Of a stretch of DNA of 64,000 bases, positions 1 to 64,000 are shown piece by piece. Positions within the stretch are counted from its first letter, which is position 1, and the number at the start of each line of letters is the position of its first letter. The stretch spans positions 124,001 to 188,000 of the forward strand of contig JAEUHN010000009.1 in NCBI GenBank assembly GCA_016795365.1, in the 5' to 3' direction. The notes below the pieces were generated by a model, which saw only the letters and a list, made by a program, of their open reading frames with translations, made no database searches and was not told where the DNA came from. Position numbers and translations under genes: made by a program. Source of the DNA: Verrucomicrobiaceae bacterium. Lineage in GTDB: Bacteria; Verrucomicrobiota; Verrucomicrobiia; Verrucomicrobiales; Verrucomicrobiaceae.

Positions 1-626
1 TTCAAACCCTGCCGCGCGCCGCTGATCGCCGCGCCCATGCCCGAGTAGCCGCCACCAACGACCACGAGGTCATACTCCTTCGTTTCAGGAGCTTCATCGG
101 GGAGACCGAGCAGCTTGCGACGCAGCTTCTGCACCTCGCTGAGTTCGTTGGCTGGTTTGAAATCCAGATCCGCGCTGAGCAAGATCGCATCCACGCGACC
201 ATCGAAGCCCGTCTGATCCTGCAGCGCCACCTTCACGCTGGTGCCGCTTGCCTCAATGACGCCCGCGTCTTCCCATTGCCAGTCCTTGCCTGTCGTCGCG
301 TGGTCTTTGCCGAGGCTCTTGCCATCGACCGCCACCTTGAAACGTCCCGGTGCTCCTGGGGCATCCCACGGACCCACCCAGTTCTTCGTGCGCACCCAGA
401 GCTTGTATTTGCCCGGCGCAGGCACCTTCACTTCACCGACGGCGTCCTTCACCGGCTTGCCCATGCCATGAGCGAGCAGGTAAGCGCTGCCCATGATGTC
501 GATGAACTGCGTATCGACCATCCATCCACCACGGTCGGCGAACGATTCAGCTTCGACCCAGACCTGCTGGGCGGCGAGAGAGGAGGCAGCGAAAAGACTG
601 CTGATGAGGAGACGCGTGAATTTCAT
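1..626 (-). CDS. FAD-dependent oxidoreductase, exported, 3' end cut by window edge
   Basis: Only the first 208 codons are visible; the gene runs off the left edge. The start at 626 is followed by a signal peptide (residues 1-19, hydrophobic core LLISSLFAASSLAA). Residues 22 to about 155 are a lectin/carbohydrate-binding-like beta domain (WVEAESF, KVPAPGKYKLWVR). A dinucleotide-binding motif VVVGGGYSGMGAA begins at residue 188, so the FAD domain starts where the visible part ends. This arrangement is common in exported FAD-dependent oxidoreductases of Verrucomicrobiota and Planctomycetota, whose substrates are mostly unknown. It is divergent from the LacI-type regulator, with a palindromic operator in between, which suggests sugar-responsive control. 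The substrate cannot be told from this fragment. Confidence 0.75.
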   Translation of the reverse strand, partial: MKFTRLLISSLFAASSLAAQQVWVEAESFADRGGWMVDTQFIDIMGSAYLLAHGMGKPVKDAVGEVKVPAPGKYKLWVRTKNWVGPWDAPGAPGRFKVAVDGKSLGKDHATTGKDWQWEDAGVIEASGTSVKVALQDQTGFDGRVDAILLSADLDFKPANELSEVQKLRRKLLGLPDEAPETKEYDLVVVGGGYSGMGAAISGARQGL

Positions 627-693
627 GGCAAAATCAGAGAATGTCAGAGCGCCGTGCTAAACGCCAGTCTTGATCTGGTGCAATCAGTCGCGC

Positions 694-710
694 GCTGTTA
701 CGGTAACAGC
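694..710. promoter_or_regulatory. Perfect palindromic operator between oxidoreductase and LacI-type regulator
   Basis: GCTGTTACGGTAACAGC is an 8-1-8 perfect inverted repeat that ends 3 bases before the regulator ATG at 714 and lies 67 bases upstream of the divergent oxidoreductase start. It resembles the TGTTACCGGTAACA-type sites bound by several LacI-family proteins. The position predicts autorepression and control of the divergent gene. Protein binding is inferred. Confidence 0.7.
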
Positions 711-713
711 CCC

Positions 714-1733
714 ATGCCTCGCCCCACGCTGCAAACCATCGCTACTAAACTCGGCATCTCCAAGATGACGGTCTCCCGTGCTCTTCGAGGCGAAGCCCAT
801 GTGCAGGCTGACTTGCGCGAGCGGATCAAAGCTGCCGCTGAGACCATGGGCTATCGGCCTGATCCCGAGATCGCGAAACTCATGACGCACATGCGCCAGG
901 CACGAAGGCGTGAAGCACCGCGCACGCTCGCGTTTGTCTGGTCGGAATCCACGGCCACACCGGTCACAAGTTCTTCCTGGGGCGGTCAGCTTTTGACCGG
1001 CGCACGACAGCGGGCCGAACGACTGGGATTTCAACTCGTGGAGTTCCACCTCGCCGAGAAAGGCATGTCGCCACGGCGGCTGTCTTCCATCCTGGAAGCG
1101 CGGGGCATTCCTGGGTTTGTGCTCTCGCCATTGGTATCGCGCAGCCGCGGACATGTGTCGATGCACTGGGCCAAGTTCAGCAGCGTTGTCATCGGTCTTG
1201 GCTACGCGAGACCCGCCATGCACCGCGTGCATCATCATCACTTCCTGGGCATGATGACCGCGCTGCGCCGACTGAAGAAGCTGGGCTATCGCCGCATCGG
1301 ATTCGTTTCCTCATCGACCACGAATGAGCGTATGTTCCGGGCATGGTCGGCCAGTTTTGTCGCTCATCATCCGCTCCCGATGAAGCAGGCGTCCGAGCTG
1401 TGCCTGCTGGACAAGGACCTCACCCGATCCTCGTTCCTGCGCTGGCTCAGCGCGGCTCGCGTGGATGCCCTCATTGATGCGAGCGACCGGACCTTCGGCT
1501 GGCTCAAAGAGTTCAAGATCCCGGAGCAGCTTGGTTACATCACCCTCGCCTGGCAGCCCAGCCGCCCGCACATCGCGGGCATCGACCAGCAAGCCGAGGT
1601 GCTGGGTGCCGCCGCCGTCGATCTGCTCGTCGAGCAATTTCATTCCAACGAACGCGGCGTCCCCGAGCATCCGAAGATCCTCATGACGGAAGGCATCTGG
1701 CGCGATGGTGACACCGTTCGGAAGCTGAAGTAG
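714..1733 (+). CDS. LacI-family transcriptional regulator
   Basis: A 339-residue DNA-binding regulator. The N-terminus carries the LacI helix-turn-helix (LQTIATKLGISKMTVSRALRG, residues 6-26) and the hinge (AAETMGYRPDPE). It is followed by a periplasmic-binding-protein-like effector domain (GYRRIGFVSSS, residues about 183-194). The frame stays open upstream to 276, but the HTH sits at the usual distance from the ATG at 714, so that start is preferred. No Shine-Dalgarno is visible because the palindrome occupies the leader. The effector is probably a sugar or sugar derivative, judging by family and by the neighbouring oxidoreductase with its carbohydrate-binding-like domain; that is inference. 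Confidence 0.88.
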   Translation: MPRPTLQTIATKLGISKMTVSRALRGEAHVQADLRERIKAAAETMGYRPDPEIAKLMTHMRQARRREAPRTLAFVWSESTATPVTSSSWGGQLLTGARQRAERLGFQLVEFHLAEKGMSPRRLSSILEARGIPGFVLSPLVSRSRGHVSMHWAKFSSVVIGLGYARPAMHRVHHHHFLGMMTALRRLKKLGYRRIGFVSSSTTNERMFRAWSASFVAHHPLPMKQASELCLLDKDLTRSSFLRWLSAARVDALIDASDRTFGWLKEFKIPEQLGYITLAWQPSRPHIAGIDQQAEVLGAAAVDLLVEQFHSNERGVPEHPKILMTEGIWRDGDTVRKLK

Positions 1734-1747
1734 CGCAAGCGAAGCTC

Positions 1748-2230
1748 TCACTCGATCTGAGAATCCAGGCACAGATAGAGAAGCCTATCATCCTCGACGG
1801 ATCGAAAGAATCCAAGGCCACCAGTGTGGTGGATCGCCATTGCGACAAGGTTCTGCGCATCCGTTCGGGTTGCGCGCACGCCCGGATCAAGAAACACTCG
1901 GAAACCCGTGCGCTCGTAGAGCCCTTTGATTCCCGCCGCGATTTCGCGCGTGTGTTCAGGGAACGAGTCATTCGCCCACCCCCACAGCCAAGTGGCTTGT
2001 GAAATGCAGTAGGTTCCGATCACCGACACATGAAAAGCCGACGTTCCCAGTTCGAGCCTCTCAGCCGACAGATCGTAGTGAAAGCTGCCCCCGTCATACA
2101 GGGGCGCGATTCGTTGTTGTTTCTCGGCCAACTCACTGCCACACAACCTCAGAAACTCGTCCCATTCTGCATCGCACATCACAGTCTCGTGTGACATGCA
2201 GCAGTGGGGGCAGTTCGGGGAGTGCGGCAT
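1748..2230 (-). CDS. DUF6882-like protein
   Basis: A 160-residue soluble protein without signal peptide or membrane segment. The central segment TYCISQATWLWGWANDSFPE (residues 73-92) resembles the W-rich core of DUF6882-type proteins (consensus near SWLWAWAN), a family of unknown function. An in-frame ATG at codon 12 (MSHETVMCD) is a plausible alternative start, because the first 11 residues are unusually rich in Cys and Pro. It is convergent with the LacI-type gene and leaves only 14 bases between stop codons. The family assignment is from memory of the motif and no function is claimed. Confidence 0.6.
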   Translation of the reverse strand: MPHSPNCPHCCMSHETVMCDAEWDEFLRLCGSELAEKQQRIAPLYDGGSFHYDLSAERLELGTSAFHVSVIGTYCISQATWLWGWANDSFPEHTREIAAGIKGLYERTGFRVFLDPGVRATRTDAQNLVAMAIHHTGGLGFFRSVEDDRLLYLCLDSQIE

Positions 2231-2248
2231 ACAAGCTTGTTGCAGATC

Positions 2249-4300
2249 TTACTGCACAAACAAAAACTCCAGGCTGTTGATCAGTGCCCAGATGAGGTTG
2301 GCGGGGGCGTCCTCGCCTTCGGCGGTGAGGGTGAGCATGGCGGACTCGCGTTCGCGCGTCGTGGGTTTGCGGCCCAGCACGGTGAGGAAGAGAGACTCCA
2401 CCTTGTCCGCCGGGGTCGCCTTGGAGGCCATGGTGCGGAAGGGCAGGGACTCGCGGCTGGTGAGCATTTCCTGCACGGGGCCGTTCATCAGCATGAGCAC
2501 CTGGGGTTCGCTGCCGCTGCGATTGCCACCGTCGATGCTGATGCGCTGGCTCTGGCCGAACTCGCGGAGGAAGTGCCCGTCCGGCGCGGGCTGGTCCAGC
2601 TCGGAGGCGCGCAGGAGTTTCATGCCGTTGTATTCGAGGATCTTCCTGCCATCGGTGGTAGCACCGGCTTCAGCGATGGAGCCGCCCATGCGAGCCTGCT
2701 CGCTCTCCTGGAGCTTCAGGAAGGCACTGACCTTCTGGGCCATCACGGGAGCCGTGGTTTTGTCGAGGTCGAGGTCAATGGAGCGGGCGTAGTAGGAGCC
2801 GTCGGTGCCCTTGTAACCATCGGGATTGCCGAGGACGAGCGTCATGAGGGAGTCCCAAGTTTGCTCCGCCGTGAGCCGACGCAACACGGGACCCTGGAAG
2901 TAGTAGGGCATGCCCATGGGCACCTCCTCGATCGTGCTGGCACGCTGCCAGGCGGCGGTCTTGAAGAGCATGCGCTGGAACTCCTTCAGATCGAACTTCA
3001 GCCGCACCATTTCCTTGCCGAGGTAGGTGAGCAGCTCGGGGTTGGAGGCGGACTTCGGGTCGTCCACATTCGTGACCGGCTCGGCCACGCCGACGCCGAA
3101 GGCGCGCTTCCACAAACGGTTCGCGATGGTGACGGCGAAGCGTGGATTGTTCGGGTGCGTCATCCAGCTGGCGAAGGACTTGCGGAGCTTTTCCTCCTTC
3201 TTCGTGTTTTGATGGTAGGCGTCGTTGTTGCGGCTCTCGCCGGCCCAGCGAATGAGCTTGGGCTTCACCGGATCGCCGGGATTGCCGTCTTTGTATTTGT
3301 AGTCCTGCGGGAGGCGCAGCCGGTTCTCCTTGGTGTCACGCACTTCCTCGCGATTGGCGTTGATGATGTCGTTCATCGTGCCTTCGAGCTTGGTGAAGTC
3401 GGCACCGCTTTTCTCGGCCAAGGATCGGAGTTCGGGTTCGAGCCGTTCCTTGGGGTCGCCATTCTTGAACTGGCTGCGGTTCAAGTTGGTCACCGTGGCC
3501 CCGAAGAAGGCGGCGAGTTCATAGAACTGCTTCTGCGTCCAGGCGGCGAACGGATGATCATGGCACTGCGCGCACGCAACGTCGGTGCCGAGAAAGACCG
3601 CGAAGGTGTTGGCCAAGTTGTCGAGCAGCATGCCCGAATCGCGCAGGAGATAGCCGGTGGCTCCATTGTTCCACATCTTGCCGTCGGCCGTGATCATGTC
3701 GGCAGCGATCTGGTCGTAGGGCCGGTTGGAGGCGATCTGCTGCTTCAGCCACTGGATGTAGGGCAGCGTGCGCTGCATCGGCTGGCCAGGATCATCGACC
3801 ACGCGAAACATGTCGGCGAAGTAGTTGTAGAGATGGGAGGTGTAGCCCTCGGAGTCGAGCAGGTGGTCGATCAGTTCGTCGCGCTTCTTGGTGGACGTGC
3901 TGGTGAGGAAGGCCTGCGCCTCGTCATAGGTGGGGATGCGGCCCACGATGGTGACATACGCGCGGCGCATGAACTGCTCGTCCGAGGTGGGCGGATTCGG
4001 CTTGATGCCCTTCGCTGTCAGCATCTTCAGCACCAGCTTGTCCACCTGACCTCCCTGTGATGGCGGCTCGAACGGCGTGGCCGCCCGCGCGATCGCCTGG
4101 TCGGCGGGAGCCAGATTGCTCAGGAGAAATCGTGCGAGGCTGCCATCTCGGGTCTGCAAGGTGATGTAGTCGCCCTCAATGCGCACGAACGTCGCCTCCA
4201 CCTGCCGGCCTCGTCCATCGGTCCACATCCGGGTGACCGGCCCGGCGGCCAAAGCACCCCAGGCGATGAGCGACGCAATAAAAAGCGGCAGGGTTTTCAT
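2249..4300 (-). CDS. DUF1549/DUF1553 domain protein with SHD1-type N-terminus
   Basis: A 683-residue exported protein. Signal peptide at residues 1-19 (FIASLIAWGALAAG). Residues 22-70 match the SLA1 homology domain 1 pattern (MWTDGRGRQVEA...LSNLAPADQ). Residues 85 to about 250 are DUF1549, ending in VACAQCHDHPF, with a CxxCH haem-c motif at 243-247. The C-terminal part has DUF1553 features (NPRFAVTIANRLWKRAFG). The ATG at 4300 is chosen because the longer frame to 4399 adds a non-signal tail. Such proteins are a Planctomycetota/Verrucomicrobiota hallmark and often pair with a DUF1501 gene; no DUF1501 gene is adjacent here. The biochemical role is unknown; a redox role with extracellular polymers is often suggested. 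Confidence 0.85.
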   Translation of the reverse strand: MKTLPLFIASLIAWGALAAGPVTRMWTDGRGRQVEATFVRIEGDYITLQTRDGSLARFLLSNLAPADQAIARAATPFEPPSQGGQVDKLVLKMLTAKGIKPNPPTSDEQFMRRAYVTIVGRIPTYDEAQAFLTSTSTKKRDELIDHLLDSEGYTSHLYNYFADMFRVVDDPGQPMQRTLPYIQWLKQQIASNRPYDQIAADMITADGKMWNNGATGYLLRDSGMLLDNLANTFAVFLGTDVACAQCHDHPFAAWTQKQFYELAAFFGATVTNLNRSQFKNGDPKERLEPELRSLAEKSGADFTKLEGTMNDIINANREEVRDTKENRLRLPQDYKYKDGNPGDPVKPKLIRWAGESRNNDAYHQNTKKEEKLRKSFASWMTHPNNPRFAVTIANRLWKRAFGVGVAEPVTNVDDPKSASNPELLTYLGKEMVRLKFDLKEFQRMLFKTAAWQRASTIEEVPMGMPYYFQGPVLRRLTAEQTWDSLMTLVLGNPDGYKGTDGSYYARSIDLDLDKTTAPVMAQKVSAFLKLQESEQARMGGSIAEAGATTDGRKILEYNGMKLLRASELDQPAPDGHFLREFGQSQRISIDGGNRSGSEPQVLMLMNGPVQEMLTSRESLPFRTMASKATPADKVESLFLTVLGRKPTTRERESAMLTLTAEGEDAPANLIWALINSLEFLFVQ

Positions 4301-4445
4301 GGGAGGAATGGGATTCACAGTCGCCTGCAACGCGTCAAGCCGCCGGATGTTGGGTTGGGTGAATGAAATGTAATGTCGGCGTCTTTCTTGCGCTTCCATT
4401 CAAAACGTGACGCCCGCGTGTTCGTAGTTCACAGTGATGCCCGCC

Positions 4446-7400
4446 ATGAAAACAAACCTCCGCCGCTCGATCCTCGTCGTTGCCGCGTGGGGGGCATTGC
4501 AGGTGCGTGGGGCGGACGTGGCGTGGTCGGAGCGGGAGACGAAGCTGGCCAACGAATACCTCTCCCTGCTGGTGGACCGTCCCGAATACGGACGCGTGGT
4601 CGATCTGCTGTGGGACCTCTACAAGAAGCGTGACGCGACGAAGCTCCTGCTCGACAACATCCACGCGCAGGCCGCCTCCTCGAAGCACCCGAGCGTGCTC
4701 CTCGTGGAAGGTCATCTCTGGCGCAAGTCCGGCGACCTCACCAAGGCGGCAGCGCTCTATGATCAGGTGCTGAAACTTGATCCTCAAAACACGCTCGCAC
4801 GACGGTCCCGCGCTGAGGTCGCGGTGGAGCAGGGCCAGCTGGCCCTCGCCATTGAACTGCAAGCGAAGCTCGCCGCCGACCTGCCCGACAGCGATCCGGC
4901 GAAGGCCGATGCTTTCTTGAAGCTGGGCAACCTCGCGCTCTCCAACAACCAGCCCGTGCCTGCGGTCGATGCCTGGGAGAAAGCGACCAAGCTGAAGCCG
5001 CAGGACCTGGCGCTCGCACGCACCGTCGCGCAGCTCATGCTTCGCGCGGGCTATCCTGAGCGTGCCGTGAGCTTGCTGGAGGCGCTCGCGAAACAAACCG
5101 ATCCGCAGAAGCGACTCGATGCACTGTTCGATCTCGCTCGCGTGCATGAGCACTCGGACCAGTTTCAAAGGGCCGACAAGGCCCTGCGCGATGGCCTCGC
5201 GCTGCTCGACTTCCGCGATGCGCGCTACGGCGAATTCTTCCAGCGTCGCGTTCGTTTGCATGAACGCTTCGGCGCGCTCGACGAGCTGCGCACGCAACTG
5301 CTCAACGATGCGCGCAAGCAGCCACCGACCGAGCAAGCGCTCGCGAACATGGCGCGCTTCTTCGCGATCACGGTCGATGTGGATGAACGACTCGTGTGGC
5401 TGCGCGAGCTGGTGAAGGCCGCGCCTGCGACCGAGGCCTACCGCTGGGAACTCGTGCGTGCGTTACTCGATCACGAAGGTGCGGACGAGGCCGCGAAGCT
5501 GCTCGATGAGAAGCTCAAGGGCGATGGCTCCGACTTGCCCGCGCTGGTGCAGTTGCGCGCCGAGGCGGATCTTCGTCAGGGCAAGACCGACCTCGCGATC
5601 CAGCGGCTGAACAAGCTTATCGCCACCCAGGACAACGCCGACGTGGAGAAGCTGGTGCTCGCCTTCGCGCAGGAGCGTGCTCTCGACTCGCTAGTGGAAG
5701 CGATCCTCAAGCGCCGCATTGATCGCGATCCCGACAAGCCGGAGCCAGTGTTTGAACTCGCCACCTTCTACCGTGCTCGTGATCGCGGGGCCGACTCGGT
5801 GCCTCTGCTGCGAGCGTATGCGAGCCACGCAACGCTGCCCGCCGATCAGGCGCGGCGGCTCAACGATGCCGCGACCTTCCTCGCTGCTGGCGGCGATCAA
5901 GACGAAGCGCTCAAGCTGCAAACAGAAGCCGCTCGCCTCACGAATCAAGGCCGCGAAGAACTGCTGCGCCTGGCCGATCTGATGGCGGGCAATGGCAAGG
6001 CCGCAGATGCGATCGAGCAACTGGAGTCCGCTTTGCAAAAGGCAGCCACGCTGGAGGAGCGAATCGACATTGATGATCGTCTCTACTCCGTGCTCCTCGG
6101 CGATCAGCACGAGGAGGCACCGAAGAAGCCAGTCGCCACCTCGGGTGAATTCAATCTGCCCACCTTCATCACAGGTATTGGATTTGGCTCGGATGCACCC
6201 GTGCAGGTCAAAGGTGCGTCAAAGTTCCCCGCCACGCTGACCGACTATGCGAAGAAGATCATTGAAGCAGCGCTCACGCCCTCGGCGACGCAGGATCAAG
6301 TGGTGCGCGGCGCCTGGTGGGCGAGCCGCATCGAGCGTTCGGATGATGTTTACCGGCTGCTGAAGAAGATTGTCTTCGAGGACTCGCAGCGCGCCACTCG
6401 GCAGCTCCCGGTGGAGCTGCACCGCCTGCTCCTGGACATCGCGCTGGCGGAGGAGAATCCCCTGCTTGTGGCCCGCCAGCTGACGACGCTGATCGAAGTC
6501 GATGCTCCCAATCGCGTGCAGTATCTGCTCCGGCTGGCCGAACAATGTCTGACAGACAACCAGCCCGATGCAGCTGTCGTTCACCTGGAGCGCGCGCGCC
6601 GCGAGCAACCGGACAATGAGGCGGTGCTCAATGCGCTCACGCAGTGCTATCAGCTGATGCGCAAGCCGGACGCCGCTCTTGAGCTGTGGCGCACGGCCAT
6701 CCAGCGCACGCCGGGCAATGCGGGCACGCCTTTGCGCGAGCGTTACGCTTCGCTGCTCCTGAAGGAGAACCGCCTGGGCGACTACGTGGAGACGCAGGTC
6801 TCGATCGTGGAGTCCGAGACGGACATCAAGCGCCGTCGCGAGACGTTCAAGCGCTTCATCGACCAGCTCATGTGGAGCGATGCTCTCGGTGGCGAAGTGG
6901 CGCAGACTGTGATGCAGGACCGGCTGAAGCTGGTGGAGAACCGGCTGATCGAGCGCACGCGCAAGCACCCCTTCGACGGCTTTTTCCATGAGGCGCTGGC
7001 CGCCGTCTTCGCGAAGCGCGGTGATGAGCAGAAGGCCTTCGCGTCGATGAAGCAGGCCTACTACACCTCGCCCGACACGCCGTTTTCATTGGAGCAGTTG
7101 CGCGCCGCCGCCTTGAAGGCTGGCGACTTGAAGTCCGCGATCTACTTCCAGAAACAGATCGCCGCCACGGCACCACCGAAGGAACTGGCAGGCGAGTCCA
7201 GGCAGTTGATTCAACTGCTGGAGCAGACCTTCCAAATCGCCGAAGCGGACAAGGTGCGTCGGCGTCTGGAGAATCGCCTTTCGCAGGATGCACAGGCGCT
7301 CGAAGACCTGGCGCAGTATTACAAAGAGACGGGCCAGGATGAGGCGGAGCGCCGTGTGTATGAACAGATCCAGCGCGTGCGTTCCTGGGAGCCGCGCAGC

Positions 7401-10400
7401 ACGCTGCGGCTGGCCTTGAAGTGCATCGCCGTGGCTGATGAACAGGCGGCCGAGGAACATCTGACGCAGCTGCTGGCCAAGACCAAGGCGCGCAACTCAC
7501 TCAAGGCTCTGCCTCCCGATCGCTGGCCCTTCCCGCTCACGGACGAGCGCAAGCCGGGACCCGCTGCTTCGCTCAAGGACATCGTGGAATTGCTTGAGGG
7601 CGCACGCGGCTTGGGCAAGGCGGAGATGGATCGCTTGCGCACCTTCCTGAGTTTTCCGCGCCCTGAATTTGCCGAGCTTCCAGATGATGTGTCGCTCGTG
7701 CGACTGCGTGGCATCGAGGAGATGGCGAAGCTCCAGCAACGTCACGGTGGCGACGGGCTCAGGCAGTGGATCGCGCAATGGCAGGCAGATGCCAAAGCGG
7801 TGCCGGTGGAGCGTTTGTGGGCACTGTTTTACGCGGGCGCGGAGGCTGAGTTCCGCGAGGCTTTGGCGGCGAGCATCGGTGAGAGCGAGTCCTTGGATCT
7901 CGAGTTTGTCTTTGCCTGGCTCACGGTGCGTGCTCGAGGCATGAGGGACGCTCTGACGTGGATGAAGGTGCCCAAGATCGGACGTGATCAACTCGCGTTG
8001 CGTCGCGATGTGATGCGGCTGGTAACGGGGATGCTCGCCGACTGGGAACACTTCCGCTACGACCCTCGGGAACTCGTGGTGCTGGGCAATGCGCGCCTGC
8101 TGCAAAATGCGGCCATCTTCGACATCATCCGTCGCCTCCAGGACCGGCAGCGCTACGCGGAGGCCATGTCGCTGGTGGACAGTCTGCGTCGCAGTTCGCC
8201 CGACCAATGGCGCAGCTATTCCTTCCTGCTCGCCAGCTATGCACAGTCCGCAGAGCTGTGGGATTTGCAGCGCCAGTATCTTCACGACGCGCTGGAGGGC
8301 TTGCCCGAGCCGGGGGCCTACACGGGCGAGGAGCAGGACTCGTTCTTGATGAGCGTGGTCGCCCTTCATCGTCTGGCACGCACGCCGCAGGAGCGCGAAG
8401 TCGTTTTGCAGAATGCCATGCGTCGCCTGCGCGAGTCGCCTCCGAGTGCGATGACAACCATGCGCGAGGCGGCCGTGGCCAGCCTTGCCGGAGCCGTGGT
8501 GCCTGCCGCCAAGTCCTTCGGCAGTTTTGCAGGAACGACGTTCCTGGGCGCGCGCCAGATCGCTGCGCCCATGGGCGGGCTCATGCCCCAAGGTTCGCCG
8601 CGCAACGAGGACACGAACTACTTCCGCAGCTACTGGGAGGACCTGCGCATGATCGGTGCCGTGCTCTCACAGCAGGGGCTGGGGCAGCTGGTGGCCGCCG
8701 TCGATAACTACCTGGACGAGTCGTTCGGCTCCGTGCAGCTCGGCCCGCGCACGAGTGACACGTTCAGCCTCTGGCGAAGCACGAAGCTTGTGCGCGAGCT
8801 GCGCGAGGTGAACTTCCCCACGCGAGTGCGCCTGATTCGTGAGTTCCTCGCCTCGGCGGACATGAAAGAGGAGGACGCCGTCGAAGCGTTGATCGAGCTG
8901 GGTCGCGAATTGGAGGTCAATGGCATGGTCCGCGAGTGCATCGAGGTTTACAAACAACTGCCTGGCCGCGCGCCATCGAACAATCTCTACGCCGAGTATT
9001 TCATCCGCGTGTGCGACCAAGCCTGGGAGCCAGAGCCCGGGCGCGCGTATGTGGAGAGCTTGTTCGGCAAAGACCCCGTGTATAAACCCCAAGGCATTGG
9101 CGATGAACGTCTGCGCGAGCACCACGCGCACTTCCTTGCCCAGCAACGAAATGCGGCTCGCCTGCGGGAGCTTGGCTGGAGGCCCGAAGGCTTCACTCGC
9201 GTGCTCGCAGGCCGTATCGCGCACGAGGTGCCGTATGCTCGCGAACTCGCACTGCTGCTGGAACACGACGGCGATACCAAAGGCGCGCTGGAAGCCTGGA
9301 ACCAGATGCACAAGGCCTTGATCAATGGCACACCCGACAGCCCCATGCCTGCCGATCCCGAGTGTGCACTGCATCGGGCGCGACTGATGGTGGAGCTGAA
9401 GTCGCCGCATACCGCCCTGCCGGTGCTGCGCGAGATTTTGCTCCGCGATGGTTTGGATGAAATCCGGCTCGCGGCGATGCAGTTGCGCGTGCAACTCGCC
9501 GCACAGGTCAACGAATGGAACGAGGTGCGCGAGCTGATGAGCGTGGCCGTGGACAAGAAGTCGCCCGAGCTGGCGCTGACCATCACCGAGGAGCTGCGCA
9601 AGGCAGCCCGCCACACCGAGGCGCTGAACTTCCTCACCCAAGCCGAGCGCGCGATGAAGGGCACCGAGGAGCGCTTCACGCTGCGCCTGGAACAGTTGCG
9701 ATTCTTTGCCCTCGATCCGACCTGGACGCCCAGCAAGGGCCGGGCCCAGGTGGCTGCCTTGTTCCGCACTGGCGGCCGCAGCCAGCAGACCATGAAGCGG
9801 ATGACGGACTGGCTGAGCCAGCAAAAGGATCACGCCCAGGACTGGCTGCCCGTGCTGCGAGCCGAGGCGCGCAGTGGCAGTGATCCTGCCATGGCTGCTC
9901 TGGCTCTGTGTGCGCTCTCAACTTCGTGGCCTGGCAGTGCCTTGCTCGACGAAGTGGTCTGGGCCTGGAATCGCGGTGAAGAAAAAGATCGTCCCTGCCT
10001 TCATCTCGCAGCGGACGTGCTGCTCAAGGCGGGGAAGCCTGAACATGCATCACGTGCCTGCGACGCCATGCGGGCAACGCCCTCGGGATTGCAATCCAGG
10101 CTGCTACCGATCGCGGTCCAGATCGCAGGTGCCTTGAAGGATGAGATGCGTCTGCGCGAACTCTATGCCGAGGTGGTCCGTATGCCTTTCCCTGGTGGCA
10201 CGATGACAAAGGACTGGGCCGAGGCGTTCGAATCAGCGGGGCACAAGGACTGGGCTCGCGAGCTGTTCTCCCTGGCCGCCGAACAGATGAGCAAGACCAA
10301 CAAACCCAACCCGGCGCTCACGCAATCGCAGATCGAGTTTCTCATCCGCCAGCATGACTTCGAAGCGGCGGAAACGCTGCTCATGCGCCACTACACCACG

Positions 10401-10541
10401 TTCATTCCGGACAGCGCCAGGCTTGTCGTGCAGCTTTATCGCGAGTGGCAGCGCCTGGATCAACTGGACCAGGAGATTGCCAAGTTTTTCCTGCCCGAAG
10501 GCGTGCTCCACGAGGTGAAGTTCCTCGCTGGCAGGAAGTGA
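4446..10541 (+). CDS. Giant exported tetratricopeptide-repeat protein
   Basis: About 2031 residues from the ATG at 4446; a GTG at 4434 and an ATG at 4437 are alternative starts. A signal peptide is visible (RRSILVVAAWGALQVRGA). The rest is almost wholly alpha-helical with TPR-like helix pairs, clearest in the N-terminal half (for example ASSKHPSVLLVEGHLWRKSG, KAAALYDQVLKLDPQN, AVVHLERARREQPDNEAVLNAL). No catalytic domain or transmembrane segment was seen after the signal. It starts 145 bases from the divergent DUF1549 gene. TPR solenoids of this size act as protein-protein scaffolds; the partner is unknown and the periplasmic location is inferred from the signal peptide. Confidence 0.8.
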   Translation: MKTNLRRSILVVAAWGALQVRGADVAWSERETKLANEYLSLLVDRPEYGRVVDLLWDLYKKRDATKLLLDNIHAQAASSKHPSVLLVEGHLWRKSGDLTKAAALYDQVLKLDPQNTLARRSRAEVAVEQGQLALAIELQAKLAADLPDSDPAKADAFLKLGNLALSNNQPVPAVDAWEKATKLKPQDLALARTVAQLMLRAGYPERAVSLLEALAKQTDPQKRLDALFDLARVHEHSDQFQRADKALRDGLALLDFRDARYGEFFQRRVRLHERFGALDELRTQLLNDARKQPPTEQALANMARFFAITVDVDERLVWLRELVKAAPATEAYRWELVRALLDHEGADEAAKLLDEKLKGDGSDLPALVQLRAEADLRQGKTDLAIQRLNKLIATQDNADVEKLVLAFAQERALDSLVEAILKRRIDRDPDKPEPVFELATFYRARDRGADSVPLLRAYASHATLPADQARRLNDAATFLAAGGDQDEALKLQTEAARLTNQGREELLRLADLMAGNGKAADAIEQLESALQKAATLEERIDIDDRLYSVLLGDQHEEAPKKPVATSGEFNLPTFITGIGFGSDAPVQVKGASKFPATLTDYAKKIIEAALTPSATQDQVVRGAWWASRIERSDDVYRLLKKIVFEDSQRATRQLPVELHRLLLDIALAEENPLLVARQLTTLIEVDAPNRVQYLLRLAEQCLTDNQPDAAVVHLERARREQPDNEAVLNALTQCYQLMRKPDAALELWRTAIQRTPGNAGTPLRERYASLLLKENRLGDYVETQVSIVESETDIKRRRETFKRFIDQLMWSDALGGEVAQTVMQDRLKLVENRLIERTRKHPFDGFFHEALAAVFAKRGDEQKAFASMKQAYYTSPDTPFSLEQLRAAALKAGDLKSAIYFQKQIAATAPPKELAGESRQLIQLLEQTFQIAEADKVRRRLENRLSQDAQALEDLAQYYKETGQDEAERRVYEQIQRVRSWEPRSTLRLALKCIAVADEQAAEEHLTQLLAKTKARNSLKALPPDRWPFPLTDERKPGPAASLKDIVELLEGARGLGKAEMDRLRTFLSFPRPEFAELPDDVSLVRLRGIEEMAKLQQRHGGDGLRQWIAQWQADAKAVPVERLWALFYAGAEAEFREALAASIGESESLDLEFVFAWLTVRARGMRDALTWMKVPKIGRDQLALRRDVMRLVTGMLADWEHFRYDPRELVVLGNARLLQNAAIFDIIRRLQDRQRYAEAMSLVDSLRRSSPDQWRSYSFLLASYAQSAELWDLQRQYLHDALEGLPEPGAYTGEEQDSFLMSVVALHRLARTPQEREVVLQNAMRRLRESPPSAMTTMREAAVASLAGAVVPAAKSFGSFAGTTFLGARQIAAPMGGLMPQGSPRNEDTNYFRSYWEDLRMIGAVLSQQGLGQLVAAVDNYLDESFGSVQLGPRTSDTFSLWRSTKLVRELREVNFPTRVRLIREFLASADMKEEDAVEALIELGRELEVNGMVRECIEVYKQLPGRAPSNNLYAEYFIRVCDQAWEPEPGRAYVESLFGKDPVYKPQGIGDERLREHHAHFLAQQRNAARLRELGWRPEGFTRVLAGRIAHEVPYARELALLLEHDGDTKGALEAWNQMHKALINGTPDSPMPADPECALHRARLMVELKSPHTALPVLREILLRDGLDEIRLAAMQLRVQLAAQVNEWNEVRELMSVAVDKKSPELALTITEELRKAARHTEALNFLTQAERAMKGTEERFTLRLEQLRFFALDPTWTPSKGRAQVAALFRTGGRSQQTMKRMTDWLSQQKDHAQDWLPVLRAEARSGSDPAMAALALCALSTSWPGSALLDEVVWAWNRGEEKDRPCLHLAADVLLKAGKPEHASRACDAMRATPSGLQSRLLPIAVQIAGALKDEMRLRELYAEVVRMPFPGGTMTKDWAEAFESAGHKDWARELFSLAAEQMSKTNKPNPALTQSQIEFLIRQHDFEAAETLLMRHYTTFIPDSARLVVQLYREWQRLDQLDQEIAKFFLPEGVLHEVKFLAGRK

Positions 10542-10547
10542 GTTTCA

Positions 10548-10868
10548 TCAAGGGGCCTTGAGCTGCACGGCGGTGCCATAGGCGAGCACTTCCGTCACGC
10601 CAGGGGAGAACTCCGTGGCATCGTAACGCATCGCAATGATCGCATTTGCGCCCACGCGCTGCGCGTGCTCGACCATGCGCTGGTAAGCGATCTGACGGGC
10701 ATCATCGCAGACGCGCTCGAACTCGCTGATGTTGCCGCCGAAGATCGTTTTGATCCCGCCGATGAAGCCGGAGATGATGTTATTGCTGCGCACGACGATG
10801 CCGCGCACCACTCCGAGATGAGCGCCGATGGCATAGCCTTCGACGTTGTTGGCTGAAGTAACGACCAT
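10548..10868 (-). CDS. YbjQ/UPF0145 family protein
   Basis: A 106-residue small cytosolic protein of the UPF0145 family, recognised by VTSANNVEGYAIGAHLGVV, the central NIISGFIGGIKTIFGG and the C-terminal GANAIIAMRYDATEF. The family forms ring-shaped oligomers and is sometimes called a heavy-metal-binding domain, but its function is not settled. It lies 12 bases downstream of a small membrane protein on the same strand, so the two are probably cotranscribed. Full length for the family. Confidence 0.85.
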   Translation of the reverse strand: MVVTSANNVEGYAIGAHLGVVRGIVVRSNNIISGFIGGIKTIFGGNISEFERVCDDARQIAYQRMVEHAQRVGANAIIAMRYDATEFSPGVTEVLAYGTAVQLKAP

Positions 10869-10880
10869 AAATGGAGAAGG

Positions 10881-11102
10881 TTAGAATCCGCCGCCACCGA
10901 GGAAGAGGCGGAGCACGGCGACGACACCGACGACGAGGTTGATGGTGAGGCCGATCTTCTTCTCGCAGAACGATCCGAAGAAGGAGCCGATCACCACGAG
11001 GACAAGCACTAGCCACTGCAACCAGCCGAGGAGCGGAATGATGCCCGGCACCATGACAATCGCAGCGGCGATGCCACAAAGGACAGAGAGGAACTGGAAC
11101 AT
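10881..11102 (-). CDS. Small membrane protein upstream of YbjQ-like gene
   Basis: A 73-residue protein with two or three hydrophobic helices (FLSVLCGIAAAIVMVPGIIPLLG, WLQWLVLVLVVIGSFFG, LTINLVVGVVAVLRLF) and a glycine-rich end. The start ATG at 11102 fits the first helix; the frame is open to 11216 but that extension is polar and unlike a leader. Probably cotranscribed with the YbjQ-like gene. No family was recognised; a small inner-membrane protein is all that can be said. Confidence 0.65.
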   Translation of the reverse strand: MFQFLSVLCGIAAAIVMVPGIIPLLGWLQWLVLVLVVIGSFFGSFCEKKIGLTINLVVGVVAVLRLFLGGGGF

Positions 11103-11233
11103 GGGCCGCACTTCACGCAGCTTGATCGAGGCAGCAATGAGAAATCCGGGCCGTGCTTGCAACGTCTGACACCTCACGATCTCATGCACGGTGAGCCGAC
11201 ATGTGTGCGTCACCACACGCCTCGATCATGCCA

Positions 11234-13090
11234 TCACTCCGTTGCCAGGGTTTCCACGACGCTGAGTTTTTGCTCCCACTCAGAGGTGAGTTTCTGGAGC
11301 GCGGCATCGAGTTCATCATGCTCCTTTTGCAAGGCCATGGCCTTGGACGCATCGGCCCAGGTGTCGGGGTTTTGTAACAATGCGAGCACTTCGGCTCCGC
11401 GTTTTTCCTTCTCCGCAATGGCCGCTTCGAGCTGGGTAACGCGCTGCTCCAGCTCCCGTTTTTGCTTGGCGCGTGCTTGCCGTTCCTGGGCTTCGAGCCG
11501 CTTCTGCTCTTTGCTGCGGCTGGGCTGGTTCTTCTTCTCTTCGGGGCTCGTCCACGTGGAGGGCTGATGATTGGTCAGGCTGGCGGTGAGCGCTTCGCGT
11601 GCAGAAGCGGACTTGGTTTTGTCCAGGTAGTATTGGTAATCTCCGGCGTAGGGTGTGAGGTGACCGCTGTCGATGTGGATCACATTGCGGGCCATCGCTC
11701 GGATGAAGTGCACGTCGTGACTGATGAAAACGAGCGTGCCTTCGAACTGGCTGAGCGCGCCGATCAGGGCGTCGATGCTGCCCATGTCGAGGTGCGTCGT
11801 GGGCTCGTCCATGAGGAGAAAGTTCGGCGGATCGAGCAACAGCTTCACCAGGGCAAGGCGGCTCTTCTCACCACCGCTGAGAATGCCCACGGGCTTGAAG
11901 ACATCGTCATTGCGGAAGAGGAAGGATCCAAGGATCGAGCGTGCGGCCACTTCGGGCACGGGCCGGTCCATATCGAGCGCAGACTGCAGCACGGTGTGCT
12001 TCGGATTGAGCGTGTCCATGCGATACTGAGCGAAGTAGCCGAGCTTCACGTTGTAGCCTAGTTCACGCGTGCCGCCCTTGGGATGCAGCGCGCCAGCGAG
12101 GAGCTTGAGCAAGGTGGACTTGCCCGCACCATTCGGTCCCACCAGCACGGTGCGTGCGCCGCGATCGAGTTCAAAATCGAGCCCCTGATACACGGGCGTG
12201 GTGCCGTAGCTGAAATCGACACCCTTCATCGTGATCACGCGCTGGCCACTGCGCTGCGGCTGCGGGAAACGGAACTGCACCGTCTTCTCGCGTGTCTCTG
12301 GAGCATCGAGCACATCGAGCTTGTCGATGAGCTTCATCTTGCTCTGGGCGCTGGAGGCCTTGCTGGCTTTGGCTTTGAAGCGATCAACGAAGTTCTGTAG
12401 CTTGGCGATCTCTCGCTGCTGGTTGGCATAGGCAGCCTCGTGCTGCTGCTCGCGGGAGACTTTCTGCTCGAGGTAGCTATCGTAGTTGCCCGTGTAGCGG
12501 AAGATCTTGCTGCGGGCGATCTCGAGGATGCTGTCGGTGAGCACATTGAGGAACTCGCGATCGTGCGAGATCATCAAGATGGAGCCGGGATAGCCTTGCA
12601 GATAGTCCTGGAACCAGATCAGCGATTCGAGGTCGAGGTGGTTAGTGGGTTCATCCAGCAGCAGCAAATCCGGCTCCTGCACGAGCAGACGCGCGAGGTG
12701 CGCACGCATCACCCAACCGCCCGAAAGCGTCTTCGCGCTGCGATCGAAGTCGCTTTCGCGGAAGGCCAGGCCGCGCAGGATCCTTTTGGCCTTCGGCTCT
12801 GCCTCCCAGCGCGAGTGCTCGGGCACATGGCTGAGGGCCAGCGAGAGCACCGTCTCATTGCCCACCGGCGCGGACTCCTGGGGCAGGAAGCCGATGCTGG
12901 CCCCCTTCTCCCACATCACGCGGCCAGAGTCCGGCGTGGTCTCGCCGAGCAGGATGGAGAACAAGGTGGACTTCCCCGCGCCATTGGGTCCCACCAGACC
13001 GATGCGATCGCCACGAATGATGGAAAAGCCGACGTCGCTGAACAGCGTGCGGCCGGCATAAGTTTTTTCGAGGGCGGAGACGGAGAGCAT
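11234..13090 (-). CDS. ABC-F family ATPase (ribosome-associated type)
   Basis: About 618 residues, soluble, two ABC domains and no membrane segments, as in the ABC-F family (EttA/Uup/YheS), which acts on ribosomes in translation. First domain: Walker A GPNGAGKST (residues 34-42), signature LSGGWVMRAHLARLL, Walker B LLLLDEPTNHLD. Second domain: GPNGAGKSTLLKLL near residue 317, LSGGEKSRLALVKLL, LLMDEPTTHLD. A charged helical linker separates them, and a coiled-coil tail rich in K, E, Q and R (about the last 100 residues) resembles Uup-type tails. The start at 13090 begins MLSVSALEKTYAGRTLF, which is typical; an ATG at 13111 adds seven residues, and the longer open frame runs over the divergent gene. 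The subfamily is not resolved. Confidence 0.88.
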   Translation of the reverse strand: MLSVSALEKTYAGRTLFSDVGFSIIRGDRIGLVGPNGAGKSTLFSILLGETTPDSGRVMWEKGASIGFLPQESAPVGNETVLSLALSHVPEHSRWEAEPKAKRILRGLAFRESDFDRSAKTLSGGWVMRAHLARLLVQEPDLLLLDEPTNHLDLESLIWFQDYLQGYPGSILMISHDREFLNVLTDSILEIARSKIFRYTGNYDSYLEQKVSREQQHEAAYANQQREIAKLQNFVDRFKAKASKASSAQSKMKLIDKLDVLDAPETREKTVQFRFPQPQRSGQRVITMKGVDFSYGTTPVYQGLDFELDRGARTVLVGPNGAGKSTLLKLLAGALHPKGGTRELGYNVKLGYFAQYRMDTLNPKHTVLQSALDMDRPVPEVAARSILGSFLFRNDDVFKPVGILSGGEKSRLALVKLLLDPPNFLLMDEPTTHLDMGSIDALIGALSQFEGTLVFISHDVHFIRAMARNVIHIDSGHLTPYAGDYQYYLDKTKSASAREALTASLTNHQPSTWTSPEEKKNQPSRSKEQKRLEAQERQARAKQKRELEQRVTQLEAAIAEKEKRGAEVLALLQNPDTWADASKAMALQKEHDELDAALQKLTSEWEQKLSVVETLATE

Positions 13091-13172
13091 AGGATGAAAA
13101 ACGCGGGCCATGCCTGTGCCGGAAGTTTGCGCGATTGCAAATCGAGTTCTGCCGCCCCAAACTGCGTCACCT

Positions 13173-13643
13173 ATGAAAACCTGGGCTCTCTCTTTGATCG
13201 CCGTGCTCGTCGCGGGAACCTGTGCGCACGCAGAAGACAACCTCGCTGACCAGCTCAAACGCGCCCTGGACAAGGCCAAGGTCAAGCTCAACGAAGCCGC
13301 CGACAAGGCCGGAGAGAAGGGCCGCGAATGGTATCGCCAGGCCAAGGAGAACCTCAAGCTGAGCCGCCCTGAATACTTGAAGCGAGCAGAGAAGGAACTG
13401 GCCGAGAGCGAGGCCCAGATCGCGGTGCTCAAGGAAATGTCCAATGCCCCTGGCCAGCGCGAGTATTTCAAAACTCGCGTCACAGCACTCGAGCAGCACG
13501 CCGCGTTCGCCAAGACCGAGTATGCCAATCTCGAAGCCGCAGACAGCGAACCCGTGTTCCGCGCGCGACAGTCGATCTTCAACAAAACGGTATGGACTCT
13601 GGAGGCCGCGATCGAGCAGGCTAAGGAGGAAGCCGGGTTGTAA
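13173..13643 (+). CDS. Small exported helical protein
   Basis: 156 residues. A signal peptide (MKTWALSLIAVLVAGTCAHA) precedes a mature part that is almost entirely charged alpha helix (DQLKRALDKAKVKLNEAADK, YLKRAEKELAESEAQIAVLK), probably a coiled coil. The start at 13173 is chosen because it begins the signal peptide. It is divergent from the ABC-F gene and followed after 3 bases by the next exported protein, so the two form an operon. No family was recognised; a periplasmic location is inferred. Confidence 0.7.
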   Translation: MKTWALSLIAVLVAGTCAHAEDNLADQLKRALDKAKVKLNEAADKAGEKGREWYRQAKENLKLSRPEYLKRAEKELAESEAQIAVLKEMSNAPGQREYFKTRVTALEQHAAFAKTEYANLEAADSEPVFRARQSIFNKTVWTLEAAIEQAKEEAGL

Positions 13644-13646
13644 CCC

Positions 13647-14252
13647 ATGAGGCGTTCCTTGCTCTGCCTCGTCCTGCTGCCGCTACTCGTTGTGGCTCAG
13701 ACGCCTTCGAAGAAGCTCGACAGCTACGTTCTCATGCCCGAACCCTCGGCCTTGAAGAACGTGAACTCCCGAGCTCTCGGTGGTGGACAGAAGACGGTGC
13801 TCTCGCCTGCTCGTGAAGTGGCAGAAGCTCCCGGCGTTAAGCTCTACACGCCCGAGGAGTTCGCGAAGCTCGGCATCAGTGTGGACACCTTCACCGAGCG
13901 TGCGAAGGCAGCCGCCGATGCACGACTGGCATCGCTGTCACCGGATTTTATCAAGGATGAGTCGGGCAAGACTCGCTACGCCGTGTATCGCGGCGATAGC
14001 TCGTTGATCGCCTCATTGATTGTCGCGCCGTCGCTGGGCAAGCTGGTGTCAAAACTCCTCGGCGGCGATCTGTGGGCCGTGCTGCCGGATCGTCATAGCC
14101 TTTATCTTTTCCCTGCGAACCCGGAGCTGGTCGCGGAATTCGGCGACGATCTGCAGCAGCGCTACAATACCGACCCGTATGCCGCGAGCTGTGAGATCTT
14201 CCTCATCAAGCAAGGCGAAGCGCCCCGTGCGATCGCGAGCTTCAACGACTGA
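13647..14252 (+). CDS. Exported hypothetical protein
   Basis: 201 residues with a short signal peptide (RRSLLCLVLLPLLVVAQ). The mature protein contains a Pro/Ser-rich linker and an alpha/beta domain (residues about 70-195: TPEEFAKLGISVDTFTERAK, GDLWAVLPDRHSLYLFPANP). It lies 3 bases after the preceding helical exported protein. An AAGGAGGA sequence at 13623-13630 is 16 bases from the start, far for a ribosome binding site. No homologous family was recognised. Confidence 0.7.
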   Translation: MRRSLLCLVLLPLLVVAQTPSKKLDSYVLMPEPSALKNVNSRALGGGQKTVLSPAREVAEAPGVKLYTPEEFAKLGISVDTFTERAKAAADARLASLSPDFIKDESGKTRYAVYRGDSSLIASLIVAPSLGKLVSKLLGGDLWAVLPDRHSLYLFPANPELVAEFGDDLQQRYNTDPYAASCEIFLIKQGEAPRAIASFND

Positions 14253-14312
14253 CGATGTCGCACTGCAAGCTTGCCAGGGCACATAGCCGTAGTGTGTGAT
14301 GCACACCGCACT

Positions 14313-15479
14313 ATGAATCGCCGCACCTTTGCCACCACCCTCGTCGGATCCACCGCCGCACTTGTCGCGGGTTTCGAAACCAACGCACGCGCTGCGGGCT
14401 CGAAGTTTCTCGTCTATTTCGGCCCCTACACGAATGCCAAGTCAGGCAGCAAGGGCATCTACGTCTCCACCTTCGACACTGCGACAGGCACACTCGGTGA
14501 TCCCGCACTCGTGGCTGAAACCAGCAACCCGAGCTTCCTCGAGATTCATCCGTCGAAGAAGTATCTCTATGCCGTGGGCGAGATGAGCGATGGCAAGAGC
14601 AAGGGCGGCGGCGTCAGCGCCTTCGCAATCGACGCATCGTCCGGCAAGCTCACACCTATCAATCAAGTGTCCGCCGTGGGCCAGGGGCCGTGCCATGTGA
14701 ACGTGGATCCTTCCGGCAAGGTCGTCGGTATCGCGAACTACGGCAGCGGCAGTTGCGCCTCGTATCAAGTGAAGGCGGACGGCTCCCTCACTGAGGCGGC
14801 CAGTTTCCATCAGCACGAAGGCAGCAGCGTGAATCCTGGACGGCAGAAGGGCCCGCACGCGCACAGCGTGAACTTTTCACCCGATAGCCGCTTTGCGTTC
14901 GTGTGCGACCTGGGGCTCGACAAGGTGATGATCTACAAAGTCGATACCGCGACCGGCAAGTTCGAGAAGCACGGCGAAGGCATCGTGCCTCCGGGCAGTG
15001 GCCCGCGTCATCTTGCTTTTCACACGAGCGGCAAGTTCGTCTTCGTGAACAACGAGATGACGCTCACCTGCACCGTCTTCGCCTACGACGCTGCTGCCGG
15101 CACGCTCAAGGCGCTCGACACCGTTTCCTGCCTGCCCAAGGACGTGCCGTGGGAAGGCCGCTTCTCCACCGCCGAGACGCGCGTGCATCCGAATGGCAAG
15201 TTCGTCTATGTGAGCTGCCGCACTCACGACACGATCGCGCGCTTCAGCTTCGACGAAGCGACCGGCAAGCTCACGCACCTGGGCAACACATCCAGCGGCG
15301 GCAAGATCCCACGCAACTTCAACCTCACGCCCGATGGCCAGTGGCTCTTCGCTGCGCACCAGGACAGCGGCAATGTCGTGCTCTTCAAGGTCGATGCCGC
15401 CACGGGCGAGATCACTCCGGCTGGCAAAGAAGTCACCGTGGGTGGCTGCGTCTGCGTGCGCTTCCTCGAAATGAGCTGA
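14313..15479 (+). CDS. Beta-propeller lactonase (YbhE/Pgl family), probably Tat-exported
   Basis: 388 residues of the seven-bladed-propeller lactonase family, whose best-known member hydrolyses 6-phosphogluconolactone. Typical blade sequences are visible: SNPSFLEIHPSKKYLYAVGE, GPCHVNVDPSGKVVGIANYG, PHAHSVNFSPDSRFAFVCDLG, VHPNGKFVYVSCR. The N-terminus MNRRTFATTLVGSTAALVAG has an RR-containing Tat-type signal. An exported enzyme is unlikely to meet cytosolic phosphosugars, so another lactone or a non-catalytic propeller role is possible. The sulfatase follows after 2 bases, so the two genes are cotranscribed and may serve extracellular polysaccharide use. Confidence 0.85.
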   Translation: MNRRTFATTLVGSTAALVAGFETNARAAGSKFLVYFGPYTNAKSGSKGIYVSTFDTATGTLGDPALVAETSNPSFLEIHPSKKYLYAVGEMSDGKSKGGGVSAFAIDASSGKLTPINQVSAVGQGPCHVNVDPSGKVVGIANYGSGSCASYQVKADGSLTEAASFHQHEGSSVNPGRQKGPHAHSVNFSPDSRFAFVCDLGLDKVMIYKVDTATGKFEKHGEGIVPPGSGPRHLAFHTSGKFVFVNNEMTLTCTVFAYDAAAGTLKALDTVSCLPKDVPWEGRFSTAETRVHPNGKFVYVSCRTHDTIARFSFDEATGKLTHLGNTSSGGKIPRNFNLTPDGQWLFAAHQDSGNVVLFKVDAATGEITPAGKEVTVGGCVCVRFLEMS

Positions 15480-15481
15480 CC

Positions 15482-16906
15482 ATGAAACGAGTCGTCGGGT
15501 CCCTCTGCGCGGTGTTGGTTTGTGTTGCGACGCTGGCCGTTGCGCGCGAGCCCAACGTCATCTTCATCCTCACCGACAACCACGGTGAGTGGACGCTAGG
15601 CTGCCACGGCAATCCCGACATCCGCACACCGAACATCGATCGGCTGGCCAAGGAGGGCGTGAGGTTCGCGCATTGCTTTGCGAACAACCCGGTATGCTCG
15701 CCGAATCGCGCGACGCTGCTCACAGGATTGATGCCCTCGCAGCACGGCGTGCATTCGTATCTGGGCAAAGGGCCACCGCAGACTGGTGAGGGCGCGCACT
15801 CAGTGCTCGGTGAGTTCACGACATTGGGCGAAGTCTTCAAGTCGCGCGGCTATCGCTGCGGCATGGTAGGGAAGTGGCATGTCGGTGGCAATGAGTCGCC
15901 GCAGGAAGGTTTCACCGATCACTGGATCACGATGCCCCTGGGCAGCACGGCGACCTTCTTTGATGCGCAGGTGATTGAGAACAGCATCACGCGTAAAGAG
16001 CCGCAGCATCTCACGCTGCTGTGGCGCGATCATGCGTTGCGCTTCCTCGACGAGTCCAAAGAGAAACCCTTCTTCCTCTACCTGCCGCTCAATGGTCCGT
16101 ATGGCCTGGGCCCAGCGCAGGAGAAGGATCACGAGCGAGCGCCGCACTGGGCGGACTATGCAGACGCGCCGATGAAGAGCTTCCCGCGCACCGCGATGCA
16201 TCCGTGGCAGTTCAACAACAAGGACTACCTCAACAACGAGATCTGCATGAGGCGCTACGCCGCTGAACTCACGACCATCGACGACGTGGTCGGTGATCTG
16301 CTGGCGAAGTTGCAAAGCACCGGCCAGCTCGATAACACGCTCATCGTTTTCGCTGGTGACAATGGCTGGTCCGGTGGTCATCACGGCCTTTGGGGCATGG
16401 GCGATCACACGCGACCGAAGTGCGCCTTCGATCCCACGATGACCGTGCCGCTGATCTGGTGGCAGCCGGGCAAGATCAAACCTGCCGTGGTGAACGAGCA
16501 GGTAAGCCATCTCGACTTCTTCCCATCGATCTTGTCGCACCTGGGCATGAAGGCAGAACTTTCCGCGAACCAGAAGCTCCCCGGTCACGATTACAGCGCG
16601 GCCTTGCGTGGAGAGCAACTCAGCGGCTGGGACAACACCATCTACTATGAGTTCGAGGACCTCCGCTGCGTGCGCACCAAGGACGCGAAGCTCATCGAAC
16701 GTCACCACGGTCCGACGAACGAACTCTACGATTTGCGCAGCGATACAGGCGAGGAGCATAACCTCATCGACGACGCTGCGAGCGCGGAATTACGCTCGTC
16801 GTTGCACGAGGAATTGGAGAACTTCTTCGCGACGTATGCGATGCCACAGTTCGACTTGTGGAAGAGCGGCACATCGAAAGCTCCGCTGCTCGAGAAGAAG
16901 AAGTGA
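15482..16906 (+). CDS. Formylglycine-type sulfatase, exported
   Basis: 474 residues with signal peptide (VVGSLCAVLVCVATLAVA). The alkaline-phosphatase-fold metal site starts with IFILTDNHGEWTLGCHGNP. The modification motif is C-S-P-N-R at residues 72-76 (CxPxR class), where the Cys is converted to formylglycine, followed by ATLLTG. GKWHVGG and FAGDNGWSGGHHG supply further active-site residues. The substrate is probably a sulfated glycan, inferred from family and from the co-encoded lactonase. No formylglycine-generating enzyme is encoded in the window. The start directly follows the lactonase stop. Confidence 0.92.
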   Translation: MKRVVGSLCAVLVCVATLAVAREPNVIFILTDNHGEWTLGCHGNPDIRTPNIDRLAKEGVRFAHCFANNPVCSPNRATLLTGLMPSQHGVHSYLGKGPPQTGEGAHSVLGEFTTLGEVFKSRGYRCGMVGKWHVGGNESPQEGFTDHWITMPLGSTATFFDAQVIENSITRKEPQHLTLLWRDHALRFLDESKEKPFFLYLPLNGPYGLGPAQEKDHERAPHWADYADAPMKSFPRTAMHPWQFNNKDYLNNEICMRRYAAELTTIDDVVGDLLAKLQSTGQLDNTLIVFAGDNGWSGGHHGLWGMGDHTRPKCAFDPTMTVPLIWWQPGKIKPAVVNEQVSHLDFFPSILSHLGMKAELSANQKLPGHDYSAALRGEQLSGWDNTIYYEFEDLRCVRTKDAKLIERHHGPTNELYDLRSDTGEEHNLIDDAASAELRSSLHEELENFFATYAMPQFDLWKSGTSKAPLLEKKK

Positions 16907-17008
16907 TCGCTGGAGGGTGCGGCAGCCTGCCTGACCGAGAAGGGCAGCCACCTCCCAATGGCTGAGTCTCAGCAGTGGCCGGCAATGCTGCCGCACGCGG
17001 CAGCGATC
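16905..17008. repeat. Imperfect long inverted repeat after the sulfatase
   Basis: Arms of 21 bases at 16905-16925 and 16988-17008 pair at 17 of 21 positions (gatcgctg and gtgcggcag are perfect, the middle four bases are not). The 62-base loop contains a smaller palindrome GCTGAGTCTCAGC. It overlaps the sulfatase stop and could act as a transcription-end or mRNA-stabilising structure, but has no T run. The rest of the interval to 17220 shows no gene or clear motif. Confidence 0.5.
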
Positions 17009-17220
17009 ACGAATGCGCTGCCAGTATTTGTAAGTTTGGAGCAAGCGCAGTTTGTCCGATATCCTCCAACTCATAGGGCAATGCATCGAAGCCAGCTGAC
17101 ACTTGACGCATCAATGGCGGGGGAGAGGAGGTGAAAGCGTTCACGAAAGCCTTTTGACAGGCCCATTGCGCGCACGTTGTCAGGTTCCACAAATCGTGGT
17201 CCGGTGTAATCGCCGACCAC

Positions 17221-19215
17221 TCAAGTCCGCGCCGTCGGAAGAGCCCCAGGATCGTTGCCTTCGTGAATCATTTCGATGCGTTCCTGGATCAGATTGCGCG
17301 GATAGTGCAGCTCGATGAGGATCAGGAAGTAGATGTCTGAGATCTGGCCCAACATTTCGGCTGGCACGCGATTAGCACCCGTTTGATTCGAGAAGATGAG
17401 GAATGCCGAACGGGCCACGCGTTCAGCTTCATTGAGCTTCTCCTGGACCCGCAAGTTAACCGCGAGCTGAATCATCGTGCGTGCGGTCGTGTTGTGATTG
17501 TCGCCCAGGGCCTTCTGATGAATGGCGAGAGCGCGCCGGAGAATCTTCTCTTCCTCCCCATACTTCTTGTCCACCTGAAGGATGGATGCGTAAACTATGA
17601 ACACATCGCCGAGGAAGTGATGCTCTTTGCCAAAGCTCTTCTCGAAAAGTGCGACCACCTTGTCGAGTTCCTTCCGCGCATCATTCCAGCGCTTCTGCGC
17701 CATCAGGTTGTCAGCGAGGGCAAAGGTGTCGTAGCCAACGCGGGGCGAGTCCTTGCCAAAGGACTTTTCGTCGATCTTCACGACGCGACGAAACATGGAC
17801 TCCGGGTTCTTGATGTCGCCGCGAGCCTGAACAAGCTTGGCCAGATTGAACAGGCTGACGGCCACTTCGGAGTGATCTTTGCCCAGGGCAACTTCACGGA
17901 TTTTCATTGCTTCCCAAAATGACTGCTCCGCCTCAATCGCCCGTCCTAGGCGAACGAGCAGATTCCCGCGCAGATGCATGACAGAGGCCACCAGCGCGTG
18001 CTCGTCGCCAAAGGTCTCCTTCGCCTCGGCAAGCGTCTTCTCACATAGCGTCTCGGCTTCCTTGTATCGACCAAGGCCCATTATGGAACTGATCAGATTG
18101 ATCTTGGTGTGAATGCGTGTCGGACTCTTCTTTGGCAGGCGGTCTTCCATCTTCACCGCGCGCACCAGCAGTTCCTCGGCTTCGGTGAAGCTGAAGCGCC
18201 GCTGCAAAACGCTGGCGATATTGCTCAGGGCAACGGCCACTCGCGGATGGTTGGATCCAAAGGTTTTCTCGGCCACCCGCATGTATTCGCGGAACATGGC
18301 TTCAGCTTTCTCCAGTCGCTCCTTGTCATCCTGAATGTCGGCCACCTGGGTGATGGAGTTGGCAAGGTTGTTCACCGACGTCGTGCTTCGGATGTCGTCC
18401 TTGCCATAGTGCTTCACATCAATGGCGTAGGCCTTTTGGTAAGCCGCTTCCGCTTCTGCCCAGCGACGCAACCCCATCAAAGCCGTGCCAAGGGCGTTGT
18501 AAGCGGAGCTCGCTGCCTCGGAGTCCTCTTTTTGATTGGCTTCAAAGAACTCCACAGACTCACGAGCAAGCTTCTCACATTCATCGTGCTTCTCTTCCTC
18601 GTGAAGGCCATTAGACGCCTTAGCGAGCGCGAGCGCCAGTTCCTGAGATGGACGTCCATGCTTCTTTTCGACGAGGTCGAGGTAACGATTCCGAAGCTCT
18701 TCCGCGTCCTTCCACTTGGCTTGATTGACCGCCACACCTTCCAGTTGTTGCAAGGTGAAGACCATGTCTGGTCCGCTTGGGTCTTTCTTCTCGATGATGG
18801 GCAGGGCTTCCTTGAGAAGCGTCTCCGCCTTCTCCGATCGCTGGTCCGTCACCAGAAGCATGCCCCATTTCACCAGCACCACGGCATGAGCATACGAGTC
18901 TTTGCCATCGGTGTTGCTCACACTGTCCGACCACTGGGAATAGGTGACATCAGCCTCGTCAATATCGTTGATGAACTCAAGGTTGGCCGCCAGCTGGGCA
19001 AACATGTTGTGAAGCAGCGGACTTGGTTTCTCGTTCTTCAGCAATTCGACGATTTGCTTTAACAGAGGAACCGCCTTTTCCGGCGCCATCTTGCCATCCC
19101 ATGTCTGAGCAATATTGACTAATTCCTGGGGCGTTTCCGCAAAAGACGGAAACCCCGACGTCGCGAGACAGCCAACGGTGACGACGACGAAACGTAGGAG
19201 TGGGGCAAAGCGCAT
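17221..19215 (-). CDS. Exported TPR protein of the kinesin-light-chain repeat type
   Basis: 664 residues. Signal peptide at residues 1-26 (FAPLLRFVVVTVGCLATSGFPSFA). The remainder is a row of ~42-residue TPR units of the kinesin-light-chain kind (AYQKAYAIDVKHYGKDD, ERLEKAEAMFREYMRVAEKTFG, EEILRRALAIHQKALGDNHN). No enzymatic domain was seen. The ATG at 19215 is chosen over the upstream in-frame start at 19263 because it begins the signal peptide. A 79-base gap separates it from the upstream sufD stop on the same strand, so read-through from the suf block is possible. Function is probably protein interaction; partner unknown. Confidence 0.8.
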   Translation of the reverse strand: MRFAPLLRFVVVTVGCLATSGFPSFAETPQELVNIAQTWDGKMAPEKAVPLLKQIVELLKNEKPSPLLHNMFAQLAANLEFINDIDEADVTYSQWSDSVSNTDGKDSYAHAVVLVKWGMLLVTDQRSEKAETLLKEALPIIEKKDPSGPDMVFTLQQLEGVAVNQAKWKDAEELRNRYLDLVEKKHGRPSQELALALAKASNGLHEEEKHDECEKLARESVEFFEANQKEDSEAASSAYNALGTALMGLRRWAEAEAAYQKAYAIDVKHYGKDDIRSTTSVNNLANSITQVADIQDDKERLEKAEAMFREYMRVAEKTFGSNHPRVAVALSNIASVLQRRFSFTEAEELLVRAVKMEDRLPKKSPTRIHTKINLISSIMGLGRYKEAETLCEKTLAEAKETFGDEHALVASVMHLRGNLLVRLGRAIEAEQSFWEAMKIREVALGKDHSEVAVSLFNLAKLVQARGDIKNPESMFRRVVKIDEKSFGKDSPRVGYDTFALADNLMAQKRWNDARKELDKVVALFEKSFGKEHHFLGDVFIVYASILQVDKKYGEEEKILRRALAIHQKALGDNHNTTARTMIQLAVNLRVQEKLNEAERVARSAFLIFSNQTGANRVPAEMLGQISDIYFLILIELHYPRNLIQERIEMIHEGNDPGALPTART

Positions 19216-19294
19216 GGCAGCCAGGATGGCTGGCAGATTGCCAGTTCCCGCCCGTCCGTTCAAGCCTTTGCTTAGACGGCTTCGATGTTTGATC

Positions 19295-20563
19295 TCAAGA
19301 AATCCGAGCGAACTTCTCTTCGATGCGCTCGCACACCATCGCTTCCACCTCGGCGTGGCCGATGCGGGTCACGGTGTCTTCGATAAAGCCGAGGACGATC
19401 AGCTTGCGTGCCTCGCCATCGGAGATGCCGCGGGCTTTGAGGTAGAAGAGTTCGTCTTCGCTCACGGGCGCGCTGGTCGCGCCGTGGCTGCACTTCACCT
19501 GGTCGGCGTTGATTTCCAGGCCGGGCATCGAGTTCGCCTCGGCTTCCTTGCTGTTGAGCAGGTTGCGATTGGTTTGATAGGCGTCCGTGTAGTGCGCGCC
19601 TTCGTCCACGATGATGAGGCCGCTGAAGACCGTGCGCGTCTGGTCATAGAGCGCGTTCTTGTAGAGCAGGTCGCTGGTCGCGTGTGCGGCCTTGTGCTTC
19701 TGCAGCGTGCGCTGATCCACGATCTGTTCACCCAACGGCATCGACACACTGAGCATGTCGCTGCGTGCGCCAGCACCGACGAGATCGCTCACGCTTTCGC
19801 TGCGGCTGAAGTCCGCACCGAGTTGGAGCTGGAAGTTCTTCATCTGCGCGTCCTTGCCCGCACTGGTGGAGGACAAATGCATCGCCTGCGCGTGGTCGCT
19901 CATCTCCTGGCAAACCACATACGTCACGTGGCTGCCGGGACTACCGATCAAGTCGGCGACCGCGCAGCTCAGGCCCGGCGTGTCATCCAGCGAACGATAA
20001 TGATCCACGACCACCACCTCCGCATGATCGCCCGTGACGATCAGCGTGTGCGGGAAGATCGCGACATTTGCGCCAGCGGCCCAATGGAAGACTTCGATTG
20101 GAGCGTCCAGCTTCACGCCTTTGGGAACGATGATGACCGTGCCCGATCGCACCAACGCCAGATGCAGCGCGGCGAACTTCGCTGAGCCCAGCTCCATCTC
20201 GCGCTTCATGAAGTGCTGCTGCAACACATCGCCGTGCGACTTGAGGGCTTCCTCGAAAGAGACGCACACCACGCCCGCAGGTGCATCGCTGCTCGACTCG
20301 ACCAGCACCTCGTTCACAAACACGAACCGCGCCGCCGTCTTCGCGAGTCCCTTCGATCCATCAATGGCGCGCTGCACATCCGTTGCGGGAGCCGGTGTCG
20401 CATTGATCAGCGTGTCGAGCTCAATGCGCTTTGCATTCGAGTAGCGCCAGTGCTCGTCCTTGATGCCAGGCACAGGCAGCGATTGAAACTCTGACCATGC
20501 GGAGGTGGCGCGGCTTTGGAACCAAGAAGGAGAAGCAGAAAGGGAGACGGGGGACAAAGACAT
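19295..20563 (-). CDS. sufD: Fe-S cluster assembly protein SufD
   Basis: 422 residues, the beta-helical scaffold partner of SufB in the SufBC2D complex, which assembles Fe-S clusters in the cytosol. Family signs are DEHWRYSNAKRIELD near the N-terminus (an entry into the SufD fold) and the C-terminal region CSHGATSAPVSEDELFYLKARGISDGEARKLI, shared by SufB and SufD. It is the last gene of the perR-sufC-sufB-sufD block and lies 48 bases after sufB. No cysteine desulfurase (SufS) or SufE/SufU follows, so the sulfur donor must be encoded elsewhere. Confidence 0.95.
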   Translation of the reverse strand: MSLSPVSLSASPSWFQSRATSAWSEFQSLPVPGIKDEHWRYSNAKRIELDTLINATPAPATDVQRAIDGSKGLAKTAARFVFVNEVLVESSSDAPAGVVCVSFEEALKSHGDVLQQHFMKREMELGSAKFAALHLALVRSGTVIIVPKGVKLDAPIEVFHWAAGANVAIFPHTLIVTGDHAEVVVVDHYRSLDDTPGLSCAVADLIGSPGSHVTYVVCQEMSDHAQAMHLSSTSAGKDAQMKNFQLQLGADFSRSESVSDLVGAGARSDMLSVSMPLGEQIVDQRTLQKHKAAHATSDLLYKNALYDQTRTVFSGLIIVDEGAHYTDAYQTNRNLLNSKEAEANSMPGLEINADQVKCSHGATSAPVSEDELFYLKARGISDGEARKLIVLGFIEDTVTRIGHAEVEAMVCERIEEKFARIS

Positions 20564-20611
20564 GAATGAATCGGACAGAGCTTGCGATGCGATGTGTGTG
20601 TTTCGAGCGGG

Positions 20612-22045
20612 CTAGCCCACGCTTCCCTCCATCTCCAAATCGATGAGGCGCTTCAGCTCGACGCTGTATTCCATCGGGAATTCCTTCGCGAGGTCGTTGA
20701 TGAAGCCGTTGACGCTGAGGCTCATCGCTTCGGCTTCGCTGAGGCCGCGTTGCATCAGATAAAAGATCTGCTCGGCGCTGACTTGGCTCACGCTCGCTTC
20801 GTGCTGTGTGGCGTGGTCGTTGCCGCGCACGCTGATCGCGGGGTAGGTGTCGGTGCGGCTGTTGCTGTTGATCAGCAGGGCATCGCACTCGGTGTTGTTC
20901 TTGCAGCCCTTGAGATGTTTCGGGATGTGAACGAGGCCGCGATACGTGCTGCGACCCTGGCCGATGGAGATGGACTTGGAGATGACGTTGCTCGTCGTGT
21001 TGTTGGCGGCGTGGACCATCTTCGCGCCAGTGTCTTGATGCTGGCCGTTGTTCGCCAGCGCAATGCTGATGACTTCACCGCGTGCGCGTTCGCCTTTCAT
21101 GACCACGCCAGGATACTTCATGGTCAGACGGCTACCGATGTTGCAATCGATCCACTTCACCACGGCGTCTTCCATCGCGATGCCGCGCTTGGTGACGAGG
21201 TTGAAGACGTTGCTGCTCCAGTTCTGCACGGTCACGTATTGGATCTTCGCGCCCTTGAGCGCGACGAGTTCCACCACGGCGCTGTGCAGCGTGGCGGTGT
21301 CGAATTTCGGCGCGGTGCAGCCTTCCATATACATCACCTCGGAGCCTTCATCGGCGATGATGAGCGTGCGCTCGAACTGACCGAACTGCTCCGAGTTGAT
21401 GCGGAAGTAGGCTTGCAGCGGGTGTTTCACCTTCACGCCTGGAGGCACATAAATGAACGAGCCGCCGGAGAACACGGCGCTGTTGAGCGCGCTGAATTTG
21501 TTGTCGCCCGTGGGGATGACCTTGCCGAACCACTTCTTGAAGATCTCGGGATGCTTGTGCAGGCCTTCGGTGCTGTTCACGAAGATCACGCCTTGCTCAG
21601 AGACGGCGGCCTTGATGTTCGAGTAAGCGGCCTCGCTGTCGTATTGCGCTTCGACGCCCGCGAGGAACTTGCGCTCCTGCTCAGGGATGCCGAGACGATC
21701 GAAGGTCTTCTTCACATCCTCGGGCACATCGTCCCAGGACTTCTTCGGCTTTTGGCCGTCGGACAAGTAGTAGCGAAACTCGTCGAACTTGATGTTCTCC
21801 AGGTCCTTCGTCGCCCAATGCGTGGGCATCGGCTTCTCATCGAAGACCTTCAGCGCCTTCTTGCGGAACTCGCGAATCCAGTCAGGATCGCCTTTGACGT
21901 CGCAGATGTAATCGATGGTCTTTTCGGACAAGCCGTAACCAGAGTCGAACTTGTTGCGCTCCGGGAAGGTGAAGTCGCCGACGCTGTCGATCTTGATGTC
22001 GGCAATCGAAGCGGCTTCGTCGAGGTGTTCTTGGCGCTCAGACAT
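20612..22045 (-). CDS. sufB: Fe-S cluster assembly protein SufB
   Basis: 477 residues, close to the usual 465-495. SufB is the scaffold subunit on which the nascent cluster is built. Conserved stretches include [61 protein letters not shown] and the C-terminal [20 protein letters not shown]. It lies 18 bases downstream of sufC. Expression is likely driven with sufC from the regulator promoter carrying the Per/Fur box; that is inferred from gene order. Confidence 0.96.
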
Positions 22046-22063
22046 AGTCTTGAAAAGTTAGGG

Positions 22064-22822
22064 TTAGGCAGCTGCGGCCAAGGCTTCAGGTTGAATCCAG
22101 TCGTAGCCCTTGGCTTCGAGTTCGAGCGCCAGCTCAGGGCCGCCGGTCATGACGATGCGGCCTTCCATCATGACGTGCACGATGTCGGGCTTGATGTAGT
22201 CCAGCAGGCGCTGGTAGTGCGTGATGACGAGGAAGCCACGATCCTCGCTGCGCATGGCATTGACGCCGCGGGCGCAGATCTTGAGGGCATCGATGTCGAG
22301 GCCGGAGTCGGTCTCGTCGAGCACTGCATACCTGGGCTCCAGCATCATGAGCTGAAGGATTTCGTTGCGCTTCTTCTCACCGCCGGAGAAGCCTTCGTTA
22401 ACGCTGCGAGAGGTAAAGCTGCGATCCATCTCGAGCTGGTCCATGCGGGCGTAGAGCTGGCGATAAAAGGCGATGGCGTCGATGTCTTCGCCCTCGGGCA
22501 GGCGGGCTTTCTTGGCGGCGCGGATGAAGTTCGCATTCGTCACGCCGGGGATTTCGTGCGGATACTGGAAGGCAAGGAAGAGCCCGGCGCGCGCACGAGC
22601 ATCGACCGACAGTTCGAGCAGGTTCTGGCCGTCCATCGTGACTTCGCCGCCCGTGACCTCGTAGTCCTCGTGGCCGCAGAGCACCTTGCTGAGCGTGCTC
22701 TTGCCAGAGCCGTTCGGGCCCATGATGGCGTGGACTTTACCCGGCTCGATGGTGAGCGTGAGGCCCTTGAGGATTTCGCGGTCGGGGATCTTGGCGTGGA
22801 GGTCTTTGATTTGCAGGGACAT
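22064..22822 (-). CDS. sufC: Fe-S cluster assembly ATPase SufC
   Basis: 252 residues, the ABC-type ATPase of the SufBCD complex. Walker [10 protein letters not shown] (residues 35-43), SufC-type signature [19 protein letters not shown], Walker [17 protein letters not shown] and the switch His in [10 protein letters not shown] are all present. The start at 22822 ([13 protein letters not shown]) is the family-typical one; the frame is open to 22906 but the extra segment is encoded by a hexamer repeat. The order C-B-D without SufS or SufU next door is a minimal suf arrangement. Confidence 0.96.
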
Positions 22823-22828
22823 GAGATT

Positions 22829-22864
22829 CTTCGAGGTCGAGTAGGAGTAGGAGGACGAGTAGGA
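22829..22864. repeat. Six-copy hexamer microsatellite between perR-like gene and sufC
   Basis: Six consecutive hexamers (cttcga, ggtcga, gtagga, gtagga, ggacga, gtagga) fill most of the 70-base gap between the regulator and sufC. It lies just upstream of the sufC start and occupies the place of a ribosome binding site; on the sufC strand it is pyrimidine rich. Possible slippage site affecting sufC translation; function not shown. Confidence 0.6.
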
Positions 22865-22892
22865 CTGAAGCGTTTGGAGCGTCTGGATGAAG

Positions 22893-23333
22893 CTATGCCT
22901 TGGCACAACTGGGGCACAGGCCGCGCAGAGTCACGTCGAGGCGGTTGATCTTGGATCCGGCAGGAAGCTGCCAGTGCTGGGGAGGGTCGATGTTTTCCGT
23001 CACATCGGCGTCCATGACGCAGCCGCAGGCATCGCAGTGGAAGTGGACGTGCTCGTGCTGATTGGCACAGAAGCGCGAGGGCATGCGCTCCAGGTTCACC
23101 TGCTTGATCAGCCCGCTGTGTGTGAGGGCTTCCAGGTTATTGTAAACGGTGGCCAGCGAGATGCCGGGGATGCGCGGCTTGACCCGGAGGAAGACGTCGG
23201 TCGCGGTCGGATGATCGCGGGACTCGGCCAGCACGTCGTAGATTTGCTTCCGGGCCGCCGTCATGCGCACGTCCGAGCCCGCCGCGTTGGCGGCTTCAGC
23301 GAGCGTGAGAGAGGTCGTGGTTGCGGGGGGCAT
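22893..23333 (-). CDS. PerR-like Fur-family regulator upstream of suf genes
   Basis: 146 residues of the Fur superfamily. The N-terminal winged helix is clear ([33 protein letters not shown]). HPTATDVF gives the His equivalent to PerR His37 (H41). Aligned without gaps to B. subtilis PerR, H95, H97 and D108 match His91, His93 and Asp104; an Asp at the last position is a PerR rather than Fur feature. C89 stands where PerR has Asp85. Structural zinc cysteines are C100/C103 and C140/C143. First gene before sufC-sufB-sufD and preceded by a perfect Per/Fur box. Likely role: peroxide- or iron-dependent control of itself and of Fe-S assembly; inferred from homology and position. Confidence 0.85.
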
Positions 23334-23352
23334 GGAGGGCGCGCAGTGAGAC

Positions 23353-23367
23353 TTAGAATCATTCTAA
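23353..23367. promoter_or_regulatory. Per/Fur box (7-1-7 perfect palindrome)
   Basis: TTAGAATCATTCTAA has 7-base arms around one C, the architecture of PerR boxes (consensus TTATAATNATTATAA, two mismatches, symmetrical). It ends 20 bases upstream of the PerR-like start at 23333 in an AT-rich pocket of a GC-rich region. Expected to bind the adjacent regulator; binding is inferred. Confidence 0.85.
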
Positions 23368-23531
23368 TTCAAACGAAAAACGCGGCACGGGATTTGGGGG
23401 ACGCATTTTCTTCGAATAATGACTTTCCTGCCCCGCGCTAGGGGGCCCGGTCTGCAAAGTTTGCGGCGATCGACCATGCCGCTTGGGGCCCCGCCGCCTT
23501 TGATGGAGACATGGAGTGCGCGTGACAGCCG

Positions 23532-24407
23532 TCACTCGACGTTCTGCACCTGCTCGCGGATCTTTTCGATCTCGCTTTTGGCGGCGACGACGAGGTGGGC
23601 GAGTTCGGCGTTGTTGGCCTTGGAGCCCATGGTGTTGAACTCCCGGAAAAGCTCCTGGGCGAGGAAATCCATGTTGCGTCCCATGGCCTCTTTGGCAGCG
23701 ATGTATTTAGCAAACTGAGCCAGGTGGCTGCGTGCTCTGGCCAGCTCCTCACTGATATCGCATCGGTCGGCGAACAGGGCGACTTCCTTGATGAGTCGTT
23801 CGTCGGTGAGATCGATCGGGAGTCCAGCATCGCCTAGGCGCTGCAGCAGAGCTTTGCGGTAGAGAGCCGTCACCTCGCTCGAGCGAGCCTCGATGTCTTT
23901 GAGGAGGCCCGCGATCGTGCTGAGACGAGCTTCGATGTCGGCCTGGAGATGCGCACCTTCCGTCGCGCGCATGGCAAGGAATTGCTCAAGGGCGGCGCGG
24001 AGAGCGGACTGGACGAGCGGCTCAGCCTTGTCCGCATCAGGCGCGGCGCGTTCCTGCTCCAGCACGCCAGGCCAGCGCATGGCGTCGGCCAGTGTCAGCT
24101 GCGATGGCACCCCAATCAAGGCCGCAAGGCGCGTGGCTTCGGCGAGGTAGTGACGGGCGAGAGGCTCATTGAGCTTCACGGTGGCAGCACCTTCAGCGCC
24201 CAAATCACAGCGCACCTGGACGGCCACGCGGCCGCGGGAACAACAGGCCGAGACTTCGGTGCGGATCATCGGCTCCAGCTCGGCAAGCTCGCGGGGCAGG
24301 CTGGCGACGACCTCGAGCTGTTTCCGGTTCACGGAACTCACTTCCACGGCCCATGTCACACCTTCGCCAGCGGCATCGCCACGCCCAAATCCTGTCATGC
24401 TCTTCAT
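23532..24407 (-). CDS. YicC/YloC-family endoribonuclease
   Basis: 291 residues, standard size. The N-terminus MKSMTGFGRG followed by WAVEVSSVNRKQLEV is the YicC_N signature. The C-terminus ends in the DUF1732 region (AKYIAAKEAMGRNMDFLAQELFREFNTMGSKANNAELAHLVVAAKSEIEKIREQVQNVE). E. coli YicC and B. subtilis YloC are oligomeric endoribonucleases that cleave RNA hairpins. No guanylate kinase (gmk) gene, a frequent neighbour, follows here. Confidence 0.93.
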   Translation of the reverse strand: MKSMTGFGRGDAAGEGVTWAVEVSSVNRKQLEVVASLPRELAELEPMIRTEVSACCSRGRVAVQVRCDLGAEGAATVKLNEPLARHYLAEATRLAALIGVPSQLTLADAMRWPGVLEQERAAPDADKAEPLVQSALRAALEQFLAMRATEGAHLQADIEARLSTIAGLLKDIEARSSEVTALYRKALLQRLGDAGLPIDLTDERLIKEVALFADRCDISEELARARSHLAQFAKYIAAKEAMGRNMDFLAQELFREFNTMGSKANNAELAHLVVAAKSEIEKIREQVQNVE

Positions 24408-24445
24408 GAACCATGGTTGGGGAGGCTAGGGAATGAATCAAGCGC

Positions 24446-24478
24446 GCTGATTTTTTAAAAAAGTATCCCCAAATCAGC
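24446..24478. promoter_or_regulatory. AT-rich inverted repeat between YicC-like gene and a small gene
   Basis: An 8-base inverted repeat (GCTGATTT at 24446-24453, AAATCAGC at 24471-24478) encloses the symmetrical tract TTTTTTAAAAAA. It lies in the 179-base divergent spacer, which is much richer in AT than its surroundings, so it is probably promoter DNA for one or both genes. No exact -35/-10 pair is claimed. Confidence 0.4.
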
Positions 24479-24586
24479 CACCTGGGTAAAATAGTTTCGA
24501 GCGCTTCGAAATTTATCTCCACTAAAGAAACACGATTTGTTACAAAGCAGTCATAATTTGCTTCGGCAGATAGACATTACATTGCA

Positions 24587-24841
24587 ATGACTTGGCGCAC
24601 TTTCTCATATGTCGGGACCGTCCTTCTCGCGGCTGTCATTGTAGCGACCACCGCCTCATCTGATGTGGCGATTTCGCCACAGCCTAGCCAGGAAGGATCT
24701 GCCGTGGTGGCCAGTCTGCCGATGAACAACGACCCTATTCCCGCACGCAGCAGTCGGGTGGCGCTCCTGGTGATTGGCATTGGTGCTGTGGCGTTCACGT
24801 TTCGGCGAGCGGTGCTGAACTTCCGTCAGCCGGGTTCCTGA
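24587..24841 (+). CDS. Small membrane-associated protein, sorting-signal-like C-terminus
   Basis: 84 residues. An N-terminal hydrophobic segment (VGTVLLAAVIVATTASS) could be a signal peptide. Near the C-terminus, PIPARSSRVALLVIGIGAVAFTFRRA is a short Pro motif, hydrophobic helix and Arg cluster. That layout recalls PEP-CTERM sorting signals, although the P-E-P motif itself is missing and a further ten residues follow. The mature part would be only about 25 residues. A start at 24587 fits; no strong ribosome binding site is visible. No family recognised. Confidence 0.5.
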   Translation: MTWRTFSYVGTVLLAAVIVATTASSDVAISPQPSQEGSAVVASLPMNNDPIPARSSRVALLVIGIGAVAFTFRRAVLNFRQPGS

Positions 24842-24883
24842 TTGCACTTGTTGCTGCTTGTGGCACAAGGCGGGTCCGGTTGC

Positions 24884-26542
24884 ATGATCCGTTCCTTCCT
24901 TCTCTTCACGGGCCTCAGCGTGGCGTGCGCCGCTGCTGATGCGGGTTTCAAAAATGGCGCTGTCGCCTCCGTTCATCCGCTGGCCACCGATGCTGGCGTG
25001 AATGCTCTCAAGAATGGCGGCAATGCGGTCGATGCAGCGATCGCCACAGCGCTCACTTTGGGTGTCGTGGACGGTCACAACTCCGGCATTGGTGGTGGTT
25101 GTTTCATTCTCATCCGCGCAGCAGATGGCGCGATAACGTGCATCGACGGACGCGAGATGGCACCCGCGAAGTCGCATCGCGACATGTTCATCATCAACGG
25201 CAAGCTCGATGACGAAGCGAGCAAGACCGGTGCGCTCGCCTCAGGAGTGCCTGGAGCGCTCGCGGCTTACGACGCAGCGTTGACGAAGCATGGCAAACTC
25301 AAGCTGGCTGACCTGCTGCTACCGGCCGCAGACATCGCGGAGCAGGGTTTCGAGATCGACGAAGTCTATGCACGCAAGCTCGCGGGCCAGGTGGACAACA
25401 TCAAAAAGTTCCCCAGCTCGGCGGCGGTGCTCTTGAAGCCTGATGGCACAGCATGGAAAAAAGGCGACCGCCTTGTGCAGAAGGATCTGGCCGAGACCTA
25501 TCGCATGGTGGCGAAGCAAGGCATCGGTTGGTTTTATCGCGGCGGCTTTTCCAAAGCCGCAGCCGACTGGATGAAGGCGAACGGCGGCATCATGACGGAG
25601 GAAGATTTCGCCAGCTACGAGCCAAAGGAACGCGAGCCCCTGCGCACCTCGTATCGCGAGCTGGAGATCATCGGCATGCCTCCGCCGAGTTCCGGGGGCA
25701 TTCATGTCGCGCAGATTCTGCAAATGATTGAGCGCTTCAATCCGGCGACCACGCCCCTCATTGATCGCACCCACGCGACAGCGGAAGCGATGAAGCTGGC
25801 GTTCGCGGATCGTGCCTACTGGCTCGGAGATCCCGACTTCGCCAAGGTGCCACGCGGTCTCATTGACCTCGGCTACACCGACGAACTCTCCCGCAAGATC
25901 GACCTGAAGAAGACCACGTCCGTGCCTCAGCAAGGCACACCGCCGAAGCCACACGATGACGTCTTTGGCAAGCACACCACCCATCTCAGCACGGCGGATG
26001 CCGCAGGCAATTGGGTCGCTCTCACACAGACGATCAACACGGCGTTTGGTTCCAAGGTGATCATCCCTGGCACCGGCGTGATCATGAACGATGAGATGGA
26101 CGACTTCTCCGTGCAGCCCGGCGTTCCGAATGCCTTCAAGCTCATCGGTGCCGAAGCCAACAGCGTGCAGCCGGGCAAGCGCCCGCTCTCCAGCATGAGC
26201 CCCACGCTCGTGCTCAAGCATGGCAAGCCACTCATCACCGTCGGTGCCGCTGGTGGTCCCACGATCATTACGCAAACGGTGCAGACGCTCGTGGGCATCA
26301 TCGACTTCGGCAAGACGCCCGCCGAATCCCTCGCGACTCCACGCATCCATCACCAGTGGGCACCCGATTCACTGAAGATCGAGACCAAATTCGGTGACGA
26401 TGTCTTGAAGGAACTCGAAGCCCGGGGCCACACACTAGAGCGCAGCAGCGGCTTCGGTGCCTGCCAGTGCATTCAGCTTCGCGATGGTCTGCTTCACCCT
26501 GCGCATGATCCACGTGTGCCCGGCAAGGCGGATGGGTGGTGA
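24884..26542 (+). CDS. ggt: Gamma-glutamyltransferase, exported
   Basis: About 552 residues; signal peptide MIRSFLLFTGLSVACAAA. The precursor autocleaves into large and small subunits and hydrolyses or transfers the gamma-glutamyl group of glutathione in the periplasm. The catalytic Thr opening the small subunit is T365 (motif TTHLSTADAAGN), followed by ALTQTINTAFGSKVIIPGTG and the loop NDEMDDFS. The oxyanion loop GKRPLSSMSPT is present, and AAGGPTIITQ matches the family glycine motif. The start at 24884 begins the signal peptide; an upstream in-frame start at 24842 is less likely. Confidence 0.94.
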   Translation: MIRSFLLFTGLSVACAAADAGFKNGAVASVHPLATDAGVNALKNGGNAVDAAIATALTLGVVDGHNSGIGGGCFILIRAADGAITCIDGREMAPAKSHRDMFIINGKLDDEASKTGALASGVPGALAAYDAALTKHGKLKLADLLLPAADIAEQGFEIDEVYARKLAGQVDNIKKFPSSAAVLLKPDGTAWKKGDRLVQKDLAETYRMVAKQGIGWFYRGGFSKAAADWMKANGGIMTEEDFASYEPKEREPLRTSYRELEIIGMPPPSSGGIHVAQILQMIERFNPATTPLIDRTHATAEAMKLAFADRAYWLGDPDFAKVPRGLIDLGYTDELSRKIDLKKTTSVPQQGTPPKPHDDVFGKHTTHLSTADAAGNWVALTQTINTAFGSKVIIPGTGVIMNDEMDDFSVQPGVPNAFKLIGAEANSVQPGKRPLSSMSPTLVLKHGKPLITVGAAGGPTIITQTVQTLVGIIDFGKTPAESLATPRIHHQWAPDSLKIETKFGDDVLKELEARGHTLERSSGFGACQCIQLRDGLLHPAHDPRVPGKADGW

Positions 26543-26573
26543 GCGCAGTTGCGCCCCATGCATTCCTTTGCCA

Positions 26574-26590
26574 CATAGCGGCCCGCTATG
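26574..26590. promoter_or_regulatory. Inverted repeat overlapping the start codon of the DapA-family gene
   Basis: CATAGCGGCCCGCTATG is a perfect 7-3-7 palindrome whose last three bases are the ATG of the next gene. As RNA it would be a stable hairpin closing on the start codon; as DNA it could be a repressor site. No ribosome binding site is visible besides it. Function inferred from position only. Confidence 0.45.
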
Positions 26591-27502
26591 CAGACCACCC
26601 CGATCACCTACGACGACCTTCGCTCCTCCGTCATCTCCGTGCCGCCGCTCGCGCGCAAGGCTGACCTCTCGCTCAACGACGCGGAGAACACGAAGCTCAT
26701 CAAGCACCTGGAAGCCGGTGGTGTGCGCACCTTCCTCTACGGCGGCAACGCGAACCTCTACAACATCGCGGTCAGCGAGTTCGGCAAGCTTCTGGAATTC
26801 CTCGCCGGTGCCGTGGCTCCGACCAGCATCGTGGTGCCCAGCGTGGGTCCGTTCTATGGCAACATCGTCGATCAGGCCGACATCCTGAAGGGCTTCAAAT
26901 TTCCCACGGCGATGATCCTGCCGACTCTCTTCCCGGCCAAGCCCGCAGGCATCCAGACAGCGGTGCGTCACTTCGTTGAGCGCTCGGGCATTCCTGCCGT
27001 GCTCTACATCAAGGACGCGAACTACATGCCGCCGGAAGCCGCCGCGCAGCTCGTCGATGAAGGCCTCATCTCGTGGGTCAAATACGCCATCGTGTGCGAG
27101 AACCCAGCAGTCGATCCCTACCTGTCCAAGCTGGTCGATCTGGTGGATCGCAAGCTGATCGTCAGCGGCATCGGCGAGCAGCCAGCCATCGTGCATCTGC
27201 GCGACTTCGGCATCACCGGCTTCACCTCCGGCTGCGTGTGCGTCGCGCCCGCGCTGTCGATGAAGTGCATGAACGCCATCCATCGCGAGGACTACGCGGA
27301 GGCCGAGCGCATTCGTGAGTTGTTCTTCCAACTCGAAGACCAGCGCAACACGCACGGCCCGATCCCGGTGCTGCACCATGCAGTTGCTCTCTCAGGCGTC
27401 GCCGACACAGGTCCCTTCCTGCCCTTGCTCGCGCCGCTGGCCGATGAACGCTTGCCTGCGATCCAGAAGGCAGCCCTCGACCTTCTGGCGTTGAATCAGT
27501 AG
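26588..27502 (+). CDS. DapA/NanA-superfamily aldolase-like protein, atypical motifs
   Basis: 304 residues with the (beta/alpha)8 layout of the dihydrodipicolinate synthase/N-acetylneuraminate lyase superfamily: LIKHLEAGGVRTFLYGGNANLYN near residue 37, VLYIKDANYMPPEAA near 138, and a candidate Schiff-base Lys K165 in GLISWVKYAIV. The usual G-T-T-G-E motif is replaced by G-G-N-A-N and the YNxP motif by Y-I-K-D, so substrate specificity is probably not that of DapA. It follows ggt by 45 bases and ends 1 base from the convergent deacetylase. Reaction unknown; pyruvate-type lyase chemistry is inferred from the Lys only. Confidence 0.75.
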   Translation: MQTTPITYDDLRSSVISVPPLARKADLSLNDAENTKLIKHLEAGGVRTFLYGGNANLYNIAVSEFGKLLEFLAGAVAPTSIVVPSVGPFYGNIVDQADILKGFKFPTAMILPTLFPAKPAGIQTAVRHFVERSGIPAVLYIKDANYMPPEAAAQLVDEGLISWVKYAIVCENPAVDPYLSKLVDLVDRKLIVSGIGEQPAIVHLRDFGITGFTSGCVCVAPALSMKCMNAIHREDYAEAERIRELFFQLEDQRNTHGPIPVLHHAVALSGVADTGPFLPLLAPLADERLPAIQKAALDLLALNQ

Positions 27503-27503
27503 G

Positions 27504-28271
27504 CTAAACCGCCTTCGGATCGGCCCAGCGAAGGCCTTTGGCCCGTGCGAGTTCCAGGATGCCTTCCACGAGTTCGACGCTCGTCGGAATGGCTTCGTGG
27601 AGCAACACGATGGCACCAGGTTTCACGTTGCTGGCCATGCGCCGTAGCACGCGTGGTGCGTCAGGATCAACGGTGTCAAAACCGCGGCATGACCAGGACA
27701 TCAGACGCAGGCCCAGTTCGTCCAGGGCAGGATGCGTGAACGTGTTGTAGTGTCCCACGGGCGCGCGGAACCACTGGGGTGATTCGCCGGTGATCTCGCG
27801 CAGCGTCTGCTGACATCCGGCGGCTTCCCGCCAGGTGCCGCGAGGTCCGAGGATCCAGAACCGGCCCGATGGATGCGTCTGGCTATGATTGCCAATGGTG
27901 TGACCTCGACGAACGATCTCGCGGGCAAGCTCGGGCCATTGCTTCACGCGATCTCCAATGACGAAAAACACGGCCTTCACGCCATGGCGGTCCAGCAGGT
28001 CGAGCAGCGCGGGCGTGGTGTCAGGATGCGGGCCGTCATCGAGCGTGAGCAACATCGCATCGCCCTGCCAGTGGGTGGTCACGGGGCCGAGCAGTCGCGT
28101 CGTGGGCGAGAGCGTAAGGTAGCCGATGGTGCAGAAGACGGTGGCGAACAAAGCCATCGCTGCGCCGTGCTGGCCGTAGAACCAGAGGACCCCGACGCCG
28201 ATGGCGGGCAGAATCCGAAGCAGCAGCCGCCAGGACGTGCGTCGCACATACTCGTTGGGCAGAGCATTCAT
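27504..28271 (-). CDS. Membrane-anchored polysaccharide deacetylase (NodB domain)
   Basis: 255 residues. Two hydrophobic helices (RLLLRILPAIGVGVLWFYG and AAMALFATVFCTIGYLTL) place the catalytic domain at the membrane. The NodB motifs are intact: TLDDGP (D78, D79), HTIGNHSQTHP (H129 and H133, metal ligands), RAPVGHYN, and LLHEA near the C-terminus. Carbohydrate esterase family 4 members remove N- or O-acetyl groups from glycans. The start overlaps the acyltransferase stop by 4 bases (ATGA), so translation is coupled. With an LpxL-type partner, the target may be a glycolipid rather than a long polysaccharide; this is inference. Confidence 0.88.
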   Translation of the reverse strand: MNALPNEYVRRTSWRLLLRILPAIGVGVLWFYGQHGAAMALFATVFCTIGYLTLSPTTRLLGPVTTHWQGDAMLLTLDDGPHPDTTPALLDLLDRHGVKAVFFVIGDRVKQWPELAREIVRRGHTIGNHSQTHPSGRFWILGPRGTWREAAGCQQTLREITGESPQWFRAPVGHYNTFTHPALDELGLRLMSWSCRGFDTVDPDAPRVLRRMASNVKPGAIVLLHEAIPTSVELVEGILELARAKGLRWADPKAV

Positions 28272-29206
28272 GCCACGCGAGTAACGAGATGCTCAAAGAC
28301 GAACCACTGGTCCCAGTGATCCACCAGGAACGCGTGCATCACCTTGAGCCAGCGATCAGCGAGCTGGTCCACCTTGAGCAGTTCACCCGCCACAACGAAC
28401 GGCGCACCGATCTGCGCGCGATACGAGAGCACGCCTGTGCGGTGGAGAAACACGGGATAACACGGCACTCGCGTCATCTCCGCGAGCACCAGCGGCCCAC
28501 GCGGCAGACGGAACAGCAACGGCCCAATACGAGCATTCATGGGTGAGACGTCCATCACCACCCGATCGCCCTGAATGCCCACGAGCTGGCCATGCGTGAG
28601 CAGATTGCACAACTGGAGGCCAAGGTGGCTGTAGCTCTCGTTGTAGTGGACGTGGAGGTTCGGGTGCTGGTCCTTCTGGTCGTCGAACTCCTTTTTGCGC
28701 AGAGCTTGCAGCGAGCTGGTCTGCTCGGGAGTGCGCACGGTGTGCAAGGCACGGCCCAGCTTGCTGGCGAAGAGCGCGGAGCCCAGGTCGTAGTTGCCTG
28801 CATGGATGGTGAAGACCAGAGCGCCGCCGGGTTCGTTCCTCAGGGCCTGCATGTTCTCCTCGCCCACGGCTTCCCATTTCACCTCGTGCCCGAAATGGAT
28901 GTGCCAGAGGCGGTCGAGGTAGGTGAGGGCGAACTGCCGGAAGACAAGGTAGCCGCCCCACCAGTGCAGCAGCGGACCATCTTCGGGTCGCAGGGCCTCG
29001 AGATTCGCGATAATGCCGCGCCGTTGCGGATGGGCGAGGTGGTAAATCACGAATACCACGGGGCCCGTGAGGAGGACGCACAACCATCGTGGCAAGATGC
29101 GCATCCATCCGAGCAAAAACCGCGTCCAAAAGGCATGATGCAATCCTCTGCACTCAGGGGACTGAGCTTGCGTTGGGTGGCTTTCTGACGTTGCTTCGCG
29201 GGGCAT
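28268..29206 (-). CDS. LpxL/HtrB-type lysophospholipid acyltransferase
   Basis: 312 residues. An N-terminal membrane segment (RWLCVLLTGPVVFVIYHLA) is followed by the LPLAT catalytic motif HAGNYD (H135, D140; H-x4-D) and by LVGIQGDRVVMD, matching the second conserved block of lipid A late acyltransferases. These enzymes move an acyl chain from ACP or another donor to a lipid A-like or other acceptor at the inner membrane. It is translationally coupled to the deacetylase and divergent from the halogenase-like operon. Similar acyltransferases occur in aryl polyene and flexirubin clusters, which makes an acyl product other than lipid A possible. Confidence 0.85.
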   Translation of the reverse strand: MPREATSESHPTQAQSPECRGLHHAFWTRFLLGWMRILPRWLCVLLTGPVVFVIYHLAHPQRRGIIANLEALRPEDGPLLHWWGGYLVFRQFALTYLDRLWHIHFGHEVKWEAVGEENMQALRNEPGGALVFTIHAGNYDLGSALFASKLGRALHTVRTPEQTSSLQALRKKEFDDQKDQHPNLHVHYNESYSHLGLQLCNLLTHGQLVGIQGDRVVMDVSPMNARIGPLLFRLPRGPLVLAEMTRVPCYPVFLHRTGVLSYRAQIGAPFVVAGELLKVDQLADRWLKVMHAFLVDHWDQWFVFEHLVTRVA

Positions 29207-29223
29207 GAGGAATTCGCCTCATG
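29204..29223. promoter_or_regulatory. Inverted repeat at the divergent promoter of the lipid cassette
   Basis: CATGAGG at 29204-29210 and CCTCATG at 29217-29223 form a perfect 7-base inverted repeat with a 6-base spacer. The left arm contains the acyltransferase start codon (on the minus strand). The 88-base spacer between the two divergent operons holds this as its only clear symmetry, so a shared operator is plausible. No binding evidence. Confidence 0.4.
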
Positions 29224-29294
29224 GCCCGCCTATGGCAGATTCGAAGCGCCCCGGATAGAAGCCGAATCGTTCAGTGATGCGAGCCCAAACTTCC

Positions 29295-30875
29295 ATGACC
29301 TCCTCCCCCACTTCCCAGGCTGACTACGATGTGATCATCGCAGGCGGATCGTTCTCCGGTGCGGCCGCCGCGCTGCTGCTGAAACGCGATCTGCCGGACC
29401 TGCGCATTCTCATCGTCGAGCGCAAATCTGAGTTCGACAAGAAGGTGGGCGAGAGCACGTCCGAAGTCGGTGGCAGCTTCCTCACGCGCGTGCTGAATCT
29501 CTCCAGCTACCTCAGCGCGCACCACATCAACAAACACGGCCTGCGCATGTGGTTCTGCAACGACCGCAACGATTCCCCTTACGAGTGCTCCGAACTGGGG
29601 CCGCGCTTTCAATCTCGGCTGCCCACGTATCAACTCGACCGCTCCAAGCTGGACCAGCACATCCTCGATGAAGCCGTGAAACTCGGCTGCGAGCTGCATC
29701 GCCCCGCCACGGTGCGGAACATCGTCTTGAACGACAACGACGCGCCGCACAGCGTGGAGATCACGCGGGAGAACGGCGAGGTGAAACGCGCGACCTGCCG
29801 CTGGCTGCTCGATGCCTCGGGCAAGGCAACCTTGCTGGGCAAGCAGCTCGGCACCGTGAAGCCGCTTGGCGACGAGCATCCCACCTCATCCGTGTGGACG
29901 CGCTATCGCAACGTGAACGACGTGGACAGCGCCGCCGTGCGCGCGGGTCACGATGAATGGGCCTCGCGCGTCTGGGCAGCGCGCTCCGTCGCGACGAATC
30001 ACCTGATGGGCCGCGGCTGGTGGTGCTGGCTCATCCCTTTGTCCGATGGCACGCTCAGCGCTGGCATCGTGTGGGACCGCACGCTCTACGATCTGCCTCC
30101 AGGTGAAAACATGGCCGCGCGACTGCATGCGCACCTGCTCAGCCATCCGGTGGGCAAGCTCATGTTCGAGCACGCGGAGCAGGTCGAGGACGACCTCTAC
30201 TACTACAAGAACCTCTCGTATTACAACGAGTCGATGTGCGGCAACCGCTGGGCCTTGCTCGGCGATGCGGCGGGTTTCATCGATCCGCTTTACAGCCAGG
30301 GTCTCGACTACTGCGGGCACACCGTTTACGCCGTCACATCGATGCTGAAGAAAGACTTCCGCGGCGAGTGCATCGCAGCAGAAAAAGCCTACCTGGGCGA
30401 AGGCGCATATGGCCGCAGTTACCGCTACTGGTTTGAGGCGCTCTACAAAGGCAAGTATCACTACATGGGCGATGCCGAGCTGATGTGGGCGGCCTTCCTC
30501 ATGGACCTCGCCACCTATTTCGTTGGCCCCGTGCGCCTCGTGTATTCCAATCCCAGCTACGAGTGGACGCGCCTGCCTTACGATGGTCCCGCCGGCAAGT
30601 TCTTCGCCCGATTCATGGCGTTCTACAATCGGCGCCTCAAAGCCATCGCCACCAAGCGCATCGCCAAGGGAATTTACGGCATGAACAACCTGCACCACAG
30701 CTACCTCTTGAAGGAGAACTTCGCGCCTAACTTCGGGTCGTTCAAACTCCTGTGGCAGGGCATCAAGGTCTGGATCAAAGCCGAGATCTCCACCGCGCTG
30801 GCGAGCCCGCGCAAGGAGATGACAGCGAGCAGTGCCACGACCATGGAGCCAGGTGCCGCCACGACGAGCGCGTGA
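29295..30875 (+). CDS. Flavin-dependent halogenase-like FAD protein 1
   Basis: 526 residues. The Rossmann motif is IIAGGSFSGAAAA (residues 14-26). GES at 52-54 and a Lys at residue 80 in the INKHGLRMWF context match positions conserved in flavin-dependent halogenases. The halogenase fingerprint WxWxIP is present as W-C-W-L-I-P (243-248), and GDAAGFIDPLYSQG marks the second FAD motif. It is annotated in genomes as NAD(P)/FAD-dependent oxidoreductase or tryptophan halogenase. Halogenation is not proven: related proteins in aryl polyene and flexirubin clusters are also oxidoreductases. Start choice: ATG 29295 against GTG 29274 or ATG 29277. First gene of a five-gene operon. Confidence 0.82.
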   Translation: MTSSPTSQADYDVIIAGGSFSGAAAALLLKRDLPDLRILIVERKSEFDKKVGESTSEVGGSFLTRVLNLSSYLSAHHINKHGLRMWFCNDRNDSPYECSELGPRFQSRLPTYQLDRSKLDQHILDEAVKLGCELHRPATVRNIVLNDNDAPHSVEITRENGEVKRATCRWLLDASGKATLLGKQLGTVKPLGDEHPTSSVWTRYRNVNDVDSAAVRAGHDEWASRVWAARSVATNHLMGRGWWCWLIPLSDGTLSAGIVWDRTLYDLPPGENMAARLHAHLLSHPVGKLMFEHAEQVEDDLYYYKNLSYYNESMCGNRWALLGDAAGFIDPLYSQGLDYCGHTVYAVTSMLKKDFRGECIAAEKAYLGEGAYGRSYRYWFEALYKGKYHYMGDAELMWAAFLMDLATYFVGPVRLVYSNPSYEWTRLPYDGPAGKFFARFMAFYNRRLKAIATKRIAKGIYGMNNLHHSYLLKENFAPNFGSFKLLWQGIKVWIKAEISTALASPRKEMTASSATTMEPGAATTSA

Positions 30876-30928
30876 GCTTCGTCGTTCTGCTTGTTCCTCG
30901 TTCGCGCGCAGTGTTTACTGGCACGCCC

Positions 30929-31549
30929 ATGCGCGCCGCCCTCATCGCGTTCACTTTGCTTGTCTCCACCTGTCTTCATGCGGTGGAGCCCGCCGCCTTG
31001 ATGAATGACTGGATCGCAGCGCAGCAGCAGATGGGCGACATCAAAGTCGGCTTCAAAATGATCCGCACGCTGCCCACGATGAAGGAACCCATCACGAACG
31101 AAGGTCGCTTCTGGCGGCTGGCGGATGGTCGCTTCCGGTGGGAGCTGGGCAAGCCGACAGCAATGGTGCTGATGTTTGACAACAAGGACCTGCACCTCCT
31201 CGACGACTCGCAGAAGTGGCAGACACTGAGCCCCAACGAAGGTCGCATGAGGATGTGGATGCACTTCCTCAACAGCAAGAATCTCAATGCCGAGCAGATG
31301 GCCAAGGACTTCACCGCCACCATCACGGGCGACACACCGGAGCTAATCACCGTGGCGCTCCAGCCCAAGGGCTTCATGGTGAAGAAGCACCTCAAGCAGA
31401 TCGACCTCCAGATCGATCCCAAGACCAAGCACCTGCGCCAGATCCAGATGGTGCAGTCCGATGACTCGACCATGCTCATGGCCTTCTCGCGCCCCGAAGA
31501 CATCTCTGCCAACGACAAGTCTCAGCTCCAACTCACTCCCTCTCCATGA
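30929..31549 (+). CDS. LolA-like outer-membrane lipoprotein carrier protein
   Basis: 206 residues. Signal peptide MRAALIAFTLLVSTCLHA. The mature protein shows the LolA/LolB half-barrel pattern: MNDWIAAQQQMGDIKVGFKMIRTL, GRFWRLADGRFRWELGKPTAMVLMFDNKDLHLLDD, KKHLKQIDLQIDPKTKHLRQIQM. LolA carries lipoproteins across the periplasm; cluster-encoded LolA homologues in aryl polyene loci are thought to carry the lipid product instead. Its 3' end overlaps the PagL-like start by 4 bases. The start at 30929 is set by the signal peptide. Confidence 0.8.
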   Translation: MRAALIAFTLLVSTCLHAVEPAALMNDWIAAQQQMGDIKVGFKMIRTLPTMKEPITNEGRFWRLADGRFRWELGKPTAMVLMFDNKDLHLLDDSQKWQTLSPNEGRMRMWMHFLNSKNLNAEQMAKDFTATITGDTPELITVALQPKGFMVKKHLKQIDLQIDPKTKHLRQIQMVQSDDSTMLMAFSRPEDISANDKSQLQLTPSP

Positions 31550-32163
31550 CGATTCGATCCCTCACTCTTGCGGCTTTCGTTGCTTCTTCCCTCAGTGCTG
31601 TCCTCGCCGGACAGCCAACCGTTGGTAACCTTCCGAATCCAGCCCCGACACCGATTTACCGCGAGCACGCCTTCGACATCGAAACGGGCATGCTCTGGCA
31701 GGTGGGCAATTACACCGACATCGACTACCGCTTGGTGCCCACGCAGTTCGCCTGGCGCTCGCCGCGTTGGTTCGGGCTCGATCTCGACAATGGAGCCTCC
31801 ATCAGCGTGCGCCATCGGGCCGCGCTGCTCGGCACCTGGGTGGAGAATGGTCCGGAGAGCCACTACTTCGGCTTCATGTTCTCACCTTCCATCGAGTATT
31901 GGAACAAGGCGCAAACGTGGTCCGTGTATGCGGGCGCAGGTGGTGGTTTTGGCTGGATTGATTCGCAGGGCGTCGAGGGTGGTCAGGGCCAGGACTTCAC
32001 CTTGAACTGGTTCGGCCATCTGGGTCTTCAGCGTGTGATCAATGACAGCCTCACGCTGCGTGTGGGCACGATGTTCCAGCACATGTCCAATGGCGGTGCC
32101 ACGAGCCCGAATCCTGGCATTGATGCCGTGGGCTTCACGGTGGGTGCTTCGTGGAAGTTCTGA
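31546..32163 (+). CDS. PagL-like lipid A 3-O-deacylase / acyloxyacyl hydrolase
   Basis: 205 residues with signal peptide (SLTLAAFVASSLSAVLAG). The mature protein reads as an outer-membrane beta barrel with alternating hydrophobic strands (FDIETGMLWQVG, YFGFMFSPSIEYWN, WSVYAGAGGGFGW) ending in Phe. The catalytic pair of PagL appears as H179 and S181 in HMSNGG; the acidic third residue of PagL (Glu, 14 residues after the His) corresponds to D193. PagL removes the 3-O-acyl chain of lipid A. In this operon it might act on the product lipid. Translation is coupled to the LolA-like gene (ATGA overlap). Confidence 0.82.
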   Translation: MTIRSLTLAAFVASSLSAVLAGQPTVGNLPNPAPTPIYREHAFDIETGMLWQVGNYTDIDYRLVPTQFAWRSPRWFGLDLDNGASISVRHRAALLGTWVENGPESHYFGFMFSPSIEYWNKAQTWSVYAGAGGGFGWIDSQGVEGGQGQDFTLNWFGHLGLQRVINDSLTLRVGTMFQHMSNGGATSPNPGIDAVGFTVGASWKF

Positions 32164-32166
32164 GGA

Positions 32167-33555
32167 ATGGCCCGCTTCAATATCATTGAGGCGATTCGCG
32201 AGCGCGCCGATTGGAATGCGGTGGCTTTGGTGCAAGGCGCACGCACACTGACCTATCGCGAGCTGCTTGAGCGTTGCGACGCCATCGCCGACTCGTTGCC
32301 GAAGAGCGATTCACCGCTGCGTGTGGGCGTGCAGTTTCCTAGCGGCATCGACTACGTGCCGCTCGCGATGGCGGTGCTGGCGGCAGGGCATTGCTTTGTG
32401 CCCGTGCCTGATGAACTCGCGCCCGCCGAACGTGCTGAACTCACCCAACGCACTGCCTTGAATGCACTCATCACTCGCAGCGATGATGGTTTTCAATGCA
32501 AGCTCCTCGATCCTCCCGCACCGCCTTTTCCGCTCGATGCCTTCGCGGCGCTGAATCCCGCATTCATCCGTTTCAGCTCAGGCACCACGGGTAAATCAAA
32601 GGGTGTGGTGCTCTCACACGAGTCGCTGCTGGATCGCATTCGAGGTGCCAATGAAGGCCTGCGCATTGGCCCGGCGGATCGCGTGCTCTGGGTGCTGCCG
32701 ATGGCTCATCACTTCGCCGTCTCCATCGTGCTCTATCTTTATCACGGCGCGACCACGATCATCGAAGAGCACCATCTGGGTGAGGATCTGTTGCGCGCTG
32801 GCAGCGACCACCGGGCGACCGTGATGTATGGCAGCCCGGTGCATTATCGACAGCTCGCTGACGCGCCCGGCGAGGCCCAGTGGTCGTCCTTGCGACTCGC
32901 CGTCAGCACCGCCGCTGCCTTGGATCAAAAGACCGCCGACAAGTTCCAGCGGAGGTTTCATCAGCCGCTCGTGCAGGGACTGGGCATCATCGAGGTCGGA
33001 CTGCCGGTGCTTAATCTCGATGCGCCTGCGGGCTGCGCCGAAGCCATTGGCAAGCCTTTGCCTGCCTACCAGTGCCAGCTCCGCGATGAGCACGAAGGCA
33101 CGGGCGAGCTGTGCCTGCGTGGTCCCGGCATGTTCGATGCCTACCTCGATCCCTGGCAGCCGCGAGCGAGCGTGCTGGATGAGGAAGGATGGTTTGCCAC
33201 AGGCGATCTCGCGCGTCGCGATGCCGAAGGGCGCATCTTTCTCTGCGGGCGTTGCAAGAGCGTCATCAATGTGGGCGGGATGAAGGTCTTCCCCGAGGAA
33301 GTAGAGCGCGTGCTCGATGCGCATCCGAAGGTGCAGCGCTCGCTCGTCGAAGCCCGCGCCCATCCGCTTTTTGGCGAAGTGCCCGTAGCTCGCTACATTC
33401 CGGGTGCCGATGCGCCCACGCTTGCGGAACTGCGTGCTCATTGCCGCGAACATCTGGCCAGCTATAAAATCCCGCTCATTTTCAGCGTCGTAACATCTCT
33501 GCCCATGACCGCGAGTGGCAAGCTCTTGCGCCGCACCCCTTCCTCTGACTCATGA
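32167..33555 (+). CDS. Adenylate-forming acyl ligase (acyl-CoA/ACP synthetase type)
   Basis: 462 residues of the ANL superfamily. The phosphate-binding loop FSSGTTGKSKG (136-146), the hinge GWFATGDLARRD (341-352), CGRCKSVINVGGMKVFPEEVE (360-380) and the catalytic Lys K452 in TASGKLL are all intact, so it should form acyl- or aryl-AMP. The N-terminal subdomain is short. No fused carrier domain is present and no carrier protein gene is nearby. Comparable AMP ligases occur in aryl polyene and dialkylresorcinol loci. Substrate not determinable; a fatty or aryl acid activated for the LpxL-type acyltransferase is a reasonable inference. Confidence 0.88.
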   Translation: MARFNIIEAIRERADWNAVALVQGARTLTYRELLERCDAIADSLPKSDSPLRVGVQFPSGIDYVPLAMAVLAAGHCFVPVPDELAPAERAELTQRTALNALITRSDDGFQCKLLDPPAPPFPLDAFAALNPAFIRFSSGTTGKSKGVVLSHESLLDRIRGANEGLRIGPADRVLWVLPMAHHFAVSIVLYLYHGATTIIEEHHLGEDLLRAGSDHRATVMYGSPVHYRQLADAPGEAQWSSLRLAVSTAAALDQKTADKFQRRFHQPLVQGLGIIEVGLPVLNLDAPAGCAEAIGKPLPAYQCQLRDEHEGTGELCLRGPGMFDAYLDPWQPRASVLDEEGWFATGDLARRDAEGRIFLCGRCKSVINVGGMKVFPEEVERVLDAHPKVQRSLVEARAHPLFGEVPVARYIPGADAPTLAELRAHCREHLASYKIPLIFSVVTSLPMTASGKLLRRTPSSDS

Positions 33556-34853
33556 ACCCACCACTCCCCGAAGTCGTTATCGTTGGTGCTGGCCCGGCCG
33601 GATGCACACTCGCGGCGATGATTGCCAAGCGCGGCATCCCGGTGCTCGTGTTTGATGACGAGAAGCGCCCCGATCTGCTGGTGGGCGAGTCGCTCATCCC
33701 AGCGGTGGTCAATGTCTTCCGACACCTCGACATCGAGGACCGGGTGAAGCAGTTCTGCCAATACAAGCCCGGTGCCTCGTTCTTCACCACGGGAGGCGAC
33801 AAGCTGCACTTCAACTTCATGTCCGTGAAAGGCTACCTGCCACCGTATTCCTACAACGCGCCGCGCCCGGAACTCGACAACTTGCTGCGCACTCGCGCGG
33901 AGGAACTGGGCGCACGTTTTGTGAAGGCGCGGGCTGAACTCGAGCGCTGCGATCGCAATGGCGAACCCTCGGTGCGACTCAGTGCACAAAGTCGTTCGGT
34001 CGCAGGCCTGCCAGAGGGGCATGATCCCTTGTTGATCGATTCCAGCGGACGTGCTCGCACCTTCTCGAAGCTCATGGACATCCCCGCCGTGAAGGGCAAA
34101 CGCAACGACGTGGCCTACTTCGCGCACTACGAGAACTTCGTTCACGACGAGGTGCCTGAGGGCCAGATCATCATCTCCGTGCTGACGCAGGGCTGGAGCT
34201 GGCGCATCCCCTTACCGGGGCGTCTGAGCGTCGGCGTGGTCATCAACAAGGAGCACCTGAAGGACCTGGGCGACACTCCCGAAGAACGCCTGGGGAACAT
34301 CATCAAGCGCGAGCCCTTGCTGCGCGACAAGGGTGCCAACGCACGTCGTGTGACAGACGTGATGACCTATACCAACTACCAACTCCTCTCCGAGCGCGGC
34401 CATGGCCCAGGCTGGATCTTGCTCGGCGATGCTTTTGGTTTCGTCGATCCCATGCTTTCACCGGGTCTGTTCATGGCACTCGAAGGCGCACGCCTGCTCG
34501 ACGAGCATGTCTTTGCCAAAGGCACGTCCATTCTCAAAGAACCCACGGCGCTCAAACACGCCCTGGAGATCTACTCGAAGAATGTGGTCGAATGGCACAA
34601 CGCCTGGATGAGCCTGGTGGAGTATTTCTACAATGGTGAAATCTTCCGCGCCTACCAAGGCGGGCAGCAGCTCAGTCGCACCTATGCCCGGTGGCACTGG
34701 GTGCGATTGCTCGAGCGCCACGCGAACTTCCAGATCGCTGCCATGGCCAGCGGAGGCAAGACGCGCTCCCGCTACAGCCAGGGCTTTCTTCGTTTCCTCT
34801 GCCAGCACCTGGTGAAGGACGTGCCACCCGCAGTGACCTTCGCGGTGCATTGA
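33552..34853 (+). CDS. Flavin-dependent halogenase-like FAD protein 2
   Basis: 433 residues. Rossmann motif VVIVGAGPAGCTLA (8-21), GES at 45-47 followed by LIPAV, Lys at residue 72 in QYKPGASFF, and the halogenase fingerprint W-S-W-R-I-P at 215-220. The second FAD motif is GDAFGFVDPMLSPG. It fits the FADH2-dependent halogenase family better than the first copy does, because the Lys lies in the K-P-G-A-x-F setting seen in carrier- and phenol-acting halogenases. Overlaps the ligase stop by 4 bases. Substrate unknown. Confidence 0.85.
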   Translation: MNPPLPEVVIVGAGPAGCTLAAMIAKRGIPVLVFDDEKRPDLLVGESLIPAVVNVFRHLDIEDRVKQFCQYKPGASFFTTGGDKLHFNFMSVKGYLPPYSYNAPRPELDNLLRTRAEELGARFVKARAELERCDRNGEPSVRLSAQSRSVAGLPEGHDPLLIDSSGRARTFSKLMDIPAVKGKRNDVAYFAHYENFVHDEVPEGQIIISVLTQGWSWRIPLPGRLSVGVVINKEHLKDLGDTPEERLGNIIKREPLLRDKGANARRVTDVMTYTNYQLLSERGHGPGWILLGDAFGFVDPMLSPGLFMALEGARLLDEHVFAKGTSILKEPTALKHALEIYSKNVVEWHNAWMSLVEYFYNGEIFRAYQGGQQLSRTYARWHWVRLLERHANFQIAAMASGGKTRSRYSQGFLRFLCQHLVKDVPPAVTFAVH

Positions 34854-34884
34854 GATCACCCGCGCAAGTCACGCGCTACCACGC

Positions 34885-35577
34885 TTAACTGGTCAAAGCG
34901 TCCAGCCGTCCGGTGCGGAACTCGCCTTGTTGATTGGCCTGCCCATACTCACTGGTGTGCACATCGAGGCAGGTCAGCCAGCCGCCTTTGCACGCACCTG
35001 TGTCGATGCACACGCCATGGGACGCCACTTTGGGCAGTCCATTGGACTGGGCCGTGTGGCCGCAGATCACCGGCTTGCCAGAGCAATGGGGAGGCAGGTC
35101 CTTGAAGCGCTCCCAGAACAGCATCTCATCAGACTGCTCGGACATCGGGACCTCAGGCACCACACTAGCGTGAACGAAGATGTGCGTCTCGGTCTCATGG
35201 TAACGCATCGTGAGATTCACGAGGAAGTCCCAGTGCTCATCCGGCACATCCGCGATGCGTGCGGCTCTCCACGCGCTGCCATACGAAGCGAGCGTGGCAT
35301 CGCCGCCGACAGACGAACTCATCCACGACTTTTGCGAGAGGCTGTCAAAGCGGGACCAGAGCATGATGAGTTCGTGATTGCCCTGCAGGGCGACCAGCTT
35401 GCCACCGCGCCGATGGCGGGCGATGAGCCAGTCGATCACGGACTTCGAGTCCGGACCCCGATCCACGTAGTCGCCGACGGTAATGATGAGATCGTCGTCC
35501 GTGAAGGTCATCTCGCGCTCAAGGGTGTGCAGCGCCGTGTAGCAGCCGTGAATATCCCCGATGGCGAGCGTGCGCAT
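34885..35577 (-). CDS. Serine/threonine-type metallophosphatase
   Basis: 230 residues of the PPP/metallophosphoesterase superfamily, with all metal-binding blocks: GDIHGCY (residues 7-13), GDYVDRGPDS, GNHE and IFVHASV, plus CGHT. In bacteria the family includes protein phosphatases and diadenosine tetraphosphatases (ApaH, PrpE types). Substrate is not determinable. It lies 9 bases after hisI on the same strand, so the two are probably cotranscribed. Confidence 0.88.
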   Translation of the reverse strand: MRTLAIGDIHGCYTALHTLEREMTFTDDDLIITVGDYVDRGPDSKSVIDWLIARHRRGGKLVALQGNHELIMLWSRFDSLSQKSWMSSSVGGDATLASYGSAWRAARIADVPDEHWDFLVNLTMRYHETETHIFVHASVVPEVPMSEQSDEMLFWERFKDLPPHCSGKPVICGHTAQSNGLPKVASHGVCIDTGACKGGWLTCLDVHTSEYGQANQQGEFRTGRLDALTS

Positions 35578-35586
35578 GATGGGCAG

Positions 35587-35982
35587 TTACGTCAGCGTGA
35601 CGGCTCCATTCGTCGCACCCAGGCTCACCTTCCGATAGTAGCACGTCGATGCGCCGGTGTGGCAGCAGCCTCCGCCCTGCTGGTCCACCTTGAGCACAAT
35701 GGCATCCTGATCGCAGTCGATCAGCATCTCCACCACGCGCTGGATCTGGCCGCTGGTCTTGCCCTTGTGCCAGACTTCCTTGCGGCTGCGGCTCCAATAC
35801 ACCGCCTCGCCGAGTTCGATGGTCATCTTCAAGGTCTGCTCGTTCATGTAGGCGAGCATGAGGGGCTCCTTCGAATGCGCGTCGATGGTCATCACGGGAA
35901 TGAGTCCGTGCTCATCGAACTTGGGGGCAAAGGTGAGTCCCTTTTCGATGGTGTCCTTGGAGTCGCGTGCGCCGAATGTCAT
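35587..35982 (-). CDS. hisI: Phosphoribosyl-AMP cyclohydrolase
   Basis: 131 residues; opens the purine ring of phosphoribosyl-AMP in histidine biosynthesis (third step). The family blocks MNEQTLKMT, VYWSRSRKEVWHKGKTSG and LIDCDQDAIVLKVDQ are present. Metal ligands are D89, D91 and D93 (Mg) and C90, C107 and C114 (Zn). The HisE pyrophosphohydrolase domain is absent, so this is the single-function HisI form. The ATG at 35982 matches the usual start; the frame runs on to 36087 through the divergent promoter. No other his genes in the window. Confidence 0.95.
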   Translation of the reverse strand: MTFGARDSKDTIEKGLTFAPKFDEHGLIPVMTIDAHSKEPLMLAYMNEQTLKMTIELGEAVYWSRSRKEVWHKGKTSGQIQRVVEMLIDCDQDAIVLKVDQQGGGCCHTGASTCYYRKVSLGATNGAVTLT

Positions 35983-36052
35983 AGCCCGATCACAAACAAT
36001 CTCTGCGGCGGCGTTGCAAGCGATTCGGTTTTGCGATGGAATGCCTCCCATG

Positions 36053-37069
36053 ATGCGAATTCTGTTCTGTTGGCTCGCTGTCGGCACCGCGCTGGCTCAG
36101 GAAACTGCGTGGAAACCACTCACGCCGCTGCCCGATCACGAGGGCTTTGCTGGCATGTTCGCAGGCGTGAGTCATGACGCGCTGATCGCGGCGGGCGGTG
36201 CCAACTTCCCCGACAAGAAGCCCTGGGAAGGCGGCGCCAAGGCCTGGTATGACACCGTGTGGTGCCTTGATGAACCGCAGAGCCAATGGCACGCCGTGGG
36301 CAAGCTGCCGAGCGCGCGTGGCTACGGGCTGAGCATCACCACGGATGAAGGCGTGCTGTGCATCGGAGGTGCCGAGGCGGCCCAACATCTCAGCGAATGT
36401 GTCAGGCTTTCGTGGCGGGACGGCGCGCTGCAGATCGACTCAGTGCCCGCGCTGCCGCAGCCCTGCGCGAACATGACCGGTGCGCGCCTGGGCGATACGA
36501 TCTACGTGGCTGGCGGCATCGCGACGCCCACCTCGACGAGCGCGATGAGCACCTTCTGGGCTCTTGATTTGAAGGACGTGAAGGCAGGCTGGAAGTCGCT
36601 CCCCGCCTGGCCTGGACGCCCTCGGATGCTGGCCATCGGAGCAGCGAGCGCAGGCAGCTTCTTCATCGCAGGCGGCACGGATCTCCATGCCGATGAGGCG
36701 GGCAAACCGGCGCGCACCTACTTGAAGGATGGCTATCGGTTCACACCGGGCAAGGGATGGCAAGCCATCGCCGATCCGCCACACGCGAGCGTGGCACCAC
36801 CCACGCCTTCGCCTTCCACCGCCTCGGGGTTCCTGGTGCTCGGCGGTGATGATGGTGCGAATGTGAACTTCGAACCCAAGACTCTGCACCCAGGGTTTCC
36901 ACACACCTTGCTCGCTTACGATGCAGCGAACAACGCATGGTCGAAGCAAGCGGATCTACCTTTTGCCAACGTCACGAATCCAACCACGACATGGCGTGGC
37001 CGCACCACGGTTGTCAGCGGCGAGGCGCGGCCTGGAGTGCGCTCGCCAGCGGTGTGGAGCGCGCCTTGA
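36053..37069 (+). CDS. Kelch-type beta-propeller protein, cyclically permuted mutarotase-like
   Basis: 338 residues. Signal peptide MRILFCWLAVGTALAQ. The mature part has kelch-like blades with Gly-Gly motifs: LPDHEGFAGMFAGVSHDALIAAGGANFP, LPSARGYGLSITTDEGVLCIGG, GDTIYVAGGI, GSFFIAGGTD, GFLVLGGDDG. The opening blade, with AAGGANFPDKKPWEGG, is typical of the NanM-like family of sialic acid mutarotases and relatives. No sialic acid genes are adjacent except the DapA/NanA-like gene 9 kb away. Two tandem ATGs (36050, 36053) make the exact start uncertain by one codon. The 3' end overlaps the convergent gene by 56 bases. Confidence 0.78.
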   Translation: MRILFCWLAVGTALAQETAWKPLTPLPDHEGFAGMFAGVSHDALIAAGGANFPDKKPWEGGAKAWYDTVWCLDEPQSQWHAVGKLPSARGYGLSITTDEGVLCIGGAEAAQHLSECVRLSWRDGALQIDSVPALPQPCANMTGARLGDTIYVAGGIATPTSTSAMSTFWALDLKDVKAGWKSLPAWPGRPRMLAIGAASAGSFFIAGGTDLHADEAGKPARTYLKDGYRFTPGKGWQAIADPPHASVAPPTPSPSTASGFLVLGGDDGANVNFEPKTLHPGFPHTLLAYDAANNAWSKQADLPFANVTNPTTTWRGRTTVVSGEARPGVRSPAVWSAP

Positions 37070-37550
37070 TCGCCGACCACATCATGCGCAGACCGCCGAA
37101 CACAAACAGCAGCGGGAACCAAATCGAATACAACGCCGCCCGCGTGTCGTGCTCGAGAATCGCAAAGGAAGGATCAGCCGGATTCACAAAGCAAACCGTC
37201 TGCTGACCCCGTGCATAGCGTTCGCGCAGTTCTTCCGCCACGCTGAGATCACTCTTCACGCCATCCACACGACGGATTCGCTCACTGGTCAAGGTGCTGC
37301 CCTGCCAGGAGTATTCGTAGCGCACGATCACACGATGCTTCACCGGCGAATGGCGTGAGGCCTGCTCGCTCTTGATCTGCGATGACAACACCTTGCACGG
37401 CACCTCCGTCCATCCACGCGTTTCCTCGGCACGCTGCCAAGCCTTCCACAGCACCATGGTGAACACCGTGCCTGCCACCGCGAGCATCAAGCCCATGCCA
37501 GCCAGCCACCACGAACCTGCACGCTGCGAAGTCTTGTCCATTTGATCCAT
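37014..37550 (-). CDS. DUF3592 membrane protein
   Basis: 178 residues with two transmembrane helices (WWLAGMGLMLAVAGTVFTMVLW near residue 15 and LYSIWFPLLFVFGGLRMMW near residue 145) flanking a beta-rich domain (WTEVPCKVLSSQI, HRVIVRYEYSWQGSTLTSERI, RYARGQQTVCFVNPADPSFAIL). This is the DUF3592 pattern; function unknown. The 3' end overlaps the mutarotase-like gene by 56 bases tail to tail. Start: ATG 37550, or 37541 three codons later. Confidence 0.8.
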   Translation of the reverse strand: MDQMDKTSQRAGSWWLAGMGLMLAVAGTVFTMVLWKAWQRAEETRGWTEVPCKVLSSQIKSEQASRHSPVKHRVIVRYEYSWQGSTLTSERIRRVDGVKSDLSVAEELRERYARGQQTVCFVNPADPSFAILEHDTRAALYSIWFPLLFVFGGLRMMWSAIKARSTPLASALQAAPRR

Positions 37551-37605
37551 TCTTTGACGAGCGCCCTGGCCTCGCCATCTGTGAACGCTTCCCCTTTTGC
37601 CTTTG

Positions 37606-39324
37606 ATGCCTGACCTTTCCACCAAGTTTTCTCTTCCACGCGCTGCCTGGGTGCTCAAGCCCACGGCAACGCCTGCAAGTGGGACGGTGGCCGGGCGGCC
37701 TCTGGCTCCGCTCATCGCTCAACTCCTGGGGCAGCGTGGGCACCTGCATGAGGAGACGGTGCTCAACTTCCTCAATCCAAAGCTCGCTTCCCTCGGCGAT
37801 CCATTCGATCTGCCGGAGATGGAGCCCGCAGTGAAGCGCATCTTCGAGGCTGTGGATCGTCATGAGAACGTGGTGCTCTACGGCGACTACGATGTGGATG
37901 GCGTCACCTCGATGTCCATCATCCACCTCACGCTCAAGGCGTATGGACTCGATACCAAGCTCTTCCTCCCCCATCGCATGGAAGAAGGCTACGGCGTGAG
38001 CAAGGATGGCATCGCGCGCGTGTTCGAAGAGTTCGGCAAGCCGCACCTCATCCTCGCGCTCGATTGCGGCACCACGTCACTCGCCGAGATGGAATCGCTC
38101 GCACGTCACGGCGTCGATGTCGTGATCGTCGATCACCATGAGCTGTCCCCCGATGGCCGCCCCATCTGCAAGGCGCTGGTCAATCCCAAGCTCAGCGATC
38201 GCAATCACCACTTCTGCACCGCAGGCCTCGCCTTCAAGGTGGCCCATGCGCTGCTCAAGACGCGCAAGGTGGATGGCTTCGACCTCAAGGACATGCTCGA
38301 CCTCGTCGCCCTCGGCACCGTGGCGGACCTCGTTCCCCTCGTAGCCGAGAATCGCACGCTCGTGCGTCGCGGCCTGGAATTGATCGCCAATACCTCGCGG
38401 CCAGGGCTTCGTGCCTTGAAGGAAGTCGCCGGCCTTGATGGCTTCGTGCAGACGCATCACCTCGGCTTCCGCATTGGTCCCCGATTGAATGCAGCCGGTC
38501 GCCTCGATACCGCGCTCACTTCGCTCAATGTCCTGCTCGCCACCGATCACACCGATGCGATGTCTGGCGCGCAACTGCTCGATCAGCACAATCGCGAGCG
38601 CCAGGGCGTTGAGAATTTGGTTTTCAAAGAAGCCGAGGCCATGCTGCAAAACCTCGGCTCCCTCAACGACCTGCCCAGCATCGTGCTCGGCTCCCGCGAC
38701 TGGCATCCCGGCGTGGTCGGCATCGTCGCCTCCCGCATCTCCCGCATGTGCCATCGGCCCACCATCCTCATCGCCATCGACGATGAAGGCATGGGCAAGG
38801 GCAGCGGGCGCAGCATCCCCGGCATCAGCCTGGTGGAGGCCATCGAATCCTGCCGCCATCTCCTCACCAAGGGCGGTGGCCACGCCATGGCCATCGGGCT
38901 CTCCGTTCATGAGAGCAATATCGACGCCTTCCGCACCGCCTTCGCCGATGTGATACGCACCAAGCTCGAGTCCGGCAATCTGGTGCCCATCATGGATCTG
39001 GATGTCGAGCTGCGACTGCGCGACATGACCACCGACTTCCTGGAGCAGTTCAAGCTGCTCGAACCCTTCGGCCAGGCCAATCCCGAGCCCATCTTCCTCT
39101 GTCGCGGTGTGTCACCTCGATTGCCGGGTCGCGTGATGAAGGAGAAGCATCTCCGCGTCACCCTCATGCAAGACGGTGCCCAGCAAGACGCCATCTACTT
39201 CAACGCCCCCCTCAGCGAACTCCCGCCCCCGCCCTGGGACGTCGCCCTGCGTCTGCAACGCAACTGGTTCCGTGGCAACGAAAGCTGGCAGTTCACTATC
39301 GAAGGAATTCGGGCAGCGGAGTGA
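37606..39324 (+). CDS. recJ: Single-strand DNA exonuclease RecJ
   Basis: 572 residues. RecJ is a 5'-3' single-strand exonuclease in recombinational and mismatch repair. The DHH-phosphoesterase motifs are DYDVDG (94-99), ALDCGTTS, VIVDHHEL (DHH 176-178) and TVADLVPL. The DHHA1 domain has RIGPRLNAAGRLD, DWHPGVVGIVASRI, GSGRSIPG and GGHAMAIG. The C-terminal OB-like domain is present. The stop codon TGA (39322-39324) lies inside the first unit of the 21-bp tandem array, so loss of that TGA would extend the protein into the repeat until the next in-phase TGA, in unit 10. Confidence 0.95.
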   Translation: MPDLSTKFSLPRAAWVLKPTATPASGTVAGRPLAPLIAQLLGQRGHLHEETVLNFLNPKLASLGDPFDLPEMEPAVKRIFEAVDRHENVVLYGDYDVDGVTSMSIIHLTLKAYGLDTKLFLPHRMEEGYGVSKDGIARVFEEFGKPHLILALDCGTTSLAEMESLARHGVDVVIVDHHELSPDGRPICKALVNPKLSDRNHHFCTAGLAFKVAHALLKTRKVDGFDLKDMLDLVALGTVADLVPLVAENRTLVRRGLELIANTSRPGLRALKEVAGLDGFVQTHHLGFRIGPRLNAAGRLDTALTSLNVLLATDHTDAMSGAQLLDQHNRERQGVENLVFKEAEAMLQNLGSLNDLPSIVLGSRDWHPGVVGIVASRISRMCHRPTILIAIDDEGMGKGSGRSIPGISLVEAIESCRHLLTKGGGHAMAIGLSVHESNIDAFRTAFADVIRTKLESGNLVPIMDLDVELRLRDMTTDFLEQFKLLEPFGQANPEPIFLCRGVSPRLPGRVMKEKHLRVTLMQDGAQQDAIYFNAPLSELPPPPWDVALRLQRNWFRGNESWQFTIEGIRAAE

Positions 39325-39656
39325 TCTGGCGCGTGCGCCAAGTGGTCTGGCGCGTGCGCCAAGTGGTCTGGCGCGTGCGCCAAGCGGTCTGGCGCCTGCG
39401 CCAAGTGGTCTGGCGCGTGCGCCAAGTGGTCTGGCGTGTGCGCCAAGCGGTCTGGCGTGTGCGCCAAGCGGTCTGGCGCGTGCGCCAAGCGGTCTGGCGC
39501 GTGCGCCAAGTGATCGGGCGCGTGCGCCAAGTGATCTGGCGTGTGCGCCAAGCGGTCTGGCGCGTGCGCCAAGCGGTCTGGCGTGTGCACCAAGCGGTCT
39601 GGCGTGTGCACCAAGCGGTCTGGCGTGTGCGCCAAGTGATCTGGCGCGTGCGCCAA
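39321..39656. repeat. Sixteen-unit 21-bp tandem array, each unit palindromic
   Basis: Sixteen contiguous 21-bp units fill the space between recJ and purQ, which converge on it. Each unit is a 14-base palindrome (TGGCGCGTGCGCCA, arms of 6 around GT) plus a 7-base linker (A-G-T/C-G-G/A-T-C). Variation sits at fixed positions: T or C and G or A in the linker, and a C-to-T change in the left arm (units 6, 7, 11, 13-15). Units 13 and 14 are identical and carry the rarer GCACCA arm. Because 21 is a multiple of 3, long spurious reading frames cross it. Possible roles are bidirectional transcription end, protein-binding array or minisatellite. There are no spacers, so it is not CRISPR. Confidence 0.95.
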
Positions 39657-39679
39657 GTAGCACCCCACAACCCGGATGA

Positions 39680-40390
39680 TTACCCCGCCATCGCGTCGCG
39701 CACGGACTTGAACATGTAGTAGCCCCAGCCGCGTTCGGCTTGGCTCCAGTCAGGATCGTAGTGGGTGACCTTGTTCACGAAACGCTCGGGGTGCGGCATG
39801 AGGCCGAACACGCGGCCGGTGTCGTCTTGCAGGCCGGCGATGCGTTGGCTGCTGCCGTTGACATCCTCGGTGTAAAGCAAGGCGGCGCGGCCGTTCGCCA
39901 CGTAGTTCGCTGTGTCGTCACCCACGCCCATGAAGCGGCCTTCGGCGTGCGCGATCGGCAGCTCGAACTCATCCGGCAGCTCACTCAGGTAAGGGCTGGA
40001 GGCGTTCTTCTTGAGGCCTGCCCAGCGGCAGATGAAGCGTCCGCTTTCGTTGTGAATCAGAGAGCCACGCGGCAGGAGGTCGAGCTGCGTGAGGATTTGG
40101 AAGCCATTGCAAATGCCCATGGCATAGCCACCCTTGTCCACGAACTGGCGGAGCTTGTCGCCTAGCTTGTGCTTGGTGATGAGCTGAGCGATGCGGCCAG
40201 ACATCACGTAGTCGCCATAGCTGAAGCCACCGGCGAAGAGAATCATCTGCGCGGTGTCGAGCTTGCCGGGCTCGAGCAGGGCGATGGGCAGCACCTCGGC
40301 GCTGAAGCCTGCGACCTTGAGCGCACGGGCCGTTTCAGCATCGCAGTTGGTGCCAGGGAATTTGAGGATGAGGGCGTGTGGTAGAGGCAT
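39680..40390 (-). CDS. purQ: Phosphoribosylformylglycinamidine synthase, glutaminase subunit PurQ
   Basis: 236 residues. The class I glutamine amidotransferase supplies ammonia to PurL in the fourth step of purine synthesis. The nucleophile C94 lies in MGICNGFQ, the oxyanion region is LFAGGFSYGDY, and the His-Glu pair is in LMPHPERF. The ATG at 40390 is preferred to a TTG at 40396. It lies 9 bases downstream of purL and ends 23 bases from the tandem array. Confidence 0.95.
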   Translation of the reverse strand: MPLPHALILKFPGTNCDAETARALKVAGFSAEVLPIALLEPGKLDTAQMILFAGGFSYGDYVMSGRIAQLITKHKLGDKLRQFVDKGGYAMGICNGFQILTQLDLLPRGSLIHNESGRFICRWAGLKKNASSPYLSELPDEFELPIAHAEGRFMGVGDDTANYVANGRAALLYTEDVNGSSQRIAGLQDDTGRVFGLMPHPERFVNKVTHYDPDWSQAERGWGYYMFKSVRDAMAG

Positions 40391-40399
40391 GGGCAATGA

Positions 40400-42808
40400 T
40401 CAATAATACTCGGTGAGTCCGGTCTGCCAGATGGGCTTCAGTTCTTTGATCGGCAGATGGACGAGCTGCTGGTCCTGATTCGTGATGGTGAGGAATCCGT
40501 CGTCCGTGGTCTGGCCGATGATCGTGAAGCCAGCTTCCTCGGCGAGGTGGGCGTGCTTGTCATCGATCTCGAAAACGATGCGCCCCGGGGTTTCGCCGAA
40601 GAGGTGCTCAGCGACGGGAGTGCTGTCGAGCGTGGGCACTAGTGACAGATCTACATGGAGGCCTGCCTTGCCGCTGAAGCCCATCTCTGCCAGTGCCACC
40701 GCGAGACCGCCTTCGCTCACGTCGTGGGCGCTGAGGACCACGCCGCGTTTGACGAGTTCATGATAGCGCTCGTAGGCCTCGAAGGCTTCCGCTTCGCTGA
40801 ACTGGGGCGCATTGGGGAAGCCCACTTCATCGCGGGCGTTTTTCACGATCATGCGGGCGAAGACGCTGCCCGCGAGCCCGCTCGATGCCTGACCGACCAT
40901 GGCGAGCTTGCTGCCTGTCCTGCGAATGCTGGCACCGACCACGTGCTCCTTCTTTTCCACCACTCCGAAACCACTGACGAGGAGCGTGCAGGGGATGCTG
41001 ATGGGGCCTTCATCGGTCTTGAAGTAGTTGTAGAACGAGTCCTTGCCGCTGACGAATGGAGCGCCGTAGGCTTCGGCGGTGATGGCCATGCCCTTCACGG
41101 TTTCGACCAGGGCACCGAGTTCGGTGTGGTCATCGGGATTGCCCATGCAGAAGTTGTCCAGGATCGCGATGCGCTCAGGATTGGCACCCATGGCGATGAG
41201 CTGACGCACGCATTCATCCACACAGGCCCGGCCCATGAGATGAGGCTGAGTCTTGCCCCACTCGGGCAGCAGAGCGACGGACAGGGCCGCGTATTGTTGC
41301 GTGCCTTCCACACGAATGACGGACCCGTCCTGAGGAGCGTCACCGCTGGCTCCGGCGAGGGGCTTGAGCACGGTGTGGCCCTGCACTTCGTGGTCGTATT
41401 CACGGATGATGGGCTCGCGCGAAACGATGGCAAAATCAGCCATCAGCATCTTGAGCAATTCATTGCCTACCTCGACTTCCTCGAAGGGAATGTAGGTGTC
41501 CTCGCCGCGTTTCGGCGTGGTCCATGTCGCCGTCATGTGACGGCGTGGGGCCTCGTGCAGCTTCGAGTTGTCCAGGCGGCACACGACTTCGCCGTGGTGC
41601 ATCACCTTGAGAATGCCGGTGCCATCGGCCTTGCCCAGCTTGCAGATTTCCGTCTCGTAGATGTCGGCCAGCTTTTGCAGTTCGGGCATCGCGCTTTCTT
41701 CGACGGCGATCACCATGCGCTCCTGGGACTCGCTGATGAAGACCTGCCAGCTCTCGAGGTCGGGAGCCTTGAGCGGTGCATTCTCCAGCCACACTTCGCC
41801 GCCCACGGTGCTGAGCATTTCGCCCGCCGCGCTGCTGAAGCCACCGGCTCCGCAGTCGGTCACGAACTGGATGAGTCCTTTCTCGCGCGCGGCGAGGATG
41901 AAGTCGGCCACCTTCTTTTCCTCGATCGGATTGCCGATCTGCACGGCGGTCTGATCTTCCTCATGACTGCTCGTGGTGAGGGACACGCTGGAGAAGGTGG
42001 CACCCTTCAGGCCATCCTTGCCCGTGCGTCCACCGGCAGCGATCAAGAGGTGACCAGGCTTCACTTCCTTTTCGATGTCCTTGATCGGAATCACGCCCAT
42101 CGTGCCGCAGAACACGAGCGGGTTGTAGATGTAGGTGTCGTCGAACTGGATCGCTCCGCTCGTCGTGGGAATGCCCATGCGGTTGCCATAGTCGCGCACG
42201 CCGCGCACCACACCGCGCATGATGCCGAGCGGATGGATGACGTCCTTGGCTTTGATGTCTTCCTGACGCGTGTCGGGCGGGCCGAAGCAGAAAACGTCGA
42301 GCGAGGCGATGGGCTTCGCGCCCTTGCCCGCACCCAGGATGTCGCGGATCACACCACCGAGTCCGGTGTTCGCTCCTGCATAAGGTTCGATGGCGCTCGG
42401 ATGATTGTGGGTCTCCGCCTTGAGGCAAATCGCAGTCTGATCATCCACCTTCACGAAGCCTGCATTATCCACGAACGCGCTGAGCACGAAGCCCGGCTTC
42501 TTGTCCATGATGCGATGCGTGACGTTGCGGATGTAGGTCTTGAACAAACCGTCCACGACCTCCTTTTTGCCATCCAGCGTGTGCTCGATCTTCGCACCGA
42601 AGATGCGGTGCTTGCAGTGCTCGCTCCAGGTCTGGGCGATCACCTCGAGTTCCACGTCGGTAGGCTCGCGGTTCTCCTCCTTGAACATGGCCTGGATGAC
42701 CAGCATGTCCTCGCGGGAAAGGCTGAGCTTGTGCTTCTTGCTCAGATCGAGCAGTTCATCGGCGCTGAGCGGCGTGATGGGGATGTGGCGGAAGACGGCT
42801 TTGGACAT
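40400..42808 (-). CDS. purL: Phosphoribosylformylglycinamidine synthase, synthetase subunit PurL
   Basis: 802 residues, somewhat longer than the usual small PurL (~740). It contains the FGAR-AT linker (DELLDLSKKHKLSLSREDMLVIQ, then TDVELEVIAQTWSEHCKHRIF), the ATP and substrate site (KAETHNHPSAIEPYAGANTGLGGVIRDILG) and a second AIRS-type half (SAHDVSEGGLAVALAEMGFSG). It converts FGAR to FGAM using ammonia from PurQ. It follows the PurS-like gene by 24 bases, so the three-subunit enzyme is encoded as one operon. Confidence 0.96.
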   Translation of the reverse strand: MSKAVFRHIPITPLSADELLDLSKKHKLSLSREDMLVIQAMFKEENREPTDVELEVIAQTWSEHCKHRIFGAKIEHTLDGKKEVVDGLFKTYIRNVTHRIMDKKPGFVLSAFVDNAGFVKVDDQTAICLKAETHNHPSAIEPYAGANTGLGGVIRDILGAGKGAKPIASLDVFCFGPPDTRQEDIKAKDVIHPLGIMRGVVRGVRDYGNRMGIPTTSGAIQFDDTYIYNPLVFCGTMGVIPIKDIEKEVKPGHLLIAAGGRTGKDGLKGATFSSVSLTTSSHEEDQTAVQIGNPIEEKKVADFILAAREKGLIQFVTDCGAGGFSSAAGEMLSTVGGEVWLENAPLKAPDLESWQVFISESQERMVIAVEESAMPELQKLADIYETEICKLGKADGTGILKVMHHGEVVCRLDNSKLHEAPRRHMTATWTTPKRGEDTYIPFEEVEVGNELLKMLMADFAIVSREPIIREYDHEVQGHTVLKPLAGASGDAPQDGSVIRVEGTQQYAALSVALLPEWGKTQPHLMGRACVDECVRQLIAMGANPERIAILDNFCMGNPDDHTELGALVETVKGMAITAEAYGAPFVSGKDSFYNYFKTDEGPISIPCTLLVSGFGVVEKKEHVVGASIRRTGSKLAMVGQASSGLAGSVFARMIVKNARDEVGFPNAPQFSEAEAFEAYERYHELVKRGVVLSAHDVSEGGLAVALAEMGFSGKAGLHVDLSLVPTLDSTPVAEHLFGETPGRIVFEIDDKHAHLAEEAGFTIIGQTTDDGFLTITNQDQQLVHLPIKELKPIWQTGLTEYY

Positions 42809-42832
42809 TGATCGTGATGGGGAAAAAGGAAA

Positions 42833-43279
42833 TTAAGCCGCGCGCAGGACCTCGTGGGTGTGGATGGCCGGATTGACCACGTCGCGAACGAACTGCTCGG
42901 GTTCCGCCTCCTTGCCGAAGACGTAGATGCGTTTGCGCAGCGTGAGCTTGGTGATCGTGAAACCCGGGTTGGACAGCGTGCGGTAGTAGGTGAGGATCAT
43001 CTCCTTCTCCAAATCCAGCGCCGCGCCCTTCATGCCGTATTCGAGGACAAAGGCCGCCTTGGGAAACAGCAGTGCGCCGCCCTCGTGCGCGTCCTGGCTG
43101 ATCGGATCGACGAGCACTTTCTGCACAAAGGCCTTCATCGCCTCCGCATCGCCGTCGAACTCAACCTTGTAGCACTGCGTCTCGCGATATTTCAGCGGCT
43201 TGGTCAGCGGATTATAGAGCAGCTTGTGGCAGTCGCTCTCGGTGTCGAACTTGCCGGTGATTTCGAAGGTGGTGGTCAT
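42833..43279 (-). CDS. PurS-like protein, apparently two PurS units in one chain
   Basis: 148 residues, about twice the size of PurS (~80). The second half (FVLEYGMKGAALDLEKEM, ITKLTLRKRIYVFG, FVRDVVNPAIHTHEV) follows the PurS pattern of strand, helix, K-x-I-x-V strand and N-P-x-I end. The first half (CYKVEFDG, AFVQKVLVDPISQDA) repeats the later part of it. PurS is the dimeric bridging subunit of the PurSLQ enzyme. In large PurL the N-terminal domain resembles a PurS dimer, and this protein has the size of that domain as a separate chain. It stands first in the operon with purL and purQ. Assignment rests on this comparison and on context, not on a search. Confidence 0.65.
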   Translation of the reverse strand: MTTTFEITGKFDTESDCHKLLYNPLTKPLKYRETQCYKVEFDGDAEAMKAFVQKVLVDPISQDAHEGGALLFPKAAFVLEYGMKGAALDLEKEMILTYYRTLSNPGFTITKLTLRKRIYVFGKEAEPEQFVRDVVNPAIHTHEVLRAA

Positions 43280-43330
43280 GCGCTTGCCCCTGCTACTAGG
43301 AGTGCGCAGGCGGTGTGGCAAGCGGTTTGA

Positions 43331-44449
43331 TCACACCGTGATCCTTCGATTCCGCGCCGTGATGGGCCAGCGATCGACGACTTGCATATTGTCGATGATC
43401 AGGGCCTCGCCGTGCATGGAGACGCTGGGGCAGACGTGGCGGGGGATGCCGTGGAGGGCCTGGCCGATGAGGAAGCGTTCGCGCTGATCGACCTTCATGA
43501 CGAGGTGCTCCTCGCTTTGCATGAGGAATTCGGCCTCGGGAATCTCCTCGAAGCGGACGCGCGGGTGCGGGTTCTCGGGGGCGACGGATTTGTGGCCGAG
43601 ATCGACGGTGATCCGATCGGTGCCAGGCTTGCTGACCACGCGGGTGAGCAGCACGGCGGCGGGCTGGAAAGGCAAATCGTCGAGCTTGTCGCCGTAACCG
43701 AAGTCCCACAGCACGGTCGTTCCAGGGCTGAGCGTGCGATCAGCGTGCTGCGCATGGATGCCAAACGTGGGCGAGCCACCGGCGACGAGTTCCTTCACGA
43801 TGAGGCCTTCGCCTTGCAGTTCCTTTTTGAATTCGAGGATCGGCGCGAACGCTTCATCGCAAAGCCGACGGCGCGTCTCCAGATCGGCGTCGTGGATGTG
43901 TCCATCGTAGGCGTGAAGGCCTGCGAGGCCGAGGCGGGGCGTTTCTTTGATCACCTTGGCCAGCATCTTGGCCTGGAAGCCGGGGACGATGCCGGTTCGG
44001 GACATGCCGCAGTCGAGTTCGAGGAAGACGGGAATATTGACCCGGTGCTGCTGAGCCGCTGCCGCGATGTGGCGGATGGTTTCCTCATCGTCGGCGATGG
44101 TGGAAAAGCGCACGTTGGGAAACTTCGCCGCCAGCTCGGCCAGACGATGCGCATTGGCACCCACGGCTGGCATGGCCAGCATGATGTCCGTGCCGCCTGC
44201 ATCGGCGGTCATTTCCACCTCGGCCACGGTGGAGCACTTGAACTTCGTGATGCCCAGCTCCACCTGGCGCTGGATGAGCTGGCCGCACTTGTGCGTCTTC
44301 ACATGCGGGCGCAACCGCTCGGGACCGCCTGCGATCTGAAGCATGAGCTGCAGGTTGTGCTCGATGCGTTCGCGATAAAACAGCAGCGCCGGAGTGGCGA
44401 TCTCGGCTTCGTTTTCGATGTGGAACCAGGCGAATTCGGGGGAGTTCAT
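43331..44449 (-). CDS. PLP-dependent D-threonine aldolase / D-serine dehydratase family protein
   Basis: 372 residues, fold type III PLP enzyme with an alanine-racemase-like barrel. The PLP Lys is K51 in LRPHVKTHKC. LELDCGMSRTG, GLHAYDGHIHD and VAGGSPTFGIH are the family glycine and phosphate-binding regions. Near the C-terminus the metal site reads H338-V-C340. In this family H-x-C is seen in zinc-dependent D-serine dehydratases and H-x-D in D-threonine aldolases, so D-serine dehydratase-type chemistry is slightly favoured. Start ATG 44449. Downstream of ridA on the same strand; RidA proteins remove the enamine/imine products of such dehydratases, which supports the pairing. Confidence 0.82.
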   Translation of the reverse strand: MNSPEFAWFHIENEAEIATPALLFYRERIEHNLQLMLQIAGGPERLRPHVKTHKCGQLIQRQVELGITKFKCSTVAEVEMTADAGGTDIMLAMPAVGANAHRLAELAAKFPNVRFSTIADDEETIRHIAAAAQQHRVNIPVFLELDCGMSRTGIVPGFQAKMLAKVIKETPRLGLAGLHAYDGHIHDADLETRRRLCDEAFAPILEFKKELQGEGLIVKELVAGGSPTFGIHAQHADRTLSPGTTVLWDFGYGDKLDDLPFQPAAVLLTRVVSKPGTDRITVDLGHKSVAPENPHPRVRFEEIPEAEFLMQSEEHLVMKVDQRERFLIGQALHGIPRHVCPSVSMHGEALIIDNMQVVDRWPITARNRRITV

Positions 44450-44454
44450 GGCTA

Positions 44455-44562
44455 AGAGCAAAGGGCGTAGAGCGAAGAGTGGCGTGGGGGTTGTGGAAGC
44501 GCAGGGACTGGTTTGAGAGCAAAGCCGCCAAGCGTGATTCTACGCTCTCGGCTCTTGGCTCT
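44455..44562. repeat. Heptamer repeats in two opposed blocks (ridA to PLP-enzyme gap)
   Basis: Left block 44455-44482: AGAGCAA, AGGGCGT, AGAGCGA, AGAGTGG. Right block 44535-44562, opposite orientation: TGATTCT, ACGCTCT, CGGCTCT, TGGCTCT. Each is four 7-base units, and the blocks can pair imperfectly around a 52-base core. They fill the leader of the PLP-enzyme gene. A second locus with the same design lies at 59638-59732. Confidence 0.65.
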
Positions 44563-44568
44563 CAGATG

Positions 44569-45030
44569 CTACACCAGCTCGAAGATCCCCTCGATCTCCA
44601 CCGCGATGCCACCGGGCAGGCCGCCCATACCGACGGCGCTGCGGGCACCGATGCCGTTCTCCTCGCCCCAGACTTGGGCGAAGAGTTCGGAGCAGCCATT
44701 GATCACTTTCGGATGGTCGGGGAATTCGGGGGTGCTGTTAACCATGCCGAGCAGTTTGATCACTCGCCTCACGCGGTCGAGACTACCGAGTTCCTGCTTC
44801 AGCGTGGCAAGGATGGCGAGGCCGGTTTGCTGGGCTGCCGCCTTGCCCTCGTCCAGGCTCAGATCGTCGCCCACGCGACCGGTCAAGTAGGTGCCGTCGG
44901 AGCAAAAAGGACCGTGGCCAGAGACGTAGGCGATGTTGCCCACGACGACGACGGGCTTGTAAACGCCACCACGAGGCGGAGCGGAGGGAAGTTCGAGACC
45001 TAGTTGCTGGAGGTTGGATTCGGCGGACAT
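44569..45030 (-). CDS. RidA/YjgF-family protein
   Basis: 153 residues of the YjgF/YER057c/UK114 superfamily, longer than canonical RidA (~128) and like the YjgF-related subgroup with a LGLELPSAPPRGGVYKPVVVVGN start. NIAYVSGHGPF, GAARSAVGMGGLP-like end motifs (ARSAVGMGGLPGGIAVEIEGIFE) and VIKLLGMVNSTPEF are family features. Canonical RidA uses an Arg for imine hydrolysis; the R in GARSAVG fits that position. Encoded just upstream of the PLP-dependent enzyme, whose reactive products it could clear. Start ATG 45030. Confidence 0.85.
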   Translation of the reverse strand: MSAESNLQQLGLELPSAPPRGGVYKPVVVVGNIAYVSGHGPFCSDGTYLTGRVGDDLSLDEGKAAAQQTGLAILATLKQELGSLDRVRRVIKLLGMVNSTPEFPDHPKVINGCSELFAQVWGEENGIGARSAVGMGGLPGGIAVEIEGIFELV

Positions 45031-45045
45031 GGTGCCCGATGGAAG

Positions 45046-45120
45046 ACGAAACGCGTATCCAGTGCCAGCAAAAACCATCCGCGTTTCGTGGCACGGGTTG
45101 TGCGGAGTTCCTGCTGGCAC
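45046..45120. promoter_or_regulatory. Two interleaved inverted repeats in the divergent ridA/pdhB promoter
   Basis: ACGAAACGCG (45046-45055) pairs perfectly with CGCGTTTCGT (45080-45089), and GTGCCAGCA (45062-45070) with TGCTGGCAC (45112-45120). The arms alternate as A, B, A', B', a pseudoknot-like order in RNA or two overlapping operators in DNA. The interval lies between ridA (start 45030) and the E1-beta gene (start 45173). Confidence 0.4.
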
Positions 45121-45172
45121 GCCTTCGCTCACTCGCTAGACTCGCGCCTCCCCCCACCCCGATTCTCTCATC

Positions 45173-46168
45173 ATGCCCCGTCTCATCGAATACCGTGAAG
45201 CCATCCGTGAAGCCCTGGACGAAGAGCTTGCCCGCGATCCCATGGTGGTCGTGATGGGCGAGGAAGTCGCGCAATACAACGGTGCCTACAAGGTGACCAA
45301 AGGCCTGTGGGAAAAGTGGGGTGACAAGCGCATGGTCGATACCCCGATCAGCGAGGCCGGCTTCATCGGCATGGGCATCGGAGCCTCGATGCTCGGCGTG
45401 CGTCCGGTGATGGAGCTGATGTTCTGGAGCTTCTACACCGTGGCCTGGGATCAAATCGTGAACAATGCCGCGATGGTTCGCTACATGTCTGGCGGCAAGA
45501 TCAACTGCCCCATCGTCATCCGCGGCCCGGCCAATGGCGGCACCAATGTGGGAGCGACGCACTCGCACACACCCGAGAACATCATGGCCAGCTTCCCCGG
45601 CATGAAGTGCGTGGTGCCCTCGAACGCCTACGACGCCAAGGGCTTGCTCAAGGCCGCCATCCGCGACAACGATCCCGTCATGTTCATGGAGAGCACCAAG
45701 CTCTACGGCGAGAAATGGGACGTGCCTGCGAATGAAGATCTGCCCAACGGCGAACTCGTGATCCCGCTCGGCGTCGCCGATGTGAAACGCGAAGGCACCG
45801 ACCTTTCCTTGATTGCCCATGGTCGCGCCGTGATCACCTGCCTGGAGGCCGCCAAGCGCCTCGAAGAAGAGCACGGCATCCACTGCGAAGTCGTCGATCT
45901 GCGCACCATTCGTCCGCTCGACGAGGACACCATTTTTGACTCCGTGCGCAAGACGCACAAGGCGATCTATGTCGAGGAAGGCAAGCCCTTCTGCGGCGTG
46001 GGAGCCCAGATCGCCTACATGATTCAGGAGCGCTGCTTCGATGACCTCGATGCTCCCGTGCTGCGCGTGAATTCCCTCGACGCCCCCGCCATCTACAGCC
46101 CGCCGCTCGAGAACCTCCAGCTCCCTTACGCCGATGTCATCATCGAGAAGGCGCTGAGCATCGCCTAG
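45173..46168 (+). CDS. pdhB: Pyruvate dehydrogenase E1 component, beta subunit
   Basis: 331 residues, full length for the alpha2-beta2 type. The start MPRLIEYREAIREALDEEL, VVVMGEEVAQYNGAYKVTKGL, DTPISEAGFIGMGIGASMLGVRPVMELMFW and AATHSH-like GATHSHTPENIMASFPGMKCV are diagnostic of the pyruvate rather than branched-chain E1-beta. The C-terminal transketolase domain is complete. With E1-alpha, E2 and E3 it makes acetyl-CoA. None of the partner genes is adjacent, so the complex is encoded in separate loci. Confidence 0.94.
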   Translation: MPRLIEYREAIREALDEELARDPMVVVMGEEVAQYNGAYKVTKGLWEKWGDKRMVDTPISEAGFIGMGIGASMLGVRPVMELMFWSFYTVAWDQIVNNAAMVRYMSGGKINCPIVIRGPANGGTNVGATHSHTPENIMASFPGMKCVVPSNAYDAKGLLKAAIRDNDPVMFMESTKLYGEKWDVPANEDLPNGELVIPLGVADVKREGTDLSLIAHGRAVITCLEAAKRLEEEHGIHCEVVDLRTIRPLDEDTIFDSVRKTHKAIYVEEGKPFCGVGAQIAYMIQERCFDDLDAPVLRVNSLDAPAIYSPPLENLQLPYADVIIEKALSIA

Positions 46169-46319
46169 CAGTTTGCTAAATGCTGCCCCGCACTTGGGCA
46201 CGGGACGTCATCCTGCTGGATGCCCCGCTCAGCCCGTTTCCAACAGCTTCTTCGTGCTTGGCTTTGAGAGTCGAAACGGGCATACTCGCCGCCCCCGCCG
46301 CCCAAAAAATCACCGCACC

Positions 46320-49300
46320 ATGAAGCCATCCCGCCTTTGCCTGGCACTCGCCAGCCTCCTTGTTTTTGCTGGGTCAGGAACCAGCTCGCAAGCCCAGACC
46401 CCAGTCGTCGCCACACTGGCGGACTTCGATGGGGTGGCACCCGGATTGACCAAGGGCAATGGTCCGCGCGGCTCGCTGATCTTTGGGGCCGATGGCAACT
46501 TGTATGGCACGACCGAGTTCGGCGGTGCGGCAGCGGGCGCGGGCTTTGGCTCGATCTTCAAGATGAGTCCGGGCGGCACCTTCACCACAATGGCAGATCT
46601 TGGCGGTGCCACGGACGGCAGTCGGCCCAAAGCAAGGCTCCTGCGCGCCAGCGATGGAAACTTCTACGGCACCACTTCAGCCGGTGGTCCTGACTCCCTG
46701 GGCACGATCTTCCAGATGACGCCTGCCGGTGTGGTCTCCGTGGTGCATACCTTCACCACCCTGTCCCGCAAGGACATGGGTGCCACGCCCACCGATGCCC
46801 TCATCGAAGGCACGGACGGCTACCTCTACGGCACCACGTCCTCGGGCGGGCTCAATGGCTACGGCACCGTCTTCAAGGTGCAGCCGACGGTGCCCAGCAC
46901 ACCGATCCGCCTCGTCGATTTCACTGGCAACAGCGGCACCAAGCGCGGCAGCCTGCCCTCGGGACTGATGCAGGCCAAGGACGGAAACTTTTACGGCACC
47001 ACGGAGTCGGGCGGGCTCTACGGCAACGGCACGGTCTTCCGCCTCACCCCAGCGGGTGTCTTCACCACCATCGCCGACTTTGGTAGCTCCGCCGCATCCT
47101 ACACGGGTCCCACCATTCCCAGGTCACCGCTGATCCAGGCTAGCAATGGATTGCTCTACGGCACGAGCGCTGCGGGCGGCACGGGCGGGCAGGGAACGGT
47201 CTATAGCATCACCACAGCGGGTGCTTACAAGGCTTTAGTGAATTTCACCGGCAGCGCAGGACCTTACCTGGGGCGCACGCCGGAGGCACCGCTGATTCAG
47301 GCGACAGATGGCAATCTCTACGGCACCACGCGCCTCGGCGGAGCCTCGAATCGCGGCACGATCTTCCGCGTGAGCACAACGGGGGTCTTCACGAACCTCA
47401 TCCAATTCACAGGCACTCTGCCCTCGCCAGGCGCGGAGCCTCGCGGAGGTCTGTTGCAGGATAATGAAGGCTTCCTCTACGGCACCACCAGCACCAGCGG
47501 CTTGAATGGCATGGGCACGGTGTTTCAGCTGAGCAATGCGTTGCCGCTCAAGGCCACGGTCTTCACCAATGGTCTGAGCGCCTTGTTCAGCACGCGGGCC
47601 ACGCTCACGGGCTCGATCAATCCCCAGGGCACCACGGCTTTGTATTGGTTCGAGTATGGACCCACGACCAATTACGGCAGCCGGATGCCTGTGGCTCCGA
47701 CGACCTCGAGCGCGGGCGCAGGCAGGGCTTTTGTCGATGCGAGCGCCTCACTCACCGGGCTCATCCCCTCCTCCACCTACCACTACCGTCTGGTGTGCAT
47801 GAATGGAGGCGGCACGAGCTGGGGCGATGATCAGACCTTCATCACCGGACCCAATCCTAACATCGTCACGCCACCAACAGACAAGCTGGTGGGCGTCGGC
47901 CAGCCGTCGTCGTTCACCGTTGATGCCATCGGTGCCGCCTTAAAGTATGCCTGGCTCAAAGCCGGAACTGCGGCACCCATCGGTGCGGCGGCGACTTACT
48001 CGATCGCGAGCACGGCGCTCACCCATGCAGGCACCTACTCGGTGAAAGTCAGCGATGGGTTGGATTCGGTGCAGACCGCGCCCGTTCGGCTCGGCGTGAT
48101 CAGCCTGGCAAACAGTTCACCCGTGGTGAACCAGCGCATGTCCATTGCCCTTACGCTGCCGCAGGCAGGCCCGGGCCTGACGTTCCAATGGAAGACCGCT
48201 GCCGACGACCTGCCGGTGCCAGAAGGTGGCCGCATCACGGGGACCAAGACGGCGTCGCTCCAGATCACGAATGCCCAGGGCAGCGATGAGAAGGCCTATT
48301 ACTGCGAGGTGACGCTCGGTTCCTTGCCTCCACTCAAGAGCGGCAACTTCAATCTCGATGTGAAGCTCATCCCCGAGGTGGTGCTGCCAGTGCTGGGACC
48401 CTGGACCACGAATGGCGATGCGACCGGCTCCGTGACCGCACTGAACGACGGCCCGATGACCTTCCGCGCGGTGGGTCTGCCTGAAGGCGTGGCCGTCTCG
48501 CCCGCTGGCGTGATCTCAGGCAAGCCAAAGGCGGCGGGCACTTACAACATCTACTTCTACGCGAAAAACGTGGCCGGTGAGAGCCCGCAGATGCCGGTGC
48601 CAGCGACAGTGATCGTGGTGCCTGCCTCGGCGAACGCGTCCGGTGATTTCGCGGGCACGGTGGCTCGAGATTCCAGCTTCAACAGCAACCTGGGCGGCCG
48701 CTTCACCCTGAATCTCACCGCAGTCGGCACAGGCTCCGGCAGCCTCATTCATCTGGGCAAGACCTTCGGATTCAGTGCCAAACTCAGCCCTGCGCCTGGA
48801 GCCACGCGCTCCCTCATCATCACACCGACCGTGGCAGCAGGTTTCCCCGCCGTGACCGCCACCCTCACCGAGGCAACGGGCGAAATTGCCGGCTCCGTCA
48901 ATGGCGCAACGCTCACGGCCAAGCGCAACGCTGGCAATCCCGGCACCAAAGCGGGCATCTACAACGTGGTCTTCAGCCCCACCTCGGCGGATGCAGGCAA
49001 TCCGTTGCTCCCTCAGGGCAGTGGTCACGGCACCATCACGGTGGCCGCTACTGGCGTCGTGACCTGGACGGGAACCTTCAAGTCCGGCACCACCAATGTG
49101 TCCTACAACAAGCTCGGGGACGGCGCGCTCATCTCAGGCACGAGTTACCTCGCCAGCGATGGGACGATTCCGTGGCATTTCCCGCTCTACGCGATTGGCA
49201 CCGGCTCCGCGCAGGGTTGGATGATGATCGACGGCAGCAACGTGATCACCGAGCAGAGCTTTGACTGGCTGAAGCTCAACCAAACGGCGGCCTCGCGCAG

Positions 49301-49724
49301 CTATCAGACCGGGTTCGCCTTGCACCAGCTGGAGATCGACGGCGGCAAGTATGCCAAGCCCGGCACGGGCGTGCACGTCCTCGGCCTCAGCGGCTCCACC
49401 AGCAATGCCAAGATCGTCTTCACCGATGGCGGCCTCAGCGCTCCCCTCACGCAGGTGATCAACTTCCCCGCAACCAACATCCCCACCATCACGCTGGCCA
49501 ATCCCAACACGGTCAAGCTCACGATTGATCTCAACACAGGCTACTTCTCCGGCACCTTCGTCATCCCTGATGCCGTCCCTGCCAATGTCCGCACCGTCGC
49601 CTACTCGGGCGTGCTCATCCCCGGCCTCCAGCAGGGCATCGGACAATTCCAGCTCCCGCAGCTCCCGAATCCCACCACCTCCGCCTTGCTGTCAGGTCGC
49701 GTGGTCTTGAGTGCGAATCCGTAG
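46320..49724 (+). CDS. Exported GloVer-repeat propeller protein with Ig/Fn3-like domains
   Basis: 1134 residues. Signal peptide (LCLALASLLVFAGSGTSSQAQ). Residues about 45-420 hold seven Gloeobacter-Verrucomicrobium type repeats with the core DGNLYGTTxxGG and GTIFKxTPAG (LYGTTEFGG, FYGTTSAGG, LYGTTSSGG, FYGTTESGG, LYGTSAAGG, LYGTTRLGG, LYGTTSTSG), enough for one seven-bladed propeller. Then follow an Fn3-like domain (LYWFEYGPTTNYG, SSTYHYRLVCMNGG), Ig-like domains (AGTYSVKVSDG, DEKAYYCEVTL, AGTYNIYFYAKN) and a beta-rich C-terminal domain of about 400 residues. Secreted or surface adhesion/matrix role is inferred. Start at 46320 is set by the signal peptide. Confidence 0.85.
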   Translation: MKPSRLCLALASLLVFAGSGTSSQAQTPVVATLADFDGVAPGLTKGNGPRGSLIFGADGNLYGTTEFGGAAAGAGFGSIFKMSPGGTFTTMADLGGATDGSRPKARLLRASDGNFYGTTSAGGPDSLGTIFQMTPAGVVSVVHTFTTLSRKDMGATPTDALIEGTDGYLYGTTSSGGLNGYGTVFKVQPTVPSTPIRLVDFTGNSGTKRGSLPSGLMQAKDGNFYGTTESGGLYGNGTVFRLTPAGVFTTIADFGSSAASYTGPTIPRSPLIQASNGLLYGTSAAGGTGGQGTVYSITTAGAYKALVNFTGSAGPYLGRTPEAPLIQATDGNLYGTTRLGGASNRGTIFRVSTTGVFTNLIQFTGTLPSPGAEPRGGLLQDNEGFLYGTTSTSGLNGMGTVFQLSNALPLKATVFTNGLSALFSTRATLTGSINPQGTTALYWFEYGPTTNYGSRMPVAPTTSSAGAGRAFVDASASLTGLIPSSTYHYRLVCMNGGGTSWGDDQTFITGPNPNIVTPPTDKLVGVGQPSSFTVDAIGAALKYAWLKAGTAAPIGAAATYSIASTALTHAGTYSVKVSDGLDSVQTAPVRLGVISLANSSPVVNQRMSIALTLPQAGPGLTFQWKTAADDLPVPEGGRITGTKTASLQITNAQGSDEKAYYCEVTLGSLPPLKSGNFNLDVKLIPEVVLPVLGPWTTNGDATGSVTALNDGPMTFRAVGLPEGVAVSPAGVISGKPKAAGTYNIYFYAKNVAGESPQMPVPATVIVVPASANASGDFAGTVARDSSFNSNLGGRFTLNLTAVGTGSGSLIHLGKTFGFSAKLSPAPGATRSLIITPTVAAGFPAVTATLTEATGEIAGSVNGATLTAKRNAGNPGTKAGIYNVVFSPTSADAGNPLLPQGSGHGTITVAATGVVTWTGTFKSGTTNVSYNKLGDGALISGTSYLASDGTIPWHFPLYAIGTGSAQGWMMIDGSNVITEQSFDWLKLNQTAASRSYQTGFALHQLEIDGGKYAKPGTGVHVLGLSGSTSNAKIVFTDGGLSAPLTQVINFPATNIPTITLANPNTVKLTIDLNTGYFSGTFVIPDAVPANVRTVAYSGVLIPGLQQGIGQFQLPQLPNPTTSALLSGRVVLSANP

Positions 49725-49781
49725 TCCTCGCAGACATTCACGCGTGTGAGATGCAGCCTGCTGTCGCGTATCCCTGCGCCC

Positions 49782-51749
49782 ATGCGACACCTTGCGCTCA
49801 GCCTTCTCGTCTTCGCTTCCGTTCACGCTGCCGACATTCATCTGGCCAAGCCTGATCCGCTCAAGCACCTGATGCTCGACCGGCGCATCATGCTGCAGAC
49901 GGTCAATGCCAAGCTGACGCCCGGCACGGTGACGAAGGAGCCGAACAATCCGTTGTTTACCAGCGACAAGCCCTGGGAGAATGCGCTGAACAATCTCTAC
50001 CCCAACGTGCTGTGGGACGAGGAGGAGCAGGTGTTCAAGCTCTGGTATAAATGCGTGCTCGCTGACAAGGATGTGATCGCGCAAATGGACCAGCCGAGCA
50101 CCGTTCACGACGTGGGCTGGTATTTGCTCTACGCCACCTCGAAAGACGGGCTCGTGTGGGATAAGCCGAAGCTCGGTCTGCACAAGTTCAACGGCAGCGC
50201 CGACACCAACATCGTCGCCCGCGACACGCCCAACGTCGGCGTCTTCAAGGACCTTCACGACCCTGATCCGGCACGACGCTACAAGATGGTCTTCGATGTA
50301 GGTCTGGGGAAGCCGCGCATGAGGTTCAGCGCGGACGGCATCCACTGGGGCAAGCCGGTGGAGGCGCTGGGATTCGGTGCGCAGAATGGCGACACGCACA
50401 ACAATGCCTTCTTCGACGAGCGCAGCGGCAAGTATCTCTGGTTTACCAAGCTCTACCTTGGCGAGCGATTGGTGGCGCGGCTGGAGAGCGATGATTTCCT
50501 GCATTGGAGAAACTCGGGGCTCGTGCTGCGCAGCACCTTTGAGGAAGGCCGGGCGCATCAAACTTACTGCCTGCCCGTGTTTCGCTATGCGAATGTGTAT
50601 CTGGGCTACTCGATGATTTACAACGTGGGCGTGGATCGCAGTGTCGATTGCGAACTCGCGTGGAGCCCGGACAGCCTCACCTGGCAGCGCATCACTCCGG
50701 GCTCTGCGTTCATTCCGCGCGGCGCGAAGGGCAGCTACGATGGCGCGTGCATCTATGCGATGGCCGGGCCACCCATCGTGCAGGGCAATGATTTGCTTAT
50801 CTTTTACGGCGGCGATCACTTCCCGCACACTGGATGGAAGCGCTCGTGCCTGCCCTGTCTCGCACGGCTGCCCGTGGACCATTTCGCGCGCTACGAGCAG
50901 GTGGACAAGGCCAAGCCTGCCAGCCTGTTCACCGCGCAGTTCCGCGTGACGGATCAGCCTCTGCGCGTGACCGCGGATGCGGGCAAGGGGGCGGTGCGCA
51001 TCGTGGCGCTCGATGTGGTGGCGGCGAGCGTGGACTACACGGCGGACATCAAAGGCCGTGTGTTTGATCAGCCCGTGCAGTGGCATGACAAGGGCATCGA
51101 GCGGCTCAAGGGCCAGCTCGTTCATCTGCAAGTCGAGCTGAGCGGCGGTGCGAAGCTGTATTCCCTCAGCGGCCTCGAGATGGTCCACAGCACGCTGCCA
51201 CAGCCACTCAATCCGCTGAAGTCTCCGCATCGCAAAATCGCTCCCACTGCCAGCCGAACGATCACCTTCAACCAACAGGCTGAAGGCTGGAAAGGCGTGG
51301 ACCAGGCGGTTCACGATCCGGCGGGGTTCATTCGCGTGTCCCGCAGCGGTCGCGCCTTGCCCATCGCATCATCACCTTCCACCTCGAAGGAGTCGCCGCT
51401 GGCAGGTGACTGGACGCAGCTCTTCGGCGGCAAGGGAGCCGAGGTGAAGGTGCGTGTGCGAGCCCCGAAGCAGGGTGGCAAGGTGCGGCTGGAGATCTTC
51501 GCGAACGATGTGGGCCAGTGGTATCGCGAGATCGACGCGGCCTTCACCACGGAATGGACGTCGGCCACGGCCACGCTGCGCTACGACTGGTCCGACGCTG
51601 AGGCCACAGCCGCAGGCTGGACGCGCGCGATGCAGGGCTTTCCCTGGAGCGACACGATCACGCATGTGGGCAAGGTGGTGATCACGCCCGGCATCGTTGG
51701 CGCGCAGTCGAGCTTTGATCTGGATGAGGTCACCGTGAGCGGACAATGA
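49782..51749 (+). CDS. Exported five-bladed-propeller protein (GH32/43-like fold)
   Basis: 655 residues. Signal peptide MRHLALSLLVFASVHAA. Residues about 60-390 show the GH32/43/62-type five-bladed propeller repeats: LYPNVLWDEEEQVFKLWYKC, LYATSKDGLVWDKPKLGL, RYKMVFDVGLGKPRMRFSADGIHWG, YLWFTKLYLGERLVARLESDDFLHW, DCELAWSPDSLTW. The C-terminal part is a beta-sandwich with a KVRVRAPKQGGKVRLEIF segment. Catalytic acids were not assigned with confidence. It may be a glycosidase or a sugar-binding propeller. Start set by the signal peptide. Confidence 0.75.
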   Translation: MRHLALSLLVFASVHAADIHLAKPDPLKHLMLDRRIMLQTVNAKLTPGTVTKEPNNPLFTSDKPWENALNNLYPNVLWDEEEQVFKLWYKCVLADKDVIAQMDQPSTVHDVGWYLLYATSKDGLVWDKPKLGLHKFNGSADTNIVARDTPNVGVFKDLHDPDPARRYKMVFDVGLGKPRMRFSADGIHWGKPVEALGFGAQNGDTHNNAFFDERSGKYLWFTKLYLGERLVARLESDDFLHWRNSGLVLRSTFEEGRAHQTYCLPVFRYANVYLGYSMIYNVGVDRSVDCELAWSPDSLTWQRITPGSAFIPRGAKGSYDGACIYAMAGPPIVQGNDLLIFYGGDHFPHTGWKRSCLPCLARLPVDHFARYEQVDKAKPASLFTAQFRVTDQPLRVTADAGKGAVRIVALDVVAASVDYTADIKGRVFDQPVQWHDKGIERLKGQLVHLQVELSGGAKLYSLSGLEMVHSTLPQPLNPLKSPHRKIAPTASRTITFNQQAEGWKGVDQAVHDPAGFIRVSRSGRALPIASSPSTSKESPLAGDWTQLFGGKGAEVKVRVRAPKQGGKVRLEIFANDVGQWYREIDAAFTTEWTSATATLRYDWSDAEATAAGWTRAMQGFPWSDTITHVGKVVITPGIVGAQSSFDLDEVTVSGQ

Positions 51750-51752
51750 GGG

Positions 51753-51767
51753 GCGAAGAATCTTCGC
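51753..51767. promoter_or_regulatory. 7-1-7 palindrome upstream of the di-haem peroxidase gene
   Basis: GCGAAGAATCTTCGC is a perfect palindrome with a single central A, 46 bases before the peroxidase ATG and 3 bases after the previous stop. It has the spacing of a Per/Fur box but a GC-rich sequence, so it is not assigned to that family. It could also be a short hairpin at the end of the previous gene; there is no T run. Confidence 0.35.
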
Positions 51768-51813
51768 GTCTTCACTTGGGCTTAAGGCAGCCTGTCACAA
51801 ACTCGCGCACACC

Positions 51814-53172
51814 ATGACCTCCATTCGCTTTTCCGTCATACTCCTTGGCATCAGCTTGAGCGGCTTCCAGCTTCAGGCTCAGGATGGCGTGCTTGATCTC
51901 ACCACCCTGGCGAACTACGCGAGCCAGCCCATCCCTGCCTACATCACGCGCAACAACACGCCGGGCAACAATGCGATCACGAACGCCGGAGCCACGCTGG
52001 GCCGCGTCTTGTTTTATGACAAGCGGCTCTCGCGCAACAGCACCGTCGCCTGCGCCTCCTGCCACCAGCAGGCCAAGGGATTTGGTGACACCGCAACCGC
52101 GAGCACGGGCGTGAGCGGCACCACGGGACGGCACTCGATGCGCCTCATCAACAGCCGCTTCTCGGCGGAGGTGAAGTTCTTCTGGGATGAACGCGCGACC
52201 AGCCTGGAGAACCAGACCACGCGCCCGATCAAGGACCACGCGGAGATGGGCTTCAGCGGCACAAGTGGTGATCCGGCCTTCGCCGACCTCGTCACCCGCC
52301 TCTCCGCCATCCCGGAGTATCGCGTGCTGTTCTCGATGACCTTCGGCACCAGCACGATCGACGAGACTCTCATCCAACGCGCGCTCGCCCAGTTCGTGCG
52401 CAGCATTCAGTCGTTCGATTCGAAATACGATGTGGGCCGCGCCACGACGGCGGACAATCAGCCGTTCGCCAACTTCACTGCTCAGGAAAACGCGGGCAAA
52501 CAGCTCTTCCTCGCCGCGCCGGGGCCCGGAGGCGGAGCCGGGTGCGCGGGCTGCCATCGGCCCCCGGAGTTTGACATTGATCCGAACAGCCGGAACAACG
52601 GCGTCATCACGGCCTTCGGTGGTGCCACCGATCTGACGAATACGCGCTCGCCGACCCTGCGTGATCTCGTGGGTCCTGGCGGGCAATCGAATGGCAGCTT
52701 CATGCACGATGCCAGCCTGACGAGTCTCGATCAGGTGATCAGCCACTACAATGCGATCCCAGGCGACAACACAAACCTCGATCCCCGGCTTCGCCGCCCT
52801 GGCGGCGCGGTGCAGAATCTCAATCTCAACCAAGGCCAACGCGACAGCATCGTGGCCTTCCTGCGCACGCTGACAGGCACCGCCGTTTACTCCGACAAGA
52901 AGTGGTCCAGCCCCTTCAATGCGATTGGTGAACTCACCCTCATCATCCTGCCCCCGGCGGCGGTTTCTCTTCAGAACAACGGCAACGGCACAGCCACCAT
53001 CGCCTGCACGGCGGCACCAAACCTGCCGTATCAACTCGAAGCCTCCACCGATTTGAAAACGTGGAACCCTGTTGCCTCCGTGACATCCGACGCCAATGGC
53101 ACGCTCACCCAGGCCGTGACCGTCGCGGCCCAGGTGTTCTATCGCTTTACTTACACGCCGCCGACTTCGTGA
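51814..53172 (+). CDS. Di-haem cytochrome c peroxidase family protein (MauG/CcpA type)
   Basis: 452 residues. Signal peptide (RFSVILLGISLSGFQLQAQ). Two CxxCH haem-c sites: C80-A-S-C-H84 and C244-A-G-C-H248. LGRVLFYDKRLSRNSTVACASCH, SMRLINSRF, FFWDERATSLENQ and PTLRDLVG, SFMHDASLTSLDQVISHYN are typical of periplasmic di-haem peroxidases, which reduce H2O2 with electrons from cytochromes. Residues ~370-452 add a beta module (YQLEASTDLKTWNPV...VFYRFTY) similar to the C-terminus of the sulfatase at 61426. Start ATG 51814. Confidence 0.9.
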   Translation: MTSIRFSVILLGISLSGFQLQAQDGVLDLTTLANYASQPIPAYITRNNTPGNNAITNAGATLGRVLFYDKRLSRNSTVACASCHQQAKGFGDTATASTGVSGTTGRHSMRLINSRFSAEVKFFWDERATSLENQTTRPIKDHAEMGFSGTSGDPAFADLVTRLSAIPEYRVLFSMTFGTSTIDETLIQRALAQFVRSIQSFDSKYDVGRATTADNQPFANFTAQENAGKQLFLAAPGPGGGAGCAGCHRPPEFDIDPNSRNNGVITAFGGATDLTNTRSPTLRDLVGPGGQSNGSFMHDASLTSLDQVISHYNAIPGDNTNLDPRLRRPGGAVQNLNLNQGQRDSIVAFLRTLTGTAVYSDKKWSSPFNAIGELTLIILPPAAVSLQNNGNGTATIACTAAPNLPYQLEASTDLKTWNPVASVTSDANGTLTQAVTVAAQVFYRFTYTPPTS

Positions 53173-53185
53173 GGTTGGCCAGGCA

Positions 53186-53902
53186 TTATTTGAGCCCTAT
53201 GACCTCACCCGAGTCGAGATGGTAGATCCCAGTGGAGATGCGCAGTTTCTTTTTCGCCACTGAGTCGCGAATGATCGAACTCTTTTCCACGAGCTGACGA
53301 GCATGATAGGCCGCGTTGTTGACCACGGCGGTCCTCAGCTTGGCGTTGGCGTCGCTGGGAAGATTGTCACCGATGTGGACCTGACCAATCAGGGCACCCA
53401 AATTGCCCTCGGCAGGCGCTGGATGAGCAGCGGCGTGCACGGCCTCGGTGACGGCTCCGCAGCCCGAGTGACCCAGGACGACGATCAGCGGCACGCCGAG
53501 ATGCTCGGGACTCACCGCATATTCGATGGAGCCTAGCACCACAGGATCGGTGACATTGCCCGCCACACGGCAGACGAACAGCTTGCCCAGGTCCTGATCA
53601 AAGATCACCTCGGGAGCCACTCGCGAATCCGCACAGCCGAGGATCACGGCGAAGGGCTTCTGCTGGTCCTTCAGTGAGGTCCGGAGGTCCGAGGCATCTT
53701 GCGGTGCGTCCTTCTTTTCATCCTGGTAGCGTTGGTTGCCGGCTCGAAGCGCAGCAAGGGCCTCGCTCCCGGTCATGCTGGCGGTGGATGCTGTCGGAGC
53801 GGGCGCTGGCGCAGACTTGCCTGCCTGATGGAAGGTGAAATGCTGGCACGCGGTCAGCATCAGGGCGGACAAACTCAAGGTGGGGAGGAGATGCATTTTC
53901 AT
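53186..53902 (-). CDS. Beta-class carbonic anhydrase, lipoprotein
   Basis: 238 residues. A lipobox LTAC (C19) follows the hydrophobic signal HLLPTLSLSALM, so the protein is probably anchored to a membrane and exposed in the periplasm. Zinc ligands and catalytic dyad are C90-A-D92-S-R94 and H145-S-G-C148. GNVTDPVVLGSIEYAV and VLGHSGCGAVTEAV are family blocks. It interconverts CO2 and bicarbonate. A Pro/Ala/Ser-rich spacer (residues 30-45) separates anchor and enzyme. Start: ATG 53902 rather than GTG 53908; ATG 53896 is also possible. Confidence 0.9.
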   Translation of the reverse strand: MKMHLLPTLSLSALMLTACQHFTFHQAGKSAPAPAPTASTASMTGSEALAALRAGNQRYQDEKKDAPQDASDLRTSLKDQQKPFAVILGCADSRVAPEVIFDQDLGKLFVCRVAGNVTDPVVLGSIEYAVSPEHLGVPLIVVLGHSGCGAVTEAVHAAAHPAPAEGNLGALIGQVHIGDNLPSDANAKLRTAVVNNAAYHARQLVEKSSIIRDSVAKKKLRISTGIYHLDSGEVIGLK

Positions 53903-54007
53903 AGGCACTTTGAAGTAAACGAATTTGGCAGGCCAAATCCTGATCCTCGAGCCTGATGAAGTCGAGACTTATCCCCGCGCCACGTCATCTCAGACCGCGC
54001 TTGAAGC

Positions 54008-54041
54008 AAAAAAACGCCCTGGGCCGGTCGGACCCAGGGCG
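54008..54041 (-). terminator. Rho-independent terminator after tig
   Basis: On the minus strand a perfect 9-bp stem (CGCCCTGGG / CCCAGGGCG, loop of 9) is followed by seven T residues. It lies 34 bases past the tig stop and separates tig from the carbonic anhydrase gene. It is the clearest intrinsic terminator in the window. Confidence 0.92.
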
Positions 54042-54074
54042 AAAGGATAATGGCAATGCGGCAGAACCGCGATG

Positions 54075-55439
54075 TTACGCCTTAGCTTCGGCTTTCTCGA
54101 ACTCGCAGCCATGGGCCTCGGTCACAGGATCGACGTCTTCGATGACGGCGTTCTGCTTGAGGAAATCGACGGCGTTTTCGATGCGCAGATTTTCACGCAG
54201 ACGATTCACAGTGCCGTTGCGCTGGGCTTCGGCCATGAACTTCTTCGGCGACTGCTTGCTGCGTGCAGCGATCTGGGAGAGGGCGACCGAGAGCTGGGCA
54301 TCGGAGACTTCCAGCTGCTCCTTGTCTGCGATCTGGCTGAGGATGAAGCTCAGGCGCACATTCTGGCGGGCCTGCTGATTGGCCGTGCTGAGGATCTCAT
54401 CCTGATGCTTGATGATGTCGTCCTCGGGCATGCCCTGGCGGGCGGCGCGCATGGCAAGATCGTTCGCGCGGTTCTGGGCTTCGCGCTCCACCACTTCGGC
54501 GGGGAGTTCGAAGTCGAGCTTGTCATGGAGGAAGCCGAGCACCTGATTGGCGAGCGATGATTCACGGCCCTGCTCGCGGCGCTGGCGCACGCTGGCTTCT
54601 ACTTCCTTGCGGAGGGTTTCCATGGTGGCTTCTTCGCCGAGGAGCTTCTTGGCAAAGTCGTCGTTCAGCTCGGGCAGGCGCTTCTGCTTCACGCTCGTGC
54701 AGGTGACGGCGAGTTCGATGTTCTTGCCCTTGAGCACTTCGTTATGGAAGTCGGTGGGCAGACCGATGGTCAGCTCGCGGCTCTCATCTTTCGAGATGCC
54801 AACGAGGCCCGCGTAGAAGCCAGGGAGGAAGTCCTCTTCGGCGTCGAGGAGGAACCAGTTGCCCTCGATCTTGCGGAAGTGAACCGGCAGATCGGGATGC
54901 GTCTCCTCGAGCGGCTGGCCATCCATCTTGGCCACGTAGTTGAGGACGACGGCATCGCCCAGCGCGGCGGGACGCTCCACGTCATCGAACTGCTGCTGGC
55001 GCTCGCGCAGATGGAAAATTTCATGATCCACATCGTGGTCGGTGACGACGACGCGCTCGAGTTTGACAGGGATGCCTTTGTAGTCGGGCAGCTCGAACTT
55101 CGGAGCGGTGCTGACCTCGGCGGTGAAGGTGAAGGTGCCATCGTCAGCCAGCTTGGTGTCGCGAACGGAGAGCACCTGGATGACTTCGAGGTTCTCCTTC
55201 TGGATGGCGGTGTAGCAGCCGCGATTGATGAGACGGTTCTGCAGCTCGCCATCGACGGCGTCCTTGTAGCGCTTCTCGATCACCGAGGCAGGCACTTTGC
55301 CAGGGCGATAGCCGGGGATGCGGGCCTGGGCGGCATAGGTGTTGAGGATCGCGGCGCGCTCCTGCTTGATCACGTCCGCTGGCATTTCGATGTGAAGGAC
55401 GGCGCGGCAGTTAGGCTGATGTTCGACGTTGATGTTCAT
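54075..55439 (-). CDS. tig: Trigger factor chaperone
   Basis: 454 residues. The N-terminal ribosome-binding domain contains ARIPGYRPGKVPASVIEKRY (the family signature is G-F-R-x-G-K-x-P). The FKBP-type peptidyl-prolyl isomerase domain lies at residues about 155-240 (GDAVVLNYVAKMDGQPLEE, FLPGFYAGLVGISKDESRELTIGLP). The C-terminal helical chaperone arms follow. It folds nascent chains at the ribosome exit. The ATG at 55439 gives the standard N-terminus; the longer frame is not conserved in style. Terminated by the hairpin at 54008-54041. Confidence 0.94.
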   Translation of the reverse strand: MNINVEHQPNCRAVLHIEMPADVIKQERAAILNTYAAQARIPGYRPGKVPASVIEKRYKDAVDGELQNRLINRGCYTAIQKENLEVIQVLSVRDTKLADDGTFTFTAEVSTAPKFELPDYKGIPVKLERVVVTDHDVDHEIFHLRERQQQFDDVERPAALGDAVVLNYVAKMDGQPLEETHPDLPVHFRKIEGNWFLLDAEEDFLPGFYAGLVGISKDESRELTIGLPTDFHNEVLKGKNIELAVTCTSVKQKRLPELNDDFAKKLLGEEATMETLRKEVEASVRQRREQGRESSLANQVLGFLHDKLDFELPAEVVEREAQNRANDLAMRAARQGMPEDDIIKHQDEILSTANQQARQNVRLSFILSQIADKEQLEVSDAQLSVALSQIAARSKQSPKKFMAEAQRNGTVNRLRENLRIENAVDFLKQNAVIEDVDPVTEAHGCEFEKAEAKA

Positions 55440-55573
55440 GAATCTCGATCTAGTGAAGGGGGCGTTTCCTGGCCCACAGAATCGGCGCTCAGGCCGCCCG
55501 CCGGGCGAAGGGGGGCGGATGCTAGGGCAGGTTCCCCACTTTGACAATCCCGGATCGCGATCTCTGTTTTCCC

Positions 55574-56080
55574 ATGAAAATCTTCCAACGTTTCGAAGTC
55601 TGGGCGCTCCTGCTGCTGGCCGCCGGAGCCGGTGCCTTCGTGTTCTTCACCTCGAAGAGCGACGGGCCGGAGCCCTTGATTTCCAATGCCGGTCCCGCCA
55701 CGCCTGAAGCCAGGCTCCAGGTAAAGAAATGCACGGTGACTCGCGACTTCGGCAATGCGCGGCTGGACGTCGCGGTGCGCATGACCAATGCCCAGTCGAA
55801 GAAGCTCCTGCTCGTCGCGCCCGCCGTCCGCCTAATCAATGCCAAGGGTGCCGAGGTCCCGCCTTTCATCCTGCCCGTGGAGCCTCCACCCGAACTGCCA
55901 CCCCAGACCACGGCTGACGCCTTGCTCCGCTTCTGGGCGGAAAAAGAGGACCTGCAGGGCGCGCTCACCCTCCAGATTCAGGACGAGAAGATCGAACTCA
56001 AGTCCGCCCGTCCCTTCGACCTCGAAGCGCTCAAGAACGCGGAGCCTCGGGTGTTTCAGCCGGGTGATTGGACGCCCTGA
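55574..56080 (+). CDS. Membrane-anchored hypothetical protein
   Basis: 168 residues. N-terminal transmembrane helix (FEVWALLLLAAGAGAFVFF) and a soluble beta-sandwich-like domain (RLQVKKCTVTRDFGNARLDVAVRMTN, KKLLLVAPAVRLINAKGAEVPPF) with a Pro-rich stretch. No family recognised. It is divergent from tig and overlaps the convergent MFS gene by 50 bases at its 3' end. Start set by the helix at ATG 55574. Confidence 0.65.
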   Translation: MKIFQRFEVWALLLLAAGAGAFVFFTSKSDGPEPLISNAGPATPEARLQVKKCTVTRDFGNARLDVAVRMTNAQSKKLLLVAPAVRLINAKGAEVPPFILPVEPPPELPPQTTADALLRFWAEKEDLQGALTLQIQDEKIELKSARPFDLEALKNAEPRVFQPGDWTP

Positions 56081-57263
56081 GCGACCTGATCGCCACGGCC
56101 AGCGCCAGCAGGTTGAGCGCGGCTCCACAAAAGAAAGCCGCACCGGGCACGGCGGGAGTCGTCTTCACAAAGTGCCCGAACAAGCCTGTCGCAACGAACG
56201 GCCCGATAATGCCCGCGACGCTGTTCAGGCTGGTCAAAGAACCCTGCACTCCCCCCTGCTCGTCCGCTCCCACGCCTTTGGAAATCAAGGCCTGCACGGC
56301 GGGCGTGGTGATTCCCGAGATCGACCCGAACACAATCAGCGGATAAATCATCCAGCCATGCGTGGCCAGGCCGTAGCCTGTGAAAGCCACGACCGCCACG
56401 GCCACGCCGAGCATGATCGCCTTCGATTCCCCGATCTTCGGCACGATCTTCCGCGTCAGCCCTCCCTGCACCAGTGCCGCGCAGAAACCGACCGCGGCCA
56501 GCGACAGCCCGGTGTCCAGTTCGCTCCAGCCATAGCGATGGCTCGCATACAGCACCCAGGTGCTCGGATAGACCTGATGGGCCACACACAGCAGGAAATA
56601 AGCAATCGCCAGCCCCAGGACCATCGGATGCGAACGGCCCAGATTGACCAGCGCGCCGACCGGATTCGATTTGGCCCAGCTAAACGCCCGCCGGTTCTCC
56701 TGTCCCAGCGACTCGGGCAGCACGAACCAGCCGTAGAGCCAGTTGATCAAGGTCAGCACGCCCGCCACGATGAACGGCAGCCGCAGATCGTAGTGCCCCA
56801 GCACCCCGCCCATGGCCGGGCCAATGATGAAGCCCAGGCCGAATGCCGCGCCCACCAGGCCGAAGTTCGCCGCGCGCTTCTCCGGCGGGCTCACATCTGC
56901 GATGTAAGCCGTCGCCGCCGCGAAATTCGCACCCGTGATGCCCGACACCACACGACCCACGAAGAACCACGCCAGATTCGGAGCGAAGGCCAGCAGCAGG
57001 TAGTCCAGCCCCGAGCCCAGCAACGATAGCAGAATCACCGGCCGGCGCCCGTAGCGATCCGACAGACTCCCCAGGATCGGCGCGCAGACGAACTGCATCA
57101 GCGCATAAACCGAGGCGAGCAGTCCATACGTGTGCGAGGCCTGCGCCACGTCGCCACCTTGGAAGTGCTTCACCAAGTCCGGCAGCACCGGCACGATCAG
57201 CCCGATGCCCAGAATATCGAGAACCAGCGTGACGAAGATGAAGGGCAGGGCGGGCTTGCGCAT
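56031..57263 (-). CDS. MFS transporter of the TCR/Tet drug-efflux type
   Basis: 410 residues and about 12 hydrophobic helices. Motif A is [19 protein letters not shown] between helices 2 and 3, and helix 1 has [20 protein letters not shown], the D-x-x-G-I-G-L-I-x-P pattern of TetA-like DHA1 antiporters. Helix 5 has [19 protein letters not shown] (motif C). The substrate could be tetracycline-like or any hydrophobic compound; resistance cannot be claimed from sequence. The 3' end overlaps the convergent hypothetical gene by 50 bases. Confidence 0.88.
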
Positions 57264-57405
57264 GAGGCGCAGAGCAGGAGCGTGAAAGCGGGAAAGCGCA
57301 AGGGGGAGGCTGGGCGGTCAGCGGACGGTGCCGCAAGGCGATGATCGCTGGCAGCGCAGCTCCGCAGCGTGAGCGAGTCCCGGATCATGGACCGCTCCTT
57401 GGCTG

Positions 57406-57733
57406 GTGAATCGACAGCAGGACCGAGAGAAAAATGTCCGTCATTCGAGAATCGAGAGGAGCGGAAAAATTTTCGGGCGCTCCTCTGGATTATGATTTCA
57501 CGCATTTGAATTTTCCGGACGGGCTCTCGATTGTCGTGAGCACTTCCGGGAAATCCCAGCGCTTCATTCGATTATAATAACACGCACTCGGATTTCCCAG
57601 AGGTCCGCAGGACAATCGAATGAGCCGCTGAGAATTTTTTGCGCTCCTCTCGATTCTCATGCGTGCGACTGGGAAAAAATGGCGGAGCGCACGATTATAA
57701 AAACACGCAGCCCGATTCGCTGCAACCTAGCTG
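57406..57733. repeat. Degenerate 41-bp tandem array upstream of nuoE
   Basis: Eight consecutive 41-base units start at 57406, 57447, 57488, 57529, 57570, 57611, 57652 and 57693. Units at 57488, 57570 and 57693 share a head close to GATTATAATAACACGCA (the third versus the second: 4 mismatches in 25). Most units carry a second A/T tract near position 21-28 (for example GGATTTCCC, GAATTTTTT) and a tail like GCGCTCCTCTC. A 17-base perfect inverted repeat joins 57447-57463 to 57642-57658, and AGAGGAGCG/CGCTCCTCT makes a local hairpin at 57455-57486. It occupies about half of the 57264-57942 interval. No gene was recognised in it; 57264-57405 and 57734-57868 show nothing else. Confidence 0.7.
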
Positions 57734-57868
57734 CCAAGACGAACCGCGTGCGTTCGAGACCGCCGAGGATGCCGACGGGCAACCGGATGCCGCAACGCGG
57801 TGCGGAGGCACGCAGGCCTATGATTTCGGCAGGTGGAAAAGGCTTCGACTGTTCCCCATCGGCAGGGC

Positions 57869-57886
57869 TTGTGAAATTTTTCACAA
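57869..57886. promoter_or_regulatory. Rex-type operator upstream of nuoE
   Basis: TTGTGAAATTTTTCACAA matches the published Rex consensus TTGTGAA-N4-TTCACAA at all 14 specified positions and is symmetrical over 8-2-8. It lies 56 bases before the nuoE ATG. Rex represses respiratory and fermentative genes when NADH is low relative to NAD+ and releases DNA when NADH rises. No rex gene is in the window, so the regulator is inferred. Confidence 0.85.
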
Positions 57887-57942
57887 ATTCGTCTTGCCGC
57901 ACCAGACCGCGAAAGGATAGTCGCGAACCCGCTTCTCTGAAC

Positions 57943-58434
57943 ATGGAAATCCCTGCCGAACTCGCAGCCCGCATCGACGAGGCCATCACGCACTACCCCG
58001 TCTCCAAGCGCAGTGCCGTGCTTCCCGTGCTGCACCTGCTGCAGGAGCACTTCCGTTTCATCAGCGAGGAAGCCGTCGCCTGGACCGCTGCCAAGCTCGG
58101 CCTGGAGCCCATTAAGGTGCTCGAAGTCGTCACCTTCTACCCCGGCTTCCGTCAGGAAGCCCCCGGCAAGGTTCACATCCGCGTGTGCCGCACGCTCGCC
58201 TGCGCCATGGCCGGCAGCTACGAAGTGATGAACAAGTTCTGCGAAGTCGCGAACATCGACCGCAGTCACACCTCGCATCATCACCCGATCGCCAAGAGCG
58301 ACGACGGCAAGTTCAGCATCGAATTCGTCGAGTGCCTCGCCAGCTGCGGCAGCGCCCCTGTGTGCTTGGTCGAAGACGACCTCCACGAACGTCTCACCAC
58401 CGAGAACCTCGGTGACGTGCTGGCGAAGTATTGA
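57943..58434 (+). CDS. nuoE: NADH:quinone oxidoreductase subunit E (24-kDa type), stand-alone
   Basis: 163 residues, thioredoxin-like [2Fe-2S] protein. Cluster ligands are C82 and C87 (CRTLAC) and C131 and C135 (CLASC), with the usual C-x4-C and C-x3-C spacing. The N-terminal helical part (YPVSKRSAVLPVLHLLQEHF) is typical. It carries the N1a-type cluster of the NADH module of complex I or of related hydrogenases and formate dehydrogenases. Neither nuoF nor any other nuo gene follows, and the start at 57943 is well inside a longer open frame that begins in the 41-bp array. Control by a Rex box fits an NADH-linked role. Confidence 0.9.
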   Translation: MEIPAELAARIDEAITHYPVSKRSAVLPVLHLLQEHFRFISEEAVAWTAAKLGLEPIKVLEVVTFYPGFRQEAPGKVHIRVCRTLACAMAGSYEVMNKFCEVANIDRSHTSHHHPIAKSDDGKFSIEFVECLASCGSAPVCLVEDDLHERLTTENLGDVLAKY

Positions 58435-58521
58435 ATTCTGCCGGTCACAGTTTGCGGCGTGACAGTTGTGCTCGGACCCAGCTACACTGTGGCTGTGTTT
58501 AATTCCATCCCTGAGTCTGCG

Positions 58522-58800
58522 ATGAAATATGCCTTCCTGTTCGCCGTGCTGCTCGCAACCTCGGTGGCACTGACGGCAGCGGCGAATCGTGGCACGACTG
58601 ATGTTGCTCAGAAACAACGTAACTGGAGCAGAGCCGTCGCAATCGCTCTCGGTATGACCTTGGATGATGTCGTGGTCGATGTCTTCCATCCGCCCTATGA
58701 GATCGCGGTTCGCATGGCGGTGTTAGGCATCACTATAATGGTCGTGCTATTCATCGTGGAGCGTATTCTCCCTCATCGTTCGCCTCCGTCGTCCATTTGA
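58522..58800 (+). CDS. Small membrane protein of unknown function
   Basis: 92 residues, with an N-terminal signal or helix (MKYAFLFAVLLATSVALTAAA) and a second helix near the C-terminus (VRMAVLGITIMVVLFIVERIL), joined by a short polar region. The start ATG 58522 begins the first helix; the frame opens at 58459. It lies between nuoE and the SDR gene on the same strand. No family recognised. Confidence 0.5.
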   Translation: MKYAFLFAVLLATSVALTAAANRGTTDVAQKQRNWSRAVAIALGMTLDDVVVDVFHPPYEIAVRMAVLGITIMVVLFIVERILPHRSPPSSI

Positions 58801-58853
58801 CGATTCGCCTTCCCATTTGAGCCCCACGCGCTGCGCGCCATACTCCGCGCCTC

Positions 58854-59636
58854 ATGGCAGCACGATATGATGTGGAAGGCTTGGTAGTCGTCATCGCAGG
58901 CGGGACGACGGGGCTGGGCTTGTCGGCAGCGAAGCAACTCGTCGAGCAAGGCGCGAAGCTCGCGATCTTTGGTCGCTCGCAGGACAGCGTGGATGCGGCG
59001 GTCGCACAGCTTGGCCACGACACGCTCGGCTTTGCGCTGGATGCCACGGACCCCAATTCGACGGACGTCGTGATCGAAGCTGCGGTGCAACGTTTTGGCC
59101 GACTCGATGCGCTCTACCACGTCGCGGGCGGCAGTGGTCGCAAGCATGGCGATGGCCCGCTGCACGAAATCACGGATGATGGCTGGCGCTACACCTGCGA
59201 CCTCAACCTGTCCTCAATGATCTGGTCGAACCGCGCGGCCGTGCGCCAGTTCCTCAAGCAAGGCGCGGGCGGCACGATCCTCAACATGGGCAGCGTGCTT
59301 GGCTGGTCGCCGGAGCCGAAGCACTTCGCCAGCCACGGCTACGCGGCGACGAAGGCCGCCATCGTGGGCTTCAGCAAATCGATCGCCAGCTACTACGCAC
59401 AGGACAACATTCGCGCGAACGTCATCGCGCCCGCGCTGGTGGAGACACCGATGTCGCAGCGCGCCTGCGGCAACGACGAGATCATGAACTTCATCGCCAC
59501 CAAGCAGCCACTCGACGGCGGCCGCGTCGGTGTGCCCGCCGACCTCGATGGTGCCGCGTTGTTTCTGCTCTCGCGTCAGTCGCACTTCATCACTGGCCAG
59601 GTGCTCGCCGTGGATGGTGGATGGACGGTGTCGTAA
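58854..59636 (+). CDS. Short-chain dehydrogenase/reductase
   Basis: 260 residues of the classical SDR family. The cofactor motif is AGGTTGLG (15-22, a variant of TGxxxGxG). The catalytic residues are S147, Y163 and K167 (SHGYAATKAA). IRANVIAPALVETPM and TGQVLAVDGGWTVS complete the fold. Substrate not determinable. NAD(H) versus NADP(H) preference was not assigned. The stop is followed at once by the heptamer block and the ROK-family gene on the same strand, so cotranscription is likely. Confidence 0.9.
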   Translation: MAARYDVEGLVVVIAGGTTGLGLSAAKQLVEQGAKLAIFGRSQDSVDAAVAQLGHDTLGFALDATDPNSTDVVIEAAVQRFGRLDALYHVAGGSGRKHGDGPLHEITDDGWRYTCDLNLSSMIWSNRAAVRQFLKQGAGGTILNMGSVLGWSPEPKHFASHGYAATKAAIVGFSKSIASYYAQDNIRANVIAPALVETPMSQRACGNDEIMNFIATKQPLDGGRVGVPADLDGAALFLLSRQSHFITGQVLAVDGGWTVS

Positions 59637-59637
59637 A

Positions 59638-59732
59638 GGATGAATGCTGAAGTATGAAGGATGAAAACAGCTTCCAATGATCAGCACGGCACCATGAGTG
59701 AGTCTTCATCCTTCAGCATTCATCCTTCATCC
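59638..59732. repeat. Heptamer repeats in two opposed blocks around the ROK-gene start
   Basis: Left block 59638-59665: GGATGAA, TGCTGAA, GTATGAA, GGATGAA. Right block 59705-59732, opposite orientation: TTCATCC, TTCAGCA, TTCATCC, TTCATCC. The two blocks can pair around a 39-base core. The left block begins just after the SDR stop; the right block is translated as the Ser/Phe/His/Pro-rich N-terminus of the ROK protein. Confidence 0.75.
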
Positions 59733-60617
59733 TTTGGAATTGGCATCGACCTCGGTGGCACGCGCATCAAGTCGGCGCGCTTCGATCTCGCGACGGGGCA
59801 ATTGCTTGCCACCGCGATGACACCGACTCGTGATGGTGAACGCGTCGATGGCGTGCCTGCTTTTGCGTTGGGTGTGAGGGAGTTGGTGCAGCGTCACGAA
59901 GCCGAGATGGGAGCGAAGGCGAGTGTGGTGGGCGTTTCGGCACCGGGCTTGGCGGATCGCGATGGCTCGTGCATTCGCTTCATGCCGGGGAAGCTCGATG
60001 GCCTGGAGAACCTCGTGTGGCGCGACTTCCTGCAATGCAACGCGAAGTGCCTCAACGATGCGCACGCGGCGTTGATGGGGGAGATTTGGCAAGGCGCGGC
60101 GAAGGACAAACGCGATGTGGTGATGCTCACGCTCGGCACCGGCGTGGGTGGCGCGGTCGTGTGCGACGGCCGGTTGATCCAGGGACACATCGGTCGTGCA
60201 GGACACCTCGGGCATCTCAGTGTGGCGATGGATGATCCGCCCAGTATCATCGGCATGCCGGGCGCGATCGAGTATCAGATCGGCAACGGCTACCTCGCCC
60301 AGCGCACGAACGGTCGCTTCCAGATGACCAGCGATCTGCTCTCCGCCGTGGGCGCGGGCGATGCGTTTGCGAAGCAAGTGTGGGATCGCTCGATCCAATC
60401 GCTCGCCACCACGATCGCGGGCTTGATCAACGCCTTCGATCCCGAAGTCGTCGTGCTGGGTGGAGGCATCGCGAATGCATGGGAATCGATCGACGCGCCG
60501 CTGAAGTCGTGGCTCGGGAAGATCGAATGGCGCCCCGGTGGTCATCGTGTGCCGGTGATCCATGCCACGCTCGGCGAATGGGCCGGGTGCTATGGCGCGG
60601 TTCACTTTGCGAAGTGA
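59694..60617 (+). CDS. ROK-family sugar kinase-like protein lacking the zinc cysteines
   Basis: 307 residues from ATG 59694 (or 318 from ATG 59661). The ATP site is GIGIDLGGTRIKSA (15-28), the catalytic Asp is D122 in CLNDAHAALMGE, and TLGTGVGGAVVCDG is the second phosphate motif. ROK kinases phosphorylate hexoses such as glucose or N-acetylmannosamine. The conserved His survives (GHLGHL), but the C-x-C-G-x-x-G-C zinc motif reads S-I-I-G-M-P-G-A at 184-191: all three cysteines are gone. The first 14 residues are encoded by the heptamer repeat. The 3' end overlaps the convergent Mpv17-like gene by 16 bases. Confidence 0.82.
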   Translation: MSESSSFSIHPSSFGIGIDLGGTRIKSARFDLATGQLLATAMTPTRDGERVDGVPAFALGVRELVQRHEAEMGAKASVVGVSAPGLADRDGSCIRFMPGKLDGLENLVWRDFLQCNAKCLNDAHAALMGEIWQGAAKDKRDVVMLTLGTGVGGAVVCDGRLIQGHIGRAGHLGHLSVAMDDPPSIIGMPGAIEYQIGNGYLAQRTNGRFQMTSDLLSAVGAGDAFAKQVWDRSIQSLATTIAGLINAFDPEVVVLGGGIANAWESIDAPLKSWLGKIEWRPGGHRVPVIHATLGEWAGCYGAVHFAK

Positions 60618-61309
60618 CCGTCGTCGTCCTTTGCTCGTGCCATCAGGGTCACGAGCAAGATAAAGAAGGTCATCACCACCGCGAAGAGCGGGAACTGCAA
60701 AGCCGCAGGCAGGCTGTAGATCAGCGCCAGCGCGGGGATCCAGATCAGCCAGTTCGTCACCAGCACCGTGGGACAAGTGTGCAGCCAGAAGTCACGGTTC
60801 AAAGAGGCACGCGTGCGTGTGATCGAGCCACCGTTGTCAACCCAGCGCAGCGCGATCAGATACGTGGGCACGAACCACAGGGGACTCATCACGAACTGAT
60901 CGGTCGCCACTTTCTTGAGCAGCGTCGCTGCGTCGTTGCCCGTGCCATAAAGCCAGCCCATCGCACGGTAGAACAAATCAATCTCCATCCCTCGGTAGCC
61001 CCAGAAGAGCACCAGCAGCAGCACACGCTTCAGCCTTCCCTCCGAAGGCAGCACACCGCGCCACCACTGCACCAAGCTGGGCATCAGCACGGCAGCGAAG
61101 ATGGTGGAGACCAGCGAGAACGCATACGACCAGCGCTCCTTGAACTCGCCCACTGCCTGCCACACACCAGCGACCGAAGGCATCATGTAGTAGCTGGCCA
61201 CCAGCGCGACGACGAGCACGTTTAGCAACACGCACGGCACCCGGTTCTGGCGGAACGCCGCGCCAATGGTAGCAAGCACACCGGGGGTGGATTGATGAGG
61301 GTCGGACAT
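60602..61309 (-). CDS. Mpv17/PMP22-like integral membrane protein
   Basis: 235 residues with five or six hydrophobic helices. Two blocks fit the Mpv17/PMP22 family of eukaryotic peroxisomal and mitochondrial membrane proteins: LLKKVATDQFVMSPLWF (130-146; family K-x-x-x-D-Q-x4-P) and LNRDFW with VLVTNWLIWIPALALIYSLP (170-201; family R-D-Y...T-N-W-x-x-W-P...F-x-x-V-P). Human MPV17 has DALKKMLLDQ and LITNYYLWP at the same places. An extra N-terminal helix pair is present. Start ATG 61309. Function in bacteria unknown; the human protein is described as a membrane channel. Confidence 0.6.
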   Translation of the reverse strand: MSDPHQSTPGVLATIGAAFRQNRVPCVLLNVLVVALVASYYMMPSVAGVWQAVGEFKERWSYAFSLVSTIFAAVLMPSLVQWWRGVLPSEGRLKRVLLLVLFWGYRGMEIDLFYRAMGWLYGTGNDAATLLKKVATDQFVMSPLWFVPTYLIALRWVDNGGSITRTRASLNRDFWLHTCPTVLVTNWLIWIPALALIYSLPAALQFPLFAVVMTFFILLVTLMARAKDDDGHFAK

Positions 61310-61425
61310 GGGCAGGGCTTCATTCCTGTGATTGGGCGATGACGCAACCTGAAGACAACGTGAAGAAGGTTCTTCACAACCAGGCTTGTAGTATCCTGTT
61401 GAATCCATCACTCAGGAGCACTGCC

Positions 61426-62925
61426 ATGATTCGACTTCTCTCACTTCTCGTAATCGCCCACATAATGGGCGCAATGGCGCAGGCTCAGCAGCGCAACGTG
61501 CTGCTCATCATCGCGGACGATTATGGCATCGACAGTAGCAGCCTCTACAACACGACACCGCCTGCCGCCGGACTGCCTCCCACACCGAACATCGCGGCGC
61601 TGGCAACAGGCGGCATCAAATTCCAGAATGCGTATGCCTGCCCCGTTTGCTCGCCCACTCGGGCGGCCATCATGACGGGGCGTCGCGGCTTCCGCACGGG
61701 CGTGGGCGATGTGATTGCTCCAGGCTCAGCGAACGGACAACTCACCGCAGCAGAAACCACGCTGCCCGAGATCTTCGCAGCCAATGCTTCGCTGGGCTAC
61801 TCGCTGGCCATGTTCGGCAAATGGCACCTCGCGACGGGAGCGGCCACACCTTACACCGTCGGTGGCTGGCCCTACTTCGCTGGAACCATCCCGGGCGCAC
61901 TGACCAGCTACACCAACTACACGAAGATCATCAACAACGCGGGCAGTGTGACTCAGACCGCCAACTACAGCGTGTATGCGACCACCGACGTGCGTCAGGA
62001 TGCAGCCACATGGATCAGCCAGCGCACGGGACCTTGGTTTGCGTGGGTGGCCTTCAATGCCGGGCACACACCCTTTCATGTGCCGCCCACCAACCTTCAC
62101 AGCTACGGCAGTCCCACGGGAAATCGAAACCGCTACGAAGCATCCATCGAAGCGATGGACACGGAAATCGGCAACCTCCTGGCCTCCGTGAATCGCAGCA
62201 CCACGATGATCATTTTCATCGGTGACAATGGCACCGCTGGGCAGGTGATTCAGTCGCCTTACAACTCGACTCGCGCCAAAGGATCGGTGTATGAAGGCGG
62301 CACGCGTGTGCCCTTCATCATCAACGGTCCCGATGTGGTGTCGCCGGGCCGAACGGTGACGGAGTTCGTGCATGTGGTGGACTTGTTCGCCACCATCCTC
62401 GACATCGCTGGCATCCCCAGCACCGCAGATGACTCGCGCAGCCTCAAGCCCTTGCTGCAAAACCAGACCGACACGCGAGATCGGAGCTTCAATGAACTTT
62501 TCAGCGCTGACGATCCGACGAGCGGAGGTCGCACCTTGCGAGACAGCCGCTACAAACTCGCCCGCCTGAACAACGGCACGGAGGAGTTCTATGATCTGCA
62601 AACAGATCCGTATGAGGCCACCAATCTGATCAGCGTGATGACCACCGAGCAGCAGAGCTACTACCACCGCCTGAAGTATGAACTCGGCAGCTATTCCACG
62701 AGTGCCGTGCCTGCGGTGACGAATCCGGTGAAGGGCACCTCGTTCTCGATGAGTCTGGCCCATGAATCGGGCAAGACTTACACGCTGTGGCGCTGCACGG
62801 ACCTCGCGAGCGGCTTCTGGGCACCCGTGAGCAGCGCCTCACAGTCGATCAACGGAGCTACCATCACACTCACCGATCCCACACCCCCAGCCGACCGCGC
62901 CTTCTACTCGGCGATGAAGGAGTGA
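61426..62925 (+). CDS. Formylglycine-type sulfatase with C-terminal beta module, exported
   Basis: 499 residues. Signal peptide (MIRLLSLLVIAHIMGAMAQA). The metal site starts with VLLIIADDYGIDSSSLY; the modified Cys is C75 in C-S-P-T-R (CxPxR); MFGKWHLATG and FIGDNGTAGQ follow. Residues ~440-499 form a module (SGKTYTLWRCTDLASGFWAPV...DRAFYSAM) resembling the end of the peroxidase at 51814, and may be for sorting or substrate binding. The ribosome binding site AGGAG lies 8 bases before the ATG, the best Shine-Dalgarno seen in the window. Substrate probably a sulfated glycan. Confidence 0.9.
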   Translation: MIRLLSLLVIAHIMGAMAQAQQRNVLLIIADDYGIDSSSLYNTTPPAAGLPPTPNIAALATGGIKFQNAYACPVCSPTRAAIMTGRRGFRTGVGDVIAPGSANGQLTAAETTLPEIFAANASLGYSLAMFGKWHLATGAATPYTVGGWPYFAGTIPGALTSYTNYTKIINNAGSVTQTANYSVYATTDVRQDAATWISQRTGPWFAWVAFNAGHTPFHVPPTNLHSYGSPTGNRNRYEASIEAMDTEIGNLLASVNRSTTMIIFIGDNGTAGQVIQSPYNSTRAKGSVYEGGTRVPFIINGPDVVSPGRTVTEFVHVVDLFATILDIAGIPSTADDSRSLKPLLQNQTDTRDRSFNELFSADDPTSGGRTLRDSRYKLARLNNGTEEFYDLQTDPYEATNLISVMTTEQQSYYHRLKYELGSYSTSAVPAVTNPVKGTSFSMSLAHESGKTYTLWRCTDLASGFWAPVSSASQSINGATITLTDPTPPADRAFYSAMKE

Positions 62926-63009
62926 CCGCATTCACAATGCGTTCAGCGTTGCCTGGAACATGCAGCTTCACGTTGTCAGCGGCAACAGCCTCCCCTTAGT
63001 TCTGGGCAC

Positions 63010-63789
63010 ATGACTCCTGCCGAAGACTACCTCACCAAGAGCGAAGGCCTGATCGCCCGTGTGCGCGAGCAGCTGCCCCTTATTCACCAAGCTGCTGATT
63101 TGTTCGCAGGGACCATCTTGAAGGGGCAGATGGTGCATGTGTTTGGCTCCGGGCACAGTCGCATCATGGTCGAGGAGATGTGGCCGCGTTATGGATCGTT
63201 CCCAGGGTTTAATCCGATCGTCGAGCTTTCGCTCACGTTTCACAACCTCGTCGTCGGCGCGAATGGCCAGAGGCAGGCGATGTTCCTGGAGAACGTCCGT
63301 GGTTTCGCCGCCCGCATACTGCGCAATTTTGATCTCAAGCAAGGCGACAGCGCACTGATCATTTCATCGGGCGGATGCAACGTGGTGCCGGTGGAGATGG
63401 CAGAGGAGTTTCAGCGACGAGGCGTGAAGGTGGTGGCCATCATCAGCACCACGCACAGCGAGGCAAGCACCAGCAAGCACCGCGATGGCAAGAAGCTGCA
63501 AGACTTCGCCGACCTCGTGCTCGACACCGGTGCTCCAGTGGGCGACGCGATGGTCCGCGTGGATGGACTTGAGACACCAGTAGCACCCGGCAGCACCGTG
63601 GGCGGATGCCTGCTAATCAACACAATCAAAGCCGAGGTGGCTGCACGCCTGACGAAAGCGGGCCAGCCTCCGAAAGTGCTCACCGCCGGGGCTGTGTGCG
63701 GAGCCGATAAGGCCACGGAGCTATTCGAAGCTGCGTATGACGAGCACGCGCGTCGCATCGCGAAGTATTACCAGAACCTTGGAGCCTAA
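63010..63789 (+). CDS. SIS-domain protein (UPF0309 family)
   Basis: 259 residues. The sugar-isomerase (SIS) domain has HVFGSGHSRIMVEEMWPR (a phosphosugar-binding loop), SALIISSGGCNVVPVEMAEEFQRRGVKVVAIIS and HRDGKKLQDFADLVLDTGAP. This is the layout of UPF0309 proteins, whose ligand is thought to be a phosphorylated sugar. It precedes the MetE-like gene by 6 bases, so the two are one operon. Enzymatic activity unknown. Confidence 0.85.
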   Translation: MTPAEDYLTKSEGLIARVREQLPLIHQAADLFAGTILKGQMVHVFGSGHSRIMVEEMWPRYGSFPGFNPIVELSLTFHNLVVGANGQRQAMFLENVRGFAARILRNFDLKQGDSALIISSGGCNVVPVEMAEEFQRRGVKVVAIISTTHSEASTSKHRDGKKLQDFADLVLDTGAPVGDAMVRVDGLETPVAPGSTVGGCLLINTIKAEVAARLTKAGQPPKVLTAGAVCGADKATELFEAAYDEHARRIAKYYQNLGA

Positions 63790-63795
63790 CATTTT

Positions 63796-64000
63796 ATGCA
63801 CTCCCAACCTCTCCGCACCTCTGTCATCGGCAGCTACCCGTTTCCTGGCTGGCTGGAGTTTGCTTCGAAACATCTCGATCAGTTCGGCAGTGCCGACATT
63901 GAGGAGATGCAGGATGATGCTGCTCGCGTGGCCATCGACGACCAGCTTGATGCCGACCTGGATGTGATCACCGACGGCGAGCAGACGCGCTTTGATTTCA
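63796..64000 (+). CDS. Cobalamin-independent methionine synthase-like protein, cut by right window edge
   Basis: Only the first 68 residues are visible. LRTSVIGSYPFPGWLEFA and DVITDGEQTRFDF match the start of the C-terminal (catalytic, zinc) domain of MetE and its short stand-alone relatives. The protein starts directly with this domain, so it is a MetE-like short form rather than full two-domain MetE. It follows the SIS gene by 6 bases. Whether the zinc ligands are intact cannot be seen. Confidence 0.75.
   Translation, partial: MHSQPLRTSVIGSYPFPGWLEFASKHLDQFGSADIEEMQDDAARVAIDDQLDADLDVITDGEQTRFDF

Follow-up and report, generated by a model that had tools for sequence, protein, structure and literature searches.

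A free-standing double PurS encoded upstream of purL and purQ in Verrucomicrobiota, a candidate single-chain subunit of FGAR amidotransferase

It is well established that the PurS dimer and the N-terminal domain of large PurL resemble each other. In its canonical form (PF02700; T. maritima TM1244, 1vq3/3d54; B. subtilis, 1twj), PurS is a single-domain protein of about 80 residues that forms a homodimer, and its gene is placed next to purL and purQ. In large PurL, the N-terminal domain (PF18076; Salmonella, 1t3t; human, 9nb3) has a double PurS layout and shares its chain with the synthetase and the glutaminase. Some methanogens encode an ‘mdPurL’ which, in the relevant part of PMC3261824, is described as carrying about 200 extra N-terminal residues, usually in genomes with no purS; its layout is similar to that of the fused tandem PurS-PurL proteins considered below. 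In a passage of PMC3815217, two PurS sequences are joined on paper for alignments. The relevant passages of PMC11804010 name a ‘PurS’ of Akkermansia muciniphila as partner of PurQ and PurL, and do not describe its size or a double nature. Searches of the open-licence literature for double, tandem or Akkermansia PurS brought up no account of a double PurS that stands alone.

Here we analyse a 148-residue protein, termed dPurS, that is encoded in a window of 64,000 nucleotides (the whole stretch of DNA examined, positions 124,001 to 188,000 of contig JAEUHN010000009.1, assembly GCA_016795365.1) from a Verrucomicrobiaceae bacterium. Like canonical PurS, it is encoded beside purL and purQ, and each of its halves is predicted to have the same fold; unlike canonical PurS, it consists of two fused, unequal halves that are predicted to form a single-chain unit, and it has no sequence match to PF02700. 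With the N-terminal domain of large PurL it shares the double PurS layout and a predicted fold that matches over the whole length (133-142 residues), but it is the product of a separate gene with its own stop. A third comparison is with mid-size PurLs, the nearest relatives of the PurL encoded here, which have two PurS repeats and profile homology in common with dPurS; in those proteins, however, the tandem PurS is joined to PurL and is in many cases recognised by PF02700, whereas dPurS is unrecognised, ends in TAA, and is followed by a PurL with its own ATG. We conclude, with a probability of about 0.93, that dPurS is a tandem PurS, a single-chain pseudo-dimer that fills the role of PurS in an FGAR amidotransferase of three chains, together with PurL and PurQ. 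The basis for this conclusion in the data is the anatomy of the protein, the prediction of its fold, its homology to fused PurS-PurS modules, and its strict co-occurrence with one type of PurL. As a variant of a known subunit dPurS is well supported, and its free-standing double form is new. The A. muciniphila ‘PurS’, as far as the passages of PMC11804010 describe it, is probably a protein of the same type.

The dPurS gene and its operon

The first-pass annotation of this DNA had placed the gene at 42833 to 43279, as the first before purL and purQ and about double the size of purS. All of this is correct, and the strand, which had been left unstated, is minus: the frame opens with an ATG at 43279 and runs through 148 codons to a TAA that is included in the interval. 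The plus strand of the same interval is also stop-free, and was rejected as the complement of the real gene. The operon order, on one strand, is dPurS, purL, purQ. A gap of 24 bases (42809 to 42832), which in the window leaves dPurS and purL in the same frame, a relation not conserved in relatives, is followed by purL (40400 to 42808, minus strand, ATG at 42808). This gene encodes a small-type FGAM synthetase of 802 residues (TIGR01736, 546 bits, above the cut-off of 525.75) with linker and AIRS domains in Pfam. The purQ glutaminase gene (39680 to 40390, minus strand; TIGR01737, 178.5 bits, above the cut-off of 177.8) more likely starts at the ATG at 40390 than at the listed TTG at 40396, two codons earlier. 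PurL and PurQ are single-copy in the window's genome, both at this locus.

An FGAR-AT linker segment, noted earlier as a trait shared with large PurL, is present in the PurL of the window (Pfam, E 3.1e-16), which has no N-terminal PurS domain. The linker is not diagnostic, however, and gives no clue to large-PurL kinship, because both canonical small PurLs scanned also have it. PurL frames of 1042-1062 residues in three genomes, and of 1050 residues in the window's genome, had suggested a PurL-PurQ fusion; this was ruled out by three fetched loci that show separate ORFs and by the TGA that separates purL from purQ in the window. Near the operon start, scanning 39300-43700 for promoters and terminators yielded nothing beyond the level of shuffles. 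Past purQ, an array of a 21-base unit (39320-39658; 16.1 copies, 93% matches) fills the space between the purQ end at 39680 and the end, at 39324, of a convergent ORF that we take to be recJ-like; long frames on both strands stay open across the array.

Within dPurS, the first PurS-like half, delimited by its own model and structural matches, spans residues 1-72 (43064 to 43279, minus strand), with the first helix predicted as a short turn. The second, delimited by the alignment of PurS structures to the model and by invariant columns, spans residues 74-148 (42836 to 43060, minus strand). The halves close with VLVDPIS and VVNPAIH, the D-P-I and N-P-A-I endings that had been described for them, and the key residues of both are conserved in an alignment of 43 homologues (the window, copies from 12 of the 20 other genomes of the phylum, and 30 of 50 loci from a wider collection): D58 and N136 do not vary, and conservation is 90% or more at I60, A138 and I139. 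Twenty columns of the alignment are invariant, seven of them between K84 and I95 in half 2, where a conserved loop and helix start (K84-x3-L88-x-L90-E-K-E-x-I95) precedes the N-P-A-I end. The dPurS genes of the window and of locus L022, the closest relative, differ with a dN of 0.021 and a dS of 0.19 (pN 0.02, pS 0.169), and the gene is under purifying selection. Together with the 50 homologous loci and the gene's presence in 21 of the 194 phylum genomes, these rates mark dPurS as more than a chance frame.

Fold and relatives of the two halves

The dPurS of the window had no meaningful match in Pfam or NCBIfam and returned nothing useful from PDB sequences, where a profile of the 43 homologues likewise found nothing. 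In a Pfam scan, none of the 43 members matched PurS (PF02700) at E <= 10, and PF18076 (FGAR-AT_N) was not among the 13 families that they did match; PF18076 matches two large PurLs of the phylum at 1.4e-25 or better. The AlphaFold model of dPurS (mean pLDDT 94.2, pTM 0.87) placed 17 large-PurL chains on top in Foldseek, with weak E-values of which the best was 1.6e-3. In VIA-align, the 19 best rows were all N-terminal domains of large PurL, matched over model residues 1-145; human large PurL 9nb3 aligned at 142 residues (Z 11.5, 3.3 A) and Salmonella 1t3t at 133 (Z 9.5, 3.3 A). Seven PurS entries came after large PurL, their alignment covering residues 74-148 at Z 4.4-5.2, and unrelated structures began at Z 3.6. 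When half 1 was modelled alone (pLDDT 83.6, pTM 0.63), the same seven PurS entries ranked first, at Z 5.1-6.1, and the next row stood at 3.3.

A structural match to PurS is thus present in both halves, and in the predicted models each half of dPurS is a PurS fold. The first is modelled as a reduced one: it is without a helix of at least four residues between strands one and two, the position taken in half 2 by a helix at residues 90-101, and by this comparison most of one PurS helix has been lost. The models give good support to a double PurS fold of the whole protein, like that of the large-PurL N-terminal domain, and the proposal of the first-pass annotation that a stand-alone double PurS would be the unfused form of that domain agrees with the 19 best structural matches and with those of each half to PurS.

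The link to PurS by sequence runs through fused proteins. PF02700 matches inside PurL frames of about 984-1091 residues elsewhere in the phylum, twice each in seven genomes, and mid-size PurLs, defined by a frame length of 984-1199 residues, occur in 81 of 194 phylum genomes. From the N-terminal parts of 39 mid-size PurL loci we extracted a profile of the fused tandem PurS module, whose two repeats match each other with a probability of 96.7 and which matches the canonical PurS profile at 94.5. dPurS matched the fused tandem profile over columns 31-148 with a probability of 92.9 and a score of 46.8, which none of 100 column shuffles reached (best 22.0). The direct comparisons to which the first-pass annotation had looked gave no such signal: the probability was 3.3 against the canonical PurS profile (12 phylum sequences; 1 of 100 shuffles as high, not significant) and 0.2 against a 13-row profile of the large-PurL N-terminal domain, with 17 of 60 shuffles as high.

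At the level of single halves, no resemblance remains by profile between half 1 and half 2 (probability 0.8). Half 1 matched the first fused repeat at 77.8, and half 2 matched the first fused repeat at 76.2 and the second at 38.2, so that sequence gives no one-to-one pairing between the halves of dPurS and the fused repeats. Against three large PurLs that are TIGR01857-type or similar (L219 and L224, the two scanned, both over the TIGR01857 cut-off, and L225), dPurS gave a probability of 0.4, with 14 of 60 shuffles as high, and the fused tandem module gave 83.5, with none of 60 as high. The fused module reached 1.4 against the 13-row set (2 of 60 shuffles as high). That set includes one TIGR01857-type row, L185, which is the same gene as L219, and a high score between the two large-PurL sets is therefore partly a self-comparison. 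Judged from the sequences, the relevant fused partner of dPurS is the mid-size PurL of about 990 residues. Pfam finds two PurS stretches in two of the three fused PurLs scanned. The deepest fused lineage (L125 / L218, genome G095) has a PurS-PurS-PurL frame of 1078 residues whose PurS repeats Pfam fails to recognise, and Pfam-based counts of fused PurS are consequently too low.

Distribution and origin of the double PurS

A scan of collected bacterial and archaeal genomes gave 50 loci with dPurS homologues, of which L071 is partial, and a plasmid search returned nothing useful. The protein occurs in 21 of 194 phylum genomes and in 32 of 387 genomes of a wider draw; the genomes are related, and these counts are hence non-independent. 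Its range covers two families of one order, to which we take the genus Akkermansia to belong, plus one genome, G121, from another class. The G121 locus (L217) is the sole dPurS operon found outside the window's order, with none in the other 56 genomes of that class; early vertical survival and transfer are both possible.

The 21 phylum genomes with dPurS are exactly those whose PurL is 59-100% identical to that of the window, the next best PurL being at 43%; dPurS accompanies this PurL type in 21 of 21 cases and occurs in none of the 173 other genomes. In each of the 11 additional genomes with dPurS, PurL is small and separate, as judged by position in the large-PurL profile and confirmed at the ORF level in three. 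In one family of the window's order, dPurS is present in some genera and absent from 14 genomes, of which 13 encode a one-chain PurL of 1242-1288 residues and the remaining one (G030) has neither PurL nor dPurS; the pattern of replacement is clean. G030 is one of four genomes (with G068, G090 and G104) that are 93-100% complete and have no PurL match at E <= 1e-10, an apparent loss, judged by these searches, of this step of purine synthesis. Linkage of dPurS to purL was seen in 35 of 70 loci examined; the 35 unlinked loci often show no purL in the 4.5 kb downstream, and some end at a flank or contig edge. In two genomes (G187 and G190) dPurS lies on the same contig as purL but about 271 kb and 123 kb away, and it is still kept. 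This persistence without linkage argues for a function and against mere hitch-hiking.

For the origin of dPurS we relied on a mixture-model tree built from 31 of 97 PurLs, in which the dPurS-type, fused, canonical and large PurLs each form one clade. Support was 100/99 for the dPurS type, 100/100 for the fused type, and 96/86 for the two as sisters; the dPurS-type rows are not nested within the fused clade, and the deepest of them is G121. A 26-row tree with the three TIGR01857-type or similar rows added again gave one clade each for the dPurS and fused types, with the branching among these two and the added long-branch rows supported by 56/6 alone. A quick tree of 48 of the 97 rows, kept after removal of close copies, in which L185 and L173 are long rows, is given no weight.

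We give an even chance to the history in which PurS was first duplicated and fused into dPurS, and was joined to purL later in sister lineages, so that the window keeps a relic of the middle step. The sister relationship of the two monophyletic PurL types is in its favour, as is the position of the deepest dPurS row in another class, and by our count it needs two events from a separate PurS against three for fission. On the other side, the topology alone leaves the direction unset and half 1 of dPurS appears, in the models, to be itself derived; beyond the phylum, the search for the trait consisted of the collection scan with the window protein and of the plasmid search. Fission, in which a fused PurS-PurS-PurL of the common ancestor was split into two genes in the dPurS lineage, is a serious competitor that we hold tentatively, at somewhat under one half. 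It would fit the fused-size form being far commoner among the phylum genomes sampled (81 of 194 against 21), and at 11 of the 35 linked loci a single stop codon alone stands between dPurS and an in-frame purL; the dPurS rows lie outside the fused clade, however, and the frames of the two genes agree in 12 of the 35 linked loci, the third expected by chance. The ‘possible intermediate’ of the first-pass annotation is therefore plausible, the sister clades fitting a split ancestor, but a later fission fits them too.

Since the split-first history requires one event fewer, we lean slightly towards it. Under the split-first history, dPurS would be a living middle step from a homodimeric subunit, by way of a covalent pseudo-dimer with unequal halves, to a domain joined to purL later in sister lineages, a reading whose odds we place just short of even. 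The reduced half 1 suggests a cousin of the ancestral middle step rather than that step. If the middle-step reading is true, one phylum, Verrucomicrobiota, encodes PurS as a single separate protein, double PurS in both separate and fused form, and fully fused large PurL. With at least four layouts of one enzyme, the phylum is well suited to working out in what order duplication and fusion took place. Both histories concern origin, and both are compatible with function as a PurS subunit.

Proposed role of dPurS in FGAR amidotransferase

dPurS is the sole PurS candidate in its genomes. As had been expected from the first-pass annotation, no canonical PurS appears elsewhere in the window's genome, which is 97.2% complete and has no PF02700 match at E <= 10, in a search that gave matches in 12 of 14 control genomes; PF02700 exceeds its cut-off in none of 32 dPurS genomes (best E 0.027). 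PurM is above its cut-off in the window's genome, and matches to purF are below theirs. The two PurS-fold halves in one chain would form the dimer that canonical PurS builds from two chains, and dPurS, as one chain, would bridge the synthetase PurL and the glutaminase PurQ, a bridging that would let ammonia from glutamine reach FGAR. Complex formation, a 1:1:1 stoichiometry and the bridging role are here carried over by analogy from PurS and large PurL. Weighing against the proposal are the lack of a sequence match made directly to PurS, the vanished profile resemblance between the halves, the reduced half 1 of the model and the weak Foldseek E-values. Such a protein would be a natural case of a two-copy subunit turned into a single chain, one way toward a built-in enzyme domain, and its free-standing form allows a direct test of a single-chain pseudo-dimer working in trans. 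It accounts for the apparent absence of PurS in Prosthecobacter-type genomes and would supply annotation pipelines with a new family model.

Ferredoxin-like folds are common and no named family matches dPurS, so it is conceivable that an unrelated ferredoxin-like regulator lies upstream of purL by chance. We consider this improbable: the large-PurL and PurS rows stand clear of unrelated structures, both for the whole protein (Z of at least 4.4 against at most 3.6) and for half 1 (at least 5.1 against at most 3.3), dPurS co-occurs strictly with its PurL type even when unlinked, and no other PurS was found in dPurS genomes. Read-through of the TAA into a fused protein, which the shared frame, single TAA and 24-base spacing in the window might suggest, is rejected as having next to no chance on the frame count across the 35 linked loci, since the frames differ in 23 of them, among these L022 with a dPurS 95% identical to that of the window, and the genes are far apart in other genomes.

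At one further locus, L035, a 75-residue frame (8743-8967) about 750 bases past the full purL matches PurL residues 732-802 and duplicates the 3' end of that gene.

Follow-up and report, generated by a model that had tools for sequence, protein, structure and literature searches.

The window, by which is meant the whole stretch of 64,000 nucleotides of Verrucomicrobiaceae DNA analysed here, carries a degenerate 41-bp tandem array between a drug-efflux-type gene and nuoE, and the question is what kind of element this array is and whether it belongs to a wider class. The array is real. Its eight units start 41 bp apart at 57406, 57447, 57488, 57529, 57570, 57611, 57652 and 57693 and open with GTGA, GAGA, GATT, GATT, GATT, GACA, GATT and GATT, respectively, which recovers the register and the GATT-like heads of the original prediction, and the three heads of the form GATTATnA..CACGCA are present as well. 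Identity within 57406-57733 was 0.43 at lag 41 (z 6.9), 0.46 at lag 82 (z 7.6) and 0.52 at lag 123 (z 8.8) relative to dinucleotide-preserving shuffles (n=300, lags 5 to 139), among which the maximum identity at any lag was 0.376. For the wider interval 57264-57942, where an autocorrelation excess at lags 41 and 82 had been anticipated, z was 3.8 and 5.2 at these lags and 7.0 at lag 123. The array is the second-strongest periodicity in the window, after the 21-bp array at 39320-39658. The A/T steps showed a power excess at 20.5 bp that was reached by 0/200 shuffles, in agreement with the predicted phasing of A/T tracts near two helical turns. The features of the locus are given in Table 1.

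Table 1. Coordinates, in window positions, of the arrays and neighbouring features
Feature	Position	Strand	Evidence or remark
Second array without a family gene, near-perfect 21 bp x 16	39320..39658	.	Between convergent recJ and purQ
MFS efflux gene, divergent from nuoE	56031..57263	-	Pfam MFS_1
Array-bearing segment absent from G001	57302..57867	.	About 565 bp versus about 30 bp in G001
Eight-unit 41-bp tandem array	57406..57733	+	Lag identity, BLAST/unit comparison with the C26 array, dyad symmetry
Long inverted repeat, 26 nt, 92% complementary	57447..57472 with 57633..57658	+ with +	
Second inverted repeat, 36 nt, 81% complementary	57527..57562 with 57584..57619	+ with +	
Palindrome TTGTGAAATTTTTCACAA, neighbour outside the array	57869..57886	.	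Conserved upstream of nuoE in most relatives searched
nuoE, occupying the place of the fn3-type gene of C26	57943..58434	+	

A paralogous array of 7-9 units was found by BLAST elsewhere in the window's genome, G000 (G000:C26:54113-54380, - strand). The order of units is partly common to the two copies, window units W3-W4-W5 matching C4-C5-C6 of C26 and W7 matching C3 at 33/41 positions. The C26 array lies about 300 bp 3′ of an integron-type integrase gene (TIGR02249, 378 bits, cut-off 265). The gene that follows it, about 240 bp downstream of the array, encodes a protein that looks helical in one part and has a fibronectin-III-like end, the latter matching Pfam fn3 with an E value of 1.6e-4, which is under the curated cut-off. 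A genome of the same genus, G001, carries the C26 array with 92% identity over 328 bp, with 27 substitutions and no indel. The units had been expected at the same locus in close relatives, an expectation that failed in G001, since its nuoE locus is without an array and its homologous array stands elsewhere. Homologous arrays were found in G000 and G001 only and in none of 66 other genomes of the family, and no homology was found in plasmids. Because aligned stretches differ by 21-27% between the window and C26 copies and by about 8% between C26 and its G001 orthologue, the duplication would thus predate the split of G000 and G001, or the window copy would stem from an unsampled source.

The arrays could be recombination sites (attI- or attC-like) of the neighbouring integron-type integrase and have been dispersed by it. 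Those at C26 and in G001, G020 and G036 all lie 3′ of integrase genes, and since G001 has an integrase of another sequence at the same junction, exchange seems to happen there. A search of the genome with TIGR02249 however gave no integrase at the window copy, and in the genomes searched none of the integrase matches listed lay near the fn3-type family loci. Integrase loci of other taxa were nearly all without such arrays, and inspection of the units by eye did not reveal the attC core consensus. This reading is regarded as quite improbable, and the initial notion that the arrays belong to integrase loci was dropped once fn3-type genes distant from integrases had also proved to have arrays upstream. 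The G001 integrase at the C26 locus is 52% identical to that of G000 and both end in CCGCTGGATGATCTGTGAGGGCG (L078:5350-5844, L029:6669-7688), from which shared end the homology of the two genomes continues downstream. Over its last 49 codons G001:C368 agrees with C26 at 98%, with divergence after the stop, and the integrase gene there is broken by GC-rich inserted stretches (L075:5562-6761). The 3′ end of the integrase looks like an exchange junction. In an Akkermansiaceae MAG a 64-bp (about 3 x 21) array was found just 3′ of an integrase 61% identical to that of C26 (L177:5169-5595).

Dyad symmetry in a fixed register is a property of the window array that was not among the observations of the original prediction. 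The 17-base perfect inverted repeat noticed earlier as a sign of reversed motif copies was located (57447-57463 pairs with 57642-57658), and when the units of the window and C26 arrays were compared with the reverse complement of their own array, all best inverted matches fell at offset 7 of 41. As all inverted matches share this one register, there are two dyad axes per 41-bp period, 20.5 bp apart. The symmetry was significant in the window array (P below 0.0005), and in a column-permutation test the window, C26 and G001 arrays all gave P <= 0.0015. Single 41-bp units are weakly palindromic (about 4/10 pairs, relative to 2.4 at random axes), and the symmetry is therefore one between units in both orientations. 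A local hairpin in each unit was considered as the common element and rejected, being weak in the 41-bp arrays.

A wider class first showed itself in a scan of integrase loci, where several relatives have arrays of period 21 or 42 bp with unrelated unit sequences, and in a sample of the window's genome another 21-bp array lies directly upstream of a helical-fn3 gene. The family of this fn3-type gene was searched in ten genomes, with 700 bp inspected on each side of the gene, and in this discovery set arrays were located upstream of most family copies and downstream of almost none. The array score threshold of 0.48 was chosen after the discovery set had been seen and was left unchanged for an out-of-sample set, all but one of whose loci came from genomes outside the first set; here an array was upstream in 18/20 loci and downstream in 1/19. 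In a further set 7/7 loci had an upstream array, and these include one genome from a different family of the order and one from another part of the phylum. For comparison, 0 to 2% of random 700-bp windows reach the score, and genome-wide array frequencies are sample-based estimates. A few family genes are without an array, in the discovery set as well as in the out-of-sample set, which counts against the reading preferred below.

Altogether 47/52 loci reached the score and a fundamental period was assigned in 43, namely 21 (30 loci), 42 (9), 63 (2), 64 (1) and 41 (1). The mean score over the 52 loci has its maxima at exactly 21, 42 and 63, whereas at 20, 22, 41 and 43 it stays flat. Because the period of the class is exactly 21, 42 or 63, the 41-bp arrays of this genus are taken as a variant with slightly shorter turns. 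The class is recognised by a period of two turns or a multiple thereof, by dyads in fixed register and by a helical-fn3 gene directly downstream. The window array has the first property as 41 (2 x 20.5) and also the second, and the third is found at C26 and not beside the window copy. Across 22 arrays of the class the dyads gave a Fisher combined P of 2e-14, some of these arrays being homologous and thus not all independent. Period and dyads persist while unit sequences differ from locus to locus. A 21-bp motif common to the genomes, GGATGGYTTKGCGSKTCC, was tried and rejected, being modestly above control in most genomes and in clear excess in a few (e.g. G040); because the excess is so modest in most, no unit sequence is common to the class. 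The class is apparently undescribed, as no earlier account of such arrays was found in the titles and abstracts of the literature on Verrucomicrobia tandem repeats or 21-bp arrays.

The main gene family itself had no match in Pfam, NCBIfam or PHROGs. In the predicted structure (mean pLDDT 80, pTM 0.44) helices at the N-terminus are followed by a C-terminal domain that matches fibronectin-III folds. The C26 gene is like the main family in architecture, with no detectable sequence relation to it, which weakens the link between the 41-bp arrays and this family. The N-terminal 40-60 residues (WDSG.RWDDPNLRWG-like) are also found on genes that otherwise do not match the family, as though array, leader and N-terminus formed a single module. 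In one fn3-type homologue, L305 (G001:C122), the C-terminal part is immediately preceded by array-like sequence, as would result from loss of the N-terminal half. At several loci a short collagen-like gene comes after the fn3-type gene (L029:3874-4455, L075:3747-4301).

Static curvature of the DNA, produced by phased A-tracts, was the purpose first proposed for the window array. A dinucleotide wedge model did predict strong curvature for this array (z -4.1) and for L128 (z -5.4), in line with the A/T phasing. That part of the proposal stands for the window copy and is not conserved, since curvature was weaker in the C26 paralogue (z -1.9) and short of significance in the orthologue of the latter in G001 (z -0.6); neither was it significant in most arrays of the class, several of which are GC-rich and without A-tracts. 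Curved DNA as the purpose of the array is thus not well supported and is considered highly improbable. What is conserved instead is the two-turn spacing, the register of the dyads and a position 5′ of one type of gene.

The comparison of G000 and G001 bears on what is kept in these arrays. In two arrays, that of C26 and one upstream of a family gene, there were 88 substitutions and 0 indels, the latter array having 61 substitutions and no indel in 440 bp. The control, aligned non-coding DNA beside nuoE, had 13 substitutions and 2 indels in 183 bp and is small, and the spacer from the integrase to the C26 array showed several indels between the two genomes, one of >200 bp. Letters thus appear to change while length is kept, a tendency clear in direction and measured against a small control. 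The arrays might alternatively be neutral minisatellites, that is 21-bp palindromic units grown by replication slippage in intergenic DNA, with the window array an old and decaying one without a role. Since units show no relation from one locus to the next and certain arrays are near-perfect, arrays do expand, and two arrays of the window have no adjoining family gene, both of which are expected of a minisatellite. Slippage however leaves unexplained why arrays are upstream and not downstream of one kind of gene, why the period is exact and why zero indels accompany 88 substitutions, and as an account of the class it appears distinctly unlikely. Coding was also considered, as 41-aa or heptad repeats, and rejected: the C26 reading frame is broken within the array and in most of the diverged arrays the variation is without codon phase.

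The main rival is that the arrays act as RNA, namely as a transcribed leader of the downstream gene whose repeated hairpins regulate translation or serve as binding sites for the gene product, in the manner of the repeat RNA of type III toxin-antitoxin loci. It holds this place because the median distance from the end of an array to the start codon inferred from alignments is 70 bp, with some arrays ending within 10 bp of it. The folding energy of the 41-bp arrays is 4 to 6 sd below that of shuffles and many 21-bp units are palindromic. Against this, good folding is expected of every dyad-symmetric repeat, whichever strand is taken, as here with z -6.4 and -6.2, and the local palindromes of the 41-bp arrays are weak, their pairing joining distant units. 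There was no Rfam match at gathering score, and the gene products had no match in the PADLOC library. An RNA role is on balance unlikely.

At the window the array stands apart from the kind of gene that defines its class. No fn3-type family gene was found beside it, and because its gene is absent and the site lies between the divergent MFS and nuoE genes, the window copy is an orphan. The order of its units makes its + strand the counterpart of the gene strand at C26, and it has the same orientation as the C26 array, ending about 210 bp before the start of nuoE. NCBIfam tetracycline-efflux models match the MFS gene under their cut-offs. The palindrome near nuoE is taken by us to be a Rex-like operator. 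A scan of the window locus gave no promoter and one terminator-like site, which is no excess over expectation. The window array may have lost its gene or come without one. Either nuoE or the MFS gene may be its target, or it may have no function at all; the copy may be a neutral relic even if the class is functional. At the other array of the window without a family gene, recJ and purQ are on separate contigs in G001, where purQ has a different neighbour and no array.

The preferred reading, to which a probability of about 0.45 is given, is that the window array is the orphan of a class of arrays, non-coding, helically phased and dyad-symmetric, which in Verrucomicrobiaceae stand just upstream of multicopy helical-fn3 genes and would serve as multi-site DNA scaffolds controlling the adjacent gene. 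We infer that the arrays act as DNA. A bias that action as DNA does not predict counts against this, as reading frames stay open in 98/132 cases on the gene strand of the upstream arrays and in 64/132 on the opposite strand (L295-L363), although the variation has no codon phase. Equal dyads, two-turn spacing, variable letters and conserved length together suggest, from geometry, a dimeric protein on one face of the helix: dyads recurring every two turns would place its sites on that face, and cooperative occupancy of the array would then set the expression of the gene. Somewhat more tentatively, the class may be a cis-element defined by geometry, with dyad units at exactly two turns before each fn3-type gene, whose letters drift and whose length and phase are kept by selection. 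If spacing rather than sequence is selected, the arrays would be a natural test of how far geometry alone can specify a protein-DNA complex; they would also account for many of the tandem repeats between genes in Verrucomicrobiaceae and single out a many-copy fn3-type family. The orphan beside nuoE indicates that an array can part from its gene and stand before a core metabolic gene.

Several known systems resemble the arrays in part. Iterons of plasmid origins and centromere arrays such as sopC of the F plasmid are direct repeats whose length of about 20 or 43 bp is close to two or four turns of the helix and puts binding sites on one face of the DNA, and each 43-bp unit of sopC contains an inverted repeat. 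The arrays described here are alike in being phased direct repeats with a proposed one-face geometry and unlike in being chromosomal, present at many loci per genome and paired with fn3-type genes. Iterons and centromeres have moreover one unit sequence per family, whereas units here differ between loci, and none of the arrays examined was seen to have a Rep or Par gene next to it. In type III toxin-antitoxin systems the repeat RNA (toxI) consists of direct repeats immediately upstream of a protein gene, with units that differ by locus, and in these respects it is similar. The period of 21, the dyads and the lack of a toxin-like product are different, the downstream gene being nuoE at the window and fn3-type elsewhere, and action as RNA is here a rival reading only. 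Integron att sites are comparable in that some arrays lie 3′ of an integrase passing TIGR02249, and differ in that most arrays are without an integrase. The adhesin genes hmw1A and hmw2A of Haemophilus have 7-bp tandem repeats in their promoters (PMC2424069, PMC8262952). Both systems have tandem repeats in the 5′ region, there of genes for surface adhesins; it is the number of a fixed 7-bp sequence that varies in hmw1A/hmw2A, whereas here the 21-bp unit length is fixed and the letters vary, with no change in unit number in the two arrays compared between G000 and G001. REP/BIME elements (PMC3733652) are intergenic palindromic repeats with units in both orientations, traits shared by the present arrays. 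The arrays are set apart from REP/BIME by differing in unit sequence from one locus to the next, by a fixed head-to-tail period and by their position on the 5′ side of one kind of gene.
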